Positions 1 through 64,000 of a DNA stretch of 64,000 bases are shown piece after piece. Below the pieces are notes generated by a model. That model was not told the origin of the DNA. It saw only the letters and a list, made by a program, of their open reading frames with translations, and ran no database searches. A program made the position numbers and the translations under genes. The stretch is from contig FIZI01000013.1 of NCBI GenBank assembly GCA_900016865.1, positions 1-64,000 on the forward strand, written 5' to 3'. Within the stretch, counting starts at the first letter, position 1. Each line of letters opens with the position of its first letter. Source of the DNA: an uncultured Clostridia bacterium (GTDB lineage: Bacteria; Bacillota; DTU014).

Positions 1-312
1 GGGTTCGGGGAATGCTCCTGTGGTGTGCAATATCATCCTTCCAATTGTCACCTTGCGTAGAGGAATTTGGATGTAAGTGCAGAACACAGCTCCCTAAAGC
101 CCCGGCATGTGGGCTACAAGCTGGATTGACTCTGCTCGGAGAGAGGACAATCCGCTGACTGCGGGCGGTCGCGATCTTCGGTCCAATCAATGACGCGATC
201 GTCTGTGCGTTTCTTCATACGGATGTCGTTGAACTAGACGAGGGTAGAACTCGAGACTGGAGCCGGGTCAGGCACCCGTTGATGGAACGCGATGGGGAGG
301 ATGATCTGTTTC
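1..312. other. Window edge, no gene assigned
   Basis: I see no convincing gene in this stretch. A reading frame open from the window edge on the plus strand stops at about 76 and could be the last residues of an upstream gene, but it is too short to identify. The remaining bases before the start at 313 show no clear promoter, RNA gene or repeat. Confidence 0.3.
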
Positions 313-816
313 ATGAAGACGATGCTGTCACCGACTGACGGGCGTTTCCGTCGTCGATACCTGTCCCTGTTGGATGATTTTAGCGTGTTCAGCAGCGAGT
401 GGAAACAGTGGGTCGGTCTAGCGCTCGACAGGTTTCCCGGGTTCCTCTGCTTCGACCTGTATACCATCGTGTTGGGGTGCTGGAGAGCCGGAGAACCGGA
501 TCTTCTGCGTGTACTCGTGAGGTTGGAGATCGTGTGGTACGATGTTCTGATAGACTGGTACGGATTAGCGCGGCAAGAGTTTACTCCTGAGGTGCTTATG
601 AAGCTGTTTCTCACCGATCTGTACCGTCATTTCGGACGCGAGGAGTATCGGAACGACGTGTTGTCACTGAATGCAGGCAGAGCGGTTGATGTGAACCGGA
701 TTAGGCATCTGCTAATGGAGAGCGATGAGGATATTTTCAGACGGCTCGGCCAACACTTCGACGTGGTTTTGAGGCGGTGGGGATGGGTGAGTAAGGCCCT
801 TCGGAACGATGCGTAG
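313..816 (+). CDS. Hypothetical protein, 167 aa
   Basis: I do not recognise this protein. The GGGAGG at 295-300 sits about 12 bases before the ATG at 313, so I prefer that start to the in-frame ATGs at 292 and 301, which overlap or touch the ribosome-binding site. The predicted product is soluble, rich in Leu, Trp, Tyr and Arg, looks helical, and has no signal peptide or obvious membrane segment. It ends with a WGWVSKALRNDA tail. It lies alone upstream of xylose isomerase with a gap of about 145 bp. The composition resembles a real globular protein, but I see no family motif. Confidence 0.55.
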   Translation: MKTMLSPTDGRFRRRYLSLLDDFSVFSSEWKQWVGLALDRFPGFLCFDLYTIVLGCWRAGEPDLLRVLVRLEIVWYDVLIDWYGLARQEFTPEVLMKLFLTDLYRHFGREEYRNDVLSLNAGRAVDVNRIRHLLMESDEDIFRRLGQHFDVVLRRWGWVSKALRNDA

Positions 817-835
817 AGAGTGGTTGCGCTGACTA

Positions 836-887
836 CACCGGTGAAGCGTTTTTGGGTTTGCCTTCACACGGGCATGGAAACCGGTTT
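836..887. promoter_or_regulatory. Possible sugar-regulator operators upstream of xylA
   Basis: Two short perfect palindromes lie in the 145 bp leader of the xylose isomerase gene: CACCGGTG at 836-843 and AAACCGGTTT at 878-887. They share the ACCGGT core and are spaced as a regulator of the LacI or XylR type might use. No clear -35/-10 pair could be placed, and no regulator gene is adjacent, so this is tentative. Confidence 0.25.
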
Positions 888-961
888 GCTGGAAGACTTT
901 ACAGGAATGTCGTTGCAGATGTAGAAATATGATACACAATCTGCAAAGGGGGTACTTGGCT

Positions 962-2278
962 ATGAAGGAGTTTTTCCCTGAAGTGAAACGTGTTCAGTTC
1001 GAAGGGAAGGAATCTAGGAATCCCTTGGCATTCCGGTACTACAATCCTGAGCAGGTCGTTGGCGACAAAACCATGGCTGAGCACCTACGATTCTCTGTCG
1101 CCTACTGGCATGCCATCACTGGTGATGGCAAAGACATGTTCGGGTCTGGGTCGGCTATACGGCCGTGGGATGACTTGAAGGATCCGATGGAAGTCGCCAA
1201 GGCCAGAGCTTACGCGTGTTTCGAGTTCATGGAGAAGATGCAGATCCAATATTTCTGTTTCCACGATACGGACCTAGCCCCAGAGGGTGCCAGTCTAAGG
1301 GAGACATTCAAGAACATCGACGAGATCGTCGAGATCCTAAAGGAACTGATGGCGAAGACTGGGCGGAAGCTCCTATGGGGTACCTCCAACCTGTTTGGGC
1401 ATCCCAGGTTCATGCACGGTGCGGCTACCTCACCTGACCCGAAGGTGTTTGCATATGCGGCAGCTAGAGTGAAGCGTGCGATGGAGATCACAAAGGAACT
1501 TGGCGGCGAAAACTATGTGTTCTGGGGCGGGAGAGAGGGGTACGAGACCCTGCTAAACACCGACATGAAGCTCGAGCTCGACAACTTGGCTAGGTTCCTT
1601 CATATGGCCGTTGATTACGCAAAGGAGATCGGGTTTACAGGACAGTTGTTGATCGAGCCCAAACCGAAGGAGCCGACTAAGCACCAGTATGACTTCGATA
1701 CTGCTACGGTTATTGGATTCCTGAAGACCTATGGGCTTGATGAGCACTTCAAGATTAATATCGAAGCCAACCATGCGACGCTTGCGGGACATACGTTCCA
1801 GCACGAGTTGCGCGTAGCTAGGATCAACGGCATGCTGGGCAGCGTTGACGCCAATCAGGGCGATGAGTTGCTGGGCTGGGATACGGATCAGTTCTCAACC
1901 AATGTTTACGCAACGACTCTAGCGATGTACGAGATCCTGCTAAATGGCGGACTGGCTCCTGGCGGCCTCAATTTTGACGCCAAGGTGAGAAGGGGTTCGT
2001 ACGAGCCTATAGATCTGTTCTACGGGCATATCGCAGGTATGGATGCGTTTGCTAAGGGGTTGCTGGTTGCCCAGCGTCTGGTAGAATCCGGTGAACTTGA
2101 GCAGTTCATATCCAACAGATATGCCGGATACCGCACAGGCATTGGCGCCAAGATCGTCAATGGAGAGGTCGGGTTCAAGGAGTTGTACGAATACGCCCTT
2201 GATAACGACCAGATCACCCTCAAGTCGGGCCGTCAGGAGATGCTCGAGAACATCTTGAACAGGTACATCTTAGACTAA
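962..2278 (+). CDS. xylA: Xylose isomerase
   Basis: This cytoplasmic enzyme interconverts D-xylose and D-xylulose, the entry step of xylose catabolism, using two divalent metal ions. The AAAGGGGG at 945-952 selects the ATG at 962 (438 aa, the normal length for the long class of XylA). With this start the catalytic FHDTD motif falls at His101 and Asp104, the classical numbering. The metal-ligand segments [33 protein letters not shown] with WDTDQF, and NFDAK are all intact. No xylulokinase or xylose transporter gene is next to it, so it stands as a single-gene unit. A hairpin follows at 2340-2385. Confidence 0.97.
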
Positions 2279-2339
2279 CATCGGTAGTGATTGGACTGCA
2301 TAGTGTTGACATATTGACCGGGGCGAAGTGAAGTAAGTG

Positions 2340-2385
2340 AAGCGGCCTGGTGAACGCTGATCAGAAGCGCGGCACCGGGCCGCTT
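2340..2385. terminator. Long hairpin between convergent xylA and nuclease genes
   Basis: AAGCGGCC then TGGTG pairs with CACC then GGGCCGCTT across a loop of about 20 bases. It lies between two converging genes and could end both transcripts. There is no good U-tract on the plus strand, so it may act as an RNA 3'-end stabiliser instead. Confidence 0.55.
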
Positions 2386-2420
2386 AGCTATGCTATGAGT
2401 GCGGAGCAGGATTTAGGTTC

Positions 2421-3242
2421 TTACTCGTCCTGACCGGGGGTGCCAGGGTATTGCGCTGATGCGAGAGATTCGCAAGAGCAATCTACGCACGCTAACCCTT
2501 GCTCGAGGATATCTTGGAGCCTGGACCTACCGATCCCGTCGATCTTGATCAGTTCTTCGACTGAAATCCAGGGGCGCCCTTGGACGATCATCTCAGCTCG
2601 TTTGGGGCCGATGTGAATGATGAGCTGCAGCTCTTCCAGGGAGGCGGTGTTTAGATCGACGCACGCGGGCTGCTGGTCTTGAGCGTGATCGATGCCCCAC
2701 ATGCCCTCCCCGAGCTCCCTGGCCTCCGCCTGATAGCGCACGAATGCATCGACATACCTGACGTTAGGCTGGATAGTCATCAACTGCCCATAGCCCTTGA
2801 GCAGGAGCGCCGCGTTGTGCATGCTCTCACGAATCTCAGAGTCAGACCAGGAGCTCGGAGGCTTGGTCCAGACGTACGCCAGGATTCTGCCATACCGGTC
2901 TAATTGGTCTACATCGAACTCGAGCCAAACGTCGTTTCCTTCAAGAGCTTGCTTAGTAAACCTGGACGCTTCCTCTCCAAATGGTTCAACCGGTCTCCTT
3001 GGGTGGACCGTCTCAGGCGTATCGACTCCGATCATCCTCACCACGTATTCGTGGCCTTTGTAGAGGACCTCGATCGTATCTCCGTCTACAACCCTGGTCG
3101 TGACTGCCTGGGCGATTTCAGGAGTCCACTGATGAGTCTCGACAGCGGAGGCGGGCAGAGTGAGTGCAAACAGAACGCTCAGCACCACCGCTACTTGGGT
3201 TGTTCGGCGCAAGAGTAGTCTCATGTGTCCATCAATCCTCAC
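2421..3242 (-). CDS. Exported thermonuclease-like protein with HhH domain
   Basis: This looks like an extracytoplasmic staphylococcal-type nuclease, which cuts DNA or RNA phosphodiester bonds. Residues about 7-33 form a signal peptide (Arg-rich start, hydrophobic core, then PASA). The SNase fold spans roughly 45-180, with the active-site pieces VVDGDTIEV, RMIGVDTPE and LDRYGRILAYVW. Residues about 193-252 form a ComEA-like helix-hairpin-helix module (LNTASLEELQLIIHIGPKRA, then IDGIGRSRLQDI) that would bind DNA without sequence specificity. A Cys-containing tail follows. The GTG at 3242 and the ATG at 3224 both have a usable ribosome-binding site; the ATG gives a more ordinary signal peptide. 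A role in DNA uptake or nutrient scavenging is inference. Confidence 0.9.
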   Translation of the reverse strand: MRIDGHMRLLLRRTTQVAVVLSVLFALTLPASAVETHQWTPEIAQAVTTRVVDGDTIEVLYKGHEYVVRMIGVDTPETVHPRRPVEPFGEEASRFTKQALEGNDVWLEFDVDQLDRYGRILAYVWTKPPSSWSDSEIRESMHNAALLLKGYGQLMTIQPNVRYVDAFVRYQAEARELGEGMWGIDHAQDQQPACVDLNTASLEELQLIIHIGPKRAEMIVQGRPWISVEELIKIDGIGRSRLQDILEQGLACVDCSCESLASAQYPGTPGQDE

Positions 3243-3304
3243 AAGTTCTCCGTTTGACTAACAGCCATTAATGTAGTTAAGTAGACGGGAGAGAAGCGCG
3301 CAAT

Positions 3305-3332
3305 ATGGATGGATCATCCATTAGGTATTATA
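3305..3332 (-). promoter_or_regulatory. Minus-strand promoter with inverted repeat for the nuclease gene
   Basis: On the minus strand TGG-TATAAT is an extended -10 element (TATAAT at 3332-3327). A TCGACA-like -35 lies 19 bases further upstream. Directly downstream of the -10, over the expected start point, is an inverted repeat ATGGATG-GAT-CATCCAT (3305-3321), a plausible operator. Confidence 0.5.
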
Positions 3333-3547
3333 CCAGATCACCCGTGAGAAGTGTCGAAAATCAGCGGAGAACTGATGCAACCTGCGAACGCTGGCCCAAT
3401 CAAGCTTGTCGAGATTATACTAATTATGATAAAATACTAACTACATAGTAGGCCTTACTTCAAGCTTGTTCACTTGATTCGGACCTCGAGTCAGGTGTTG
3501 AGGCGCATAACACTGGTCTTATCATTTGTTTCAGGAGGGTGGTTGTC

Positions 3548-5461
3548 GTGGCGCTGACAATCCGCGGAAAGGTAGTACTGCTATGCCTTATACTAATCGG
3601 TTTCCTTGTGGTACTAGGAGCGTCCACGATCCGTGTTATCGATGGCATTATTGACAATACCGAGACAGCCGTCGGGGTCCAGGACACTATGCACTTCCTC
3701 TTGCAGAAGGAGCAGGATCATCTGAGGTGGGTCGCTCAATTGAGCACCTCTATTCTTGAAGAGAGGCCGTTTACAGGAGAACTCGATCCTACTAAGTGTT
3801 CGTTTGGCCGCTGGCTATACGAATATTTGGACTCGGACGAGTTTGATCTGCTGAGTGACGAGATGAAGGCCGTATTTGCGCAACTCGAGGAGCAGCACCG
3901 CGGCTTGCATGAGTCGGCTCACGGCATAGTAGAGCTTGCATTGGCATCAAGTTCAACGGCGGTTTCCGATGAGACCGAGCCTGTGCACAGTGACTGGCAC
4001 GACGAGGCGACCGCGCTGTTCACCGGTACCACAACTGTACATGTTGCAGCTATAAGCGAACTGCTGGGACTTGTGAATGATCACCTCGGATTGCAGGTAG
4101 ATGCGACCATGAACTACGCTAAAGACTCCGCACGCGGGTCGTTTATGTTCATGGTCGCACTCACGGCGCTCGCTGTTGCGGTAGGGATCGGGATAGCATG
4201 GGCTGTGTCCGGCAGCATATCGCGTTCGCTGCGCCATGCGATTAGCATGGTCGAGGACCTCTCTGAGGGTGAGGGAGACCTGACACGTAGACTCGACGAG
4301 TCTGGATCGGATGAGGTGTCTCAACTGGCTAGGCACTTCAATAGGTTCCTCGCTAGGCTGGCTGACATGGTCTCGGAGATCCGCAGATCCGCGAGTGAGG
4401 TAGAAGAGGAAACGATTCTGCTAGCGGACTTGGTCAAAGAGCAGTCAGAGCAAGCTGTTTGGATATCTGAAAAAATGGTGGAGGTTACAGACGGCGTGCG
4501 GCAGCAAACAACTGGAGTGCTTGAGTCCAGGTCGGCCATGGAACAGCTTGCTCAGGCGATCAGTCAGATAGCTACCGGAGCTCAGCAACAGGCTGAGAGT
4601 GTCGATAGGACAGATAGGCTGGCTTCTTCGATGTTGGCGGACATATCGAGTGCTGTAGAAGCTATAGACCGGTTGGGCGGCGTTGTACAGACAAACGCAG
4701 ACACTGCAGCAGAGGGATACGAGGCAGTCAGAGGCGTGACTGCCGTCATGGGAGACATAATGAACGCAGTGTCAAAGATGCTGACAAGTGCAAATGAGCT
4801 TTACGAAGGCTCAAGACAGATTGGGCAAATCGTCGAGGTTATCAGCGAGATAGCTGACCAGACTGAGCTCTTGGCACTCAACGCTGCGATTGAGGCTGCG
4901 CGAGCAGGCGACCAGGGCAAGGGATTTGCTGTTGTTGCTGACGAGGTCCGGCGACTTGCAGAGAGATCCAGTCAGTCCACAAAGGAGATCGCTGGCATCG
5001 TCACACGCTTGATCGAAGTGGTAGACTCCACTATCGAAGCTGTTAGGCTGAGTGAGCGATATGCTACTGACGGGACTGAGAGAGCTGATCGGGCCAGCGC
5101 GTCTCTTGCAGAGATTAGAGCAGGAGCCACTGATGCAGGCGAGCAGGTCAAGGATCTGCTGCAACTGGCTTCGAGGCTGGATGAGCAAAGCAGGGCTGTT
5201 GGAGAAGCTATGTTTGACGTTGCCTCCATCACCGAAGAGACCAGTGCCTCGGTACAAGAGATGGCTGCGGGAAGCGAGGAAGTCGTGCGTTCTGTTGAAC
5301 AAATATCAACTGTTGCAGAGCAGACTGGGGCTGCAGCAGAGGATGTAACCGGGGCAACAGAGATGCTGAGCGAGGCCTTTAGAAAGATGTCCGGATCAGC
5401 CGCAGAACTGGCAGCCGCAGCAGAACACTTGAGAGGCTTGGTCGGCAAATTTGAGATCTAA
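3548..5461 (+). CDS. Methyl-accepting chemotaxis protein with extracellular CZB-like domain
   Basis: This is a membrane chemoreceptor that would signal through CheW/CheA to flagellar motors. The AGGAGGG at 3533-3539 selects GTG at 3548 (637 aa). A first membrane segment is at about residues 9-29 and a second at about 197-222. Between them lies a CZB-like zinc-binding domain: a His in HLRW, then CSFGRWL, then the [12 protein letters not shown] pair of histidines. After the second membrane segment come a HAMP domain (about 225-280) and a long methylation and signalling helix. The hairpin tip has the conserved [20 protein letters not shown] and [14 protein letters not shown] sequences. No other chemotaxis gene is nearby. 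CZB domains are usually cytosolic, so the position between membrane segments is unusual. Confidence 0.93.
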
Positions 5462-5534
5462 GAGAGGGCGAATGAGCCTATATGGACATTCTGACCTAAC
5501 TTCCCGATGTGCGTTTCAGTTGTAGGCTATCGCG

Positions 5535-5543
5535 CATAGGATA
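5535..5543 (+). promoter_or_regulatory. Possible sporulation-type -10 before the first tiny peptide
   Basis: CATAGGATA matches the CATANNNTA form of a sigma-K -10 box and lies 30 bases before the start of the 38-residue peptide. I could not find a matching -35 AC element at the right distance, so this is weak. Confidence 0.25.
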
Positions 5544-5572
5544 TCACGGAATCGCACTTAGGGGGTGACAGA

Positions 5573-5689
5573 ATGCCAGAAGAGAGAGATCCAGGAGGAT
5601 TCTTTGGCAGCAGACAGGCATGGATTATATTCCTGATTCTGATCCTTCTGCTGATGGGTACCTGGGGCGGGCTATTCTTCGGTGTGTAG
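5573..5689 (+). CDS. Tiny single-pass membrane peptide, 38 aa
   Basis: A GGGGGTGA ribosome-binding site (5561-5568) precedes ATG at 5573. The product has a short charged head (MPEERDPGGFFGSRQ), then one hydrophobic segment (AWIIFLILILLLMGTWGG) ending in LFFGV. Its size and layout resemble the small YjcZ-like sporulation membrane proteins of Bacillus, but I cannot prove membership. It is a paralogue of the next small gene at 5912: both end in a membrane segment with I/VLILLLMGTWG, and 19 bases of DNA coding for this are identical. Function unknown. Confidence 0.7.
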   Translation: MPEERDPGGFFGSRQAWIIFLILILLLMGTWGGLFFGV

Positions 5690-5751
5690 ACTGGACGGCA
5701 GGACCCTGCACCTACTGGCAGCCACCTCTGAGGTACGCTTGACTGGCGATG

Positions 5752-5783
5752 CCGTGAGTCCCGGCATATGCCGGGACTCACGG
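5752..5783. terminator. 32-bp perfect palindrome after the first tiny peptide
   Basis: The arm CCGTGAGTCCCGGCAT (5752-5767) is followed at once by its exact complement (5768-5783), giving a 32-bp perfect palindrome. RNA from it could form a long hairpin. There is no U-tract after it, so it may be a 3'-stabilising structure, a weak terminator or a protein-binding site. Confidence 0.5.
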
Positions 5784-5911
5784 TGACCGCATGACTGGCT
5801 GTCTTTCCATAACCACGTTAACTACGTTGCAGTGCGCTTATCAGTACTAACTCGCAAGCAATATCTGCAACATGACTTGTTGCAAAGACAGGCGAGGAAG
5901 GAGGCGCGGTA

Positions 5912-6046
5912 ATGGGCTGGGGTGTTGATTCAGCCGGTGGGAAGTCTGGAGGCAAGTGCGGCGTGTTTTGGCCCTTCAGAGAGGTTTGGATTGTGTTCTT
6001 GGTCTTGATTCTCTTGCTGATGGGTACCTGGGGTTTTGGTTTTTAG
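5912..6046 (+). CDS. Tiny single-pass membrane peptide, 44 aa
   Basis: AAGGAGG at 5898-5904 sits seven bases before ATG 5912. The product starts with a Gly-rich head containing one Cys (GGKSGGKCGVFWPF), followed by a membrane segment (VWIVFLVLILLLMGTWGFGF) and an immediate stop. It is the longer paralogue of the peptide at 5573. Both have excellent ribosome-binding sites and their own downstream palindromes, which argues that both are expressed. A sporulation or envelope role is a guess based on resemblance to YjcZ-like peptides. Confidence 0.7.
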   Translation: MGWGVDSAGGKSGGKCGVFWPFREVWIVFLVLILLLMGTWGFGF

Positions 6047-6072
6047 GTGAGATCTGAACCGTGGGTTACTCA

Positions 6073-6094
6073 GGGCACCGTCATGACGGTGCCC
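6073..6094. terminator. 22-bp perfect palindrome after the second tiny peptide
   Basis: GGGCACCGTCA followed directly by its complement forms a 22-bp perfect palindrome 26 bases after the stop codon. It is followed by ATTTGC, a poor U-tract. It is the counterpart of the palindrome at 5752-5783 but has a different sequence. Confidence 0.5.
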
Positions 6095-6228
6095 ATTTGC
6101 ATTCCTGACTTACGACAGACGTGTGTTATTGCTCGATCCGTACAGGCAGATTTAGGACAGGCTTTGACTGCTGGAGCATCGGTCTGGGAAAGAGTCTTTG
6201 AGGCGACGTGCCTTCACCTGCTGCTTCC

Positions 6229-6612
6229 TTAACTGCGGCCGGTTCTGTCACGTTTTCTACGATCGGTCTCGCGACAGTACTCAATGAACCTCTCTACTGC
6301 AGAACGGCCTTCGGGCGAGAGCTCCGGGATAGCTTCCAGTGCCAGGTCAACCAAGGGATCGCGTTCCTCGGAGTGAGCACCTCCACGGGAGTCGGTATGG
6401 CTGCTGACATCATCAACGCGGCCAAGAAGGTAATCTACAGAAACTCCCAGCACAGATGCAATCCGGTCGAGCATCTCTACGTCAGGCCTGCGATACTCGC
6501 GCTCATAACCAGACAGCGTGCCTGCTCTGATCCCGAGGGCCTCGGCCAGCTGGGCTTGAGTCCATCCTTTCCTCCTGCGGGTACGCCGAATTCTCTCACC
6601 AAGAGACCTCAA
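6229..6612 (-). CDS. XRE-family transcriptional repressor
   Basis: This is a cytoplasmic DNA-binding protein of 127 aa. GAGGAG lies about ten bases upstream of the TTG at 6612; an in-frame ATG further out (6645) has no such site. The Cro/C1-type helix-turn-helix covers about residues 5-60 (RIRRTRRRKGWTQAQLAEAL, then TLSGYEREYRRPDVEMLDRI), ending with VSVDYLLGR. The rest is a short C-terminal region that may form a dimer surface. It is divergent from a second small XRE gene and shares with it an intergenic region that carries two copies of the same operator-like repeat. This is the arrangement of a phage-like or SinR-like switch. Confidence 0.88.
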   Translation of the reverse strand: MRSLGERIRRTRRRKGWTQAQLAEALGIRAGTLSGYEREYRRPDVEMLDRIASVLGVSVDYLLGRVDDVSSHTDSRGGAHSEERDPLVDLALEAIPELSPEGRSAVERFIEYCRETDRRKRDRTGRS

Positions 6613-6670
6613 TAGACGATCACTCCTCAGACAGTAATATATCATATCTTGGCTATAGGGAAACTTGTGT

Positions 6671-6722
6671 TACGCGAAACGCTCACAAAACCCTTGACAT
6701 AAGCGAAACGCTTACATACAAT
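6671..6722 (+). promoter_or_regulatory. Sigma-A promoter with two GCGAAACGC operators
   Basis: TTGACA (6694-6699) and TACAAT (6717-6722) are separated by exactly 17 bases and drive the rightward small regulator. The spacer is almost filled by an inverted repeat TAAGCG-AAA-CGCTTA (6700-6714). A second copy, with GCGAAACGC at 6674-6682, lies 29 bp upstream, just before the -35 and within the region that should hold the divergent promoter. A repressor bound to these sites could control both directions. Confidence 0.75.
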
Positions 6723-6760
6723 GGAATTGGGCTTAGCAATTGGTTAATGGAGGTGATATG

Positions 6761-6955
6761 ATGTACTTCGGAGACCGTATCCGGAAGTTGCGGCTTGAGC
6801 GAGGGCTTAAAGCCAAGTTCGTTGCGGAGAAGCTGGGCCTTTCGCCAAGCCAGTACAGCGACCTGGAGCACAACAGAAAGAAGCTCACAGCCGACCTCAT
6901 CGTCAAGCTAGTCGAAATACTGCGTGTATCTCCGAACGATGTGCTCTATGACTAG
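6761..6955 (+). CDS. Small XRE-family regulator
   Basis: This 64-residue protein is little more than a helix-turn-helix domain (FGDRIRKLRLERGLKAKFVA, then SPSQYSDLEHNRKKLTADLI, ending VSPNDVLYD). GGAGG at 6749-6753 gives a seven-base spacing to ATG 6761; the adjacent ATG at 6758 is also possible. It is transcribed from the strong promoter at 6694-6722, whose spacer carries an operator-like repeat, so it is probably repressed by itself or by the divergent XRE protein. It is followed after about 40 bp by the GH94 phosphorylase gene, with which it may share a transcript. Confidence 0.85.
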   Translation: MYFGDRIRKLRLERGLKAKFVAEKLGLSPSQYSDLEHNRKKLTADLIVKLVEILRVSPNDVLYD

Positions 6956-6996
6956 AACTCCGGTCGCGAGAGAGCGATGCCTAGGAGGGAGTGCAA

Positions 6997-9363
6997 ATGC
7001 GTTACGGATACTTCGACGAGGATGCACGTGAGTATGTGGTTGAGAGGCCTGACACACCCGCCCCCTGGATCAACTACCTTGGAACTGATGAGTTTTGCAG
7101 CATAGTCTCTAATAACGCCGGTGGTTATTCGTTCTACAAGTCTCCAAAGTCAGGTCGCCTGACGCGGTTTAGGTTTAACAGCATCCCTATGGATAGGCCA
7201 GGCAGGTATGTGTACATACGCGATGACCTCGAAGGCAGTTATTGGTCTGCGTCCTGGCAGCCGGTAGGTAGAAGCCTGAACGATTACACGTGTGTCTGCC
7301 GCCATGGTTTGGGGTACAGCCGATTTTCTGCCGAATGCGAGCAAATCAAGTCCGATCTGCTGATATTCGTCCCGATAGATAAGCCTCACGAGATCTGGGA
7401 CTTGACTTTGACCAACGGCTCTGACCGTGAACGGACCTTGTCGCTCTTCACGTACACCGAATGGTGCTTCTGGGACATGCAGCAGGATCTCACGAATTTT
7501 CAGTATATACTCCACACATGCAAGACGGGCTTTTGCGAAGGTGTCATAGACTACACGTTGAGTCTATGGCCGCCCAGAGAGCCCAAGGCATTCGCTTTTT
7601 CGACTCTGCCTGTAGTCAGTTTCGATACTGATCGAGATGTGTTCATCGGGCCGCACAGGCATGAAGGGTGTCCGATTGCTGTTGAGAAGGGCGTTTGCTC
7701 CAATTCGATCGCGGTCGGCGGAACGCCGTGCGCGTCTCTTCACAGCAGGATTACTTTGGAGCCGGGCGAGCAGACAAGAGTCGTCTATGTTGTAGGTGTC
7801 GGAGATGCGCAGACTGAAGGGCTCCGCTACAAGAAATCGTACTCAGACCCGACAAATGTCGACGGAGAGTTCCGCAAGCTGCAGGATTATTGGAATAGTC
7901 GGCTGGAGGCGTTCCAGCTTAAGACTCCGTCTCGCGTCGTCAATGTCGCGGGCGGATTGTGGAACCAATACCAGTGCCATACGACCTTCAATTGGTCTCG
8001 ATCCGCTTCGTTCATTGAGGCGGGTGGGCGTGACGGACTCGGTTTTCGAGATACCAATCAGGATACTCTTGGCGTTGTTCACGCAGTAGGCGCGGCCGTC
8101 AAGTCGAGGCTGGTTGATCTCCTGAAGGGACAGCTCTCCTTCGGAGCAGCAATGCACTCCCTTCAGCCTCTTACCTGGGTACAAGGGACGCATAACGTCC
8201 CCGGAGAGGGGCGGATTTACTCGGACGATCACCTCTGGCTGCTGATCTCAGTCCCCGCGTACTTGAAGGAAACAGGAGATATGGATTTCTTGGACCTGAC
8301 GGTCCCTTATGCGGACGAGGGCGAGGATACAGTCTACGAACACCTCAAGGCAGCGCTTGAATACTCTTTTGGCAAGCGCGGCCCTCATGGCCTCCTGTTG
8401 GGACTGGCTGCAGACTGGAATGATTGCCTCAACCTTAAGGGGCGGGGCGAGAGTGTCTTTTCGACTCTGCTCTTTTACAAGGCACTCGCCGAGTTCATAG
8501 AGCTCGCTTCGAGGCTTGGCCGCAACGACGATGTCGACAAGTACACAACGTACATGGATCACATCAAGGCAAGCCTCGATCAATACGCCTGGGATGGCAA
8601 GTGGTTTCTCAGAGGCTATCTTGACTCGGGGAGGAAGCTCGGCAGCCTAGAGAGTGAGCAGTCGAAGATATTCCTCAACAGTCAGACGTGGGCAGTGATC
8701 TCCGGTGCCGCTGATCGGAGCAAGGCGACTATGGCGATGGACAGTGTTAATGACATGCTTGCAACTGAACGCGGCTTGATGTTGAATTTCCCGGCATTTA
8801 CGCGTCCGGACGATGAGATCGGCGCTGCCACAACGTTCCCGCCCGGATTGAAGGAGAATGCCAGCATATTCTGTCATACAAATGCGTGGGCTGTGATAGC
8901 TGAGGCGATGCTTGGTCGCGGAGACAGGGCGTTCAAGTACTATCTTTCGTACTTGCCTGCCATGAGAAATGACGATGCTGAGCTTCACTGCATGGAGCCT
9001 TATGTGTATTCGCAGTTTATTACCGGAAAGGAACACCCATACCACTTTGGGAGGGCTCACAACTCATGGCTTACGGGCACGGCTTCCTGGAGTTTCGTTG
9101 CTCTGTCTCAGTATATTCTCGGCATTCGCCCGAGCTACGACGGCTTGGTGATAGATCCGTGTTTGCCTTCGGACTTCCGATCTTATTCAGTTAGGAGGAT
9201 CTTCAGAGGCAGGCGGTTTGACATCGATGTCTTGAATCCTCATGGCGTCGCGCGTGGAGTGAGGTGCTTAACAGTCAACGGAAATGCTGTACAAGGCAAT
9301 ACTGTGCCTTTATCCGACGTGCGCGACAACAACCATGTCGTAGTCACCTTGGGCGACTGCTGA
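6997..9363 (+). CDS. GH94 cellobiose phosphorylase-like enzyme
   Basis: GH94 enzymes cleave beta-glucosides with phosphate to give glucose 1-phosphate, saving ATP in anaerobic cellulose users. AGGAGGGA at 6983-6990 selects ATG 6997 (788 aa), close to the length of clostridial cellobiose phosphorylase. The opening MRYGYFDEDAREYVVERPDT, then PWINYLGTDEFCSIVSNNAG, is characteristic of that subgroup. The sequence GLGFRDTNQD carries the general-acid Asp, and GTHNVPGEGRIYSDDHLW follows in the alpha/alpha barrel. There is no signal peptide, so it acts inside the cell on imported disaccharide. Related specificities (cellodextrin, laminaribiose) cannot be excluded. It lies behind the XRE switch. Confidence 0.92.
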   Translation: MRYGYFDEDAREYVVERPDTPAPWINYLGTDEFCSIVSNNAGGYSFYKSPKSGRLTRFRFNSIPMDRPGRYVYIRDDLEGSYWSASWQPVGRSLNDYTCVCRHGLGYSRFSAECEQIKSDLLIFVPIDKPHEIWDLTLTNGSDRERTLSLFTYTEWCFWDMQQDLTNFQYILHTCKTGFCEGVIDYTLSLWPPREPKAFAFSTLPVVSFDTDRDVFIGPHRHEGCPIAVEKGVCSNSIAVGGTPCASLHSRITLEPGEQTRVVYVVGVGDAQTEGLRYKKSYSDPTNVDGEFRKLQDYWNSRLEAFQLKTPSRVVNVAGGLWNQYQCHTTFNWSRSASFIEAGGRDGLGFRDTNQDTLGVVHAVGAAVKSRLVDLLKGQLSFGAAMHSLQPLTWVQGTHNVPGEGRIYSDDHLWLLISVPAYLKETGDMDFLDLTVPYADEGEDTVYEHLKAALEYSFGKRGPHGLLLGLAADWNDCLNLKGRGESVFSTLLFYKALAEFIELASRLGRNDDVDKYTTYMDHIKASLDQYAWDGKWFLRGYLDSGRKLGSLESEQSKIFLNSQTWAVISGAADRSKATMAMDSVNDMLATERGLMLNFPAFTRPDDEIGAATTFPPGLKENASIFCHTNAWAVIAEAMLGRGDRAFKYYLSYLPAMRNDDAELHCMEPYVYSQFITGKEHPYHFGRAHNSWLTGTASWSFVALSQYILGIRPSYDGLVIDPCLPSDFRSYSVRRIFRGRRFDIDVLNPHGVARGVRCLTVNGNAVQGNTVPLSDVRDNNHVVVTLGDC

Positions 9364-9370
9364 AATACAT

Positions 9371-9399
9371 GCAGCGACCTGTGCGAGGCAGGTCGCTGC
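9371..9399. terminator. Hairpin after the GH94 gene
   Basis: An 11-bp stem, GCAGCGACCTG (9371-9381) with CAGGTCGCTGC (9389-9399), encloses a 7-base loop eight bases after the GH94 stop. No U-tract follows. It lies between converging genes and could serve both. Confidence 0.6.
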
Positions 9400-9433
9400 G
9401 CAACGTCAAGGCGCTCTTGTCGGCTTGCAATTC

Positions 9434-9967
9434 CTATCTAGGAGGTATGCATATCAGGTCACCCACCTGTATCACGTTGGGATCGGAGATCTGCGGGTTG
9501 GCATTGATGAGGCTGTTGAGCGAGACTCCGAACCTCTGCGCGATCAGGAACAGGGTATCTCCAGCCCTTACTTGGTAGATCGTTCCGCCTGGGCACGGAG
9601 GCTGACCAGGTGAAGGAATGCAGATCACCTGACCTATCCTGAGCCTTTCGGGATCGATCCCTGGGTTTGCTCTGAGTATTGCTTCTACTGTTACTCCGAA
9701 CCTACGAGACAGAGCGAAGATCGTGTCGCCACTTCTGATCACGTATGGGAATCCCCCAGGGCACGGGCCCGGTGGCGGAGTAACCGGAATGCAGATCACC
9801 TGGCCGATTATCAGGTTTCCTGGGTCAACTCCCGGATTGGCTGCCACTAGAGCATCTATCGTTGTGCCAAAGCGTTGTGCGATCTGAAAATACGTATCTC
9901 CCGGCCTGATTCTGTAGAGGAAGCCCCCAGGGCAGGAAGGCATCTGACGAGTGTCGTTGAAGTCCAT
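9434..9967 (-). CDS. Triple LysM protein
   Basis: The 177-residue product consists of three LysM repeats at about 17-60, 76-118 and 133-176, each running from a YxIRPGDT-like start to an IGQVICIP-like end and separated by Pro/Gly/Cys linkers (CPGG in each). LysM domains bind N-acetylglucosamine in peptidoglycan. There is no classical signal peptide, as in several spore-coat LysM proteins such as SafA-like proteins, so a coat or cortex-interface role in the mother cell is plausible but inferred. AAGGGGG selects ATG 9967 over the overlapping GTG at 9979. A CATATAAT box lies a few dozen bases upstream, resembling sporulation-sigma -10 elements. Confidence 0.85.
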
Positions 9968-10123
9968 ATGAGACTTCACCCCCTTCTTCGGACGTCTGTC
10001 ACTTCATTATATGTCCGTAAGTGCGGGGGTCACCGGTCTTAAGAGATATCGTGCCCTTGTCGAAAAGCCAATGGCACAGGCGGGCAGACATACTCTCCAC
10101 TGCACAGGCCGAAGTCAGCTCTG

Positions 10124-10684
10124 TTAAGCTATGCTGTCCTTGAGAAGCTTTAGTTGTTTGTGCCATTTAAGCAGATCCGCAAAGGAGATTCTATTGAGGC
10201 CGCTGGGAGAAGGCACCACGAAGTCTATGACTCCTTCCACTACGGAGGTAGGTTGCTGCCCGCATCTGATCGTCCTACGGCCCGAGAACTCCTTATATAC
10301 CTGTATTCCTTGGTAGCAGACGATCTTTGGCTCTAGCTCCTCAATCAAGCGTTTGAGCCGCCTGGATCCTGCTTTGTACTCGCTCTTTTTGATCTCTGCT
10401 GCCGATCGCGTAGGCCTAGCGACGATATTTGTGATGCCGTAGCCCAGCTCCAGGAGTAGAGATCCTTCTTCCGGCGAGTATTGCCTTGGGGTCAAGCCTG
10501 ATTCGAACAGCAACTTCCAGAATCGGTTTGAGTATCCGGCGAAGTGGTGGCCTGTTAAGGCAGAGCGTATCCCTGGATTGAAGCCGACAAAGAGGATCTG
10601 CAGCCCGGGTGCGACTATGTCTGGAACTTCTGATAGCTGCGATTTTTCACCTGGCTCACTGCTTTTTTTGCGATTAGACTGCAC
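10124..10684 (-). CDS. mug: Mismatch-specific uracil-DNA glycosylase (MUG-like)
   Basis: This repair enzyme removes uracil or thymine opposite guanine. The segment ILFVGFNPGIRSALTGHHFA carries the GxNPG catalytic motif, and VVPSPSGLNR carries the second motif near the C-terminus. The frame stays open to 10879 on the minus strand, but that extension is low-complexity and lacks family sequence. GGAGG eight bases before GTG 10684 gives a 186-residue protein of the usual size. It is divergent from serS and downstream of nothing obvious, so it is probably a single gene. Confidence 0.85.
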   Translation of the reverse strand: MQSNRKKSSEPGEKSQLSEVPDIVAPGLQILFVGFNPGIRSALTGHHFAGYSNRFWKLLFESGLTPRQYSPEEGSLLLELGYGITNIVARPTRSAAEIKKSEYKAGSRRLKRLIEELEPKIVCYQGIQVYKEFSGRRTIRCGQQPTSVVEGVIDFVVPSPSGLNRISFADLLKWHKQLKLLKDSIA

Positions 10685-10828
10685 TCGCAACACCTCCGCC
10701 AATGGTGTTCGCCACTCACTGTTGCAAGCCTCTTCGCGTTCGGTCGGTGCGGGCCGGGGATGTTCTGAGCTTGCTCGGTTGTTCCGACTTCGCCCTCTCT
10801 TGCGATACTGTCGACAAGTCCATATGGA

Positions 10829-10857
10829 TTGCCTGTTGCCAAGCTGAGTGATATAGT
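10829..10857 (+). promoter_or_regulatory. Candidate promoter for serS
   Basis: TTGCCT (10829-10834) and TATAGT (10852-10857) are 17 bases apart and would start transcription about 45 bases before serS. I looked for a T-box leader in this interval and saw none. Confidence 0.45.
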
Positions 10858-10909
10858 ACGCTAAAGACCTGATTGACAATACCTAAGACTCAAAAGAGGT
10901 GTTTATTCG

Positions 10910-12187
10910 ATGCTCGACATCAACCTGATTAGGCAAGACCCGGAGACCGTAAGGCAAGCTCTCCTCAAGCGAAATGTCTCAGTTGACTTCACAGAGCTGC
11001 TTCAATGGGATTCTGAGCGGAGGGAATTGATGAAGAAGGGTGACGACCTCCGCGCCAGACGGAACAAGGCCTCCGACGAGATACCTGCGATGAAGCGGCG
11101 GGGTGAAGATGTGAGCGCTGTTCTCAGTGAAATGAAGGCAGTGTCCGATCAGATCAAGGACATTGAGTCGCGGCTTTCAGATATAGAGATGAAGATCAAG
11201 CAGTTCATGGATGGCCTGCCCAACATACCTGATGATGATGTGCCCGCCGGAGGCAAGGAATGCAATACGGTAGTTCGTGTGTGGGGCGAGCAGCCCAAGT
11301 TTGACTTCGAACCAAAGGATCATATGGAACTCGCAGTATCCTTGGGGCTCGTAGACTACGAGCGTGGCGCCAAGCTTGGAGGAAGTGGGTTTTGGGTCTA
11401 TACAGGGCTTGGTGCGAGACTCGAGTGGGCACTGCTAAACTACTTCGTACAGGATCATATCAAGAACGGCTATGAGTTCTTGCTTCCACCTCACATTCTC
11501 ACCTACGAATGTGGGTATACCGCGGGACAGTTCCCGAAGTTCGAGGAAGATGTCTTTCACCTCAAAGCGGATGAGGGACGCGGTTTTCAGCAGTTCCTTC
11601 TCCCAACCGCAGAGACTGCTCTGGTCAATTTGCACAGAAACGAGATAATCCCAGAGTCGGAGTTGCCAAAACGCTACTTCGCATATACCCCATGCTATCG
11701 CAGGGAAGCAGGGAGCTACAGGACTCAGGAGAGAGGCATGATCCGTGGGCACCAGTTCAACAAGGTCGAGTTGTTCCAATACACCAAGCCTGAGGATTCG
11801 AGCGACGCCCTGGAAGAGCTGGTCGCCAGGGCTGAAGCGCTAGTACAGGGGCTTGGGTTGCACTACCGTGTGTCAAAACTCGCTGCTGAAGATATCAGTG
11901 CATCCATGGCAAAGACCTACGATATCGAGGTCTGGATACCGAGCATCAATGAGTACAAGGAAGTCAGCTCGGCATCTAACGCTAGAGATTATCAGGCACG
12001 CAGAGGTGCCATAAGGTTTAGGCGAGAGGATACGGGCAAGACCGAGTTCGTCCACACTTTGAACGCTTCCGGATTGGCAACAAGCAGATTGTTCCCCGCG
12101 ATTCTCGAACAAAACCAACAGGCTGATGGAAGCGTTGTGGTCCCGGAGGTGCTTCGGGAGATAGTCGGTACAGATGTCATACGGTGA
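10910..12187 (+). CDS. serS: Seryl-tRNA synthetase
   Basis: This class II synthetase charges tRNA-Ser with serine. Residues 1-105 form the long antiparallel coiled-coil arm that contacts the tRNA extra arm (MLDINLIRQDPETVRQAL at the start). The catalytic domain holds motif 2 (YRREAGSYRTQERGMIRGHQ) and motif 3 near the end (LNASGLATSRLFPAILE). At 425 aa it has the normal length. AAAGAGGTG precedes ATG 10910. It is followed after about 100 bp by a radical SAM gene with its own ribosome-binding site. Confidence 0.97.
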   Translation: MLDINLIRQDPETVRQALLKRNVSVDFTELLQWDSERRELMKKGDDLRARRNKASDEIPAMKRRGEDVSAVLSEMKAVSDQIKDIESRLSDIEMKIKQFMDGLPNIPDDDVPAGGKECNTVVRVWGEQPKFDFEPKDHMELAVSLGLVDYERGAKLGGSGFWVYTGLGARLEWALLNYFVQDHIKNGYEFLLPPHILTYECGYTAGQFPKFEEDVFHLKADEGRGFQQFLLPTAETALVNLHRNEIIPESELPKRYFAYTPCYRREAGSYRTQERGMIRGHQFNKVELFQYTKPEDSSDALEELVARAEALVQGLGLHYRVSKLAAEDISASMAKTYDIEVWIPSINEYKEVSSASNARDYQARRGAIRFRREDTGKTEFVHTLNASGLATSRLFPAILEQNQQADGSVVVPEVLREIVGTDVIR

Positions 12188-12286
12188 ATGAACACAGGCG
12201 ATATCTCTAATCCTTATAGGTGAGGATCAGATTGGGCAGGCCTCGGATGGGTAGCTATTGAGCCTGCCGACTGTGGAGGTACGCCT

Positions 12287-13657
12287 GTGCGGATTACTCT
12301 TGTAGAGCCTAGGGCACCCGGCCTGCACGTGTTCAGCAGGGTGAGGTTACCTAGGCTCGGTTTGCCATTGATGGCCACCATTCTCAGGGATCGAGGGCAT
12401 GACGTGCGTGTGGTCGTCGAGTCCATCAATGCGGTCCCTTTGGACTTCTTGGCTGATGCAGACCTAGTCGGGATCTCGACTACCACATCAACTGCTCCTA
12501 GGGCATACGCGCTGGCTGACTTGCTGAGGCAGTCCTGCAAGGGATTGCCGATAGTCATGGGAGGGCCTCACGCATCATTCTGCTTGGACGAGGCGCTTGA
12601 GCATGCAGACTACTGCGTTGTTGGGGAGGCTGAGGAGTCATTTCCCATGCTTGTTGATCGCATTGCGAACAAGCAGTCGGCTGTCGGAGTGCCTGGGGTC
12701 GCGTTTAGAGAAGGGTCCAGCATCTACGTCGGGCCGAAGGCTAGGCCGGTTCGGCTCGACAGCCTTCCGTTTCCAGACTTGAGCCTGATCGTCGGACATG
12801 AGCGCATGAACATGGCTCCTTTAGAAACCTCAAGAGGCTGTCCACACAGTTGCACGTTCTGTTCGGTAATACAGATGTTTGGTAGGGAATACAGACTGAG
12901 GGATGTTGTCTCAGTAGCGGATCATGTGGCGCGGCTGCCGTTCAGCCACGTTTTCTTCTATGACGACAACTTCACGGCATTGCCGGGCAGAACTCGCAGT
13001 CTCATGGAGGAGCTGATCAAGCGAGACAATCGCACGTGTTGGTCAGCCCAGGTTCGAGCAGATGCTGTATTGGATCCCGAACTCCTGCGCTTGATGTACA
13101 AGGCCGGATGCAGAGTGTTGCACATTGGATTTGAGAGCGTAAACGATGCTACGCTGGAGGAGTTTCAAAAGAGACTCAGTGTCAAGGAGACAGTAGAAGC
13201 CATACACATGATCCATGATCACGGTATTCGGATTCATGGCATGTTTGTGATCGGGAGCGACAACGACGACGCAGATACACCTCGACGCACTGTTGATTTC
13301 GCTCTCCGGCATGGAATAGATACTATTCAGCTGATGATGCTAACCCCGCTTCCCGGAACTTCGCTTTTTTCGTCAATGAAAGAACAGCACCGGCTGATAG
13401 TCTCTGAATGGCAATACTACGACGGGCATCATGTAGTTTTCAAACCGGCACGGATGAGTGCTTACGCCATGCAATATCAGGTCATGAAAGAGATGGCACG
13501 TTTCTACTCCCTCAAGCATTGCGCAGATTTGGCTGTGCGTTTTGACCTGCGCAATCTATTCTACAGACTGTATGGATGGCACACGATCAGGGATTGGCTG
13601 GCGGACAAGGCCAACCAGGCATATATGGCGTTCTTGAGAGACAGTTATTCAGCCTAG
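12287..13657 (+). CDS. B12-binding domain radical SAM protein
   Basis: The N-terminal 130 residues form a cobalamin-binding fold (ITLVEPRAPG, GISTTTSTAPRAYALADLLR, IVMGGPHASFCLDEALEHAD). They are followed by a radical SAM barrel with the cluster motif CPHSCTFCS at about residue 185 and a downstream FYDDNFTA segment. Such proteins use B12 and S-adenosylmethionine to methylate or rearrange unactivated carbons. The substrate cannot be told from sequence. GGAGGT at 12274-12279 selects GTG 12287 (456 aa). The neighbours, serS and DUF421, give no functional hint. Confidence 0.9.
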   Translation: MRITLVEPRAPGLHVFSRVRLPRLGLPLMATILRDRGHDVRVVVESINAVPLDFLADADLVGISTTTSTAPRAYALADLLRQSCKGLPIVMGGPHASFCLDEALEHADYCVVGEAEESFPMLVDRIANKQSAVGVPGVAFREGSSIYVGPKARPVRLDSLPFPDLSLIVGHERMNMAPLETSRGCPHSCTFCSVIQMFGREYRLRDVVSVADHVARLPFSHVFFYDDNFTALPGRTRSLMEELIKRDNRTCWSAQVRADAVLDPELLRLMYKAGCRVLHIGFESVNDATLEEFQKRLSVKETVEAIHMIHDHGIRIHGMFVIGSDNDDADTPRRTVDFALRHGIDTIQLMMLTPLPGTSLFSSMKEQHRLIVSEWQYYDGHHVVFKPARMSAYAMQYQVMKEMARFYSLKHCADLAVRFDLRNLFYRLYGWHTIRDWLADKANQAYMAFLRDSYSA

Positions 13658-13719
13658 TTACCCGGGCAGTATCTCAGATATGCTGGACTCAGGTTCTCAA
13701 TCTACAGGAGTTACGATCA

Positions 13720-14397
13720 ATGCTGATAGTCGTTGCTCGCGCACTCATTCTGTACATCCTCATAGTGGTCATTATGAGGATGATGGGCAAGAGGCAGGTG
13801 GGCCAGCTTCAACCCTCCGAGCTCGTTGTGGCAATACTCATTGCAGACCTGGCGGCTGTCCCGATGCAGGACAAAGATATACCGTTGCTCAACGGTGTAG
13901 TCCCTATTCTGGTCCTCATGGCTGCCGAAGTCGTTGCTTCCTTTTTGACTGTCCGCAGTGAGGTCGCCAGATCAGTGATCTCAGGCCGTCCCAGCATAAT
14001 CATCTCAGGCGGCAAGATCGTCTGGAATGAGCTGCAGGAGGCGAGGATTAGTCTCGACGATCTGCTCGAGCAGTTGCGAATGAAAGGATACCCGGACATA
14101 TCTGACGTTGAGTTTGCTGTCTTGGAAACGAGCGGGGAGGTCAGTGTGATCCCGAAGTCCCAGCGCAGGCCTGTTTGTCCTGCTGATTTGGGAATCGATA
14201 CTAGCTATGAGGGATTGCCTGTGACCCTGGTGGTTGATGGAAAGGTGAGAAAAAACAACCTACGTCTAGTCAACCTCACTGAGGAGTGGTTGAGGAGCGA
14301 GTTGGCAGCGAAGGGCGTGACCGATATCAACAGAGTGGGGCTGGCAAGTCTCAATACTGAGGGCCAGCTGTTTTATCAACTAATGGGTGATGAGTGA
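13720..14397 (+). CDS. DUF421 (YetF-family) membrane protein
   Basis: CAGGAG precedes ATG 13720, giving a 225-residue protein; the open frame further upstream overlaps the radical SAM gene and is not used. The N-terminal part has three membrane segments (VARALILYILIVVIMRMMGK; LVVAILIADLAAVPM; VVPILVLMAAEVVASFL). A conserved YetF C-terminal domain follows, with GRPSIIISGGK and ARISLDDLLEQLRMKG. Members are found in many spore formers and their biochemical role is unsettled. The stop overlaps the next gene by four bases (GTGA), so the two are coupled. Confidence 0.9.
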   Translation: MLIVVARALILYILIVVIMRMMGKRQVGQLQPSELVVAILIADLAAVPMQDKDIPLLNGVVPILVLMAAEVVASFLTVRSEVARSVISGRPSIIISGGKIVWNELQEARISLDDLLEQLRMKGYPDISDVEFAVLETSGEVSVIPKSQRRPVCPADLGIDTSYEGLPVTLVVDGKVRKNNLRLVNLTEEWLRSELAAKGVTDINRVGLASLNTEGQLFYQLMGDE

Positions 14398-14783
14398 AGC
14401 CTATGAGGATGATAGTAGGCGCCGTAGCTTTGATGATTGTAGTAGTTGTAGCAGGCGTGGCGTTTGAGCGCATTATGGCTGCTGAGGCAGAACGCATTCT
14501 GCACGCACTCCGAGATGTAGAGAAAGCAATCCTCGACAACCGTTTCGAAGAAGCGCTTGTGCTTCTGTCTCATGTCGAGGAGAGATGGGATCGGGTCGGC
14601 CGGACATGGCCGATAGTCGTCGATCATCATGACATAGATCACGTATCAGAAACACTGATTCGCCTTAGGCAGTATATGCGCTTTGGAGATGTGGAGAACA
14701 GCGTCGTCGAGCTGTCGGCTGCCGCGTATGCCGTTGGCAAAGTTGCAAGTAAGGAATCGTTCAGCCTTACGACTGTTTTTTGA
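14394..14783 (+). CDS. DUF4363 protein, partner of DUF421
   Basis: This 129-residue protein starts at GTG 14394 inside the stop of the DUF421 gene. It has one N-terminal membrane anchor (MIVGAVALMIVVVVAGVAF) and a helical extracytoplasmic part with LRDVEKAILDNRFEEALVLL and the WP..DHHDID segment typical of DUF4363. The DUF421-DUF4363 pairing recurs in clostridia, which suggests a shared membrane complex, but no activity is known. Confidence 0.8.
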   Translation: MKPMRMIVGAVALMIVVVVAGVAFERIMAAEAERILHALRDVEKAILDNRFEEALVLLSHVEERWDRVGRTWPIVVDHHDIDHVSETLIRLRQYMRFGDVENSVVELSAAAYAVGKVASKESFSLTTVF

Positions 14784-14794
14784 CAGGCGCTTGG

Positions 14795-14823
14795 TTGACG
14801 GGGTTGCCACATGTGAATATAAT
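14795..14823 (+). promoter_or_regulatory. Sigma-A promoter for the membrane LysM gene
   Basis: TTGACG (14795-14800) and TATAAT (14818-14823) are 17 bases apart. The predicted start point is about 14830, which rules out the in-frame ATG at 14829 as translation start and supports ATG 14868. The spacer contains CACATGTG (14808-14815), an 8-bp palindrome. Confidence 0.75.
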
Positions 14824-14867
14824 GGGCGATGAAGACTGAAATGCAGATTGGCTGGAGGTCATTTGCG

Positions 14868-15188
14868 ATGCGGTTGGACGAGCCTTTGGAGAAGCGGCTC
14901 GTGACATTGGCGGTTTGTGCTCAGTTGTTTGTGCTTGCATCCATCCTGGCGATGGTTTTTTTGTCAACTGCGGACCCGGCATTTGTTGCCGACGAACCTG
15001 ACAAGGACGTAGTTGTCTATGTAGTGCAGCCCGGAGATTCGTTGTGGACGATCGCTCAGCGGTTCCGCCCAGAGGAAAAGCCGGAGCTTGTTATTGCAGA
15101 AATCGTCTCAGAATCAAGGCTACCCGGGTATCATGTCCAAGCGTATCAACAGATTCGTATCCCGACTCGCAGATATCAGGATGGATGA
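14868..15188 (+). CDS. Membrane-anchored LysM protein
   Basis: Start ATG 14868 follows TGGAGGTC and lies downstream of a strong promoter; it yields 106 aa. One membrane segment at about 9-33 (RLVTLAVCAQLFVLASILAM) is followed by a short linker and a single LysM domain (YVVQPGDSLWTIAQRF through QIRIPTR). This layout matches small YneA-like LysM proteins that affect division or wall turnover. No LexA-type operator is seen at the promoter and lexA is not adjacent, so SOS control is not supported. Confidence 0.75.
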   Translation: MRLDEPLEKRLVTLAVCAQLFVLASILAMVFLSTADPAFVADEPDKDVVVYVVQPGDSLWTIAQRFRPEEKPELVIAEIVSESRLPGYHVQAYQQIRIPTRRYQDG

Positions 15189-15266
15189 TTTCCTTGATCG
15201 GCAGCCATAGCGACGTAGCAAAGCTGTCCTGTCTAATCGCAGGGCTTTATGCTTGGGGGTACAGCA

Positions 15267-16307
15267 GTGACGCAAGTCAGGGTCGACCTGTACAGTGATA
15301 CCATTACCAAGCCGACACCCGCCATGCGGCAGTTTATGTGCCAGGCGGACGTCGGAAATGAGCAGGAACGCGAGGACCCTACGGTCAATCGGCTCGTAGA
15401 GATGGTTTGCGAGCTGCTTGGCAAAGAGGATGCGATTTACCTGCCTTCTGGGACAATGTGCAATCAGATAGCTTTTAGGGTTCACTGTAGGCAGGGCGAT
15501 GAGATCATTATGGACGAGACGGCTCATCCGATCCATTCTGAGGCAGGCGGAGTTGCTGCTTTGAGCGGTGCGATGATACGGACTGTTCGAGGGGATAGAG
15601 GCATATTTACAGGCGACCAAGTCGAAGCGGCATTGCGCGATCCGACAGACAATCACAGCCCTAGGTCCAGGTTGGTGTCGATCGAGCAGACAACGAATCT
15701 TGGAGGCGGAGCTGTTTGGCCGCTGGAGACTGTCCGAGAAGTGTGCGAAGTCGCACACAACCACAGTCTAGCCACTCATATGGACGGAGCAAGGCTCCTC
15801 AATGCAGTAGTTGCTTCAGGAGTGCCTGCCCGTGAATACGCCAAGACTCTCGATTCGGTATGGATCGATTTCAGCAAGGGACTGGGGGCTCCAGTCGGCG
15901 CAGTGCTTGCTGGAAGCAGAGAGTTTGTCAGAGAAGCGTGGCGATTTAAGCATCAATTTGGCGGCGCTATGCGCCAGGCAGGAATCATCGCCGCCGCTTG
16001 CGTGTACGCATTGGAACATCATGTGGATCGGCTTCAGGAGGACCATGACAACGCCAGGCTGCTGGCAAATGGCTTGAGCAGCATCGATGGGATTACTGTT
16101 GAGCCCGTGGAGACCAATATCGTCTTTTTTGATATAGCAGGCTTGGGGATTACAGCTGCGGAGTTTTGCAATAGACTGCTTCAGAAGGGTGTAAGAATGA
16201 TTCCTGTAGCTTCTACTCGAATCCGGGCTGTGACTCACTTGGATGTCGACAAGGACGGCATAACGTTTGCAGTGGACGCCGCACACGATTGCGTTCGGGC
16301 GTTGTAG
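15267..16307 (+). CDS. ltaE: Low-specificity L-threonine aldolase
   Basis: This PLP enzyme splits L-threonine (and allo-threonine) into glycine and acetaldehyde. The PLP-binding lysine is in WIDFSKGLGAPVGAVLAGS; the substrate-side segments DLYSDTITKPTPAM, THMDGARLLNA and HQFGGAMRQAGIIAA are typical. GGGGG at 15255-15259 gives a seven-base spacing to GTG 15267 (346 aa); the ATG at 15249 lies before that site. It precedes the decarboxylase gene by about 45 bp and may be cotranscribed. Confidence 0.93.
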   Translation: MTQVRVDLYSDTITKPTPAMRQFMCQADVGNEQEREDPTVNRLVEMVCELLGKEDAIYLPSGTMCNQIAFRVHCRQGDEIIMDETAHPIHSEAGGVAALSGAMIRTVRGDRGIFTGDQVEAALRDPTDNHSPRSRLVSIEQTTNLGGGAVWPLETVREVCEVAHNHSLATHMDGARLLNAVVASGVPAREYAKTLDSVWIDFSKGLGAPVGAVLAGSREFVREAWRFKHQFGGAMRQAGIIAAACVYALEHHVDRLQEDHDNARLLANGLSSIDGITVEPVETNIVFFDIAGLGITAAEFCNRLLQKGVRMIPVASTRIRAVTHLDVDKDGITFAVDAAHDCVRAL

Positions 16308-16352
16308 TGTCCTTCGGAGTAGGGAGTAGCGAGTAGTATCGGAGGGTGATCA

Positions 16353-17630
16353 ATGATAGAGAAGGCATTGCCGTTTTCGGCGTCTGAGATCAAGAAAGCG
16401 GTTGATGAATACGAAACACCGTTTTACCTTTATGACGAAAAGGGGATCAGGGAAAACGCAAGGCGGTTCAAGGCAGCGTTTTCGTGGGTTCCGGATTTCC
16501 GTGAGTACTTCGCAGTAAAGGCCACTCCAAACCCTCACATTCTCAAGATACTCCATGAAGAGGGGTTTGGAGCAGACTGCAGCTCGCTTGCAGAGCTTGT
16601 GCTCTGCGAACGCTGTGGAATTGTTGGCCATGACATTATGTTCACGTCCAACAACACTCCTTCCGAGGAGTTTCGCAAGGCCAGAGAGCTCGGCGCCATC
16701 ATCAATCTTGATGATATCTCGCACCTGCCCTTTCTCAAGGAGTGTGCCGGATTGCCGGAGCTTTTGTGCTTCAGGTACAATCCGGGGGAATCCCGTTCAG
16801 GCAACTTCATAATAGGCGAACCCAAAGAGGCCAAGTACGGATTGACTCGCGCTCAGCTTACAGAGGCGTACAAGACTGCCCGTGACTGGGGCGTGAAGAG
16901 ATTCGGCTTACACACCATGGTCGCATCCAATGAGCTTGATTCGAGCTTCTTCATAGAGACTGCGAGGATGATGTTTGAGATCGCAGTCGAGTTGCGGAAG
17001 GAGCTTGGCATTCGACTAGAGTTTCTCAACTTGGGCGGCGGAATAGGAATACCGTACAAGCCCGGTGAGAAGCCAGTTGATTATATGGAGGTATCTGAGG
17101 GCATACGCGACGCGTACAATCGGCTGATCGTTGCGAACTCACTAGACCCGATTGGCATCTATTTCGAATGCGGCAGGGTTATCACCGGACCGTATGGCGT
17201 GCTGGTATCAAAAGTCATACACAAGAAGGAAACCTACAAGAACTACGTAGGGTTGGATGCCTGTATGGTCAATCTGATGAGGCCGGGGATGTACGGTGCG
17301 TACCATCACATCACTGTGCTCGGCAAGGAAGACTGGCCCCATGACCACATGTATGACGTCACAGGATCTCTATGTGAGAACAACGACAAGTTCGCCATAG
17401 ACAGGATGTTGCCTAGGATTGATATAGGCGACATCGTGGTCATTCATGATACAGGTGCGCACGGCTACTCCATGGGGTTCAACTATAACGGCAAGCTGAA
17501 GTGCGCAGAGTTGCTTCTTAAGCAGGACGGTAAAGTCAAGATGATCCGCAGAGCAGAGACGCTGGACGACTACTTCGCTACGTTGGATTTCGAGGGGCTA
17601 TGCGAGACCGGATGCGCGCGCAGTGCTTAG
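16353..17630 (+). CDS. lysA: Diaminopimelate decarboxylase-like PLP enzyme
   Basis: This fold III PLP enzyme most likely converts meso-diaminopimelate to L-lysine. The PLP lysine lies in EYFAVKATPNPHILK; LNLGGGIGIPY is the phosphate-binding glycine loop; ECGRVITGPYG and GSLCENNDKF provide substrate and dimer-interface residues. The length (425 aa) fits. GGAGGGTGATCA precedes ATG 16353. The sequence differs enough from standard LysA (for example GSLCENNDKF in place of the usual GPLCES.D) that a related decarboxylase for another diamino acid is possible. No other lysine-pathway gene is next to it. Confidence 0.8.
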   Translation: MIEKALPFSASEIKKAVDEYETPFYLYDEKGIRENARRFKAAFSWVPDFREYFAVKATPNPHILKILHEEGFGADCSSLAELVLCERCGIVGHDIMFTSNNTPSEEFRKARELGAIINLDDISHLPFLKECAGLPELLCFRYNPGESRSGNFIIGEPKEAKYGLTRAQLTEAYKTARDWGVKRFGLHTMVASNELDSSFFIETARMMFEIAVELRKELGIRLEFLNLGGGIGIPYKPGEKPVDYMEVSEGIRDAYNRLIVANSLDPIGIYFECGRVITGPYGVLVSKVIHKKETYKNYVGLDACMVNLMRPGMYGAYHHITVLGKEDWPHDHMYDVTGSLCENNDKFAIDRMLPRIDIGDIVVIHDTGAHGYSMGFNYNGKLKCAELLLKQDGKVKMIRRAETLDDYFATLDFEGLCETGCARSA

Positions 17631-17677
17631 GCCTGTTGTTTTGTTCTAGAACGATAGCAGGATCCTGATAGATGAAG

Positions 17678-17708
17678 CGGGAGCTCCCGTTTTGGGGGCT
17701 CCCAATTT
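17678..17708 (+). terminator. Terminator-like hairpin after lysA
   Basis: GGGAGC pairs with GCTCCC around a loop containing TTTT, followed by AATTTC. It sits about 50 bp after the lysA-like stop and just before the convergent small gene's end. Confidence 0.5.
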
Positions 17709-17714
17709 CATTGC

Positions 17715-17975
17715 TTACTTCGTGTTCGACTCCGGCGAAGTCTTCGGAGCTTCTCTGTGTATCTTGTGATAGATATTCTTGACCATCTTGTTCGTGTCTG
17801 ACACGACACTCTGGATGTTCCGAAGCATGTCGCAGACGTCGCACATCATGGAACAGTCATGCCCGGAGTACACGTCGGGGCAGGGAAGGGTGGTTCCCCA
17901 GGTTGTTGCCGGGCCATAGGTGGCGGGTGTGTGGTATATGTCCATGTATCCGCCATTTCGGTCGGCTCCGTTCAT
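17715..17975 (-). CDS. Cys-rich small protein, 86 aa
   Basis: I do not recognise this protein. GGAGG eight bases before ATG 17975 decides the start; the frame is open to 18008. The N-terminal half is rich in Gly, Tyr, Thr and Pro (MNGADRNGGYMDIYHTPATY). The centre carries four cysteines in CPDV....HDCSMMCDVCDML, enough to bind a metal or form disulfides. The C-terminal part is a charged amphipathic helix. There is no signal peptide. Its composition is like that of small coat or spore proteins, but this is only a resemblance. It is convergent with lysA and lies about 130 bp downstream of the DUF815 gene on the same strand. Confidence 0.6.
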   Translation of the reverse strand: MNGADRNGGYMDIYHTPATYGPATTWGTTLPCPDVYSGHDCSMMCDVCDMLRNIQSVVSDTNKMVKNIYHKIHREAPKTSPESNTK

Positions 17976-18104
17976 CAGTAGCACCTCCACATGCTTGCTA
18001 TTGGTCATGCGCGTGACTCTATCACTTGACTCTAATACACTATACGACTAGGGCCGAACCTGGTGCTGTGCAGACTGCATGATCGATTTTTGCGTCTGTT
18101 GGGT

Positions 18105-19508
18105 TCATTCGTCGTTGACGCTTGTTGCCCCGTCGCTTGACAGCCGACCGGTGAGATCCCTGATAAATTGCTTGGCGGTCCGGCCCGACATACCGTTGCC
18201 GCGCATCGCCCAGCGTATCGCCATTCTCTCAAGTGCTTCCCTATCGATGTCGAGTCCGGCTCTGACAGCCAGTGTTCTGACGATGCGCAGATACTCCTTT
18301 TGTGATGGTGCTATGAAGGTAAGCGTGATCCCAAATCTGTCCGAGAGTGAAAGCTTCTCCTCGGCAGTATCCCTCTGGTTCAGTCCGTCTACATCCGAGA
18401 ACCTTTCGGTCACGAGGTGCCTACGGTTGGACGTTGCGTATATAACGACGTTTTCGGGCTGGATTCGAACACCGCCTTCAAGTAGGGCTTTCATATGCTT
18501 GTACTCCGTCTCGTGCTCTTCGAAGGACAGATCATCGACAAAGATGATGAACTTCTGAGGCAGTGACCCGATTGTTTCACACAGTGCCGGGATGTCGCGG
18601 AACTGCTCTCTGCGAATGCCAATGAGTCTGACTCCTTCGCTCGCAAATGCCGAAGCAGCAGCCTTGACCATAGATGACTTCCCGGTTCCTCTATCACCAT
18701 ATAGCAGTATATTGTTGGTGGCTGCCCCCGCAGAGAGCTGCCTTGTATTCTGGATTATTCTCTCCTTTTGCTCTTCATACCCAATAAGGTCGTCAAAGGT
18801 AATGTGGTCGAATTCCATGACCGGAACCAAATAGCTCAGGCACTCCTCAACGCTGAATGACTCCAGCAACCTGCCTTCAGGAGGGCACCATGAAAGGACG
18901 TGTGACATGCCGAGCGGGCCCGGCCCTAGGAGTCGAATCGCTTCGGAGAGTGTGCTTCTTACAGTCCCACAAAGCTCTTCTATACCCGAATTATCTAGGA
19001 TTGCCTTGGCCAGACTTGATAGGAGCTGTCTGCGAATCGCCATCACAGGTGTGGCTGACTTGAACCCGGCTAAGCCCGAGCAGCCGACAGGCTGGAAGGC
19101 TGCTTCGGCTCTGCTGCCTGCGACGAGCTCCTGAGGGAGAAGCAGCAGCAAGGCGAGTGTTGCTAGGTCGCGGTCCAACAGCTTGCCGAGCACACCTCGG
19201 TCTACCTGCTCCGAGTCGAGGAGTAACTGCACTGCCTCAACGTTTCGGCTAGACAGGATCAAATTGGCAAAATAGTTCTGCCAGAGGCTTAGGTCGGGCA
19301 TGAGCGGCAATTGGCGCAAGGACCTGATCAGCGATTGAACGAACTGAGCAGACAGCTGTGTCTGCCCGCCCTGTGTCTCTGATAAAGCTAGTAGAGACTT
19401 GAGGTTTTGAATGGGTTCCTGATCTGAAAAATCGTCAAACAGAACTATAGAATCAATAGCATCGAGAGCTGATTTCCTATCCATCAATCTGTCTTTTCCG
19501 CACTCCAC
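18105..19508 (-). CDS. DUF815-family AAA+ ATPase
   Basis: The 467-residue protein has a helical N-terminal region of about 220 residues, then a AAA+ module with Walker A LLYGDRGTGKSSMVKA near residue 270, Walker B FIIFVDDLSFE near 318, and a sensor segment VVIYATSNRRHLV. These are hallmarks of DUF815, a family of stand-alone predicted ATPases of unknown client. AAGGAAGGA six bases before GTG 19508 selects the start; a longer open frame to 19907 runs antisense through another gene and looks non-coding. No partner gene is adjacent. Confidence 0.88.
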   Translation of the reverse strand: MECGKDRLMDRKSALDAIDSIVLFDDFSDQEPIQNLKSLLALSETQGGQTQLSAQFVQSLIRSLRQLPLMPDLSLWQNYFANLILSSRNVEAVQLLLDSEQVDRGVLGKLLDRDLATLALLLLLPQELVAGSRAEAAFQPVGCSGLAGFKSATPVMAIRRQLLSSLAKAILDNSGIEELCGTVRSTLSEAIRLLGPGPLGMSHVLSWCPPEGRLLESFSVEECLSYLVPVMEFDHITFDDLIGYEEQKERIIQNTRQLSAGAATNNILLYGDRGTGKSSMVKAAASAFASEGVRLIGIRREQFRDIPALCETIGSLPQKFIIFVDDLSFEEHETEYKHMKALLEGGVRIQPENVVIYATSNRRHLVTERFSDVDGLNQRDTAEEKLSLSDRFGITLTFIAPSQKEYLRIVRTLAVRAGLDIDREALERMAIRWAMRGNGMSGRTAKQFIRDLTGRLSSDGATSVNDE

Positions 19509-19641
19509 TGCTTGTCCTTCCTTTTGGCATCCGCATAATGCAACTGGTACCTTAGATGCCATTATAGCACGAAATGAGCAGTATGCGGTCAATAGCCACA
19601 TGATCGTACTTGGGCACATTATCGGTTGGAGGTGATTCGGG

Positions 19642-19887
19642 TTGGCGGATCGCGACAAGAACCGGGGTATTGACCAACGGAACAAACGAGACAGAGATCG
19701 ACAGCGCAACAGGCTTGGTGACGAATGGAATCCAAATATGGAAGCTGCCGAGGAGTTTGATGCGCGAAGGGCCCAAAGGCGTCGGGACAACTGTCGCATG
19801 GAAGTGTCTGCCGATCTTGGTGTTAGGCGTGACCAGGATCGCGACCGAAGGTGCAACGCCGAGCGCTGTGATGACAAGCAGCAATAA
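19642..19887 (+). CDS. Asp/Arg-rich small protein, 81 aa
   Basis: I do not recognise this protein. GGAGG at 19628-19632 (within TTGGAGGTGAT) lies nine bases before TTG 19642. The product is extremely polar: about half its residues are Asp, Arg, Asn, Glu or Lys, with DRDRQRNRLGDEW and GVRRDQDRDRR runs, two late Cys, and no hydrophobic segment. It ends 15 bases before a good terminator hairpin. Two other frames are open here, but only this one has a ribosome-binding site matched to its start. Nucleic-acid binding or a spore-core or coat filler role are guesses. Confidence 0.5.
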   Translation: MADRDKNRGIDQRNKRDRDRQRNRLGDEWNPNMEAAEEFDARRAQRRRDNCRMEVSADLGVRRDQDRDRRCNAERCDDKQQ

Positions 19888-19901
19888 CGAATGAGATGCC
19901 A

Positions 19902-19933
19902 AAACACCCCGCCACTGCTGACGGGGTGTTTCT
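19902..19933. terminator. Bidirectional terminator
   Basis: AAACACCCCG pairs with CGGGGTGTTT around a 12-base loop, with T-rich flanks on both strands (TTTCTT rightward, TTTTGG leftward). It separates the small Asp/Arg-rich gene from the convergent leuS. Confidence 0.85.
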
Positions 19934-19981
19934 TGCTGAGACATGAGGCTAATCCAAGTACATGCTGCCAGGCGATGTAGC

Positions 19982-22399
19982 CTACTTCACCACAAGGCTG
20001 TAGATCCTGCCGGGGACATACACCTCTTTGGTTACCTGTTTGCCTGTGACAAACTTGGCGATCGTTTCGTCTTCCTGCAGCTTTGCACGCACGTCCTGCT
20101 GCTCGGCGTCTCTGGGCACCAGGACTGTCCCTCTTATTTTGCCGTTGATCTGCACCGGCACTTCGACCATGTCCTCGACGGCCTTGGTTTCATCCCATTC
20201 TACCCACTTATACGAAGCTATCTGGCCTTCGTATCCGTTGCGCTCCCAAAGTTCCTCAGAGATGTGCGGTGCAAACGGGTTGATCAAGACCAGGAAGTCT
20301 CTAAACTCGGCTCTCGTCACCTCTCCACGGTCATAAAAGGCGTTGACCAGCGACATCAAAGCTGCTACAGCAGTGTTGAACTTCATCCGCTCGATGTCTT
20401 CACTGACCTTTTTGCATGTCTGGTGCATTAGAGTCTCGAGCTCTGGCGAATACTCATCTCCGTCTACCAAGATATCCTGCAGTCGCCATACGCGATCGAG
20501 GAATCGCCGGCAACCTTTGATACCGTGTTGTGACCACGGTGTGGCTTGATCGAACGCGCCCATGAACATCTCGTAGACCCTAAATGTGTCTGCGCCGTAT
20601 TCGGCAACTATGTCATCCGGGTTTACGACATTGCCTCGAGACTTCGACATCTTCTCGTTGTTTTCGCCAAGTATCATCCCGTGAGAAGTCCGCTTCTTGT
20701 ACGGTTCGGGAGTTGGCACCAGGCCACAGTCGTACAGGAATTTGTGCCAGAACCGGGAGTAGAGCAGGTGCAAGGTAGTGTGCTCCATGCCCCCGTTGTA
20801 CCAATCTACAGGCAGCCAGTACTTCAGCTTGTCCATAGATGCGAATTCCCGATCATTGTGTGGATCGGTGTATCTAAGGAAATACCAGGACGAACCTGCC
20901 CAGTTTGGCATTGTGTCGGTCTCGCGTTTGGCAGGTTTGCCGCAGCGAGGGCACTCAGTGTTCACCCACCAGTCGATCTTCGCCAGTGGAGACTCGCCCG
21001 TATCAGTAGGTTCGTAGTGCTCAACGTCAGGGAGTTCCACCGGAAGCTGATCTTCGGGGACAGGCACCCATCCGCAGTCTTGGCATTCAACCAAAGGGAT
21101 CGGTTCGCCCCAGTAGTGCTGACGGGAGAACACCCAGTCGCGCAGCTTGTAGTGGACCTTTCTCTTGCCGATCCCCTTCTCCTCAAGCCAGTCAATCATT
21201 CGTTCAATCGCGTCCTTGACTGTGAGGCCGTTCAAGAACCCGGAGTTGACCAGGATGCCGTCGTCCACAGATGTGTATGCTTCCTTGCTGATGTCTCCTC
21301 CACTGATGACCTCTACGATGGGCAGTCCGAACTTCTGTGCGAATTCGTAGTCTCTGGTGTCGTGTGCCGGAACCGCCATGATTGCGCCTGTGCCGTAAGT
21401 CATGAGCACATAGTCGGACGTCCAAACAGGTATCTCGCTTCGAGTGCACGGGTTCACGGCAAAAACGCCTTTTAGAGGCACGCCGGTCTTCTCCTGAGCA
21501 AGTTCGGTCCGCTCGAAGTCGGACTTGTTCATGGCTTGCTCCCGATATGCCGCAACCTCATCAAAATTCTCGATCTGGTCTCTTAGCTCGTCTATGATGG
21601 GATGCTCGGGAGAGACGACCATGTAGGTGGCGCCAAACAGTGTGTCCGGCCTCGTGGTGAAGACACGGATCGTATGCTCCGATCCGGCGACCTGAAAATC
21701 AACCTCCGCGCCTTCAGATCTGCCAATCCAGTTTCTCTGTTGGATCTTGACCTTTTCGATGTAGTCCACCGTGTCGAGGTCCTGAAGCAGCCTCTCGGCG
21801 TAGGCGGTGATCCTGAGCATCCACTGGCTCTTGATTTTACGCACGACCTCGCCGCCGCAACGCTCGCAAGCGCCGCCGACGACCTCCTCGTTTGCCAGGC
21901 CAATCTTACACGATACGCACCAGTTTATCGGGATTTCCGCTTTGTAGGCCAGTCCCTTTTCGAACAACTTGAGGAATATCCATTGAGTCCAACGGTAGTA
22001 GTCTGGGTCTGTGGTGCTGAACTCCCTTGACCAGTCAAACGAGAAGCCTAGTGACTTGAGTTGCTTGCGGTATCGGTCGATGTTTTTCTTCGTAACCTTC
22101 GCAGGATGAACCTTGTTGCGTATCGCGTAGTTCTCCGTAGGAAGGCCGAAGGCATCCCATCCGATTGGATAGAGCACGTTGTAGCCTTCGAGACGCCGCT
22201 TTCGCGCTAATACATCAAGCGCCGTATAACTGCGAGGATGCCCGACATGTAGTCCCTCGCCCGAAGGATACGGAAACTCGATAAGCGCGTAGTACTTGGG
22301 TTTGTCTGTATCTTCCCGAGCGTAGAACGTCCCTTGCTCTTCCCATATCCTCTGCCATTTTGGTTCGATCACACTTGGATCGTAGTTGCATGATTCCAC
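19982..22399 (-). CDS. leuS: Leucyl-tRNA synthetase
   Basis: This class I synthetase charges tRNA-Leu and edits misactivated amino acids. The HIGH-type motif is in [20 protein letters not shown], the CP1 editing domain occupies about residues 220-420 (including [18 protein letters not shown]), and [14 protein letters not shown] is the second signature. Cys pairs ([18 protein letters not shown]) form the zinc-binding insert. TTGGAGG eight bases before GTG 22399 gives 805 aa; the ATG further out is not supported. The leader has no T-box consensus. Confidence 0.97.
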
Positions 22400-22598
22400 A
22401 ATCGATCCCTCCAAGGCCTGCCTGAAGCCACATAAGCTCAAAAAGAAACCCCGATGAGATGGACTCCTCGGACTCCTTAATCTTCTATTTAGTTATTCTA
22501 TCACGGAATACTAGATGTGACTAGGAGTGCTGCAGAACGCCGAATTAGCAACACCGATACGGGAAAACTAGAGAAAAAGAAACCGGGAGGATATAAGT

Positions 22599-23030
22599 GT
22601 GCAGATCAGAGACATCATGACTGCCAATGTCGCTTATGTAAGCCCTGATGCATCGCTCGAACAAGCAGCTCAGCTTATGCAAAAGCACAATGTCGGCTCA
22701 ATCCCAGTCGTCGACAACGACAGCTTGGTCGGTATAGTAACCGATAGGGACATCGTAGTAAGAGGTGTCGCACATGGCAAAGAAGCAGCGAAGACACCGA
22801 TCAGCGATGTTATGACATCGGAGGTCCAAAGTGTCACGCCGGACATGACCCTTGTCCAGGCTGCGCAGATTATGAGCGAACACCAGATAAGGCGTTTGCC
22901 TGTAATCGAGCAGGACAGGCTCGTAGGCATGGTCTCGTTGGGAGACCTTGCGACCCGAGGCCGGTACGATGTCGAAGTGTCACGCACCCTTGGCAGAGTC
23001 TCTGAGCCTTCCAAGCCTGAAAACATCTAG
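22599..23030 (+). CDS. CBS-domain pair protein
   Basis: The 143-residue cytoplasmic protein is a single Bateman module of two CBS domains (about 1-60, MQIRDIMTANVAYVSPDASL; and about 70-127, ISDVMTSEVQSVTPDMTLVQ), each ending in the LVGIVTDRDI or LVGMVSLGDLA segment. Such modules bind adenine nucleotides and act as energy sensors for partner proteins. GGGAGG at 22585-22590 selects GTG 22599. It lies 45 bp before hsp20; stress-linked co-expression is plausible. Confidence 0.92.
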   Translation: MQIRDIMTANVAYVSPDASLEQAAQLMQKHNVGSIPVVDNDSLVGIVTDRDIVVRGVAHGKEAAKTPISDVMTSEVQSVTPDMTLVQAAQIMSEHQIRRLPVIEQDRLVGMVSLGDLATRGRYDVEVSRTLGRVSEPSKPENI

Positions 23031-23075
23031 TTGATCGGCTAGTTTCCCGGACACTCGTAGAGGAGGGGATGCACA

Positions 23076-23537
23076 GTGAGAGACCTTATCCCGTGGAATC
23101 ACTACAACGAGTTGCAGAGAGTGAGGGACGACTTCGCACGGCTGTTCGGCCCGATGTCTCCGTGGTACTCGTGGGGGCCTCTCGCCTCTTCTGTTCCCTC
23201 GGTCGATGTTCGCGAGACCGATACTCACGTCATCGTGACGGCAGACGTCCCGGGAGTCAACCCTCAGGATCTCGAAGTGACGATCACCGAAGAGGCATTG
23301 ACTATCAAAGGCGAAGTGAGGATGGAGGAAAATGTGGACCAGCACGGTTTTCGCCGTTTGGAACGCAGATATGGGGCGTTTCATAGAGTTATTCCATTCC
23401 CAACATCAATCAAGCATGAGCAGGCAGTGGCCGACTGCACAAACGGTGTCCTAGAAGTCAAGGTCCCAAAGGCCGAACCCAGACAGAGCCGTTCTATTAG
23501 GTTGAACATAGGGAAAGAGCGGGACGGCACTCACTAG
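23076..23537 (+). CDS. hsp20: Hsp20 small heat-shock protein
   Basis: This ATP-independent holdase binds unfolding proteins. Its alpha-crystallin domain covers about residues 40-130 (VRETDTHVIVTADVPGVNPQ, EALTIKGEV, GVLEVKVPKA). The short N-terminal arm starts LIPWNHYNELQRVRDDFARL, and the C-terminal tail has an I-X-L anchor (SIRLNIG). GAGGAGG precedes GTG 23076. No CIRCE or other heat-shock operator is visible upstream; it probably shares the CBS-gene transcript. A long hairpin overlaps the stop codon. Confidence 0.95.
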   Translation: MRDLIPWNHYNELQRVRDDFARLFGPMSPWYSWGPLASSVPSVDVRETDTHVIVTADVPGVNPQDLEVTITEEALTIKGEVRMEENVDQHGFRRLERRYGAFHRVIPFPTSIKHEQAVADCTNGVLEVKVPKAEPRQSRSIRLNIGKERDGTH

Positions 23538-23551
23538 AGTGCGCCCGCTCT
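23516..23551. terminator. Hairpin at the hsp20 stop codon
   Basis: AGAGCGGG and GCACTC pair with GAGTGC and CCCGCTCT with a small bulge and a 4-base loop, overlapping the hsp20 stop. It lacks a U-tract, but it lies between converging genes. Confidence 0.55.
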
Positions 23552-23597
23552 GCAGCAATGACTCTGTTCGGCTGCTGATCTCAGCCAAGTGTCGCGC

Positions 23598-24545
23598 CTA
23601 TCGGAAGAACACGTGGTTTCCGATCTTGACTGTAACCGGGCGAGATCTAACCCACTGGTTGGCTGTCTTTTGGGGGTTGTAGAAGCCGGTCGCTCCTAAC
23701 GAAGGATCCCACCCTGCCAGCGCTGCATCAGTCGCCTTGAAGGCCTCAACACCAGCCGGGTTGTTAATGGTGCCGTTCAGCACCGGCTCATACTGATAGT
23801 ATCTGCCAAGGACAACTTGATATATCACTGCAGGTATTGTGTTTGGATACTCGGGACTGGCAATTCTGTTGAGCACAGTCGCTGCGACTGCTACCTTGCC
23901 TTCATATATCTCTCCTCCTGCTTCTGCCTGCACTAGCCTTGCGAGGAGGTCTCTATCGCTCTCACTGACCTGCGTCTTGGAGCTGCCGTTGTTTGGAATC
24001 GTCAAGGCCTGTCCGACGTAGATGGTGTCAGACTTCAGGTTGTTCGCAGCCTTCAGGCTCTGTACAGAGATCCCATGCGCCTGCGCTATCTTGTAGAGCG
24101 TGTCGCCGTTCTTGACAACGTAGGTCGATTGCCCGCCTTGGGGTGCCTTGGTGCCGCTTGTAGGAATAGACAGCTTCTGGCCTGGATAGATATAGTCGCT
24201 AGTCAAGCCGTTGGCTGACTTCAGTTGGGCGACACTCACCCCGTGACGCTGTGCGATGATATACAGACTGTCGCCTGGGCGCACAGTATAGCTGTTGCCG
24301 GGCGAGCTGTTCGCAGGCTTGATGACTAGGACCTGTCCGGGGTAGATGTTGTCAGACTTCAGTCCGTTGGCAGACTTGATTGAGCTGATAGTAACGCCGT
24401 ACTGTTGTGATATCTTGTATAGGGAGTCTCCCGGCCTGACTGTGTGCGTTGTGTTCGCTAGTACCTGCTGGGAAGTCAGTGCCAGTGAGAGCACAGATAC
24501 GGCAACTGCTACTACAGCTGATCTTACTGCTTGTTTCAGCAACAA
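23598..24545 (-). CDS. LysM and SleB-type cell wall hydrolase
   Basis: This is an exported wall or cortex hydrolase of 315 aa. A signal peptide covers about 1-31 (SVLSLALTSQQVLA). Three LysM repeats follow at about 33-76, 86-128 and 142-185 (HTVRPGDSLYKISQQYGV and so on). The C-terminal SleB/CwlJ (Hydrolase_2) domain starts LLARLVQAEAGGEIYEGKVA with its catalytic Glu and continues through ATVLNRI and ATGFYNPQKTANQW. GGAGGGG precedes TTG 24545. SleB-like enzymes degrade muramic-lactam cortex peptidoglycan during germination or remodel the wall during growth; which applies here is not clear. Confidence 0.92.
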   Translation of the reverse strand: MLLKQAVRSAVVAVAVSVLSLALTSQQVLANTTHTVRPGDSLYKISQQYGVTISSIKSANGLKSDNIYPGQVLVIKPANSSPGNSYTVRPGDSLYIIAQRHGVSVAQLKSANGLTSDYIYPGQKLSIPTSGTKAPQGGQSTYVVKNGDTLYKIAQAHGISVQSLKAANNLKSDTIYVGQALTIPNNGSSKTQVSESDRDLLARLVQAEAGGEIYEGKVAVAATVLNRIASPEYPNTIPAVIYQVVLGRYYQYEPVLNGTINNPAGVEAFKATDAALAGWDPSLGATGFYNPQKTANQWVRSRPVTVKIGNHVFFR

Positions 24546-24781
24546 TTAACCCCTCCATCAAGATTGGTTGTTCTGGAACGCAGCTTCAGATCATCAACAG
24601 AATTCACAAAGACAGATGCCATTGCTAGGACTGGATTACACCACCTGATTCGACAGAAACTCGATATCCTCCTTTGGTAAGTGATGGAGGAATCCCAGCT
24701 AGAATGGCATTTGACGCATCTAGCGACCTTGCTCTTAGGAAGCAATTCGATGTAATGTGCTCAAAAATGTGCACGATATGG
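24546..24781. other. Intergenic region between divergent genes, no gene seen
   Basis: About 350 bp (24546-24898) separate the divergent hydrolase and aminotransferase genes. I see no ORF with a ribosome-binding site, RNA gene or strong repeat apart from the promoter at 24782-24810. Confidence 0.4.
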
Positions 24782-24810
24782 TTGACTGTCCATTCACTGA
24801 AGCCTAGAAT
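24782..24810 (+). promoter_or_regulatory. Sigma-A promoter for the aminotransferase gene
   Basis: TTGACT (24782-24787) and TAGAAT (24805-24810) are 17 bases apart, leaving a leader of about 80 bases before the start codon at 24899. Confidence 0.65.
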
Positions 24811-24898
24811 ACAGGTTGACAGCATTAAGCTCTGTTTCTCGGGTGCAAACTGACAGTGATGCAGCCGCTACTTGATCAACATATAGGGGGATCTCGCG

Positions 24899-26281
24899 AT
24901 GAAGCTATTGACGATTGACGATGCCATAAATATGACAAGGTCGGAACTCAGGAAGCTCTATGCAGACTATGTAAACCCTGCGTATGTGCGGCTGCTAGGT
25001 CTGGTCAATATAGACCGGCACTTCGTCCGAGCTAGCGGGGTAAGCATCTGGGACGAAGACGGAATGGAATACTACGACTTCCTAGGCGGGTTCGGCTCAC
25101 TCAACTTTGGCCACAACCCTGTTGAGGTTTTTGAAGCGATCGAGAGAGTGAAGCAGAGCCCGAGCTTGATAAAGGCCGATCTGAATCCCTTTGCTGCAGT
25201 TCTGGCCCACAATCTGGCGCAGATCCTGCCTGGAGACCTATCGAGGTCCTTTTTCTGTAACAGCGGGACAGAGGCTGTTGAGGGAGCCCTGAAAACCGCA
25301 AGAATCGCAACTAGCAAGCCTGGAATCGTCTACTGTAACGGATCCTTTCATGGAAAGAGCATGGGGGCGCTCTCAGTCACAGGCAGGGTCAAGTACCAAC
25401 GGTACTTCGAACCGCTGATTCCTGAATGCCATATGGTGCAGTACGGCGACATTGAGGATCTAGAACGCGTCTTGCAGACGGACAATATCGCCGCGTTTAT
25501 CGTAGAGCCTATCCAGGGTGAGGGCGGTATCATCGTGCCGCCTGAGGGATATCTCAAGCAGGCCCGTGAGCTCTGCACCCGTCATGGAGTCTTGATGATA
25601 GTGGACGAGATTCAGACCGGGTTTGGGCGGACAGGCAAGCTGTTCGCTTGCTTGGAGGAGGATGTCGTGCCTGACATCATCTGCCTGTCCAAATCGCTCA
25701 GCGCCGGCGTAATTCCGATCGGCGCGTTTGTGACGACTCCTGAGATCTGGGATAGGGCTTACGGTACGATGGAGACTGCGCTGTTGCACACATCGACGTT
25801 TGGCGGCAACACATTCGCTTGCGCTGCAGGCATGGTCGCGATACAGCTGGCCGTAGAAAAAAACGTGTCGGACAACGCTAGAGAGATGGGAGAGGTCCTG
25901 ATAAACGGGTTAAGAGAACTGGCCTCCAAGTACTCGCTTATCAAAGAAGTCCGCGGCAGGGGCCTGATGGTCGGTGTGGAGTTCGCACAGCCGGAGGGGC
26001 TGGCCAACAGGCTGACAGGCGGGTTGGCGGCCTCGCTGTCTCACGAGTACGTAGCCTCCCTGGTAGCAGGCGAGCTGCTGAACAAGCACAGGATTGTGAC
26101 GGCTTACACTCTGAACAACCCCAACGTGATAAGGCTGGAGCCACCTTTGATCGTTGAGAGGTATCACATTGACGCGCTGCTCAACGCGTTGGATGAGATT
26201 CTGTCGAGGAATAAGGGTTTGTTGGGATTAGCCGTAAGTACCGCAAAGACTGCAGTCAAATCCCTGTTTAAGAGGAAGTAG
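24899..26281 (+). CDS. Class III aminotransferase, putrescine/ornithine type
   Basis: This PLP enzyme moves an amino group from a diamine or omega-amino acid to a keto acid. The features FCNSGTEAVEGALKTAR, GSFHGKSMGALSVTG, FIVEPIQGEGGI, VDEIQTGFGRTGKLFA and the PLP lysine in LSKSLSAGVIPIGAF are all intact. The N-terminal extension of about 30 residues and the C-terminal helical tail (AVSTAKTAVKSLFKRK) are like those of putrescine aminotransferases. ATAGGGGGA precedes ATG 24899 (460 aa). It is a single-gene unit with its own promoter, so the exact substrate is uncertain. Confidence 0.85.
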   Translation: MKLLTIDDAINMTRSELRKLYADYVNPAYVRLLGLVNIDRHFVRASGVSIWDEDGMEYYDFLGGFGSLNFGHNPVEVFEAIERVKQSPSLIKADLNPFAAVLAHNLAQILPGDLSRSFFCNSGTEAVEGALKTARIATSKPGIVYCNGSFHGKSMGALSVTGRVKYQRYFEPLIPECHMVQYGDIEDLERVLQTDNIAAFIVEPIQGEGGIIVPPEGYLKQARELCTRHGVLMIVDEIQTGFGRTGKLFACLEEDVVPDIICLSKSLSAGVIPIGAFVTTPEIWDRAYGTMETALLHTSTFGGNTFACAAGMVAIQLAVEKNVSDNAREMGEVLINGLRELASKYSLIKEVRGRGLMVGVEFAQPEGLANRLTGGLAASLSHEYVASLVAGELLNKHRIVTAYTLNNPNVIRLEPPLIVERYHIDALLNALDEILSRNKGLLGLAVSTAKTAVKSLFKRK

Positions 26282-26393
26282 TAGAGCGCAGAGTGACAGC
26301 GCAGCACCGGAGAGAAGTGTTTCAAAAACCGGACTGCGGACTTGTCCAGTTGCGCTGTAACCTGGAATCTTCGGTTTAAACTGGTTGATTGAG

Positions 26394-26422
26394 TTGTGGT
26401 TTCCTGTCGCTCATGTTATACT
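26394..26422 (+). promoter_or_regulatory. Sigma-A promoter of the decarboxylase pump operon
   Basis: TTGTGG (26394-26399) and TATACT (26417-26422) are 17 bases apart and begin a leader of about 70 bases before the gamma-subunit gene. Confidence 0.65.
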
Positions 26423-26497
26423 AGAATCTGTGCGCTTAGTGGGTTCTGTGATTGATCGGGAGGTGAATGTCCCTAGCCATATTGGGGATGAGCCACA

Positions 26498-26782
26498 ATG
26501 ATAGACGCCTTACAGGAAGGACTCAAAGTAGCTATCTTGGGCATGGGAGTGGTCTTTGCCGCTCTTGGTGCCCTCGCTTTTGTACTGCGGTTGTTCGGAG
26601 TCTTTTTGCGCAGAACAGATCATATGCAGGCACCTGATGACGCAACGACTCCTCAGGGTAGCGTAGCGGTCCAAACCGATACTTCCCCGGAGCTCGCAGC
26701 GGTTGTTGCGGCTGTCTTGGCTGCTCTTAACTGCTCCGAAGGCTCGGTCAGAGTTACTAGTGTGTCACGGGCTGACAAGTGA
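26498..26782 (+). CDS. oadG: Na+-pumping decarboxylase gamma chain (OadG-like)
   Basis: This 94-residue protein has one N-terminal membrane segment (VAILGMGVVFAALGALAFVL) and a short soluble part with Pro/Asp linker and ELAAVVAAVLAALNCSEGSV. The GMGVVF start is typical of OadG, the subunit that assembles the pump and binds zinc in other species. It opens a four-gene plus-strand cluster (gamma, biotin carrier, beta, alpha) and lies behind the promoter at 26394-26422. Confidence 0.85.
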   Translation: MIDALQEGLKVAILGMGVVFAALGALAFVLRLFGVFLRRTDHMQAPDDATTPQGSVAVQTDTSPELAAVVAAVLAALNCSEGSVRVTSVSRADK

Positions 26783-26864
26783 GTGCGACACATCGAAGCT
26801 CCTTTTGAGAAGGGAGCCGGGGTGTCATGACATATGCTCTAGCGTACAAGGAGGAGACAAGAAC

Positions 26865-27248
26865 GTGAAGCGGTTTCGAGTTACGGTCAATGGCAATCAA
26901 TACGATGTAGTGGTCGAGGAGATTCAAGGCGGACAGATGCCGAAGAGCGAGGCTGCAGTCGCGAGTCTTGCGTCCGAGCGTGCAAGTGCCGCTGTCCATG
27001 CTCCCAATGGCCAAGACACCGCCCCTGCCGGTAAGGGGACTCAGGTGAAGGCGCCTCTGGCTGGGACCATACTCTCTGTCAAGGTGTCTGTAGGCAGCGT
27101 TGTCAAGAGAGGCGACGTCCTGGTAACGCTTGAGGCGCTCAAGATGGAGAATGAGATCCAGGCTCCCGTAGATGGAACTGTGAGTTATGTGGGAGTATCC
27201 GAGGGGCAAAACGTTGAGGTCGGAGCTGTGCTCGTAGCTATTGAGTAA
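26865..27248 (+). CDS. Biotin carrier protein of the decarboxylase pump
   Basis: The 127-residue protein carries the carboxyl group on biotin between the alpha and beta subunits. The biotinyl domain is at about 57-127 with the acceptor lysine in LEALKMENEIQAPVDG; the N-terminal segment starts VKRFRVTVNGNQYDVVVEEI and a Pro/Ala linker joins the two. GGAGGA lies upstream of GTG 26865; a longer open frame back to 26703 overlaps oadG and is unlikely. In many species this domain is fused to the alpha chain; here it is a separate gene. Confidence 0.92.
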   Translation: MKRFRVTVNGNQYDVVVEEIQGGQMPKSEAAVASLASERASAAVHAPNGQDTAPAGKGTQVKAPLAGTILSVKVSVGSVVKRGDVLVTLEALKMENEIQAPVDGTVSYVGVSEGQNVEVGAVLVAIE

Positions 27249-27301
27249 CGCTCAGAAGGGGCATGCATGCACGCATGCAGGAGTGTACAGGGAGGCTGTA
27301 G

Positions 27302-28462
27302 TTGCAGATGCTTGAGGCAGTACGGGAGTTCCTTGCAAGCACAGGTTACGCTCACCTAATCCAAGGCTTTGTGAGCGAAGGTGCCTGGAAGGAACTCGTC
27401 ATGATTCTACTGGCTTGCTTCCTACTATACCTGGCGATAAAGAAGGAGTATGAACCGCTTCTCTTGGTTCCGATTGCCTTTGGTATGATTTTGATCAATC
27501 TGGGACCTACCGGGCTTATGGATGAGCCTAAAGATGGCGTTGTGGGAGGCCTGCTCCACTATTTGTATCAAGGTGTCAAGCTCGGGATATACCCGCCACT
27601 GATATTTCTTGGGATAGGGGCTATGACTGACTTCGGTCCACTGATAGCCAACCCCTCAAGTCTATTGCTCGGCGCAGCCGCTCAACTTGGCATTTTTCTG
27701 ACTTTCCTTGGGGCGCTGGCGATGGGGTACATGCCGCAGGAAGCAGCTTCGATAGGCATCATCGGAGGTGCTGACGGCCCGACTGCGATCTTCCTCACTT
27801 CGAGGCTAGCTCCAGATCTACTCGGGCCAATCGCAATTGCCGCCTATTCGTACATGGCGCTTGTTCCAGTGATTCAGCCGCCGATCATGCGGGCACTGAC
27901 TACGCGCGAAGAACGGACCATCGTAATGGAGCAGCTGCGACCTGTAAGTCGCGTTGAGAGGATAATCTTCCCCGTCATCGTCGCGATCTTGGGGATACTG
28001 CTGGTGCCAGACTCTGCTGCGCTATTGGGCGCACTGATGCTGGGCAACCTGTTCCGAGAGTGCGGCGTTGTCGAGAGGTTGTCTAAGACTGCGCAGAACG
28101 AACTGATCAACATACTGACTATATTCATCGGGTTCACAGTAGGTGCTACCGCGACTGCAGAGAGCTTCTTAGACCCGAAGACAATAGGCATTTTCATCCT
28201 AGGGGTCCTAGCATTTTCTCTTGGCACGGCTGGAGGGGTACTCTTGGGCAAGCTGATGTGCAAGCTATCGGGCGGCAAGATCAATCCCCTTATTGGTGCT
28301 GCCGGAGTTTCGGCTGTGCCGATGGCTGCGCGAGTGGCGCAGAGAGAGGGGCAGCGTGAAGACCCCAGCAATTTCCTGCTCATGCATGCAATGGGCCCGA
28401 ACGTCGCTGGCGTTATAGGCTCCGCTATAGCCGCCGGAGTTCTCTTGTCGCTATATGGCTAG
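27302..28462 (+). CDS. oadB: Na+-pumping decarboxylase beta subunit (OadB-like)
   Basis: This integral membrane subunit decarboxylates carboxybiotin and couples it to sodium export. It has about nine to eleven membrane segments. The conserved pieces include [40 protein letters not shown] (with the sodium-site Asp), and [18 protein letters not shown] with [19 protein letters not shown] near the end. GGGAGG lies six bases before TTG 27302; ATG 27308 is an alternative. At 386 aa the length is normal for beta subunits of oxaloacetate, methylmalonyl-CoA and glutaconyl-CoA decarboxylases. Confidence 0.95.
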
Positions 28463-28549
28463 TGCAAGCACTAGGGCTTGTGGCTTGTGTGCCTGCCCTC
28501 TGATTGCACGGCAGGCACTCAGATCTGCGAGAAGAAAGAGGGTGCTGCG

Positions 28550-29893
28550 ATGTCTCGCAAAACCGGAATCACTGAGACGATTCTAAGAGATGCTCATCAG
28601 TCTCTGATGGCGACGAGAATGAAGACTGACGACATGCTGTCTATCGCCGAGAGATTGGATGATGTTGGATATCATTCGCTGGAGATGTGGGGAGGAGCCA
28701 CGTTTGACTCGTGTCTGAGATACCTCAACGAGGACCCCTGGACGCGGCTGCGTAGGCTCAAGGCGTACATCAAGAAGACTCCGCTTCAGATGCTCCTCAG
28801 AGGCCAGAACCTGCTCGGGTACTGGCACTACCCAGACGATGTGGTAAAGAAGTTCTGCCAAAAGGCAATAGAAAACGGCATCGATATCATCCGGATATTC
28901 GATGCACTCAACGATACTCGAAATATCGAGGTCGCGCTTCGGGCGACGAAGGATGCAGGCGGCCATGCGCAGGCGTGCATATCGTTCACGTTGAGCCCCG
29001 TCCATGATACAGACTCGTATGTGCGTTTGGCGAAAGAATTCGAGAAGATGGGTGCTGACTCGATTTGCATCAAAGATATGGCAGGGCTGCTCAGCCCAAC
29101 TCGTGCCGCTGAGATAGTTCGTCGCTTCAAGGAAGAGACGAAACTCCCGGTGCAGCTGCACTGCCACTACACGAGCGGCATGGCTCCGATGACCTACCTC
29201 AAGGCCATAGAGGCTGGCTGCGACGTCATTGATACTGCTCTGTCGCCCTTTGCCTTTGGTTCATCTCAGCCTGCCACAGAGGTTATGGTAGCAGTGCTGA
29301 AGGAGACTGAGTTTGATACCGGGATCGACCTCGGTCTACTGCACGAGCTTGCTGCGCATTTTGAGAAGGTCAAGAATGCAAACCCGGATCACGTCGCTCC
29401 TATAAAGATGACTCCTGAGGTCCTGACCTATCAGATACCCGGAGGGATGCTCTCGAACCTGAGGTCCCAGCTCGCTGCCCAGGGTATGCTAGACAAGTGG
29501 GATGCTGTGCTGGAGGAGGTGCCTAGGGTCAGAGAGGAATGCGGATATCCGCCTCTTGTCACTCCGATGAGCCAGATCGTTGGCACTCAGGCCGTCCTCA
29601 ATGTGGTGACGGGAGAGAGATATGCCATTAAGTCCAAAGAGCTGAAGGACTATCTCAAGGGTAGATATGGCAGGCCTCCCGGACCCATCGATGAGGAGTT
29701 CAGAAGGTCGATAATCGGAGATGAAGAGGTGATCACAGTTAGGCCTGCAGACTTGCTCGAGCCCGGCCTCGAAAAGGCGGAGCAAGAGATCAAGCAGTAC
29801 ATCACCAAGGAAGAGGACATTCTGACGTACATCCTTTTCCCTGAACAAGCGCTGGCCTTCTTCAAGAGGCGACAAGAGGCCGGATGCGCCTGA
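28550..29893 (+). CDS. oadA: Decarboxylase pump alpha subunit (carboxyltransferase)
   Basis: The cytoplasmic carboxyltransferase of 447 aa removes CO2 from oxaloacetate and loads it onto biotin. The TIM-barrel start TETILRDAHQSLMATRMKTD and YHSLEMWGGATFDSC are typical of oxaloacetate/pyruvate carboxyltransferases rather than of methylmalonyl-CoA enzymes, and LPVQLHCHYTSGMAPMTYLK holds the metal-binding HCH. The post-barrel PYC_OADA domain runs to about 420. It ends without a biotinyl domain, which is encoded separately at 26865. ATG 28550 fits the family start (MSRKTGITETILRDAHQS) and follows AGAGGGTG. Confidence 0.93.
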   Translation: MSRKTGITETILRDAHQSLMATRMKTDDMLSIAERLDDVGYHSLEMWGGATFDSCLRYLNEDPWTRLRRLKAYIKKTPLQMLLRGQNLLGYWHYPDDVVKKFCQKAIENGIDIIRIFDALNDTRNIEVALRATKDAGGHAQACISFTLSPVHDTDSYVRLAKEFEKMGADSICIKDMAGLLSPTRAAEIVRRFKEETKLPVQLHCHYTSGMAPMTYLKAIEAGCDVIDTALSPFAFGSSQPATEVMVAVLKETEFDTGIDLGLLHELAAHFEKVKNANPDHVAPIKMTPEVLTYQIPGGMLSNLRSQLAAQGMLDKWDAVLEEVPRVREECGYPPLVTPMSQIVGTQAVLNVVTGERYAIKSKELKDYLKGRYGRPPGPIDEEFRRSIIGDEEVITVRPADLLEPGLEKAEQEIKQYITKEEDILTYILFPEQALAFFKRRQEAGCA

Positions 29894-29926
29894 TCTCTAC
29901 GCTGCAGTTTGTAGGTTGGTGATCAT

Positions 29927-30679
29927 TTGGGGACTCTGATCAATGTTGTTGCAATAGTGATCGGGTCGACGCTTGGCTTGGTTTTTCACGCGAGCCTTTC
30001 ACAGAGGATTCTGTCGACAGTGATGCAAGCGGTCGCCATCTTTGTGATGTTCATTGGGCTGCAGATGACTTTCTCAGCTGATTTCACTGCTATCAGCCGC
30101 TTCTTCATCATTGACGGAATCCTCGTCGTCCTTGTGTGCCTGGTTGTCGGCGCGATCATTGGCAGTTTGCTTGACTTGGAGAGCCGGCTTGATGTTCTTG
30201 GCAGAGCTATCGAAGCGAAGTTTAGTCACAGTTCAGGAGATCAGCAGGCCGGCTCCGGGCTATTTGCCAAAGGTTTTGTGGTCGCAAGCTTGCTCTTTTG
30301 CGTCGGGCCAATGGCTGTGGTTGGAGCGATTAGCGATGCACTCCTTGGAGACGTGACGACTCTGAGCACAAAGGCTGTGCTGGACGGTGTTGCCAGTATT
30401 GCTCTTGCCTCTACGCTCGGAGTCGGCGTCCTGTTCTCTGCTGCGGCCGTACTGCTGTATCAGGGGGCTATTACCCTCCTGGCATCTGTGCTTCAGTCTG
30501 TTCTATCTGACCCGGTCATTCAAGTCATGCAGGGCGTCGGCGGCTTGTTGGTGTTTGGCATAGGTATCAATCTATTGGGTGTCGCCAAGGTAAGAGTCGG
30601 TGATCTCCTGCCTGCTTTGTTTGTAGTCTTTGTACTCATTGCCGTACGTGCTGTAGCCTTTTCTGTTGTCCCGGTCTAA
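29927..30679 (+). CDS. DUF554 membrane protein
   Basis: The 250-residue protein has about seven membrane segments and the DUF554 (YdfK-like) signatures: a start GTLINVVAIVIGSTLGL, FIGLQMTF, GSLLDLESRLDVLG, FVVASLLFCVGPMAVVGAI, DGVASIALASTLGVGVLFSA and FGIGINLLG. Its biochemical role is unknown; a small-molecule transporter is assumed. The start is TTG 29927. Its last 108 bases are antisense to the 3' end of the DUF255 gene, which converges on it. Confidence 0.9.
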   Translation: MGTLINVVAIVIGSTLGLVFHASLSQRILSTVMQAVAIFVMFIGLQMTFSADFTAISRFFIIDGILVVLVCLVVGAIIGSLLDLESRLDVLGRAIEAKFSHSSGDQQAGSGLFAKGFVVASLLFCVGPMAVVGAISDALLGDVTTLSTKAVLDGVASIALASTLGVGVLFSAAAVLLYQGAITLLASVLQSVLSDPVIQVMQGVGGLLVFGIGINLLGVAKVRVGDLLPALFVVFVLIAVRAVAFSVVPV

Positions 30680-32485
30680 CTGTGCGAGAAGCATCTCTGG
30701 GTTCGTCTGTGGCTGAAGGCATTTCCTTCCCACACAAGCCACTGCTACAGGAACTTCATCTACACTAATACCCAGGCTTTCTATAGCGGCTCTGTCTATG
30801 TTGATATCAAGCGGAACTACTGCAAATTGCGGACGGACTGTTGAGTGGAGAACCCTTAAGAAACTCTTCGCTTCTACTCCATCCGCCTCCGAGAAACAGC
30901 CTGCCACCGTCACTCTGGTCCATGGACGCAGGACGTCTTGGACTGCTAGTGCGAACTCGGCAGCCATTGCACCATATGACTCTACCGAATGCTTGAGTCT
31001 GGAGAGGATCTGCCTAGCGGCCTTTTTGAGGTCGTCCCTTTCGAGTATGACACTGGCAGTCGACAATGCGGAGGCAGCTCTAGCATTCTCGTGGAAGTCG
31101 TACCGTTTGCCCAGCAGCGTCCGCGTCTGGGCTGGGTCCGGGGGGATGTCAAATAGAAGGCCGTGCTCGCCAACGTATCGGTTCATGATCAGGCTGATCA
31201 CGTGGGCGGCGTCATCTCGCCACCTACTATCGCCTGTAACAGAGTAGAGATAGAAACACATGTCGATAAACCGAAGTTGATCGTCTAGAGTCAGGGGATA
31301 TTTCCTCTCGCCGGTGTCCCTATCAAGATAGTGGTAGACACCGACCTCAGGGTCATACAGCTTGGAACGAAGAGTGTCTGCGACTGTTAGCGCCAGGCTC
31401 AGCTGTGATTCATCACCTGTGACCGTCCATACATTCAGCACGGCACGCACTGCGAGAGCGTTCCATCCAGTATATACATTTGGGTCTATGTATGGGGCCT
31501 TCATTCTGCGGCGCCCGTCAGCGTCCATGGAGTAGTAGGCCTCGTCGGCGTCCTGGGAGCCGCAGAATGAAGGCGGGCGTCGTTGGAACAACCGCACTTC
31601 GAGGTATCTCAGTGTGTTGAGTGCCGTCTGCAGCAGCGTCTCCTCTCGCGTCAACTTGTACGCGTCAATGAGCAGGTTTAGGAGGAGACTGTTGTCTTCA
31701 AGCATCTTTTCAAAATGAGGGATTTGCCAGTTACGGGTAGTAGAATACCTAAAGAAGCCACCTTCTACCTGGTCGTATATTCCGCCACCAGCCATTGACA
31801 AGAGAGTGTTGGTCAGGATTTCACCCATCTGCGGGTTGCCCGTGAGTATGTAGTCGACCATAGCAAGGCGCAGAGCCTCTACCATTGGGAATTTCGGTTG
31901 AGTCCCAAATCCCCCATAAACTGCATCGTATCCGTCAATGAGATCGTCTCTTATCCACTCGTACGTATCCCACAGCTTCCCGTCGTCTACGTAGGTGTCT
32001 CCATCCGGGCTCTCAATGCGTCCCCACTCCAGTTGGTCAATGCCGTCATAGTCGTCTGGGTCGTGTGTATACGGGCCTACACCCATGTCGACTGCGCCGC
32101 GGGAGACCGCTGACAAGGCCTCTCTCAGGAGACGCTTCATTCGAGGGGCAGGGATGTAGGTCCCTCCTGTAAGGATGTTGCCGTCCGGAGTTAGTAGGGC
32201 TGTAGTCGGCCAGCCGCCCATGTTGTAGCGGGCGTCCACGTCCGGCCTCTGATCAGTGTCGACTCTGATCGGAATGAAGCTTGAGTTGATAGTGTCAATC
32301 ACTTCTCTATCTGAGTATGTTGTTTCGTCCATCACGTGGCACCAATGGCACCATACTGCCGAGATGCTCAGCAGGACAAGGCGATTCTGCTCGCGGGCTG
32401 CCTTAAACGCCTCATCGTCGAAGTCGCGCCAATGGATCTCGTGTGCTTGGTTAGGTCTTGGGGAAAATCGAAATCGAGTAGGCAC
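30572..32485 (-). CDS. DUF255 thioredoxin-like protein (YyaL family)
   Basis: The 637-residue cytoplasmic protein begins with a thioredoxin-fold domain (about 15-150) containing WCHWCHVMDETTYSD, followed by the conserved VDTDQRPDVDARY and NMGGWPTTALLTPDG. The rest is an alpha/alpha-barrel domain similar to glycosidase folds (GGGIYDQVEGGFFRYSTTRN, FEKMLEDNSLLL, WNALAVRA). The family is widespread, but its substrate is unknown. AGGGTGATCA precedes GTG 32485. The last 36 codons overlap the convergent DUF554 gene. Confidence 0.9.
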   Translation of the reverse strand: MPTRFRFSPRPNQAHEIHWRDFDDEAFKAAREQNRLVLLSISAVWCHWCHVMDETTYSDREVIDTINSSFIPIRVDTDQRPDVDARYNMGGWPTTALLTPDGNILTGGTYIPAPRMKRLLREALSAVSRGAVDMGVGPYTHDPDDYDGIDQLEWGRIESPDGDTYVDDGKLWDTYEWIRDDLIDGYDAVYGGFGTQPKFPMVEALRLAMVDYILTGNPQMGEILTNTLLSMAGGGIYDQVEGGFFRYSTTRNWQIPHFEKMLEDNSLLLNLLIDAYKLTREETLLQTALNTLRYLEVRLFQRRPPSFCGSQDADEAYYSMDADGRRRMKAPYIDPNVYTGWNALAVRAVLNVWTVTGDESQLSLALTVADTLRSKLYDPEVGVYHYLDRDTGERKYPLTLDDQLRFIDMCFYLYSVTGDSRWRDDAAHVISLIMNRYVGEHGLLFDIPPDPAQTRTLLGKRYDFHENARAASALSTASVILERDDLKKAARQILSRLKHSVESYGAMAAEFALAVQDVLRPWTRVTVAGCFSEADGVEAKSFLRVLHSTVRPQFAVVPLDINIDRAAIESLGISVDEVPVAVACVGRKCLQPQTNPEMLLAQLDRDNRKGYSTYGNEYKDYKQSRQEITDSYLGDTQ

Positions 32486-32707
32486 TGATCACCCTGCTCC
32501 AGTCCAACCGCCACAGCATCTGCAGCGAGTCTGCCCTTTAAGCAGCTCCTATGGGTTATGTTGACCTTCCGACTCTGACTCTATTCCCCATTGAGACGCG
32601 GATGTCAGCGCAGGCATGAATGGTTCCAGGAACCCCGAATCTAGGACTGCAATGTATAGACTCCTTCATTCTGGCCCATACTGGATGTCGGAATGGAGGG
32701 GTTGCAG

Positions 32708-34012
32708 ATGAGGAAGCTAGGGTATAAGGCGACGGTAGATTCAGAATCTTTCGAGAGATCCCGCCAAGCCGTTATCGACGGAAGAAGGCAGTGGGAGCGA
32801 AAGGTCAGGCGTAGTAAGCTGGTCCTTGTGTTCTGGGGCGTGTGTTTGCTTCTGGGCATCATTATCGGAGTAGTTGCCGGCGTAGGATCTGCGGACTTCA
32901 GTACGGGCGCACCTACTGTTTTTGGGGTTGTTGTTGATGAAAATGGTTTTCCAGTTGCTCGTGGAGTCGTCTACGCCTTCTCGGACGAACACGGCTTAGT
33001 TGCCTCCGAGCGGATCGGGGAGGATGGGCGTTACGAGGTGGCTCTTCCGGAGAGAGTCAAGCTGCTTAGGTTTGAAGCTCCGGGATTTCAGCCTGAGCTG
33101 CGCACTGTCTCAGTGTGCGCGCAGGCTGCCCATCGTCTAGATGTGGTGCTAGAGCGCACTACTTCTACGATAACAGGGATCGTCGTTGACCCGGTCGGTG
33201 TTCCCATTGACGATGCACGCGTCGTAGTCTTTAGCCAAGACCATGGAGCGTGCGTAACCTCAGCCGAGACTGGCAGTGACGGGCGATTCTGTGTGGACGT
33301 AGCACCGGGACTGCACGGTATCAGCGCGCGGTCTGACCTATGCGTTTTTGACCCAATGACTGTGGCTGTAGTTGAGGGAGAGCAGGCCGAAATACGACTG
33401 GTTGGCATGCCTGCATCGGTCAGGGTTTCGGGCACAGTGCTCACCAAAGACGGTGTTCAGGTGGGCGATGCGAAAGTCTCGATATACACTTTGAGCGGGC
33501 GGTTTGTCTGCAGCACCAAGTCAGACTCGAATGGCTGTTTTGTTACACATCTATCGCCGGGTGTCTGGGGAATCAAGGTGTGGAAGGACGGGTGGACTCA
33601 CCTCTGCTCGGAGGTATTGGTCGAGCAGGGGGCAGTTGACGTGAACTGCGAGGTAGTCGTTCACCGCGCTGACGCAACAGTATCCGGCATTGTCCTCAAC
33701 AGCGACGGTGAGCCGCTTGCTAATGTTTGGATAGAGGTGACTGATGCGAACACGGGACAATGGGCCACTACTACGCAGACCGACGAGTCAGGAAGGTTTC
33801 GCTTCGAAACGGCTGAAGGCGACTGGGCTCTCTCCTTGATAGCTGACGGATACACCCGGACTCGTGTTGAGGTGAGCGCCGAACCGCTCTCACAGGCTCA
33901 GGGTGGCGAACCGACGATGGATTCTGCATCATCACACTTAGCGACCGAGGCAGGAAATGTCGACGACTTAATCGTAGTAGTTATGCAGCCGAGCGATGCC
34001 GGGTTGGTGTGA
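32708..34012 (+). CDS. Membrane-anchored repeat protein with carboxypeptidase-regulatory-like domains
   Basis: This 434-residue protein has a charged cytoplasmic head of about 45 residues, one membrane segment (LVLVFWGVCLLLGIIIGVVA) and then about four tandem beta-sandwich repeats outside the membrane. The repeats begin FGVVVDENGFPVARGVVYAF, ITGIVVDPVGVPIDDARVVV, VSGTVLTKDGVQVGDAKVSI and VSGIVLNSDGEPLANVWIEV and contain DGRY/F-V turns typical of CarboxypepD_reg/Cna-B-like folds. Eight extracytoplasmic Cys are spread over the first three repeats. GGAGGG seven bases before ATG 32708 decides the start. It is followed, after 129 bp, by signal peptidase I. Function unknown; surface scaffold is a guess. 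Confidence 0.8.
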   Translation: MRKLGYKATVDSESFERSRQAVIDGRRQWERKVRRSKLVLVFWGVCLLLGIIIGVVAGVGSADFSTGAPTVFGVVVDENGFPVARGVVYAFSDEHGLVASERIGEDGRYEVALPERVKLLRFEAPGFQPELRTVSVCAQAAHRLDVVLERTTSTITGIVVDPVGVPIDDARVVVFSQDHGACVTSAETGSDGRFCVDVAPGLHGISARSDLCVFDPMTVAVVEGEQAEIRLVGMPASVRVSGTVLTKDGVQVGDAKVSIYTLSGRFVCSTKSDSNGCFVTHLSPGVWGIKVWKDGWTHLCSEVLVEQGAVDVNCEVVVHRADATVSGIVLNSDGEPLANVWIEVTDANTGQWATTTQTDESGRFRFETAEGDWALSLIADGYTRTRVEVSAEPLSQAQGGEPTMDSASSHLATEAGNVDDLIVVVMQPSDAGLV

Positions 34013-34141
34013 AGTGGTGAGGGAACCAGTTAACAGGCATCTGCGTCTATTTGTAATGTAGAAAAGAAGGAGCCGTAAGACTCAGTCTCAAGGAGCAAAG
34101 CAGCACGAAGAGTAGCAAGTGGGTGGGTCAGAGGGGGAGTA

Positions 34142-34699
34142 GTGTTGGTATCTAGGCCTCAGTTATCGGATAAGGTGAAAACTGAGCTGATCGAGTGGGC
34201 GAAGTGCATAGCCGCAGCGGTTGCCATAGCAGTGTTCATCATGGTGTTTATTGGCCGCAGTACGGTTGTAGACGGCAGCTCTATGGAACCCACGCTGTCT
34301 GATAGAGACAGGCTGTGGCTTGACAAACTGACTTACAGGTTCTCGGAGCCTCGTAGAGGTGACATAGTAGTATTTGACATGCCGGGGGAGAAATACATAA
34401 AGCGAGTAATAGGGCTCCCAGGTGAGCGGGTTTGGTCCGAAGACGGAGTGGTATATGTTGACGGAAAGCGCCTCGAAGAGGACTACGTACTTGATCGGAT
34501 CAGAAGAGGCGGCGATTTTGGCCCGGTGACAGTTCCTGAAGGCTCAGTCTTTGTCCTCGGAGACAATCGCAACAACAGCGATGACAGCAGGGGTTCAGTT
34601 GGGATGCTCGACATCGATAGGATTATCGGCAAGGTCGTTTTCAGGTATTATCCGCTGACAGAGATCGGAGTAGTCGGTTTTGAGTATGATGGTGATTGA
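34142..34699 (+). CDS. lepB: Signal peptidase I
   Basis: This membrane serine protease removes signal peptides from secreted proteins. One N-terminal membrane segment (CIAAAVAIAVFIMVFIG) is followed by the catalytic-Ser box GSSMEPTL at about residue 45 and the catalytic-Lys box KYIKRVIGLPGERV at about 84; FVLGDNRNNSDDSRGSVG is the conserved box E. The length (185 aa) matches Gram-positive type enzymes. GGGGGAG just upstream allows GTG 34142 or TTG 34145. It lies 110 bases upstream of the tRNA genes and is probably the end of its own transcript. Confidence 0.95.
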   Translation: MLVSRPQLSDKVKTELIEWAKCIAAAVAIAVFIMVFIGRSTVVDGSSMEPTLSDRDRLWLDKLTYRFSEPRRGDIVVFDMPGEKYIKRVIGLPGERVWSEDGVVYVDGKRLEEDYVLDRIRRGGDFGPVTVPEGSVFVLGDNRNNSDDSRGSVGMLDIDRIIGKVVFRYYPLTEIGVVGFEYDGD

Positions 34700-34703
34700 C
34701 CGA

Positions 34704-34732
34704 TTGACATGATCCAGTCCCTGTGCTATAGT
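34704..34732 (+). promoter_or_regulatory. Sigma-A promoter of the tRNA pair
   Basis: TTGACA (34704-34709) and TATAGT (34727-34732) are separated by exactly 17 bases and lie about 80 bases before the first tRNA. Confidence 0.8.
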
Positions 34733-34810
34733 GTTTCTACAAGGGATATTCAGTCACAGTCAGCCCTGGATTGGACTGACTGCATGAAGTCGTCTCTTGA
34801 GATTCAGGGC

Positions 34811-34886
34811 GCGGACGTGGCTCAGCTGGTAGAGCATCGGCTTCCCAAGCCGAGGGTCGCGGGTTCGAATCCCGTCGTCCGCTCCA
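34811..34886 (+). tRNA. tRNA-Gly (anticodon CCC)
   Basis: The 76-base cloverleaf is complete: acceptor GCGGACG pairs with CGTCCGC, the D arm is GCTCAGCTGGTAGAGC, the anticodon loop is TTCCCAA, the T loop is GGTTCGAATCCC, and the CCA end is encoded. The CCC anticodon reads GGG glycine codons. Confidence 0.97.
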
Positions 34887-34900
34887 TTTTTCTTTCTTGT

Positions 34901-34976
34901 GCCGATGTGGCTCAGCTGGTAGAGCAGCTCACTCGTAATGAGCAGGTCGTCGGTTCGAGTCCGACCATCGGCTCCA
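34901..34976 (+). tRNA. tRNA-Thr (anticodon CGT)
   Basis: The 76-base cloverleaf has acceptor GCCGATG pairing with CATCGGC, an anticodon loop CTCGTAA, a T loop GGTTCGAGTCC and an encoded CCA. The CGT anticodon reads ACG threonine codons. It follows tRNA-Gly by 14 bases and shares its transcript. Confidence 0.97.
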
Positions 34977-34983
34977 AACTAGA

Positions 34984-35016
34984 AGCCCCTTTGGGGATCA
35001 CCCAGAGGGGCTTTTC
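34984..35016 (+). terminator. Rho-independent terminator after the tRNA pair
   Basis: AGCCCCTTTGGG pairs with CCCAGAGGGGCT around a short loop and is followed by TTTTC. It begins eight bases after tRNA-Thr. Confidence 0.9.
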
Positions 35017-35085
35017 TCATCGCTGTTGCGATCCCTGGACAGTCCAACAAACCCGCCAGTGGCATGGTTCAAAGTATAGGCCGCT

Positions 35086-35114
35086 TTCGGTCCAGACACT
35101 GCCTGGTGTATACT
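35086..35114 (+). promoter_or_regulatory. Candidate promoter for the GH43 gene
   Basis: TATACT (35109-35114) lies 17 bases after TTCGGT (35086-35091). The -10 is good, the -35 is weak, which would fit a regulated promoter. Confidence 0.4.
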
Positions 35115-35190
35115 TGTACTGGATTCCAGAATGGCGCGTTGTAGGATCCGAACGGATTGTTCTCAACTGAAGCGAAAAGGTGGGGTGACA

Positions 35191-36690
35191 ATGAGCGATA
35201 CCGAGCGGTTTAACTCTGGAGCCTGGGGAGATTTGGGTGGCGGCTACTACCGGAACCCTGTCCTAATGGCGGATTTCTCCGACCCGGATGTCATAAGGGT
35301 TGGGGAGGACTTCTACATGGTGTGCTCTGAGTTTCACTACATGGGCATGCCAGTGCTGCACTCAAACGATTTGGTCAACTGGACGATCATTGGCCAAGTC
35401 TACGACAGGCTGGATATCGATCCCCGATATGACCGGATGGACGGCTATGGTGCAGGTAGTTGGGCCCCTGCGATTCGGTATCACAACGGGCTGTTCTACG
35501 TCTATTTCTGCACTCCGAATGAGGGGCTCTATATGAGCACTGCGCGCGACCCGTCAGGCCCATGGTCACCTCTTCATGAGGTAAAGCGAGTTAGTGCATG
35601 GGAGGATCCATGTCCGTTCTGGGATGATGATGGGAACGCGTATCTCGGGCGCAGCATTACAGGCGCAGGCCCGATAGTCATACATAGAATGAGCCTCGAC
35701 GGAAAGCGGCTTCTGGATGAGGGCGTTATCGTTTATGTTGGAAAGACCGCTGAAGGGACGAAGATCTACAAGAAAGACGGGTACTACTATTTGATCATAC
35801 CTGAAGGCGGAGTCAGTACGGGCTGGCAAACAGCACTTCGCTCAAAGAGCATCTACGGGCCCTATGAGCGCCGCGTCGTGTTGCAGCAGGGAAGGACAGA
35901 GATCAATGGCCCTCATCAGGGCGGGCTGGTGGATACTCCGTCAGGCGAGTGGTGGTTCATGCACTTCCAGAGCTCCGGCGCCAAAGGCAGAGTGTGTCAC
36001 TTGCAGCCGGTTCAGTGGGTTGATGGTTGGCCGATAATGGGATCGGATTGCGAGCCGGTCTCGGTATTCCGCAAGCCAGAAGTCAGCACCAAGAGAGTCG
36101 AAGTACTGCAGACGTCTGACGATTTCAGCAGCACTAAGCTTGGCCTTCAGTGGCAGTGGAACCACAATCCAGTGGATGACCACTGGTCACTGACTGAAAG
36201 GCCGGGGTACTTGCGGATACGTGCAATGAAGGCATGTGGCATCAGGACCGCTCGTAACACAGTTACCCAGAAGCTGATTGGGAACAAAGGCGTGATTACA
36301 GTAGAGCTTAGCATTGCAGGGATGGCAACCGGCCAGCAGGCGGGCTTGACTTATCTCGGTGCGGACTTCGACAACTGGATTGGCGTAGAGAAAGACGACA
36401 GCGGCGTCCGTATAAGCTCAGTTACCGCAGGGACTCACTGTCACGGCCCTGCTGTTGACTGTGATACAGTGTGGCTCCGCACACAGTACGATTTCGAAGG
36501 CTCTACGCTGATGTACTTTAGTGTAGACGGCATCCGCTTCTGGCAGCTGGGTGGGGAATGCCAGCTGACTTTTGGTTTTTGGAAGGGAGCCAGAGTCGGC
36601 TTGTTCACATACAACAAGAGCTGCGATGGGGGCATAGCAGACTTCGCTCGGTTTACGTACGAACACGATGGCCCGTCAATGCAAGAGTAG
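35191..36690 (+). CDS. GH43 glycoside hydrolase (beta-xylosidase / arabinofuranosidase type)
   Basis: This 499-residue enzyme has a five-bladed propeller (about 20-310). Candidate catalytic residues are the Asp in ADFSDPDVIRVGEDFYMV, the Asp in WEDPCPFWDDDG and the Glu in RTEINGPHQGG. A C-terminal beta-sandwich (about 320-495) resembles the concanavalin-like module found on long GH43 xylosidases. There is no signal peptide, so it would act in the cytoplasm on imported xylo-oligosaccharides, feeding xylose to the isomerase at 962. AGGTGGGGTGA precedes ATG 35191. The exact sugar linkage cannot be fixed. Confidence 0.9.
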   Translation: MSDTERFNSGAWGDLGGGYYRNPVLMADFSDPDVIRVGEDFYMVCSEFHYMGMPVLHSNDLVNWTIIGQVYDRLDIDPRYDRMDGYGAGSWAPAIRYHNGLFYVYFCTPNEGLYMSTARDPSGPWSPLHEVKRVSAWEDPCPFWDDDGNAYLGRSITGAGPIVIHRMSLDGKRLLDEGVIVYVGKTAEGTKIYKKDGYYYLIIPEGGVSTGWQTALRSKSIYGPYERRVVLQQGRTEINGPHQGGLVDTPSGEWWFMHFQSSGAKGRVCHLQPVQWVDGWPIMGSDCEPVSVFRKPEVSTKRVEVLQTSDDFSSTKLGLQWQWNHNPVDDHWSLTERPGYLRIRAMKACGIRTARNTVTQKLIGNKGVITVELSIAGMATGQQAGLTYLGADFDNWIGVEKDDSGVRISSVTAGTHCHGPAVDCDTVWLRTQYDFEGSTLMYFSVDGIRFWQLGGECQLTFGFWKGARVGLFTYNKSCDGGIADFARFTYEHDGPSMQE

Positions 36691-36924
36691 TGCAGCTGGT
36701 GGACAAGTGCGTTCATATCCTAGGCTCTTGGTTCGCGTGTTTGGTTCAGCGATCTTCGTTTATCTGATCCAAGGGATCAGCATGAGCGGACTGAGAGGGT
36801 AGATCTGCGCTTTGGTCGCGCATCATCTCCAGGCGGGTTTAGCTCGTGTCCGATGGAGTGAAGCTGGGGACTCATAGCTGAGGATAGGAGTTAGGGGCGA
36901 GGAAACTCGCCCTTATGCGTTGGC
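36691..36924 (+). terminator. Intergenic region with terminator hairpin before clpP
   Basis: I see no gene in the 361 bp between GH43 and clpP. A compact hairpin (GGGCGAG, GAAA loop, CTCGCCC, then TTATG) lies at about 36895-36915 and would end upstream transcripts. The stretch before it shows only a short repeat around GATCCAAGGGATC. Confidence 0.6.
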
Positions 36925-36954
36925 TTGAAGTATCTGTTGTGATATAGATATAAT
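36925..36954 (+). promoter_or_regulatory. Sigma-A promoter of clpP
   Basis: TTGAAG (36925-36930) and a perfect TATAAT (36949-36954) are 18 bases apart. The leader to clpP is about 90 bases. No CtsR-type direct repeat was recognised. Confidence 0.65.
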
Positions 36955-37051
36955 AGAACAGATCCAGAGGCATATTATATCGAAGCTAGCAGGCATTTGC
37001 GGTCGAATCGCGTACAGCCGCGACACTCGCTAGCACAGGGGGAGATATGTT

Positions 37052-37654
37052 ATGGCTGAGCCCATACCATTTGTGATTGAGCAGGGTTCACATGGAATAA
37101 GAGCCTTTGACATCTATAGCCGCCTGCTCAAGGACCGCATTGTCTTTGTCAACGGTCCGATAGATACTGAGATGAGCCGGCTGGTGGTCGCACAGATACT
37201 TTATCTCGCCAGTGAGTCCAAAGAGAAACCCATAGATCTCTACATCAATTCTCCCGGCGGAGAGGTCTCGGCCGGCATGTCGATATTTGACATCATGCGC
37301 AACGTGCCGTGTGACGTTAACACGTACTGCGTAGGTATGGCCGCGTCTATGGCAGCAGTGCTGCTAGCCGCAGGCGACAAGCGCTTCGCTTTGCCCAATG
37401 CGGAGATCATGATTCATCAGCCTCTGGGCGGGGCAAGAGGGCCCGCAGCAGACATAGAGATTGAGGCGAAGTGGATCATAAAGACGAAGGAGAAACTGGA
37501 GCGCATTTTGTCGGACTTGACAGGCCAGCCTCTTGATAAGGTCAAGAGAGATACTGACCGTAATTTTTGGATGAGCGCTGAGGAGGCAAAGGAATACGGC
37601 CTAATAGATGAAATAGTGGTCCCAACAAAGCCTAGGGCCAGGCAAAGCATGTAG
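37052..37654 (+). CDS. clpP: ATP-dependent Clp protease proteolytic subunit
   Basis: ClpP forms the double-heptamer chamber that degrades unfolded and regulatory proteins fed by Clp ATPases. The catalytic triad is visible: Ser in [14 protein letters not shown], His in IMIHQPLGG, and Asp in the [15 protein letters not shown] region. The oxyanion strand [12 protein letters not shown] is intact. At 200 aa with start ATG 37052 (after GGGGGAG) it has the normal length. Here it stands without clpX or tig and is followed 29 bp later by tyrS. Confidence 0.96.
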
Positions 37655-37683
37655 ATACACGATCTGCTGAAGGAAGTGCAATC

Positions 37684-38910
37684 ATGACGAACGTGTTTGA
37701 CACACTGCGAGAGCGAGGGTTTGTACAGCAGACGAGCCACGAAGATAAGCTGGCTGCTCTGCTTGCGGAGGAGAAGGTTACTGCTTACGTAGGATTTGAC
37801 CCAACTAGTGACAGCCTGCACGTGGGACACTTGCTTCCTTTGATGGCTTTGGTTCATCTCGGACGCGCCGGGCATCGGCCCATAGCTCTCATCGGCGGCG
37901 GGACTGCCATGATCGGCGATCCTAGCGGCCGGACCGAGCTCCGAAAGATGATGTCGAAGGAGACAGTGAACTCCAACTTCGAGGGTATCAAAAAGCAGCT
38001 TCAGGAAATCCTGTCGCGTAATTCCATTGATATGGTGATCCTCAATAATGCTGATTGGATTTGGGATCTCAACTATATCGATTTTCTGCGAGAGATTGGG
38101 TCGCAGTTTTCTGTCAATAGGATGCTCACAGCGGAGTGTTTCAAATCCAGGCTGGAGCGGGGCCTTTCATTCATTGAGTTCAACTATATGCTCCTTCAAG
38201 CGTACGACTTCTTGAAACTCTACAGAGACTACGGGTGCAGGCTGCAACTTGGAGGAGACGATCAGTGGTCCAACATTCTTGCAGGTGCTGACCTGATTCG
38301 CCGCCTTGAACAAGCCGAAGCCTATGTGCTCACTATTCCGCTTCTGACGACGAGTTCAGGCAAGAAGATGGGCAAGACCGAGGCGGGCGCCGTATGGCTG
38401 GATTCCAACAAGACTACCCCGTATGAGTTTTACCAGTATTGGCGCAACTGCGATGACGCGGATGTAGAGAAACTACTTGCTCTGTATACGCTCCTTCCCA
38501 TGGATGAGGTCAGGGCATTGGGCGCGCTCGAGGGCGAGGAGATCAACAGAGCAAAACAGATTTTGGCGTTTGAAGTCACCAAGTTTGTACATGGGGAGAC
38601 TGAGGCCCAAAAGGCACAAGACGCTGCACTCGCACTGTTTGGAGCCGGCGGAAGCACCGAGTCCGTGCCGGTAAGCGAGATATCCAGGGATAGGGTCGCT
38701 GTTGGTATAGACTTGGGAGAGCTGATGAGCGAGGTCGGACTCTCAAGTTCCAATAGCGAGGCCCGCAGATTGATAGACCAAGGCGGAGTATATGTCAACG
38801 ATATCCGAGTGTGCGACAGATTCCAGCAAGTTACACTGTCAGACGTCAAGGACGGTAAGATAGTCCTGAGAAAGGGCAAGAAGACCTATCGCATCGTGAG
38901 GGTCATCTAA
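37684..38910 (+). CDS. tyrS: Tyrosyl-tRNA synthetase
   Basis: This class I synthetase charges tRNA-Tyr. The HIGH-like motif is in DSLHVGHLLPLMAL near residue 48, the substrate pocket includes QLGGDDQWSNILAGADLIRR, and KKMGKTEAG is the KMSKS counterpart. The C-terminal S4 RNA-binding domain covers about 345-405 (NSEARRLIDQGGVYVNDIRV). Length 408 aa. No T-box leader is present between clpP and this gene, so it probably shares the clpP transcript. Confidence 0.97.
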   Translation: MTNVFDTLRERGFVQQTSHEDKLAALLAEEKVTAYVGFDPTSDSLHVGHLLPLMALVHLGRAGHRPIALIGGGTAMIGDPSGRTELRKMMSKETVNSNFEGIKKQLQEILSRNSIDMVILNNADWIWDLNYIDFLREIGSQFSVNRMLTAECFKSRLERGLSFIEFNYMLLQAYDFLKLYRDYGCRLQLGGDDQWSNILAGADLIRRLEQAEAYVLTIPLLTTSSGKKMGKTEAGAVWLDSNKTTPYEFYQYWRNCDDADVEKLLALYTLLPMDEVRALGALEGEEINRAKQILAFEVTKFVHGETEAQKAQDAALALFGAGGSTESVPVSEISRDRVAVGIDLGELMSEVGLSSSNSEARRLIDQGGVYVNDIRVCDRFQQVTLSDVKDGKIVLRKGKKTYRIVRVI

Positions 38911-38959
38911 CAGCGTTTTTCTAGCGGATTGCGAGCTAATCTCTCGGAGGTGTGTCCTG

Positions 38960-40450
38960 ATGTCCAAAACAAAGGCCTTTCTTGCGTTTGATATGGGCGC
39001 AGAGAGCGGGCGGGCGATTGTCGGATCGTTTGACGGCACCCGTCTTGAGCTAAACGAAGTGCACAGATTCTCCAATGATCCGGTCAGAATCGGCGATACC
39101 CTTTACTGGGACATACTGCGCCTCTTCTATGAGACCAAGAAAGGATTGGCTGCAGCTGTGCACGAATACGGGGAGTCTATATCGTGCATTGGTATAGATA
39201 CCTGGGGAGTTGACTTCGGGCTGCTCGATCGATCGGGCGAGCTGTTGGCCAACCCAGTGCACTACCGCGACTCGCGGACCGACGGTATGCTCGATGAGGC
39301 TTTTAAGATAATGCCCAGATCGGAGATCTTTCGGCATACCGGCATCCAGATCATGCAGATCAATACACTGTACCAGCTGTTGGCAATGAAAAAAGCGGGG
39401 TCGCCGCTCCTTAACTTGGCAGACAAGCTGCTCTTCATACCGGGTTTGCTTTCATACTTCCTCACCGGCGTCAAGAACACTGACTCGACGGCCGCAAGCA
39501 CCAGCCAGCTATACGATCCAGTGTCCAAGACATGGTCGGACGCAGTGCTAGATGCATTTGAAATACCAAAGAACATCCTGCCCGAGATCGTGGATGCAGG
39601 TACAGTAATCGGAGAGCTTCTGCCTGCGATTAAGCAGGAGATTGGGGCAGGCGATCTCAAGGTCGTGACGCCGGGCGGGCATGACACTGCGTGTGCTGTT
39701 GCTTCTGTTCCTGCTGAAAACAAGGATTACATATTCCTCAGCTGTGGCACTTGGTCGCTCATGGGGATGGAGACTGAATCGCCTGTGATCAATGATTTGA
39801 CCGCCAGCTTTAACTTCACCAATGAGGGAGGAGTCTGCGGTACGATTCGGCTGCTCAAGAACATAGCAGGCCTCTGGCCGGTTCAGGAATGCAGGCGGGC
39901 CTGGGAGAGAGAGGGAGAACGTCTCAGCTATGATGAGATTACTGCAGCGGCGTCTGCAGCACCGGCGTTCAAGAGCGTTATCGACCCGGATGACGATGCT
40001 TTCCTCAATCCCGCACATATGCCGCAGGCAATACAGGAATTCTGCAAGAATACGGGCCAGCCTGTGCCTCAGTCTCGCGGAGAGATAGTTAGGGCAGCAC
40101 TGGAGGGCCTGGCGCTCAAGTACCGCTTTGTCGCAGACAGGCTTGAGGCTATAGCCGGCAGGCGCCTCGACACGATTCACATGGTGGGCGGCGGTATCAA
40201 GAATAAGCTTCTGTGCCAGATGGCGGCCAGTGCGACAAAACGACGCGTGGTTGCAGGCCCATCCGAGGCTACAGCCATCGGAAATACGTTGATGCAGGCT
40301 ATGGCAATAGGAGAGATCGGGTCACTCGCTGAGTTGAGGCAAGTAGTCCGGAATTCGTTTGAGACAGAGGTCTATGAACCTGCAGATTCTGCTGCATGGG
40401 ATGACGCATATGCTCGCTTCCTAGAGATGCTCGAAGACAAACAAAAATAG
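38960..40450 (+). CDS. rhaB: Rhamnulokinase
   Basis: This FGGY-family kinase phosphorylates L-rhamnulose, the second step of rhamnose catabolism. The N-terminal phosphate motif is FLAFDMGAESGRAIVGSFDG, GIDTWGVDFGLLDRSG is the sugar-site segment typical of RhaB, and HMVGGGIKNKLLCQMAAS is the adenosine motif. Length 496 aa; CTCGGAGGTG precedes ATG 38960. The rest of the rhamnose pathway (isomerase, aldolase, transporter) is not in the window, so this is an isolated gene behind tyrS. Confidence 0.93.
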   Translation: MSKTKAFLAFDMGAESGRAIVGSFDGTRLELNEVHRFSNDPVRIGDTLYWDILRLFYETKKGLAAAVHEYGESISCIGIDTWGVDFGLLDRSGELLANPVHYRDSRTDGMLDEAFKIMPRSEIFRHTGIQIMQINTLYQLLAMKKAGSPLLNLADKLLFIPGLLSYFLTGVKNTDSTAASTSQLYDPVSKTWSDAVLDAFEIPKNILPEIVDAGTVIGELLPAIKQEIGAGDLKVVTPGGHDTACAVASVPAENKDYIFLSCGTWSLMGMETESPVINDLTASFNFTNEGGVCGTIRLLKNIAGLWPVQECRRAWEREGERLSYDEITAAASAAPAFKSVIDPDDDAFLNPAHMPQAIQEFCKNTGQPVPQSRGEIVRAALEGLALKYRFVADRLEAIAGRRLDTIHMVGGGIKNKLLCQMAASATKRRVVAGPSEATAIGNTLMQAMAIGEIGSLAELRQVVRNSFETEVYEPADSAAWDDAYARFLEMLEDKQK

Positions 40451-40490
40451 CACAAAGCTGCAATAAGAGCAGAGATCAAGCGACGAAAAC

Positions 40491-40531
40491 CAGGCACCAC
40501 CGTTATCTCAGGGACTTGGGTGGTGCCTGTT
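40491..40531. terminator. Bidirectional hairpin between rhaB and the heptose adenylyltransferase gene
   Basis: AGGCACCACC pairs with GGTGGTGCCT around a loop of about 17 bases. It overlaps the 3' end of the minus-strand gene and can serve both convergent transcripts. Confidence 0.65.
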
Positions 40532-41020
40532 CGCGCTAGCTATGCGGTTGATGATCGAGGTTGTGGACTTGCCAGGTTTGAGACTCAAGAGTACAAGAGG
40601 AATACCGAGCCTTTGGAGGAGATTGTACTCGGGCAGGTTGTCCGGATTGTAGTCGGCACCCTTGAAGTAGCGCGAAGGATTGATCCGTGTGATCAGATCC
40701 TCTGCAGTGGTCTCGTTGAAAATGACTACTGCTCCAACACACTCGAGCCCGGCAATCACTCTAGCTCTATCAGCCTGCGAATTTATCGGCCTATCAGGCC
40801 CTTTGAGTAGTCGGACAGACTCGTCGCTGTTAACACCGACAACTAACAGGTCGCACATGCTCCTCGCTCTCTCTAGCAAGTCGAGGTGACCGCTGTGGAG
40901 TATGTCAAAGCAGCCATTGGTAAGGCCGACTGTGCGGCCTGCCTTGCGTTGATGTCGCGAAAGGTCTTGTGCCTCATCAATGGTTATGACCTTTCTTTCG
41001 GTGCTGGCGAAATGCTGCAC
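40508..41020 (-). CDS. rfaE2: D-glycero-beta-D-manno-heptose 1-phosphate adenylyltransferase-like
   Basis: This 170-residue nucleotidyltransferase would make ADP-heptose from heptose 1-phosphate. The T/HxGH signature lies in GLTNGCFDILHSGHLDLLER; VVGVNSDESVRLLKGPDRPI is the second motif, and the C-terminal KSTTSIINRI is the usual ISSTxxI-like element. It corresponds to the C-terminal half of HldE and lacks a kinase half. It is the last gene of a minus-strand operon behind a flippase-like protein and a GT9 transferase. Related glycerol-phosphate cytidylyltransferases share the fold, but the context and motifs favour heptose. Confidence 0.85.
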   Translation of the reverse strand: MQHFASTERKVITIDEAQDLSRHQRKAGRTVGLTNGCFDILHSGHLDLLERARSMCDLLVVGVNSDESVRLLKGPDRPINSQADRARVIAGLECVGAVVIFNETTAEDLITRINPSRYFKGADYNPDNLPEYNLLQRLGIPLVLLSLKPGKSTTSIINRIASANRHHPSP

Positions 41021-41040
41021 TTCATGCCATCTCCTCTATC

Positions 41041-42129
41041 CTAAACTCCATGTTCGCCTTCAGTTTGAGCGCCGTTCTGCTGTCCGTTGCCAAGAAACGA
41101 TTTTCCGCGTGTACCGATGGCTTTGTAGAACATCACGCCTCCAATGACCAGGCTTGTATAATACGTAAAGAAGCGCCAGGTGCTCACAAACAGAGGCAGC
41201 CTGGCCTTTGGGACGACCGGCTGAAAGAGCAGAGCAAATCCGATCTCGGATCCTCCACTCCCCCCAGGCGTGGGTATGAAAGGCTGTATGATATTGAAGA
41301 CAATCTGCGCCAAAAGAGTCCTTGCGATGGGCGGACGGATTCCAAGCCCGAGCAGCGTCACTGGAGCGATAGCCAGATAGAATCCCCAGTAGAGCAGAGT
41401 ACAGACAATCGCCAGGAAAAAGGCAAGGCGAGCGTTCCTGAGCATCTCCGCGGTGTCCTGCTTAAACTGCTCGATTTCGCACGTGAGCCGTGCAGCAATG
41501 GAGTCGACCTTCTCTGGAGATACAAACCGCTTTACCACTCGTAGCCGTGAAACGCGGCGAAGCAACCCGACTAGGAGCTCCGACTTTACGATCAAAACGA
41601 CCATCAGGACCGCTAGAGCAATCATTATTGCTATGGCGATGTCAATCAAGCGGTCGACCTGAGAGCTTAAGCTGTATTCTCGCTTTCTGATGTATATGTA
41701 CAGTAAGGCTGGGCCCAGCAGTATTAGCAAGGCTGTAGTCAGAGCTGAGTCAATGATGCTCACAGCTGATGACCGTCCGATCGGCTGGCCCTCCTTGTGC
41801 ATCAGGTACACCTGCAGAGGCAAGCCACCGGAGGTAAACGGCGTCACATGTGATACGAAGACCGCAGACATGTAGATCTCGAACAGCCGAAAATAGCCGA
41901 TTGGATTCCCAAGCGCTCGAGAGAGCAAATAGAGTCTGAGCACCTTGGTACACCACGCTGCCACGGTGACGGACAGGCCGAGGAGAAGGTATTCGGGCTT
42001 GATCCTTTGTAGGGACTCGATTTCGAAGTCATTGCGGCTGAGTGCAAGTATGAACAGAATGCTTACTACGCTGATACCTATCGAAATCAACAGGCCTCTC
42101 TTGAGCGAGACCTTTGAGACAGTCTTCAC
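41041..42129 (-). CDS. Lysylphosphatidylglycerol-synthase-like flippase membrane protein (UPF0104)
   Basis: This 362-residue protein has about eight membrane segments and the LPG_synthase_TM family marks VSHVTPFTSGGLPLQVYLM and FIPTPGGSGGSEIGFALLF. It lacks the soluble aminoacyltransferase half of MprF, so it resembles the stand-alone translocase or the AglD/YbhN-like proteins. It lies between a GT9 glycosyltransferase (33 bp upstream) and the heptose adenylyltransferase (20 bp downstream). A role in moving a lipid-linked sugar or anchoring glycan assembly is inferred from this context. Confidence 0.85.
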   Translation of the reverse strand: MKTVSKVSLKRGLLISIGISVVSILFILALSRNDFEIESLQRIKPEYLLLGLSVTVAAWCTKVLRLYLLSRALGNPIGYFRLFEIYMSAVFVSHVTPFTSGGLPLQVYLMHKEGQPIGRSSAVSIIDSALTTALLILLGPALLYIYIRKREYSLSSQVDRLIDIAIAIMIALAVLMVVLIVKSELLVGLLRRVSRLRVVKRFVSPEKVDSIAARLTCEIEQFKQDTAEMLRNARLAFFLAIVCTLLYWGFYLAIAPVTLLGLGIRPPIARTLLAQIVFNIIQPFIPTPGGSGGSEIGFALLFQPVVPKARLPLFVSTWRFFTYYTSLVIGGVMFYKAIGTRGKSFLGNGQQNGAQTEGEHGV

Positions 42130-42162
42130 GCCGTACCACCCTTGCTTATGATTGCCATTTCG

Positions 42163-43317
42163 TCAATACTGCGCTAGCGATGAATCCGTTATCCCATGAT
42201 ACGGGATAGCGGCGAGCTCAGGCTCGATGCTGGACTTGGTTCGTCTGCGAATCCGCTCTATCACCAAATGCACGGCAGACATGACCATGTCGGGGGTGAT
42301 GTACGCCATGCATTCGTGTTTACACTCAAGACGCTTCAGGGACGACAGATAGAGGTATTGCAGCGGACTCGTCATCCAGTGGAAGCAAGGGCTGCACGGC
42401 AAGTTGGCAGTCACCACAGTTGACAAAGACGATGTGGGGCCGAAGTTCTCCGGATCTGTCGGGCCAAATAAAGCGATGACAGGCGTGTTCATCGCAGATG
42501 CAATGTGTTGCGGAGCAGAATCATTGCCTATAAACAAGGTGCAGCGCTCAATGAGTGCGCCCGTCTGCTTAAGCGATAGCTCTCCTGCAGCGACGAAAAA
42601 TCTGGATCCGTAACGCGCGTTTTCAATGATCTCCCGAGCAAGGAGAACATCGTCATGGCCGCCAACAAGGACTACACTGGTATCTAGTTCTGTTACCAAG
42701 CGGTCAGCGACTGCAGAAAAACCCGGTGTGTCCCAACGCTTTGCTTGGAAGTTCTTGCCTCCAGGGTGGATCGCTACTGTAACACCACTTAAGTCGAGGC
42801 CGACAGACGATGCCCAGTCTTCAGTTGCCTGTCGATCTCGATCCGATATGTAGAACTCGAGCTTGCGGCTGTCCGCCGTGGCTCCAAGGGATTGAACCAC
42901 CTGCAGGCAGTAATCTATCGCGTGAATGGTCCGCTTGTCAGGCACCTGTTCAGCATATAGCCATCCGAGCGTGCGAGAGTTAAAACCCACCTTGATTGAG
43001 TTTGGGAAGGCTGCAGAAAGCCAGCTGCCAACGTGAGACAGTCCGACTACCACGTCTACGCCTTCTGCGCGCAGTTTCGATGCTACTCTGGCAGCATCCA
43101 AAGCTCCAGTGCAAGTTATAAGCCTGTCTATATTCGGGTTGCCTTCAAGAACTTCGAACGACGACTGCCAGGTCATCACTGTGATCCGCGCACCCGCGAA
43201 CCTGCGCCTAAGAGCTGCTAATGCCGGGGTGCCGAACAAGGCGTCTCCTATCGGACATAACTGCAGGACGAGTATTGAAGAGGGACAGTCGAGCGATTGA
43301 CAGCCACTCTCATTCAT
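42163..43317 (-). CDS. GT9-family heptosyltransferase-like protein
   Basis: This 384-residue glycosyltransferase has a GT-B fold. The N-terminal ILVLQLCPIGDALFGTPALA is the GT9 signature; VAIHPGGKNFQAKRW, VLVGGHDDVLLAREI, ERCTLFIGNDSAPQHIASAM and ALFGPTDPENFGP build the ADP-heptose-type donor site. There is a late Cys cluster (LPCSPCFHW and LECKHECM) like the metal-like cysteines of some GT9 proteins. The acceptor is unknown. It is the first gene of the three-gene operon; the ribosome-binding site before ATG 43317 is weak. The promoter at 43382-43410 lies about 60 bases upstream. Confidence 0.88.
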   Translation of the reverse strand: MNESGCQSLDCPSSILVLQLCPIGDALFGTPALAALRRRFAGARITVMTWQSSFEVLEGNPNIDRLITCTGALDAARVASKLRAEGVDVVVGLSHVGSWLSAAFPNSIKVGFNSRTLGWLYAEQVPDKRTIHAIDYCLQVVQSLGATADSRKLEFYISDRDRQATEDWASSVGLDLSGVTVAIHPGGKNFQAKRWDTPGFSAVADRLVTELDTSVVLVGGHDDVLLAREIIENARYGSRFFVAAGELSLKQTGALIERCTLFIGNDSAPQHIASAMNTPVIALFGPTDPENFGPTSSLSTVVTANLPCSPCFHWMTSPLQYLYLSSLKRLECKHECMAYITPDMVMSAVHLVIERIRRRTKSSIEPELAAIPYHGITDSSLAQY

Positions 43318-43363
43318 TGGTTATCACACAGCTTTCAGATACTAGACATCTACGGCGATTCTA

Positions 43364-43381
43364 GCCTATATCAATATAGGC
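43364..43381. promoter_or_regulatory. Operator-like inverted repeat at the GT9 operon start
   Basis: GCCTATAT-CA-ATATAGGC is a perfect 18-bp interrupted palindrome. It lies directly downstream of a predicted minus-strand -10 (43387-43382), so it covers the expected transcription start. A repressor bound here would block the operon. Confidence 0.6.
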
Positions 43382-43410
43382 AGAATATCTGGCTGCGCGC
43401 CAAAAGGCAA
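43382..43410 (-). promoter_or_regulatory. Minus-strand promoter of the GT9 operon
   Basis: On the minus strand TTGCCT (43410-43405) and TATTCT (43387-43382) are 17 bases apart. The start point should fall near 43375, inside the inverted repeat. Confidence 0.55.
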
Positions 43411-43802
43411 CCGCGCAGGTTACTTCCGTTTATACTTCTAGATATCGTAACTAAAACCTTCTTCACCATATTCTTAGATTGTCCGCCAAGTGAACAGCCA
43501 ATCCGCTGGAAACCGAGTTACGGCTTAGGGAGCGGAGAGGGGTGGATCTATGGTCCTCGTCGCCTGGCGTTGGCTTCGCAGGGGGCGATGTGAGGTCTCC
43601 TCCGCTTGCCGTTCGCTCCGCCGTCCTGGCTTCGCTCACTCTGAGAGAGGCAACTCTCCGTCATCCTGACTCCGAGTTGCCTCAACAGTCGCGGAAGTAG
43701 GTTTTCGGCAGGATGAGTTCAGGTTTCGGAGAAACCAAAGCATCGATTATTATATGTAGGGTGCCGGTCTTGGCGAGATTTCCAGATTGGAGACGGTGAG
43801 TC
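43411..43802. other. Non-coding region with hairpins
   Basis: About 390 bp hold no ORF with a ribosome-binding site apart from the start of the acetyltransferase. The left part is AT-rich. The right part carries a GC-rich, hairpin-prone stretch: GAGGCAACTC (43647-43656) pairs with GAGTTGCCTC (43674-43683), and GGTTTC-GGA-GAAACC forms a small hairpin at 43722-43736. It could be a leader, a small RNA or decayed sequence. Confidence 0.4.
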
Positions 43803-44417
43803 ATGAGATGGCCTGCGTTTCTACGCAGATCGGAGGAGTCTATAGCCCGGGCGAACGGTATTTACCTGCGCCCTGTAAGGGTAAGTGACGCACGCCAGTA
43901 CGCCACGCTTTTGCAAGAAAACCGTGAGCTGTTGGAGCCGTTTGAGCCCGTGCGGCCGCCCAGTTACTACACAGAGGCCTACCAGAGAGCTGTGCTCAAG
44001 GAAGCCGTCGAGTCCTACAAAGACGGTTCTGGGTACATGTTTGCCGTAGTTCTAGACAGCCATGGCATCATCGGCCGAGTGGGCCTGTCAGGCGTTTTTA
44101 GAGGAGCCTTCCAGAGCTGCTTCATTGGCTACTTTATTGATCACCGCTTTACTCGCAGGGGCTATGCCACGTGGGCGGTAAAAAACACCGTTGCGTTTGC
44201 CTTTGACAAAGCAGCGCTGCACCGGGTGGAGGCATCAGTGATGCCTTGCAATGTTGCCTCTCAGAGGGTACTAGAGAAGTCCGGTTTTAGGCGTGAAGGA
44301 CTAGCACGCAATTACCTGAGAATCCAGGGTAAATGGGAAGATCACTACATATATGCTATAACAGTCGAAGATAAGATAGGTGAGAGCGTGGACAGAGGAG
44401 GCGGAGAGTATTGCTGA
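43803..44417 (+). CDS. RimJ/RimL-type N-acetyltransferase
   Basis: This 204-residue GNAT protein has the family marks IYLRPVRVSDARQYATLLQE, the acetyl-CoA loop HRFTRRGYATWAVKNTVAFA and the RVEASVMPCNVASQRVLEKS-GF segment typical of RimJ-like protein-alanine acetyltransferases. The substrate may be a ribosomal protein N-terminus or a small amine. GGAGACGGTGA precedes ATG 43803. Its last codons overlap the next gene, and both are probably cotranscribed. Confidence 0.9.
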   Translation: MRWPAFLRRSEESIARANGIYLRPVRVSDARQYATLLQENRELLEPFEPVRPPSYYTEAYQRAVLKEAVESYKDGSGYMFAVVLDSHGIIGRVGLSGVFRGAFQSCFIGYFIDHRFTRRGYATWAVKNTVAFAFDKAALHRVEASVMPCNVASQRVLEKSGFRREGLARNYLRIQGKWEDHYIYAITVEDKIGESVDRGGGEYC

Positions 44418-45265
44418 TCGACTACCACGTTCATCTTCAGCCGGATTCACATAAAGGCCGATGCAAATACGACATGGACAATCTCGACGAGTACCTGCGC
44501 TGTGCCAGCGCAGCTGGGATAGATGAGATCGGTATAACCGAACACTCCAACAGGTTCTTCGAGTTTTTGCCCACATTTGCTCCTGTGCTGGACAAGGCTG
44601 AATCAATACCGGCGATCAGCCGGTGGATACGAGAAGGATGTACTGAGACTTTAGACGAGTACGTGCGGTTTCTTCAGGAAGCCAAGCGTACTGGCCGTCC
44701 TGTAAAGGTCTCGGTGGAGGTTGACTACATCCCCGGCCAGGAGTCTTTGATAGCCGACATACTATCGGATTACCAGTTTGACTATGTCTTGGGATCAGTC
44801 CACTTCATCAATGCATGGGCAGTGGATTACTCTGCTGAATTTGGCTGGCCTGATAAGTCGGTAGATGACGTGTTCAGGCAGTACTTCGACATTGTAATCC
44901 AGGCGGTAGAGTCCGGGCTATTTGACTGCATCGCCCATCCGGATTTGGTCAAGAAATTGGGCTTTGTCCCCAGCATTGACCTCACACCCTATTACGAGAC
45001 AGTAGCTAAAGCCATGAAAAAAGCAGATGTTGCCTACGAAGTGAGCACAGCCGGCCTCTTCAAGCCTGTTGGAGAGGTATACCCGTCTCCTGAGTTCATA
45101 AGCGTCATGCACAGCTACTGTGTTCCATTTGTCTTTTCATCGGACGCCCATAGCCCCGAGCAAGTAGGAAGGCAATTCGAGGTCAGCCTTGAGACTGTGC
45201 GCCAGGTAGGATACACCGAAGTGGCACTCTTTGACAACAGAGTGCGTTACTCTCGTCCGTTGTAG
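44411..45265 (+). CDS. PHP-family histidinol-phosphatase-like protein
   Basis: This 284-residue metallophosphatase starts with DYHVHLQPDSH, the PHP metal motif, followed by IGITEHSNRFFEF, GSVHFINAWAVDY, DCIAHPDLVKK and FSSDAHSPEQVG, which complete the trinuclear metal site. It resembles HisK/HisJ, the histidinol phosphatase of Gram-positive bacteria, but no other his gene is near, so another phosphoester substrate is possible. GGAGG at 44397-44401 precedes TTG 44411, which overlaps the acetyltransferase stop by seven bases. Confidence 0.85.
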   Translation: MLIDYHVHLQPDSHKGRCKYDMDNLDEYLRCASAAGIDEIGITEHSNRFFEFLPTFAPVLDKAESIPAISRWIREGCTETLDEYVRFLQEAKRTGRPVKVSVEVDYIPGQESLIADILSDYQFDYVLGSVHFINAWAVDYSAEFGWPDKSVDDVFRQYFDIVIQAVESGLFDCIAHPDLVKKLGFVPSIDLTPYYETVAKAMKKADVAYEVSTAGLFKPVGEVYPSPEFISVMHSYCVPFVFSSDAHSPEQVGRQFEVSLETVRQVGYTEVALFDNRVRYSRPL

Positions 45266-45349
45266 CTGCACATGGTTTCTTAATCGCATGTCTATACTAC
45301 TGCTGGATGTGCGGATGCAGCAGAACGCCAGAGCAGGAGGTATTGGCCT

Positions 45350-45832
45350 GTGGTGAGGATTTCGCGCCTGGTGGGACTTCCGGTAGTTAGCCTTGAGGGT
45401 GCAAGAAAGGTCGGTATAACGAAAGAGGTATGGCTGAGTAGAGACCTGCTCTGGATCAGGGGGTTCAGCGTCGGCCTGAGACGGTTGATTTCATCTGTCC
45501 GTTTCTTGCCGTTTTCACGCGTTTTTAGTCTGACAACCACGTCTGTGACCGTGCACAGCGAAGACGTGACAGAGCAGCTCCTTGAATACAGTGACTGCGG
45601 GTTGAGATTTCACAAGGTTGCATCAAGCATTGCCCGCACTCGCGACGGCACTGTGGTTGGCAGCCTATCCGATCTCTTTGCCGATGAGAATACAGGCCGT
45701 GTGCAGGAGCTTGAGGTATCGGAAGGCGTTCTGCAGGACATAACTAAAGGTAGGTCACGCATACACAGATCAGCGTGCATCGAGTTCAACGGACAAGCCA
45801 TCATATTGGTCGAAGGCGTAGTGGGTAGCTAG
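45350..45832 (+). CDS. PRC-barrel domain protein
   Basis: The 160-residue cytoplasmic protein has two PRC-barrel-like halves: MVRISRLVGLPVVSLEGARK at the start and SSIARTRDGTVVGSLSDLFA in the second half, each followed by an L-x-V-S-E type strand. PRC barrels bind RNA-processing, photosynthetic or membrane partners. AGGAGG precedes GTG 45350. The order PRC-barrel, small membrane protein, AI-2E permease, alaS recurs in clostridia, so a link with membrane or translation functions is possible but undefined. Confidence 0.8.
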   Translation: MVRISRLVGLPVVSLEGARKVGITKEVWLSRDLLWIRGFSVGLRRLISSVRFLPFSRVFSLTTTSVTVHSEDVTEQLLEYSDCGLRFHKVASSIARTRDGTVVGSLSDLFADENTGRVQELEVSEGVLQDITKGRSRIHRSACIEFNGQAIILVEGVVGS

Positions 45833-45888
45833 GACGAAAAGCGCAAGAGGTTCGATCGGTAAATCAGATGAGGAGCTGGGTTTGAACT

Positions 45889-46131
45889 ATGAAGAGTCAG
45901 TGGAAGCTCTTATTGACCGGCGGTGCTATCGGCGCACTACTGGGCGGGTATGCTGTCCGCAGAATGAACGGCCACGGTCGTAGGCTTGGTACCGGGATGC
46001 CTCTAGAGATGCAGAGCAGGAGTAGGATCACCGGCACAGTCGCAGATCTTGCAGCTCAAGCAGCAGACAGAATGGATGACCTGAGCCTAAGGGCTCGAGC
46101 ACTGAATCGCAAGGTCACATCAGGGCATTAA
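45889..46131 (+). CDS. Small membrane-anchored protein, 80 aa
   Basis: I do not recognise a named family. The product has one short N-terminal membrane segment with a glycine zipper (LLTGGAIGALLGGYAVRRM), then a soluble helical tail (TVADLAAQAADRMDDLSLRA). This layout resembles YtxH-like stress or gas-vesicle-like small proteins. The ribosome-binding site is poor (GAGGAG about 17 bases upstream). It sits between the PRC-barrel and permease genes. Confidence 0.6.
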   Translation: MKSQWKLLLTGGAIGALLGGYAVRRMNGHGRRLGTGMPLEMQSRSRITGTVADLAAQAADRMDDLSLRARALNRKVTSGH

Positions 46132-46197
46132 CTCTGAGGCAGGCAAGGTGCGGGTAGTCCTTTCAGAGTTGCGGGAGCGAGAAGTCTGAGCTGCAGT

Positions 46198-47229
46198 TTG
46201 GCTAAGCAAGCACGAGCCTATAGGCTGGTAGGTCTTGTTCTACTTGCCATAGGCTTTGCTGTTGTACTCTACAGAACCAGAGAAGTCTTGACACCTTTCC
46301 TAATCGGAGCAGCGATAGCATACACTCTGAACCCTCTGGTGGACTCGTTGGAGCGACGCGGCGCACCAAGAGTGGCAGGCATTGTGATTGTGTACGCATT
46401 TGTGCTGCTCGTGCTTGCGCTGATACTCGTCTACCTTATCCCGGCAACCACCCGACAGCTTGAGAGGATGTCCGAAGACTTCCCCGCCCGGGTTCGGAGC
46501 CTCGAGTTGTTCGTTACAAACCTGTATGAGAAGTATCACACAGCCCCCTTCCCGGAAACAGTAAGAGAACCGCTCGACTCCATAATAAAGCAGTGGGAAG
46601 CGTTGCTTGCCTCAGCCGTCTCCCGGACAATAAGCGCAACTGTAGGGTTGCTTCACCAGTTGCCGAACCTGGTCTTGGCACCGGTCTTGGCGTTCTACTT
46701 CTCTCGGGACAAGGATGAGATATGTAGGAAGGTCATGTCGTGGGTACCTGCAAAAAACCGGGAGGAAATATCAAACCTCATTGGCGAGATAGACGCGGTG
46801 GTCGGCGGCTTCGTCAGAGGGCAGCTCCTTGTCGCAGCCATAATGGTGGGTCTGCTCAGTGTCGGCCTATGGCTGACAGGCATCGAGTTTTGGTTTCCGA
46901 TTGGCGTCGCGGCAGGGATTCTGGATGTGATACCGTACTTCGGCCCGATACTCGGAGCTATCCCTGCTGTGATCATCGCGCTCTTGGAGTCCCCGCTAAG
47001 AGCTGTGTACGTAGTGATCGTGTTTGTGGTTGCCAACCAGATTGAGTCCGCTGTGCTGACTCCCAGAATAGTCTCGGGATACGTTGGTTTACATCCTCTC
47101 ACCGTCATATTCGCTCTGCTCGTTGGAGCTTATATGTTGGGGTTGTGGGGGATGATCATAGCTGTTCCAGTTGCTGGCATGGTCAAGGTGGTCGCCCGTT
47201 ACGCATGGCTGAAGCTTGTCACCCAGTGA
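46198..47229 (+). CDS. AI-2E family permease-like membrane protein
   Basis: The 343-residue protein has about seven membrane segments and the family pieces PFLIGAAIAYTLNPLVDSLE, LAPVLAFYFSRDKDEI, IGEIDAVVGGFVRGQLLVAA, GILDVIPYFGPILGAIPAVI and GLHPLTVIFALLVGAYMLGL. Proteins of this family export autoinducer-2 or act as sodium/proton antiporters, among other roles; substrate cannot be assigned. The start TTG 46198 has only a weak ribosome-binding site. It precedes alaS by about 145 bp, a position conserved in many Firmicutes. Confidence 0.9.
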   Translation: MAKQARAYRLVGLVLLAIGFAVVLYRTREVLTPFLIGAAIAYTLNPLVDSLERRGAPRVAGIVIVYAFVLLVLALILVYLIPATTRQLERMSEDFPARVRSLELFVTNLYEKYHTAPFPETVREPLDSIIKQWEALLASAVSRTISATVGLLHQLPNLVLAPVLAFYFSRDKDEICRKVMSWVPAKNREEISNLIGEIDAVVGGFVRGQLLVAAIMVGLLSVGLWLTGIEFWFPIGVAAGILDVIPYFGPILGAIPAVIIALLESPLRAVYVVIVFVVANQIESAVLTPRIVSGYVGLHPLTVIFALLVGAYMLGLWGMIIAVPVAGMVKVVARYAWLKLVTQ

Positions 47230-47269
47230 CCACTCTCAAAAACGCAGATGGCTGACCAACTGGCGTGTG

Positions 47270-47298
47270 TTGACATGGCCAAAGGTCAACAGTATGAT
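47270..47298 (+). promoter_or_regulatory. Sigma-A promoter of alaS
   Basis: TTGACA (47270-47275) and TATGAT (47293-47298) are 17 bases apart and lie 77 bases before the start codon of alaS. There is no T-box in between. Confidence 0.8.
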
Positions 47299-47374
47299 TA
47301 GGATAGCTTACGCATAACCAGTATATGTGTTTAGATTAAGTCTATTTGGCGGTTGTGATAGCGGGAGGACAATC

Positions 47375-50023
47375 ATGACTTCACAGGAATTGCGAGAAAG
47401 CTTTTTAGGGTTTTTTGAGTCCAAAGGCCATTTGAGGCTTCCTAGTGCTCCTTTAGTTCCGCGGAATGACCCTACGTTGTTGCTCGTCGGCGCCGGTATG
47501 GTGCCGTTTAAGTCATATTTCATGGGAACTGAAAACCCGCCCAGCAAGCGGATAACTACCTGTCAGAAGTGCATCCGCACTCCCGACATAGAGAACGTCG
47601 GCAAGACCTCGAGGCACGGCACTTTCTTTGAAATGCTAGGCAACTTCTCATTTGGGGACTATTTCAAAGTCGAGGTCATCCCGTGGGCGTGGGAGTACCT
47701 CACACAGGTGCTCAGGTTGCCGGCAGATCGGATGTACGCCTCGGTCTACTTGGACGATGACGAGGCATATGCCATTTGGCGGGATGAGGTGGGTGTGCCG
47801 GAGTCGAGAATTGTTCGATTTGGCAAGGAGGACAACTTCTGGGAGGTGCCGGGTGGCCCGGGCCCGTGCGGGCCGTGTTCTGAGATCATTTTTGACCGGG
47901 GCGAGGAGAAAGGTTGCGGTTCAAAGGACTGCAAACCAGGGTGTGATTGCGACCGATTTATCGAGATTTGGAACTTAGTGTTCATCCAATACTACAAAGA
48001 TGAGCAGGGCAACTACACTCCTTTGACTCAGAAATCCGTAGACACCGGCATGGGACTTGAGCGTGTTGCTGCCGTATTGCAAGGAGTCGATACGATTCAA
48101 GAGATAGATATCATAAAGCCCGTGATTGAGTACATCGAGTCGCGCACCGGTCTTAAGTATGGCGACGAATGGGAACAAGACTGGGCGATTCGTGTCATTA
48201 CCGACCATTCGCGCAGTGTCGCCTTTATGGCTGCGGACGGCATACTGCCAGGCAACGAGGGCCGTGGCTACGTTATGAGGAGGCTTTTGCGCAGAGCGGT
48301 CAGGTTTGGACACAAGATCGGGCTTGATCCCGGATTTTTGTCAGGAGTCTGTGATGTGACGCTTGATCTGATGGGCAAGGTATACAGCGAGTTGGTTGAG
48401 CGCAGAGACTATATCCTCAAGGTCATAGCCAGTGAAGAAGAGCGTTTCAACGACACCCTGGATCAAGGCATGGATATTCTCAAGGATGAACTTGCGAAAC
48501 TCGAGCAGTCCGGTGCAAAGGTTCTTCCTGGGGAAGCGGCTTTTAGGCTTTATGACACTTATGGATTTCCAATGGAGATAACAAGAGAGATTGCTGAAGA
48601 GCATGGCATGTCTGTTGACGAAGAGGGCTTCCGGCAGCTCATGGACAGACAGAGGGAGCGCGCAAGAAGCGCGAGAGAAGCCATTGGATATGCTGGAGAG
48701 TTATCTGCCAAGTACGCTCGTGCCCTCGCAGGGGTTTCCGTGTCGTTTGCCGGGTATGACCGTACAAGACTAGATGATGCGCAAGTCGTGAGAATACTAA
48801 AGGATCAGCAGGCAGTGGACGAGTTGGCCAACGGAGAGTGCGGAGAAGTCGTCCTGGACGTGACGCCGTTCTATGGAGAGAGCGGTGGACAGGTTGGCGA
48901 TACCGGTGAACTTCGAACACCCACAGGGCGGGCTTTGGTACTCGACACCAAGAAGCCTTCGGCTGACATCGTGAGCCATCAGATCCGGGTGGTAGAGGGG
49001 CGAATCAAAGAAGGCCAGCAGTGCACTGCGGTGGTTGATGCGGCTCGCCGCATGGATACCGCTCGCAACCACACTGCTACTCACCTATTGCACAAGTCAC
49101 TGCAACTCGTCCTTGGCGACCATGTTGCGCAGGCGGGATCTCTTGTCAGCCCTGACCGCCTTCGTTTTGACTTCTCGCACCTTGAGCCTATGACAGAAGA
49201 ACAGCTTGCACAGGTAGAGAGTATTGTCAACGAGAGAGTCATGGAGGACCTCGAGGTAGTTGCCTCGGAGATGTCACTGCAAGATGCCACCAGAAGCGGT
49301 GCTGTTGCGCTGTTCGAAGAGAAATACGACGAGCAAGTAAGAGTAGTCTCTGTCGGTGATTTTAGCAAAGAGTTGTGTGGCGGAACTCACGTTCGTCGCA
49401 CCGGCGAGATAGGCTTGTTTAGGATTTTGGGCGAGAGCAGCATTGCAGCTGGTGTCCGTCGGATCGAGGCAGTGACCGGGCACGCGGCGCTAGAGCACTT
49501 GTCACAGCTGAGGGCCAGTCTGCGACGAATTGCCAATAGCCTCAAGGTTTCTGAAGAAGAAGCCCCGGAGCGAGTCGATAAGCTCCTATCAGACTTGCGT
49601 GACTTGCAGGCCGAAATCGCGGCACTGAAGTCCAAGGCCGCGGCCAATCAGGTCTCTGATATGATCAGTCGCGCGATTGAGGTGGCAAATGCCAAGGTAG
49701 TTGTCGAAAGCGTTGATGGAGTAGACCACCAGCAGTTGCGGGCCATGTGTGATGAGGCACGGAGCAAGCTGGGTTCAGGCGTCGTGTTATTGTCGACATC
49801 GGCAGGCGGCAAACTCTCGTTTATCTCCATGGTCACCAAGGACTTGGTGGAGCGTGGGATGAGTGCAGTTGACATAGTCAATTCTGCAGCGAGGGCGGCA
49901 GGCGGTGGCGGCGGAGGGCGCCCGGATATGGCTCAGGCAGGCGCGAAGGATCCTAGTCGCGCGGCTGATGCGATGAGGGCAGGCCGTGAATATATCTTGA
50001 AGACACTGAATACAATGTCTTAA
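47375..50023 (+). CDS. alaS: Alanyl-tRNA synthetase
   Basis: This class II synthetase charges and edits tRNA-Ala. The catalytic core begins [18 protein letters not shown] and includes [20 protein letters not shown] and [18 protein letters not shown]. The editing domain has the HxxxH motif in [13 protein letters not shown] and the CxxxH motif in [15 protein letters not shown]. The C-terminal C-Ala domain ends [26 protein letters not shown] at 47363-47368 selects ATG 47375 (882 aa). It heads a conserved gene order alaS-ireB-ruvX. Confidence 0.98.
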
Positions 50024-50108
50024 CTGCAAAAAGAGGAAACAAGCAGCCCTGGGCAGAATCTCTACAGTGGCTGCTGGCAAGTTTATCTGGTTGGGGGCGA
50101 AGTTGCTT

Positions 50109-50369
50109 ATGCCGGATGCTAGAGACGAGACTCTGCGGTTCAAAGTCGGATCTGACGAAGATGAGAGCATCAGGGGCGCGCTCCTCAAAGTGTACAATGC
50201 CTTGAAGGAGAGAGGCTACGATCCTGTCAACCAGCTCGTGGGCTACTTGCTTTCGGGAGACCCTACTTACATTACCAGCCACCAGAACGCCCGGAACATA
50301 ATCCGCCAAGTAGAACGAGATGAGATACTGGAGGAATTGGTAAGGAGCTATCTAGAATCAGACGATTGA
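50109..50369 (+). CDS. ireB: IreB-family regulatory phosphoprotein
   Basis: This 86-residue protein (UPF0297/DUF965) is the small target of the PASTA-type Ser/Thr kinase IreK/PrkC in other Firmicutes and helps control cell-wall stress responses. The family core [20 protein letters not shown] and [20 protein letters not shown] is complete. The frame is open to a GTG at 50067, but the family start matches ATG 50109. The kinase and phosphatase genes that often lie near priA and rsmB are not in this window. Confidence 0.92.
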
Positions 50370-50432
50370 GCTCTCACCTTCCTGCCTAGGGCGATCTTGC
50401 GACAGTAGAGCTACGTGAGTTGTGTCTATGCC

Positions 50433-50470
50433 GCGGGCCAGCAGCTGTGCTGCTTTTTTGGCCCGCTTTT
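50433..50470 (+). terminator. Terminator after ireB
   Basis: GCGGGCCA (50433-50440) pairs with TGGCCCGC (50459-50466), with a second small hairpin GCAG/CTGC nested in the loop, followed by TTTTG. This ends the alaS-ireB transcript. Confidence 0.85.
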
Positions 50471-50519
50471 GTCTGGCTGATGAGTCGGTCGTAGCTGCGA
50501 GTGCAAGGAGTGGTTGTCT

Positions 50520-52124
50520 ATGAACAGTGAACCCAGAGTCCTTGTTCTAGACCCTGACGCCTCCGTCTCTTCACTTATCCGCGATATCAGGGCATCACTC
50601 TCAGACAACGTTATAATAGACGCGCGGCTGTCTGATGCCCTGAAAAACGAGCCGGATCTTCGTCTGCTCATTCACTACGCACGCGACGATGGAAAGCGAA
50701 TCACAATTGTGACTCGCGATCCTGCCATGAGTGCACTCGCAGATCAGTTGGGCATAGAGGTGCTCAGTGAGCTCCCTGCAGGGGAGCATGAGCGTGAAGA
50801 AATCGGACAGCCTGATACCAGTGCGTTACAGGCGGGATCTGCTGACGGACTGGACAAGCCTAAACACGCGTCTGCCCATGATGGGCGAAGCGGCGTAGCG
50901 CAGAGCACTGCCGATAGAAGCCGTCGCATGGCCGGCAGGCTAGTATCGAGATCGTCGAGGCCGTCGGTCCTTCCGCGAGTGTCGATGAGAGCTGTTGTTG
51001 CTCTGGTAGTTATTGTAATGGCGATTACAGTCGTGACTGCATACGTACGCAGTCTGCTCGTTGAGGTGACAGTCGTCCCGGCTACTGCTCGAGTAAGCGA
51101 AACGTTGATTATAGGGGTCGACAGTGGCCTGGTTGAACCTGAGACTGCATTGGGGATCAACATCCCGTCTGAGAGGCTAGCGACGGAGGTTCAGTACTCA
51201 AGGGAGATCCTTACGACAGGAGAACTGCGGGAAGGGATCACGCCCGCGGTTGGCGAGGTGCTCTTGATCAACAGCGGATCCGCTCCTGTGCGGGTTCCTG
51301 CCAGAACAAAGCTCTGGACTGCGGATGGGATCGAATTTGAAACGGTAAACGACGTCCAAGTAGATCCGAAGACTACGATGATGAGAGCAGGCATTAAGAT
51401 CGGAGAGACTAGCGGCACAGCTTTGGTGGCCGCCACTGCTGTTGAGCCCGGGAGTTCCGGAAACATACCTGCTCTGTCAATAATATCAATAGAAGAGCCG
51501 TTCAGTGATCTGCTTCAGGTCACAAACGAAAACGAGTTTCGCGGCGGCAGAGACAGAGTTATCCGGGTTGTTTCTGAGGACGATGTCGAGCAGCTGAGGC
51601 GAATGAGTGAGGATCGGATGCTCGAAGACGGAGCTCGAAGATTGGCGGAGTTGGCCGGACTCGATATGTACCTTCTACTGCCAACGCTGGAGCTAGAGAT
51701 TCGCTCGCTTCAGATCTATCCGGAAGTCGCCAAGGAGTCAGAACGCGTGTCCATACAGACTGCTGGAGTAGTTGGAGTGGACGCGGTCAGGCTCGAGGAT
51801 CTGAGCAAGGCTATTGGGGACAAGCTCTCCGGGTTGTTGGGCGAGGGCTATGCTCTGATTGCGGACTCACTCGCGATCGACTCTCTAAGCAGCAGCAGGC
51901 TGAGTAGCGGACAGACGGTCATCTCTGTCGACGTAAGTGCTTTGTTTAAGGCTGAAATAAGCCCTCACGTCGTCGCCGAGTTCCTTGCGGGCGAGGGTTT
52001 TGATGAGGTGCGTGATCGACTTATCGGCTCTGGGAGGATCACAGACCTAGCTGTCCATGAGGAAATCGAAGCCTTTCCCAGGTGGCCGAGATTGATTAGA
52101 GTAGTGGTATCGGAACCATTGTGA
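50520..52124 (+). CDS. Membrane-anchored BaseplateJ-domain protein
   Basis: The 534-residue protein has three parts. Residues about 5-85 form a small alpha/beta domain (VLVLDPDASVSSLIRDIRAS; ITIVTRDPAMSALADQLGIE). A polar linker leads to one membrane segment at about 157-178 (VVALVVIVMAITVVTAYVRS). The extracytoplasmic part (about 180-534) carries a BaseplateJ/gp47-like core (GEVLLINSGSAPVRVPARTK, TSGTALVAATAVEPGSSGNI). AAGGAG at 50505-50510 favours ATG 50520. No phage genes are nearby, and the protein lies in the conserved ireB-ruvX interval, so it is a cellular protein, not a tail part. Function unknown; an envelope-spanning or sporulation structure is a guess. Confidence 0.8.
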   Translation: MNSEPRVLVLDPDASVSSLIRDIRASLSDNVIIDARLSDALKNEPDLRLLIHYARDDGKRITIVTRDPAMSALADQLGIEVLSELPAGEHEREEIGQPDTSALQAGSADGLDKPKHASAHDGRSGVAQSTADRSRRMAGRLVSRSSRPSVLPRVSMRAVVALVVIVMAITVVTAYVRSLLVEVTVVPATARVSETLIIGVDSGLVEPETALGINIPSERLATEVQYSREILTTGELREGITPAVGEVLLINSGSAPVRVPARTKLWTADGIEFETVNDVQVDPKTTMMRAGIKIGETSGTALVAATAVEPGSSGNIPALSIISIEEPFSDLLQVTNENEFRGGRDRVIRVVSEDDVEQLRRMSEDRMLEDGARRLAELAGLDMYLLLPTLELEIRSLQIYPEVAKESERVSIQTAGVVGVDAVRLEDLSKAIGDKLSGLLGEGYALIADSLAIDSLSSSRLSSGQTVISVDVSALFKAEISPHVVAEFLAGEGFDEVRDRLIGSGRITDLAVHEEIEAFPRWPRLIRVVVSEPL

Positions 52125-52151
52125 GAACGACTGATCAGGAGATTTCTACTG

Positions 52152-53099
52152 GTGGAGTATAGAAAGCTAGGCAATACAGGCATCTCTGTTTCGAGGTTGT
52201 GCTTTGGACTGTTGACCCTGAGCGGGCTTCAACGTGGACTGGATGTTCGTGAAGGCGTTTCGTTGCTCAAGAAAGCACTTGATTTGGGCGTCACCTTTTT
52301 TGATACTGCTGTGTTGTACGAGACGGATGAGGTGTTGAACAGGTTCCTTAGGGATGTTCGCAGAGACAGCATCGTCATCGCCTCCAAGTCATATGATTAT
52401 GACTACGAGTCGATGAGGAAGACTGTCATGGGGGTCCTGTCCAGACTCGAGACTCCTTATATCGACTTGTTTCTTCTTCACGAGCAGGAAAGCCGCCTCA
52501 CACTCAAGGGGCACGCGGGTGCGTTGGACTGCCTTCGAGATCTGAAGGCCGAGGGGCTTGTCAGGGCGATAGGTGTGTCAACCCACTATGTCGATGTAGT
52601 AAGGGCCTGTGCGCTCAATCCGGTTGTGGATGTAGTTCATCCGATCTACAATTGGAAAGGGATCGGGGTGCAGGGCGGTAGTGTTGAAGAGATGCGCGAT
52701 GCGATTCAGTTCGCCCGCGACATGGGCTTGGGCGTCTATGCAATGAAAGCTTTGGGTGGCGGGCATCTGACAAACGATGCGGCAAGCGCTCTTCGCCATG
52801 TGCTCGACTTCCAAGCAGTGGATTCTGTCGCAGTGGGCATGGCGGACGTCAGAGAGTTGGAGTTCAACATAGCAGTGTTTGAAGGCCGCGGTGTCGACAG
52901 CGAATCAGCGCAATCATTGGTCAGAGGGAAGGCTCTGCATGTCGCCGATTACTGCCGCGGATGTGGTAGGTGTGTCTCCAGGTGTGGCTACGGCGCTCTT
53001 CGCTTGCAGGATGGTAGAGCGACTGTAGACTCAAAAGCATGTGTTCTCTGCGGCTATTGCGCGTCTGTTTGCCCTGACTTCTGCTTAAAGGTGTACTGA
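52152..53099 (+). CDS. Aldo/keto reductase with C-terminal 4Fe-4S domain
   Basis: The 315-residue protein has an AKR barrel (about 1-255) starting MEYRKLGNTGISVSRLCFGL and including FFDTAVLYETDEVL (catalytic Tyr) and IDLFLLHEQE. The C-terminal part has two ferredoxin-type cluster motifs, CRGCGRCVSRCGYGAL and CVLCGYCASVCPDFCLKVY. Such fusions are common in anaerobes and probably pass electrons between a nicotinamide cofactor and ferredoxin; the carbonyl substrate is unknown. CAGGAG precedes GTG 52152. It lies 15 bp before ruvX and is part of the same run. Confidence 0.9.
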   Translation: MEYRKLGNTGISVSRLCFGLLTLSGLQRGLDVREGVSLLKKALDLGVTFFDTAVLYETDEVLNRFLRDVRRDSIVIASKSYDYDYESMRKTVMGVLSRLETPYIDLFLLHEQESRLTLKGHAGALDCLRDLKAEGLVRAIGVSTHYVDVVRACALNPVVDVVHPIYNWKGIGVQGGSVEEMRDAIQFARDMGLGVYAMKALGGGHLTNDAASALRHVLDFQAVDSVAVGMADVRELEFNIAVFEGRGVDSESAQSLVRGKALHVADYCRGCGRCVSRCGYGALRLQDGRATVDSKACVLCGYCASVCPDFCLKVY

Positions 53100-53114
53100 T
53101 TTGGAGGGGCAACA

Positions 53115-53540
53115 TTGAGAGTTTTGGGGCTCGACATCGGCGATCGACGCATCGGGGTTGCAGTGAGCGATCCAATGGGGTGGACCGCTCAGGGCGTGTG
53201 CGTGATCCAGAGAACAGCGCCTGAGAAAGACTTGCAGGCGATCAATAATATTGTCAAGGAGCTTGGCGTTTCGTGCGTAGTATGCGGGTTGCCTGTAAAT
53301 ATGAACGGCACCTACGGCCCGCAGACCGAGAAAGTGGCGTCATTTTGTGAGCTGATTCGAGACGCAACAGGACTGCCGGTAGAGCTGTGGGATGAGCGGC
53401 TGACTACTGTTGCCGCAGAGAGGGTGCTCGATGAGGCCGGATTGACCTGGCGCAAGAAGCGCCGGGTTGTTGATATGACTGCCGCTTGTTTGATCCTTCA
53501 GTCTTACCTCGACAGTAGGAGGCCGGGTGATCAGGGTTGA
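53115..53540 (+). CDS. ruvX: Putative pre-16S rRNA nuclease / Holliday junction resolvase RuvX
   Basis: This 141-residue RNase H-fold protein (YqgF) processes the 5' end of 16S rRNA in some bacteria and was named as a resolvase. LGLDIGDRRIGVAVSDPMGW holds the first acidic residue, VVCGLPVNMNGTYGPQTEKV the second strand, and LWDERLTTVAAERVL and the late DMTAACLILQSYLDSR complete the site. GAGGGG precedes TTG 53115. Its stop overlaps mltG by four bases (TTGA). Confidence 0.94.
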   Translation: MRVLGLDIGDRRIGVAVSDPMGWTAQGVCVIQRTAPEKDLQAINNIVKELGVSCVVCGLPVNMNGTYGPQTEKVASFCELIRDATGLPVELWDERLTTVAAERVLDEAGLTWRKKRRVVDMTAACLILQSYLDSRRPGDQG

Positions 53541-54538
53541 TCCGGATTAGGAGAGCTATAGGATACGGCGTCCTTGTGCTGCTTTTCATCTTGATGATAG
53601 CGTTGTCATCGCCGCACTTTTACGCGGGTCCGGAAGCTGTCGAGGTGTACGTGGCAGACGGTATGTCGTCTGTGCAGATCGGAAGAGTCTTGGAGGATGC
53701 CGGACTCGTCTGGGACGCCAGGCTGTTCGCTCTGGTGTCTAGGATAAGAGGAGTGCACACTGCCCTGAAGTCCGGCCGTTACAGGCTTCGAATTGACCAA
53801 CCAGTTGTAGCAGTCATAGACACCTTGGCCAAGGGCGAAGTCCAGCTGGTCAAGGTTACGATTCCTGAAGGCTACAGCATACCTCAAATAGCCCGGCTTC
53901 TAGAGGAACGCGGAGTGACTGATGCGAAGGCCTTCGAGACTGAGGCGGTGAATTCTGCGCACAAGTATTCGGACCTGCTGGGGTTTGTCACGCCTACCGG
54001 CTCACTCGAAGGTTACCTGTTTCCTGACACCTACTTCGTAGCTGAAGGACTGCCGGTAGATAAGCTCATCTCGTTGATGGTGGTCAGGTTTTGTGAAAAA
54101 GGCCTGCCTGCGCTTGGCGATGTCAACTCCACGGAGTTCAGCGTCCACGAACTTGTGACGTTAGCATCAATCATTGAGCGAGAAGCCGCAGAGGACAGCG
54201 AGCGCCCTCTGGTATCCTCTGTGTTTTACAACCGCCTAAATGCAGGAGTTCGTCTGCAGTCGTGCGCCACGGTCAACTACGCTATCGGACAGCCGGGGAA
54301 GACACTGACTGCGGCCGACTTGGCAGTTGAGTCCCCGTACAATACATACCTACACGACGGCTTGCCGCCAGGCCCGATAGCCAGTCCGGGCCTTGCTTCG
54401 TTGCAGGCAGCGGCCAATCCGGCGAGTTCGCCTTTCATGTACTTTGTGTCCAATGGGATGGGCGGCCACGTTTTCTCAGTTGAGTATCCTGAGCATTTGG
54501 CTGCAGCTGAGAGGCTGAAACAACTTAGAGGTGATTAG
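53537..54538 (+). CDS. mltG: Endolytic murein transglycosylase
   Basis: MltG cuts nascent glycan strands in the membrane and sets their length. The 333-residue protein has an N-terminal membrane anchor (GYGVLVLLFILMIALSS), a LysM-like segment (VEVYVADGMSSVQIGRVLED) and the YceG core with SLEGYLFPDTYFVAEG, the catalytic Glu in ELVTLASIIEREAAED, VFYNRLNAGVRLQS and YNTYLHDGLPPGPIASPG. It is translationally coupled to ruvX and touches the next gene (TAGATG). Confidence 0.95.
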   Translation: MIRIRRAIGYGVLVLLFILMIALSSPHFYAGPEAVEVYVADGMSSVQIGRVLEDAGLVWDARLFALVSRIRGVHTALKSGRYRLRIDQPVVAVIDTLAKGEVQLVKVTIPEGYSIPQIARLLEERGVTDAKAFETEAVNSAHKYSDLLGFVTPTGSLEGYLFPDTYFVAEGLPVDKLISLMVVRFCEKGLPALGDVNSTEFSVHELVTLASIIEREAAEDSERPLVSSVFYNRLNAGVRLQSCATVNYAIGQPGKTLTAADLAVESPYNTYLHDGLPPGPIASPGLASLQAAANPASSPFMYFVSNGMGGHVFSVEYPEHLAAAERLKQLRGD

Positions 54539-55801
54539 ATGAAAAGGATGCAGCCTGACCGACTTGCGCCTGAGCTAGTGGCACCAGCTGGTTCTATGGA
54601 GAAACTCAAGGTTGCATTGGCATACGGAGCAGATGCAGTCTACTTCGGAGGCGGGCCGCTGAGTCTCAGAGCCAGAGCCGAAGACATGGCTGATGATGAG
54701 ATCGATGAAGCAATCGCATATGTCCATAGCCGCGGCAAGCATGCGTACTTGACCGTCAACGCTATCCCGCATAACACTGATATAGCAGAAGTTGAACGCA
54801 TTGTCAGGAGGTACGCAATCAGCGAGCCCGATGCGTTTGTAGTGGCTGATCCTGGTGTACTTGATATTGTAAAAGAGGTCGCACCTCACATCCCCGTGCA
54901 CTTGTCGACTCAGGCAAATGCCGTCAATTGGCGCGCAGTCCGGTTTTGGCACAGAATGGGGGTGGATCGCGTCATACTGGCTCGTGAGATGACTCGGGAC
55001 GAAATACTGCAGACTCGACAAGAGACCGACGTCGAACTCGAAGTGTTTGTCCATGGAGCGATGTGCATCTCCTATTCAGGCAGATGTCTGCTAAGCACCT
55101 ACCTGGCAGACCGCGACGCCAACCGAGGCAGATGCGCCCAGCCTTGTAGATGGCGTTATGCTTTGGTTGAGGAATCTTGTCCAGGGGAGTATCTCCCTGT
55201 TTTTGAGGATGCGAGGGGCACGTACATCCTCAACTCGAGGGACCTCTGTCTGCTGGAATACATGCCTGAACTCATCGATTCCGGCATCGATGCGCTGAAG
55301 ATCGAGGGGAGAATGAAGAGCGTGCACTACGTCGCAGTAGTGACGCGCGTTTATCGTCGAGCGATAGATGCGTGTGTTGCAGGCCGGTTTACAAGCGATC
55401 TCTTGGACGAGCTGATGGGAGAGCTGCAGAGTGTAAGCCATCGTCCGTATACTACCGGCTTTTGGAGTGGGACACTAGAGGATGCAGGCAGATTTGCCGA
55501 GCACTCTGCGTATATTAGAGAGGCTGATTTCCTCGGCGTTGTGTCCAAGGCCGGGCTTGATTCGGCAGTGATAGATGTAAGAGACAGGGTTGAGTCAGGT
55601 GAGTTGGTCGAAGTCGTCGATCCCCATCATGATTCCTTTCTTACTGTCATGCCCGAGATGACTAGAGTTACGACTGACGACGACGGGGTCGAGGTTCGTT
55701 CGCAAATCAGCGTAGCGCACGCCAATTACACAGTCGAGGTGCAGTTTTCCCGCCCCGTCAGTCAGTACGCTCTCTTGAGACGCAGGGTTTCTGTGAGTTG
55801 A
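54539..55801 (+). CDS. Peptidase U32 family protein (TrhP/YrrN-O type)
   Basis: This 420-residue barrel protein carries the U32 marks LVAPAGSMEKLKVALAYGAD, HLSTQANAVNWRAVRFWH, EVFVHGAMCISYSGRCLLS with its conserved Cys, and GRCAQPCRWRYALVE, which can hold an iron-sulfur cluster. Members of this family act in uridine-34 hydroxylation of tRNA or as collagenase-like proteases. The position after mltG is conserved in Firmicutes, which favours the tRNA role. It starts immediately after the mltG stop. Confidence 0.92.
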   Translation: MKRMQPDRLAPELVAPAGSMEKLKVALAYGADAVYFGGGPLSLRARAEDMADDEIDEAIAYVHSRGKHAYLTVNAIPHNTDIAEVERIVRRYAISEPDAFVVADPGVLDIVKEVAPHIPVHLSTQANAVNWRAVRFWHRMGVDRVILAREMTRDEILQTRQETDVELEVFVHGAMCISYSGRCLLSTYLADRDANRGRCAQPCRWRYALVEESCPGEYLPVFEDARGTYILNSRDLCLLEYMPELIDSGIDALKIEGRMKSVHYVAVVTRVYRRAIDACVAGRFTSDLLDELMGELQSVSHRPYTTGFWSGTLEDAGRFAEHSAYIREADFLGVVSKAGLDSAVIDVRDRVESGELVEVVDPHHDSFLTVMPEMTRVTTDDDGVEVRSQISVAHANYTVEVQFSRPVSQYALLRRRVSVS

Positions 55802-55873
55802 CCAGTTGACCGTTGCAGCGTTTTCTGGGCACAGTGCAGGGCCACTGTACGTGCACGTTCAGAGCGTCCGTCT

Positions 55874-55881
55874 CATACAAT
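55874..55881 (+). promoter_or_regulatory. Sigma-E-type -10 box before sigK
   Basis: CATACAAT is an exact match to the sigma-E -10 consensus and lies about 35 bases before the sigK start codon. A clear -35 ATA element was not found. Known biology (sigma-E drives sigK) supports it. Confidence 0.5.
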
Positions 55882-55917
55882 AGCCTGTGATCCTATCGTC
55901 ACTTGGGAGGAGATCGG

Positions 55918-56625
55918 ATGCTGGGCGCTTTGACTGCCGGCGCTGCCCTGCTCTTGAGGGGCTTGTCACTGCTTGTATCATATGTTACAGGGAGCAACGC
56001 TTTTCCGAAACCACTTACAGAAGAGGAGGAGAGAGATTATCTAGCGAGAAGAGATCAGGGAGACGAGGACGCCCGGAACACACTCATTGAACGCAACCTT
56101 AGACTGGTCGCTCACATAGTCAAGAAATTCGAAAACACTGGAGAGAGCTCAGAGGACCTTATCTCAATAGGCACGATAGGATTGATCAAAGCAATTCGCA
56201 CATTTGATCAGAGCAAGAACACCAGGCTGGCGACATATGCAGCCAGGTGTATAGAGAATGAGATCCTGATGTACCTGCGGGCCACAAAAAGGATCAAGAG
56301 CGAGGCAATGCTCCACGACCCCATTGGGTCGGATAGAGAGGGCAATGAGATCAATCTCATGGACATTCTTGAGGCCAAGGACGGGTCGGTGGCAGAAACA
56401 GTAGAGAGCCGATTCGAAGAGCAAAAGCTAAGGGAGAAGCTCAAGTGTCTGAGCCCTAGAGAACGTAAGGTAATCGAGCTGCGCTATGGCCTGTCTGACT
56501 GCGAGTCACAGACTCAGAGAGAGATTGCCAAGATTCTGAACATTTCCAGGTCATATGTATCACGCATCGAGAAGCGGGCGATCTCGAAGCTGCTCAAAGC
56601 CATGAATGCAGAAGGTTATTGGTAA
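55918..56625 (+). CDS. sigK: RNA polymerase sporulation sigma factor K (pro-sigma-K)
   Basis: This late mother-cell sigma factor turns on coat and spore-release genes. GGGAGGAG selects ATG 55918 (235 aa). A hydrophobic pro-sequence of about 20 residues (ALLLRGLSLLVS) precedes the conserved YVTGSNAFPKPL junction, so it is made as an inactive membrane-bound precursor. Region 2 has NLRLVAHIVKKFENTGE, DLISIGTIGLIKAIRTFD and NTRLATYAARCIENEILMYL; region 4 has LSPRERKVIELRYGLSD and the helix-turn-helix TQREIAKILNISRSYVSRIE. The gene is uninterrupted (no skin element). SpoIVB, which triggers processing in model species, is at 62565. Confidence 0.96.
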   Translation: MLGALTAGAALLLRGLSLLVSYVTGSNAFPKPLTEEEERDYLARRDQGDEDARNTLIERNLRLVAHIVKKFENTGESSEDLISIGTIGLIKAIRTFDQSKNTRLATYAARCIENEILMYLRATKRIKSEAMLHDPIGSDREGNEINLMDILEAKDGSVAETVESRFEEQKLREKLKCLSPRERKVIELRYGLSDCESQTQREIAKILNISRSYVSRIEKRAISKLLKAMNAEGYW

Positions 56626-56703
56626 GCAGTCGAACCAGTTCAAACACTGATTAGGCGAGCAATACGATGTAGCGAGTCTAGTCTCGACAAGCTTACGTTA
56701 TGA

Positions 56704-57231
56704 TTGTGGGTGAAGCTGCGGCAAATGTGGAACCTGTTGAGACCAGATCAATACGCTCCAAGTCTTTATGACATCGATTTTGAAAGCTTGAGAGACAAGG
56801 GCATCCGTGGGCTGATATTGGATCTTGACAACACACTCGTCCCTTGGGGTGAGGACACTGTCAGCGAGGAGCTGACAGAGAAGATCAAGGAACTAAAACA
56901 GCTCGGATTTGGCATGTGCATAGTCTCAAACAACCTTGGGGGACGAGTCAACTCAATATCGAGCAGGCTAGGTATAGAGGCGACGTCGGGTGCTTTGAAA
57001 CCCCTTACGTTTGCGTACAAGAAGGCTCTAAGGGTTTTGGGCAGTGATGTCAGTACAACTGCCCTGGTTGGCGACCAGCTGTTTACGGACATATTGGGCG
57101 GCAACCTTGTTGGCTTTTATACAGTGCTCGTTGATCCCATTGTGGACCGCGAGTTTCTCACCACCAGGCTGCTTCGCAGGCTCGAACGTGTGGTTCGCAA
57201 GCGGCTTGGACTCGTTAGGAGGTCGGTGTAG
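56704..57231 (+). CDS. yqeG: YqeG-family HAD IIIA phosphatase
   Basis: This 175-residue HAD phosphatase has the nucleophile motif GLILDLDNTLVPWGED, the Thr/Ser motif CIVSNNLGGRV and the Asp motif TALVGDQLFTDILGGNLVG. YqeG-like proteins are linked to phosphatidylglycerophosphate or ribosome functions in other species. TTG 56704, GTG 56710 and ATG 56725 are all possible starts; ribosome-binding signals are poor. It lies between sigK and priA. Confidence 0.88.
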   Translation: MWVKLRQMWNLLRPDQYAPSLYDIDFESLRDKGIRGLILDLDNTLVPWGEDTVSEELTEKIKELKQLGFGMCIVSNNLGGRVNSISSRLGIEATSGALKPLTFAYKKALRVLGSDVSTTALVGDQLFTDILGGNLVGFYTVLVDPIVDREFLTTRLLRRLERVVRKRLGLVRRSV

Positions 57232-57285
57232 GTTAGTAATCACACCCATGTATCGCACTCGATCGACCGTGGGAGAGTGACATCC

Positions 57286-59523
57286 GTGCCTCGATACGCC
57301 GAGGTAATCGTAGATGTAAGCGCCAGAAGGGTGGACAAGCCCTTTCACTACTATGTTGATGAAGAGATTGATCAACGTGTCTGTCTTGGATCCAGGGTGC
57401 TTGTCCCATTTGGCAGGCGGCAGGTGGAGGGCTATGTAGTAGGTTTTGTCGATGAACCGGACGTAGATGAAGTCAAGCCAATACTTGACGTCGTCGATCC
57501 GGAGCCTGTGTTCACAGAGGAGCAGTTGCAGCTTGCCGAATGGATGAGCGAGCATTACCTCTGCCTGCGAGTTGATGCGCTGCAGTGCATTCTGCCTGCA
57601 GGAGCGAAGCGCAAGGGCTCTGTGTCCATAGCCAAGAAGCAGATAGTAGAGCTTGTCGACAAAACCGCCTGTCAGGAGAACGATCTCACTCCCAAGCAGC
57701 GTGCAGTGGTCGCAGTGCTCTCAGCACAGCCAGATGTCCAACTAACCCCTCGCGAGCTGATGGAACAGGCATCAGTGAGTTCCTCGGTCATCCAGACTCT
57801 CGTGAAAAAGGGTATCCTCAGGAAGAAAAAAGTGGAGGTCAGAAGGACCCCCTCCGATCGCGTTACTCAGAGTGCTCCGGTAGAGCCTGTCGAGCTCACT
57901 GACGAGCAGGCAAGCGCGGTCGCTGCAATCGAGGAGTATCTGGACAGCGACTCAAAAAGCCGCAGCGTGTTGCTGCACGGAGTGACTGGCAGTGGCAAGA
58001 CGGAGGTCTACATACGAGCGGCAGCTGCTGCGCTGGACAGGGGCAAGCAAGTAATCGTCCTGGTCCCCGAGATCGCGCTGACGTCTCAGATCGTTGAGAG
58101 ATTTGGAGCAAGGTTTGGTGATGATGTCGCCGTCTTTCACAGCGGGCTGTCGCTCGGCGAAAGGTTTGACGAGTGGCGCCGTATAAGAAGCGGCGAAGCT
58201 TCGATTGTCATAGGTGCCCGGTCTGCTGTGTTTGCGCCGCTCTCACGGCTGGGTTTGATCATAATAGATGAGGAGCACGAACCATCCTATAAACAAGACG
58301 ATGCCCCAAGATACCACGCACGCGAGGTGGCTGAAAAAAGAGCTGAGCTTACGGGCGCAGTCTTAGTGCTTGGTTCGGCAACGCCTAGCCTGGAGACATA
58401 CTATAGGTCCGAGCAGGGTTTGGTTGAGAGACATGAACTGCCTGTGCGAGTGTGCGGGCATGAGATGCCGACTGTTCACATAGTTGACATGCGAGAAGAG
58501 CAAGCAAAGGGCAACAGGACGATCTTCAGCGACACATTGAGGGCTGCAATGGCCCGTCACCTCGAGCATGGAGGTCAAATCATCCTGTTTCTTAACAGGA
58601 GGGGCCATTCGACATTCGTCCTGTGCAGGGAATGCGGCTATGCTATGAGATGCCGCCACTGCGATGTAGCACTTACATATCATTCTTCGTACGGGGTTCT
58701 ACGCTGTCACTACTGCGATTTCAAGGCCAGGCCGCCCGATATTTGCCCAAAGTGCAAAGGCAGACAGATCGGCTATTTTGGAATCGGGACCGAGCGAGTT
58801 GTAAGCGAGATTGCTAAGGATTTCCCTGGGACAGAAGTAGTGAGGCTGGATGTAGACACGGCTCGCAGAAAGGACGCACATCGGAACATCCTCGAACGCT
58901 TTAGACAGGGAGAAGCGAGGATTCTGGTAGGCACTCAGATGGTGGCTAAGGGACTCGACTATCCGAATGTGAGTCTAGTAGGTGTTGTCAGCGCAGATAC
59001 GTCCCTCAATATCCCTGACTTCCGTTCTGCTGAACGCACTTTCCAATTGATCTTGCAGGTGGCTGGAAGGGCAGGGCGCAGCCCCCGGGGCGGCGAGGTC
59101 GTGGTCCAGACGTACTGCCCTGATCACTACAGCATAGTGGCAGCTGCTGCAGGCGACTACCAGACGTTCTATAGGCAGGAGCTCGAAATCCGTAGAGAGA
59201 CCGGCTATCCGCCTTTTTCACGGGTGATATCTTTGCTTTTTCAGAGCGTCTCTGAGCGGACCGTCATGCGTTCGGCTGACCGAGTATGCGCACTGTTGAG
59301 AGATCGGCTTTCAAGAAGCCGTTCTGAGGTACAGGTCCTAGGGCCTTCGCCTGCCCCTCTAGTCAAAGTCAAGGATCAATATAGATGGTATGTTTGGCTC
59401 AAGGGCACCGACATGTCCGATGCGATGCAGTTGCTGAACAACGTAATACTGCACGTAGTCCCGAGGTTGAAAAAGGTTGGAGTAACGGTTACCATTACTG
59501 TAGATCCAATGAGCATGATGTGA
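57286..59523 (+). CDS. priA: Primosomal replication protein N' (helicase PriA)
   Basis: PriA restarts collapsed replication forks. The N-terminal DNA-binding part begins RYAEVIVDVSARRVDKPFHY. The helicase core has Walker A GVTGSGKTEVYIR, DEEHEPSYKQDDAPRYHARE and AGRAGRSPRGGEVVVQTY. A zinc module with eight cysteines lies at CRECGYAMRCRHCD and CHYCDFKA, CPKCKG. GTG 57286 has better spacing to GGGAG than the in-frame GTG 57277. It opens the priA-def-fmt-rsmB run. Confidence 0.96.
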   Translation: MPRYAEVIVDVSARRVDKPFHYYVDEEIDQRVCLGSRVLVPFGRRQVEGYVVGFVDEPDVDEVKPILDVVDPEPVFTEEQLQLAEWMSEHYLCLRVDALQCILPAGAKRKGSVSIAKKQIVELVDKTACQENDLTPKQRAVVAVLSAQPDVQLTPRELMEQASVSSSVIQTLVKKGILRKKKVEVRRTPSDRVTQSAPVEPVELTDEQASAVAAIEEYLDSDSKSRSVLLHGVTGSGKTEVYIRAAAAALDRGKQVIVLVPEIALTSQIVERFGARFGDDVAVFHSGLSLGERFDEWRRIRSGEASIVIGARSAVFAPLSRLGLIIIDEEHEPSYKQDDAPRYHAREVAEKRAELTGAVLVLGSATPSLETYYRSEQGLVERHELPVRVCGHEMPTVHIVDMREEQAKGNRTIFSDTLRAAMARHLEHGGQIILFLNRRGHSTFVLCRECGYAMRCRHCDVALTYHSSYGVLRCHYCDFKARPPDICPKCKGRQIGYFGIGTERVVSEIAKDFPGTEVVRLDVDTARRKDAHRNILERFRQGEARILVGTQMVAKGLDYPNVSLVGVVSADTSLNIPDFRSAERTFQLILQVAGRAGRSPRGGEVVVQTYCPDHYSIVAAAAGDYQTFYRQELEIRRETGYPPFSRVISLLFQSVSERTVMRSADRVCALLRDRLSRSRSEVQVLGPSPAPLVKVKDQYRWYVWLKGTDMSDAMQLLNNVILHVVPRLKKVGVTVTITVDPMSMM

Positions 59524-59547
59524 TTGTGTTATTGAGAAGGTGGTTAG

Positions 59548-60006
59548 GTGATACTGAGGATCCGCAAAGAGGGCTCTGATATACTGAGAAAGAAGGCACG
59601 CTTGGTCACGTCAATAGATCGAAGCGTCCATCGACTCGTTGAGGATATGTTTGAGACGATGTATGACGCGAACGGAGTCGGACTTGCGGCTCCGCAGGTG
59701 GGGCGCAGTTTGCGGGTAGTAGTGATTGATGTCGGAGAGGGGCCCTTGGCACTGATCAACCCCAAGATAACTGCGCAATCAGGCAGTGTTACGGACATCG
59801 AAGGGTGCCTCAGTTTTCCAGGGGTCACCGCCAAGGTCCCGCGAGCCGAGCAGGTCACTGTGGAAGGTCTGGACCTCGATGGCAAGACTTTGCTCTTTCA
59901 GGCAGACGGCCTCTTGGCTAGGGCCGTTCAGCACGAGATTGATCATCTCGACGGCATCGTGATTATTGACCGGGCTACAGAAGTGACACGAGAGACTGAC
60001 GGATAG
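59548..60006 (+). CDS. def: Peptide deformylase
   Basis: This metalloprotease removes the formyl group from new proteins. All three motifs are intact: NGVGLAAPQVG, EGCLSFPGVTA with the metal Cys, and QHEIDHLDGI with two metal His and the catalytic Glu. Length 152 aa. AGAAGGTGG precedes GTG 59548. It lies directly between priA and fmt, whose product adds the formyl group. Confidence 0.97.
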   Translation: MILRIRKEGSDILRKKARLVTSIDRSVHRLVEDMFETMYDANGVGLAAPQVGRSLRVVVIDVGEGPLALINPKITAQSGSVTDIEGCLSFPGVTAKVPRAEQVTVEGLDLDGKTLLFQADGLLARAVQHEIDHLDGIVIIDRATEVTRETDG

Positions 60007-60023
60007 TTTCGGGGGTGGTTTGA

Positions 60024-61001
60024 TTGAGAGTGGTTTTTGTGGGAACCCCTGAGTTCGCTGACGCTTCACTGAAGGCATTGCTCAGCAGCAAACATGAAGT
60101 CATTGCTGTAGTCACTCAGCCGGATAGGCCTGCAGGACGCGGAATGCAGGTCTGCTGCAGCCCAATCAAGCAGACTGCAGAGCGTCACTCCATACCTGTG
60201 ATGCAGCCTGAGAGAATCGCTGATGAGCAGTATGTGGCCAAGCTGAGAGAGCTGGCGCCAGACGCAATCGTAGTAGTAGCGTACGGTCAGAAGATCCCCA
60301 AGGCGGTCCTCGACATACCCAAGTATGGTTGCATCAACGTTCACGGCTCGTTGCTTCCGCAGTACAGGGGAGCGGCGCCTATCAATCGGGCGATCATGGA
60401 TGGATGTGACTGCACCGGTGTAACGACCATGTACATGGACGAGGGCTGGGATACAGGTGATGTCATCCTCTCCAAGAGAGTGCCGATCTGTGAGTCGATG
60501 ACCGCGGGTGAGCTTCACGACATCCTTGCTGAGGAAGGGGCTAGGCTGTTGATCGAGACTCTCGACCTAATCGAGGAAGGCAAGGCCCCCCGCATACGGC
60601 AGGACGACTCGGCTGCGACCTATGCTCCAAAGATATCCAAGGCAGAGTGCTGTATTGACTGGAGTATGAGCGCAGAGAGTGTTTGCTGCATAATCAGAGG
60701 GCTCAATCCGTTTCCTGGCGCAGTGTCAAGGCTTGGGGATATGAGACTGAAACTGTGGGAGGCTAGAGTTGCATCAGATGTCCCAAAGGAGGACGTCCAA
60801 TCTGCGGAGCCAGGTCAGATAGTTGCGCTCCCCAGATCTGCGGATGATGGGCTTGTCGTCAAGTGCGGTGAAGGTTGTCTGCAGATTACCAGGCTTCAAC
60901 CGGAGAACCGCAAGTCTATGTCCGCTTATGATTTCACACTCGGGTACCCGGTCTCGGCCGGCCAGAAGTTCAGTTGCCCTGAGCAGGTTTTCGAATCATG
61001 A
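60024..61001 (+). CDS. fmt: Methionyl-tRNA formyltransferase
   Basis: Fmt formylates initiator Met-tRNA using 10-formyl-tetrahydrofolate. The N-terminal Rossmann domain starts RVVFVGTPEFADASLKALLS; the formyl-folate site is INVHGSLLPQYRGAAPINRA with the catalytic Asn/His, and the C-terminal OB-like domain begins near residue 205 (YAPKISKAECCIDWSMSAES). TTG 60024 follows GGGGGTGG (325 aa). Its stop overlaps the rsmB start (ATGA). Confidence 0.96.
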   Translation: MRVVFVGTPEFADASLKALLSSKHEVIAVVTQPDRPAGRGMQVCCSPIKQTAERHSIPVMQPERIADEQYVAKLRELAPDAIVVVAYGQKIPKAVLDIPKYGCINVHGSLLPQYRGAAPINRAIMDGCDCTGVTTMYMDEGWDTGDVILSKRVPICESMTAGELHDILAEEGARLLIETLDLIEEGKAPRIRQDDSAATYAPKISKAECCIDWSMSAESVCCIIRGLNPFPGAVSRLGDMRLKLWEARVASDVPKEDVQSAEPGQIVALPRSADDGLVVKCGEGCLQITRLQPENRKSMSAYDFTLGYPVSAGQKFSCPEQVFES

Positions 61002-62359
61002 GTGTAAGCGCGAGAGAGTTGTCAGTCAGGGTCTTGGACGAAGTAGATAGAAAGCGAGCATACGCCAGTCGCGCACTAGATCGAGTGCTCTCGGAGGCCA
61101 AGACAGACGCCAGAGAGCGCTCGCTCGCGACTGAGATCGTTTATGGCACGCTGCGCAACAGGGGTTACATCGACTGGGTGATCGATACGATGACGCCTCG
61201 AGGCGTCGACAGCATTGACACCAGGCTCTTGAATATCCTGCGCACTGCTATCTACCAAATACGGTTTTTGACAAGGATCCCTCCCTCTGCAGCAGTCAAT
61301 GAAGCAGTCAACCTCAGCAAGAAGCTGGCGGGCACAAGATTTCATCGGTTTGTCAACGGGCTGCTGCGCTCATACATCCGCAAAATGGAGGACTTAGTCC
61401 CGCCTTCGCCGGATGACGATCCAATCCTTGGCCTGTCCATAGCGTATTCGTTCCCAAAATGGATGATCGAACGCTGGATCGCGGAGTATGGCTTTGACTA
61501 CACTGTCAAGCTATGTGAGTACTTCAATGCGACTCCGGACTTGACAGTCAGAGTAAACAGGCTAAAGGCTGACAGAGAAGCAGTTGCCGATCGGTTGGCC
61601 AAGAGGGGAGTGGAGGTTTCAGAGGCGCCTCATGCTGATTCGGGCCTGGTCCTGAGTGGCGCGTCTGCGATCCCTGACATCCCCGAGTTTGCAGAAGGGT
61701 TGTTTACGGTTCAGAGCGTGAGTTCGATGCTGGTAGCGCCTGTCGTCAACCCGCACGAAGGCGGTTTTGTCATTGATGCGTGCGCTGCGCCTGGGGGAAA
61801 GACGACTCATCTGGCTGAGCTGATGGGCGATTGCGGCAGAGTGTTGGCCCTGGATATACACGATCACAGGCTAGAGTCTCTTCGCGAATCCGCCTCTAGG
61901 CTTGGCTTGTCCTGCATAGAGACAAGGGTTCACGACGCCACAGTGCAGCTTTCCGAGTTCGACAGGGAGGCTGATGCTGTGTTGATTGATGCTCCTTGCT
62001 CCGGGCTGGGAGTGCTCAATCGCAGGCCTGATGCGAGATGGCGCAAGACCCCTGATGATATTGGGCAGCTTGTGGAACTTCAGAAGTCCATTCTCAAGGC
62101 TATGGCCCAATGTGTGAAGCCAGGAGGAGTACTCGTCTACTCGACGTGCACGATTGTGCGAGAAGAGAACGACGACGTAATCGATTGGTTTCTCGAGGAC
62201 AATAGAGATTTCCGCCCATCGCCCATCGGCGATTTCTTGCCCACGTCGCTGCTTGCCCTCGGTGGCCTTCGCACAACGGACGACCATTCTATTCGCCTTT
62301 CGCCGCCTTTGCATGGCATAGATGGATTCTACATCGCACGTCTTGTGCGGCTTCAGTGA
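60998..62359 (+). CDS. rsmB: 16S rRNA (cytosine-5)-methyltransferase RsmB
   Basis: RsmB methylates C967 of 16S rRNA. The N-terminal NusB-like domain (about 1-140) is followed by the methyltransferase core: VIDACAAPGGKTTHLAELMG binds S-adenosylmethionine, VLIDAPCSGLGVLNRRPDAR holds the releasing Cys, and GGVLVYSTCTIVREEND holds the catalytic Cys. Length 453 aa. In many Firmicutes rlmN, a PP2C phosphatase and a PASTA kinase follow; here spoIVB comes next after about 205 bp. Confidence 0.96.
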   Translation: MSVSARELSVRVLDEVDRKRAYASRALDRVLSEAKTDARERSLATEIVYGTLRNRGYIDWVIDTMTPRGVDSIDTRLLNILRTAIYQIRFLTRIPPSAAVNEAVNLSKKLAGTRFHRFVNGLLRSYIRKMEDLVPPSPDDDPILGLSIAYSFPKWMIERWIAEYGFDYTVKLCEYFNATPDLTVRVNRLKADREAVADRLAKRGVEVSEAPHADSGLVLSGASAIPDIPEFAEGLFTVQSVSSMLVAPVVNPHEGGFVIDACAAPGGKTTHLAELMGDCGRVLALDIHDHRLESLRESASRLGLSCIETRVHDATVQLSEFDREADAVLIDAPCSGLGVLNRRPDARWRKTPDDIGQLVELQKSILKAMAQCVKPGGVLVYSTCTIVREENDDVIDWFLEDNRDFRPSPIGDFLPTSLLALGGLRTTDDHSIRLSPPLHGIDGFYIARLVRLQ

Positions 62360-62564
62360 TGCCATTTCCTCTTTTCCATCAACACACCACTTCCATCACT
62401 TTTTCTTCGCATAGCGCGGTGCACGAACGGATACGATAGCGATACAACGAGAGCCTAAGAAGCCTTTGTCCCGCGTGCCTTTGAGCCCGTCCCACGTGGT
62501 TTCTACATCTATGCGCACTGTTGGTTGCATTTGAAAGCAAGTTGATCCACAGGGGTGGTAATCT

Positions 62565-63938
62565 GTGAGACGGGTCGTTTTGTACCTTCTGACCTTCGTC
62601 GTGTGCGTAATGGCAGTGTCTGTTGTCTCGCCCGAAATGCGCGAGACACTGGGATTTCCCGTGTACATGACAATGAACGAGGGCGATGTCAGCCTCATTC
62701 AGTCATGGCTGCCCTTTGACATGCACATCTCAGCCGACCAAGGTCAGGTCATAAAGGTAAACGACAGTGTCCTCACTGGCGATATGAGAGTTCAAGCCGG
62801 GACTCCCATATCTATCGAGCCGCTTAAGTCCGGCGTGGTCAACCTCGAGATGAAGCTCTTTGGGTTGATCCCCATCAGACGGATTGCGGTCAGCGTATTC
62901 CCCAAGGCGGAGGTCGTGGTTGGTGGGCATTCAATAGGGGTGCTCCTGGCATCTCGTGGAGTCATAGTGACTGACTATTCCTCACTGGTAGATGTCAGTG
63001 GCAGACGGGTGAGTCCGGGCAAAGCAGCCGGAATCCAGATAGGCGACGTTATCGTAGAAGTCAATGGAGTAGCGGTTGACACAGTCGAGGATATTGAACG
63101 AGAGATCAACGCACCGAGTGTTCACGGCTCCGGAGAGAGGACAATGAGATTGACTGTGATAAGGAATGGGGAACAGTTGGTGCTCACTGTGACACCAGCA
63201 CTCTGTGAGATTGAAGACGAGGCGGCCGGCACCATGAAAACGCGCTACAGGCTCGGGCTGTACGTTAGGGACAGCGCCGCCGGGGTTGGGACGCTGACAT
63301 TCTATCATCTGGAGACCGGCACATACGGGGCTTTGGGACACTCCGTGACAGACATAGCCGGTAAGAACCAGGTTGATATAACGGATGGCAAGATTGTGCG
63401 AGCGTTCATAACCGGTGTGTACTACGGCACAGGCGGAAGGCCGGGTGAAAAGATGGGCACGTTCAGCGGACTTGGCGACGTCCTAGGTGATATTAGGCGC
63501 AATACCGAATGCGGTATTTATGGTGTCGCCAGTGTTCCATTTACGAATCCGATATACCCCGACCCGATACCAGTAGCGTCTGTGTCCGATGTCAAAGAAG
63601 GTCCGGCCAAGATGCTGACTGTAGTCAGTGGATCAACAATCGAGGAGTTCGATGTGTATATCGAAAAGATACAGCGGCAGTCCAAGCCAGATACCAAAGG
63701 CCTGGTCATACGCACGACAGACCCGCAGCTACTCTCCAGGACAGGGGGCATAGTGCAGGGAATGAGCGGAAGCCCGATAGTGCAGGATGGCAAGTTGGTC
63801 GGTGCAGTGACTCACGTCCTTGTTTCTGACCCTGCCAGAGGCTATGGAGTGCTTGCAGAGTGGATGCTGCTGCAAGCAGGGATTGGCGAACGCAACGCGG
63901 AGCCGAGCCTATCATCTGCGCTCCCAATGAGTGTTTAG
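62565..63938 (+). CDS. spoIVB: SpoIVB peptidase
   Basis: SpoIVB is a forespore serine protease that crosses into the intermembrane space and triggers pro-sigma-K processing. The 457-residue protein has an N-terminal signal anchor (VVLYLLTFVVCVMAVSVVSP), a PDZ domain at about 125-215 (VSPGKAAGIQIGDVIVEVNG) and an S55 protease domain with GTLTFYHLETGTYGALGHSV and the catalytic Ser in GIVQGMSGSPIVQDGKLVGA. GGGGTGGTAATCT precedes GTG 62565. The usual neighbours recN and spo0A would lie beyond the window end. Confidence 0.95.
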   Translation: MRRVVLYLLTFVVCVMAVSVVSPEMRETLGFPVYMTMNEGDVSLIQSWLPFDMHISADQGQVIKVNDSVLTGDMRVQAGTPISIEPLKSGVVNLEMKLFGLIPIRRIAVSVFPKAEVVVGGHSIGVLLASRGVIVTDYSSLVDVSGRRVSPGKAAGIQIGDVIVEVNGVAVDTVEDIEREINAPSVHGSGERTMRLTVIRNGEQLVLTVTPALCEIEDEAAGTMKTRYRLGLYVRDSAAGVGTLTFYHLETGTYGALGHSVTDIAGKNQVDITDGKIVRAFITGVYYGTGGRPGEKMGTFSGLGDVLGDIRRNTECGIYGVASVPFTNPIYPDPIPVASVSDVKEGPAKMLTVVSGSTIEEFDVYIEKIQRQSKPDTKGLVIRTTDPQLLSRTGGIVQGMSGSPIVQDGKLVGAVTHVLVSDPARGYGVLAEWMLLQAGIGERNAEPSLSSALPMSV

Positions 63939-64000
63939 CTGTCCCGCTGACATGCTGACACCGGTGTTTATCGGCTGTTGCTAAATGTAGAATAGGTGGT
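63939..64000. other. Window end after spoIVB
   Basis: Sixty-two bases follow the spoIVB stop. They contain no complete gene. A next gene may begin just beyond the window. Confidence 0.3.

Follow-up and report, generated by a model that had tools for sequence, protein, structure and literature searches.

Tandem tiny membrane peptide genes in a Clostridia genome belong to a multi-copy family of spore-forming Bacillota, probably under sigma-K control

Do two reading frames of 38 and 44 codons, lying in tandem in the genome of an uncultured Clostridia bacterium, represent genuine genes, and if so, what would such tiny membrane proteins do? The pair, termed A and B here, is located near one end of the 64-kb stretch of DNA that was analysed (the window; Table 1). 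An initial annotation of this stretch had reported both frames, their good ribosome-binding sites, a shared C-terminal tail and 19 identical coding bases, and each of these is readily visible in the sequence: the Shine-Dalgarno elements are strong, the C-terminal segment is common to both peptides, and the identical bases read TGCTGATGGGTACCTGGGG.

Coding status and age of the pair

A and B are real coding genes, beyond chance open reading frames. Searching their own genome (G000) with B returned A and two more copies, on C5 and C33. Inspection of reading frames and ribosome-binding sites gave four copies in G000 (A, B, C and D) and four in G001 (A1 to D1), the sole genome of the same taxonomic family returned by the search with B. 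In G001, an A-type frame is followed by a Gly-rich, Cys-containing B-type frame in the order and orientation of the window, and the pair is flanked by the window's own neighbours, namely the helix-turn-helix, GH94 and SafA-like genes and the gene at 10910. Copy C has matching flanking genes in both genomes, as judged from the listed protein starts, and D and D1 were matched by sequence, not synteny. Over the four ortholog pairs, 26, 19 and 83 differences fall at codon positions 1, 2 and 3, respectively (p = 3e-13), and dN/dS is ~0.07 for A, ~0.13 for C and ~0.05 for D, with dS not computable for B; the orthologs are under purifying selection. It is the two further copies in the same genome, the four in G001, the synteny and the third-position bias that raise A and B above chance. 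A conserved frame and a bias toward synonymous change were the very features on which the initial annotation had staked its proposal, and both are borne out by the G001 orthologs. The same cannot be said of the fairly recent duplication that it had read from the 19 shared bases: since the A-B order and the neighbours are identical in G001, the duplication preceded the divergence of the two genera. The shared bases fall within the most constrained codons.

Each gene is a compact unit, made up of a strong Shine-Dalgarno element, a single hydrophobic helix and a palindromic hairpin behind. Both palindromes resemble transcript-end hairpins, and only the one behind B scores terminator-like. No other perfect palindrome of at least 20 bp occurs in the 64-kb window. 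Separately, two genes of helix-turn-helix type, arranged head to head and pointing away from each other, occupy the interval between A/B and the GH94 gene.

Table 1. Features of the window, and of other family loci (L numbers)
Feature	Position	Strand	Basis or remark
Putative sigma-K -10 of A (CATAGGATA)	5535..5543	+	-35 weak; kept as CATACGATA in G001
Shine-Dalgarno of A (AGGGGGTGA)	5560..5568	+	Sequence; same letters in G001 ortholog
ORF A, membrane peptide of 38 aa (MPEERDPGGFFGSRQAWIIFLILILLLMGTWGGLFFGV)	5573..5689	+	G001 ortholog, dN 0.10 vs dS 1.46
Perfect 32-bp palindrome behind A, probable transcript-end hairpin	5752..5783	.	No T-run
Shine-Dalgarno of B (AAGGAGG)	5898..5904	+	Sequence
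ORF B, membrane peptide of 44 aa (MGWGVDSAGGKSGGKCGVFWPFREVWIVFLVLILLLMGTWGFGF)	5912..6046	+	G001 ortholog in matching order
Perfect 22-bp palindrome behind B	6073..6094	+	Terminator-like
HTH_3 gene	6229-6645	-	Pfam; syntenic in G001
Second helix-turn-helix type gene	6740-6955	+	Judged by eye only
SafA/ExsA-family LysM spore coat assembly protein	9434..9979	-	TIGR02899 over cut-off; syntenic neighbour in G001
sigK, sigma factor proposed as family driver	55942..56604	+	TIGR02846, 350.8 bits, over cut-off
Longer NP[FY][TS]LFLILILLL type	L035 3007-3216; L039 3217-3435; L073 1205-1339; L075 672-839		
YbaB-like block	L003, L035, L067, L077, L080, L081, L134		
Large NAGPA/copper amine oxidase protein	L037 1650-4601; also L062, L097, L109, L117, L154, L178		Pfam (L037)

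A small-protein family across the Bacillota

Beyond the two genera, A and B have many relatives: membrane peptides of 20-50 residues that spore-forming Bacillota encode in multiple copies and that make up a large, as yet unregistered family. A 17-row profile, with matches taken at E<=0.01, was run against an even sample of 399 genomes from across the phylum. It found members in 107 of them, with up to 11 copies per genome and many tandem arrays; at most 19 candidates per genome were scored for these counts, so that further copies may have been missed, and E-values are rough for hydrophobic peptides this short. Named carriers include Desulforamulus putei, Desulforamulus aquiferis, Desulforadius tongensis, Thermosediminibacter litoriperuensis, Thermovorax subterraneus, Fervidicola ferrireducens, Orenia metallireducens and two Natroniella species, besides many MAGs. 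Loci were gathered with a degenerate DNA pattern, and the small frame then had to pass the profile at E<1e-4; pattern matches in Pelagibacteraceae, Bacteroidetes and other non-Bacillota were discarded, as they contained no small frame that did so. The 121 distinct members thus collected have a median length of 33 aa (range 20-77). Behind very variable heads comes a nearly constant core, FL[IV]LILLL, with GD or GT next in most cases. The family signature, F-L-[IV]-L-I-L-L near the C-terminus of a tiny frame with a Shine-Dalgarno element, is present in A and B. Hairpin arms of at least 7 bp lie behind 70 of 119 family members, compared with 4 of 119 in shuffled sequence.

That these peptides form a new small-protein family, as had been surmised from the pair alone, agrees with this distribution and with the databases: Pfam, NCBIfam, PHROGs and the PDB hold no significant match, and no relevant paper emerged when the literature was searched for the core string. 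No Rfam family matches positions 5400-6700 of the window, a scan that would miss an antisense antitoxin RNA, of the kind overlapping type I toxin genes, if it lay outside Rfam. Nothing places the peptides among phage holins: there is no significant PHROGs match, and the neighbours are bacterial. Tiny genes are readily missed in annotation, and this family is present in about one quarter of the sampled genomes of the phylum yet absent from Pfam and NCBIfam. A second, longer protein type bearing NP[FY][TS]LFLILILLL has the family core in common, and its genes lie within or close to the arrays of tiny genes; the one example scanned, from L035, has no Pfam or NCBIfam match.

A survey of family loci revealed no universal partner gene. 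Among Thermosediminibacter relatives, cotJB/cotJC lie close to the tiny gene, with a CotJC-type gene in seven loci from a smaller number of genomes; in L038, Pfam identifies CotJB (PF12652) and a CotJC-type Mn-catalase downstream on the same strand. Next to the window pair are chemotaxis receptor and GH94 genes, not a coat operon, and the SafA/ExsA-family gene is 3.4 kb away. Such cotJ and safA neighbours fit a role in the coat, short of proving it. Two further arrangements recur. In one group of genomes, the tiny peptides form part of a conserved block together with a YbaB-like gene, a putative AIR-synthase/HypE relative (by eye) and two proteins, of ~165 and ~175 aa, for which neither Pfam nor NCBIfam has a match. 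In the Thermosediminibacter relatives, the tiny gene has ahead of it, at a syntenically conserved position, a large protein combining NAGPA (phosphodiester glycosidase) with a copper amine oxidase N-terminal domain.

Promoter signal and sporulation genes

Unseeded word counts upstream of family members brought out CATANNATG/A and TGTAAC, and a seeded two-block model of 95 non-redundant upstream regions resolved a -35 element, tTGTAACa, and a -10 element, CATAnnATG, the latter most often ~30 nt ahead of the start codon. The combined pattern AC-N16/17-CATAnnnTR occurs in 46 of these 95 regions, as opposed to 1 of 381 regions upstream of long frames at the same loci (p = 4.5e-36), and in 2 of 95 on the reverse strand. 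Sigma-E and sigma-K promoters have the -10 element in common and are told apart by the -35 element, which has C for sigma-K and T for sigma-E (Eichenberger et al., PMC517825); replacing AC by AT, for a sigma-E-like -35, reduces the matches from 46 to 1 of 95. Two-part consensus scans for sigma-E, sigma-F, sigma-G and sigma-A promoters found no enrichment in the family upstream regions, where single sigma-G-like elements are mildly enriched alone, not paired. The window itself encodes sigK. In its lineage, a CATAnnnT -10 element is retained 37-42 nt upstream of A, A1, B1, C and D, and none is recognisable upstream of B, nor of C1 and D1 in G001; -35 elements are weak, and the window's own promoters fall below the family consensus. 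As judged from these upstream signals, the family is probably switched on late in spore formation, as YjcZ is in Bacillus.

The distribution of the family points the same way. Of the 399 genomes, 335 have the sporulation gene spoIVA; among the 107 with a family member the number is 105, and the remaining two genomes are 75% and 61% complete (Fisher p = 1.2e-7, relatedness ignored); as most sampled genomes sporulate and family members are related, neither this co-occurrence nor the promoter counts are independent observations. The family is nearly restricted to genomes with sporulation genes. Conversely, with at most 19 candidates scored per genome, a member was detected in only 105 of the 335 spoIVA-positive genomes, and the peptides are therefore not essential to sporulation in general.

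Proposed role and relation to YjcZ

For A and B we infer expression, membrane location, topology and a role at the coat interface; they are, with good probability, sigma-K-driven, late mother-cell, single-pass membrane peptides acting there in a YjcZ-like niche. Sigma-K would turn on its genes late in sporulation, in the mother cell. A typical member would form its own transcription unit, comprising a sigma-K promoter with its -10 element ~30-40 nt before the start codon, a strong ribosome-binding site, 20-50 codons and a hairpin. AlphaFold2 predicts a single helix (residues 11-36, mean pLDDT 70), and the charges of family members, +2.6/-1.6 in the N-terminal part and +0.45/-2.0 in the C-terminal part, favour an N-in, C-out topology. 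The peptide would most likely span either the outer membrane of the forespore or the membrane of the mother cell, keeping its N-terminus in the mother-cell cytoplasm and passing its short tail, acidic or Gly-rich, to the other side. Given sigma-K control, the head of a peptide in this orientation would be cytoplasmic in the mother cell and, for a peptide residing in the outer forespore membrane, on the side of the coat. There, the variable head, often rich in Gly, Tyr or Phe, may tether the coat or aid its assembly, filling the niche that YjcZ peptides appear to fill in Bacillus. This role is suggested by the geometry, by the cotJ and safA neighbourhood and by the precedent of SscA, a small spore coat assembly protein of B. 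subtilis that is sigma-K-dependent, has ~28 aa and affects coat assembly. If so, the YjcZ-type spore layer would extend past Bacillus. The promoter and motif signature gives a means of locating the remaining members, and these genes offer deletion targets for learning how membrane peptides under sigma-K serve the coat.

How closely, then, is the family tied to YjcZ itself? The yjcZ gene belongs to the sigma-K regulon (PMC517825), and the sigma-K pattern was found upstream of 14 of 28 YjcZ genes from the taxonomic family of Halobacillus, at spacings of 15-17. The YjcZ family model, TIGR01732 (tiny_TM_bacill), has a curated cut-off of 21.35 bits. In NCBIfam scans it is matched by neither A nor B nor the other profile members. 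Of the 399 genomes, 8 exceed its cut-off and none of these carries the A/B family (chance probability 0.08). In the taxonomic family of Halobacillus, where 23 of 26 sampled genomes have 4-12 TIGR01732 genes, the reverse search for the A/B family gave nothing convincing (best E 0.01). The initial proposal of a YjcZ-like peptide stands as regards size and architecture, sigma-K-type promoters and spore-forming hosts, and falls as regards TIGR01732 membership, with homology to YjcZ unproven. One conceivable account, which we rate somewhat below even chances, is that these sigma-K-driven microproteins arose separately from YjcZ and came to serve the same purpose where the outer forespore membrane meets the coat, the two families forming a convergent, interchangeable class missed by databases. 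The opposite account, that the family is a diverged YjcZ branch with common ancestry and function whose sequence drifted past the curated model, is more doubtful still. It draws on the likeness in size, architecture, multi-copy habit and promoter type, and on a local similarity of the two profiles (hhalign score 20.4, probability 31%, E 5e-4) that none of 150 permutations of all columns reached. Against it, permuting the core alone equalled that score in 23 of 150 trials, such that hydrophobic composition may explain the similarity; cross-profile scores are only ~6 bits, and TIGR01732 finds nothing over its cut-off in G000, G001 or any other family-positive genome.

Type I toxins and holins are small hydrophobic peptides of similar general form. 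A holin-like or toxin-like peptide that permeabilises membranes or lyses the mother cell at the end of sporulation would accord with the small hydrophobic products, strong Shine-Dalgarno sites and tandem arrays, and late mother-cell timing from sigma-K promoters would suit it. Such a function is unlikely in view of the dedicated sigma-K promoters, the coat gene neighbours, the conserved acidic or Gly-rich tails and the locus's want of any phage-family or Rfam match. Least probable is that the peptides are accessory subunits of a membrane enzyme, without a link to sporulation and merely common in such genomes: many bacterial single-pass microproteins are membrane-enzyme subunits or regulators, and the window pair does sit beside chemotaxis receptor and GH94 genes instead of a coat operon, but the family has no constant partner gene, is multi-copy, carries sigma-K-type promoters and is accompanied by spoIVA in every complete genome that has it.

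A peptide at the coat interface remains the preferred reading, and two known systems place it. The CotJABC spore coat operon adjoins family genes in several genomes; its proteins are neither single-pass peptides nor bearers of the family core, and are neighbours only. Like the A/B family, YjcZ proteins are tiny (25-45 aa), with an often Gly-rich head and, close to the C-terminus, a single hydrophobic stretch that ends in Gly, and are encoded in several copies per genome behind sigma-K-type promoters. The A/B family differs in its core sequence, which falls below the TIGR01732 cut-off, and in its hosts, the named carriers being Desulforamulus, Thermosediminibacter, Orenia, Natroniella and relatives, with no overlap with the eight YjcZ genomes in the 399-genome sample. 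As the profile comparison is suggestive at best, the family is not filed as YjcZ; by analogy, it probably works like YjcZ.
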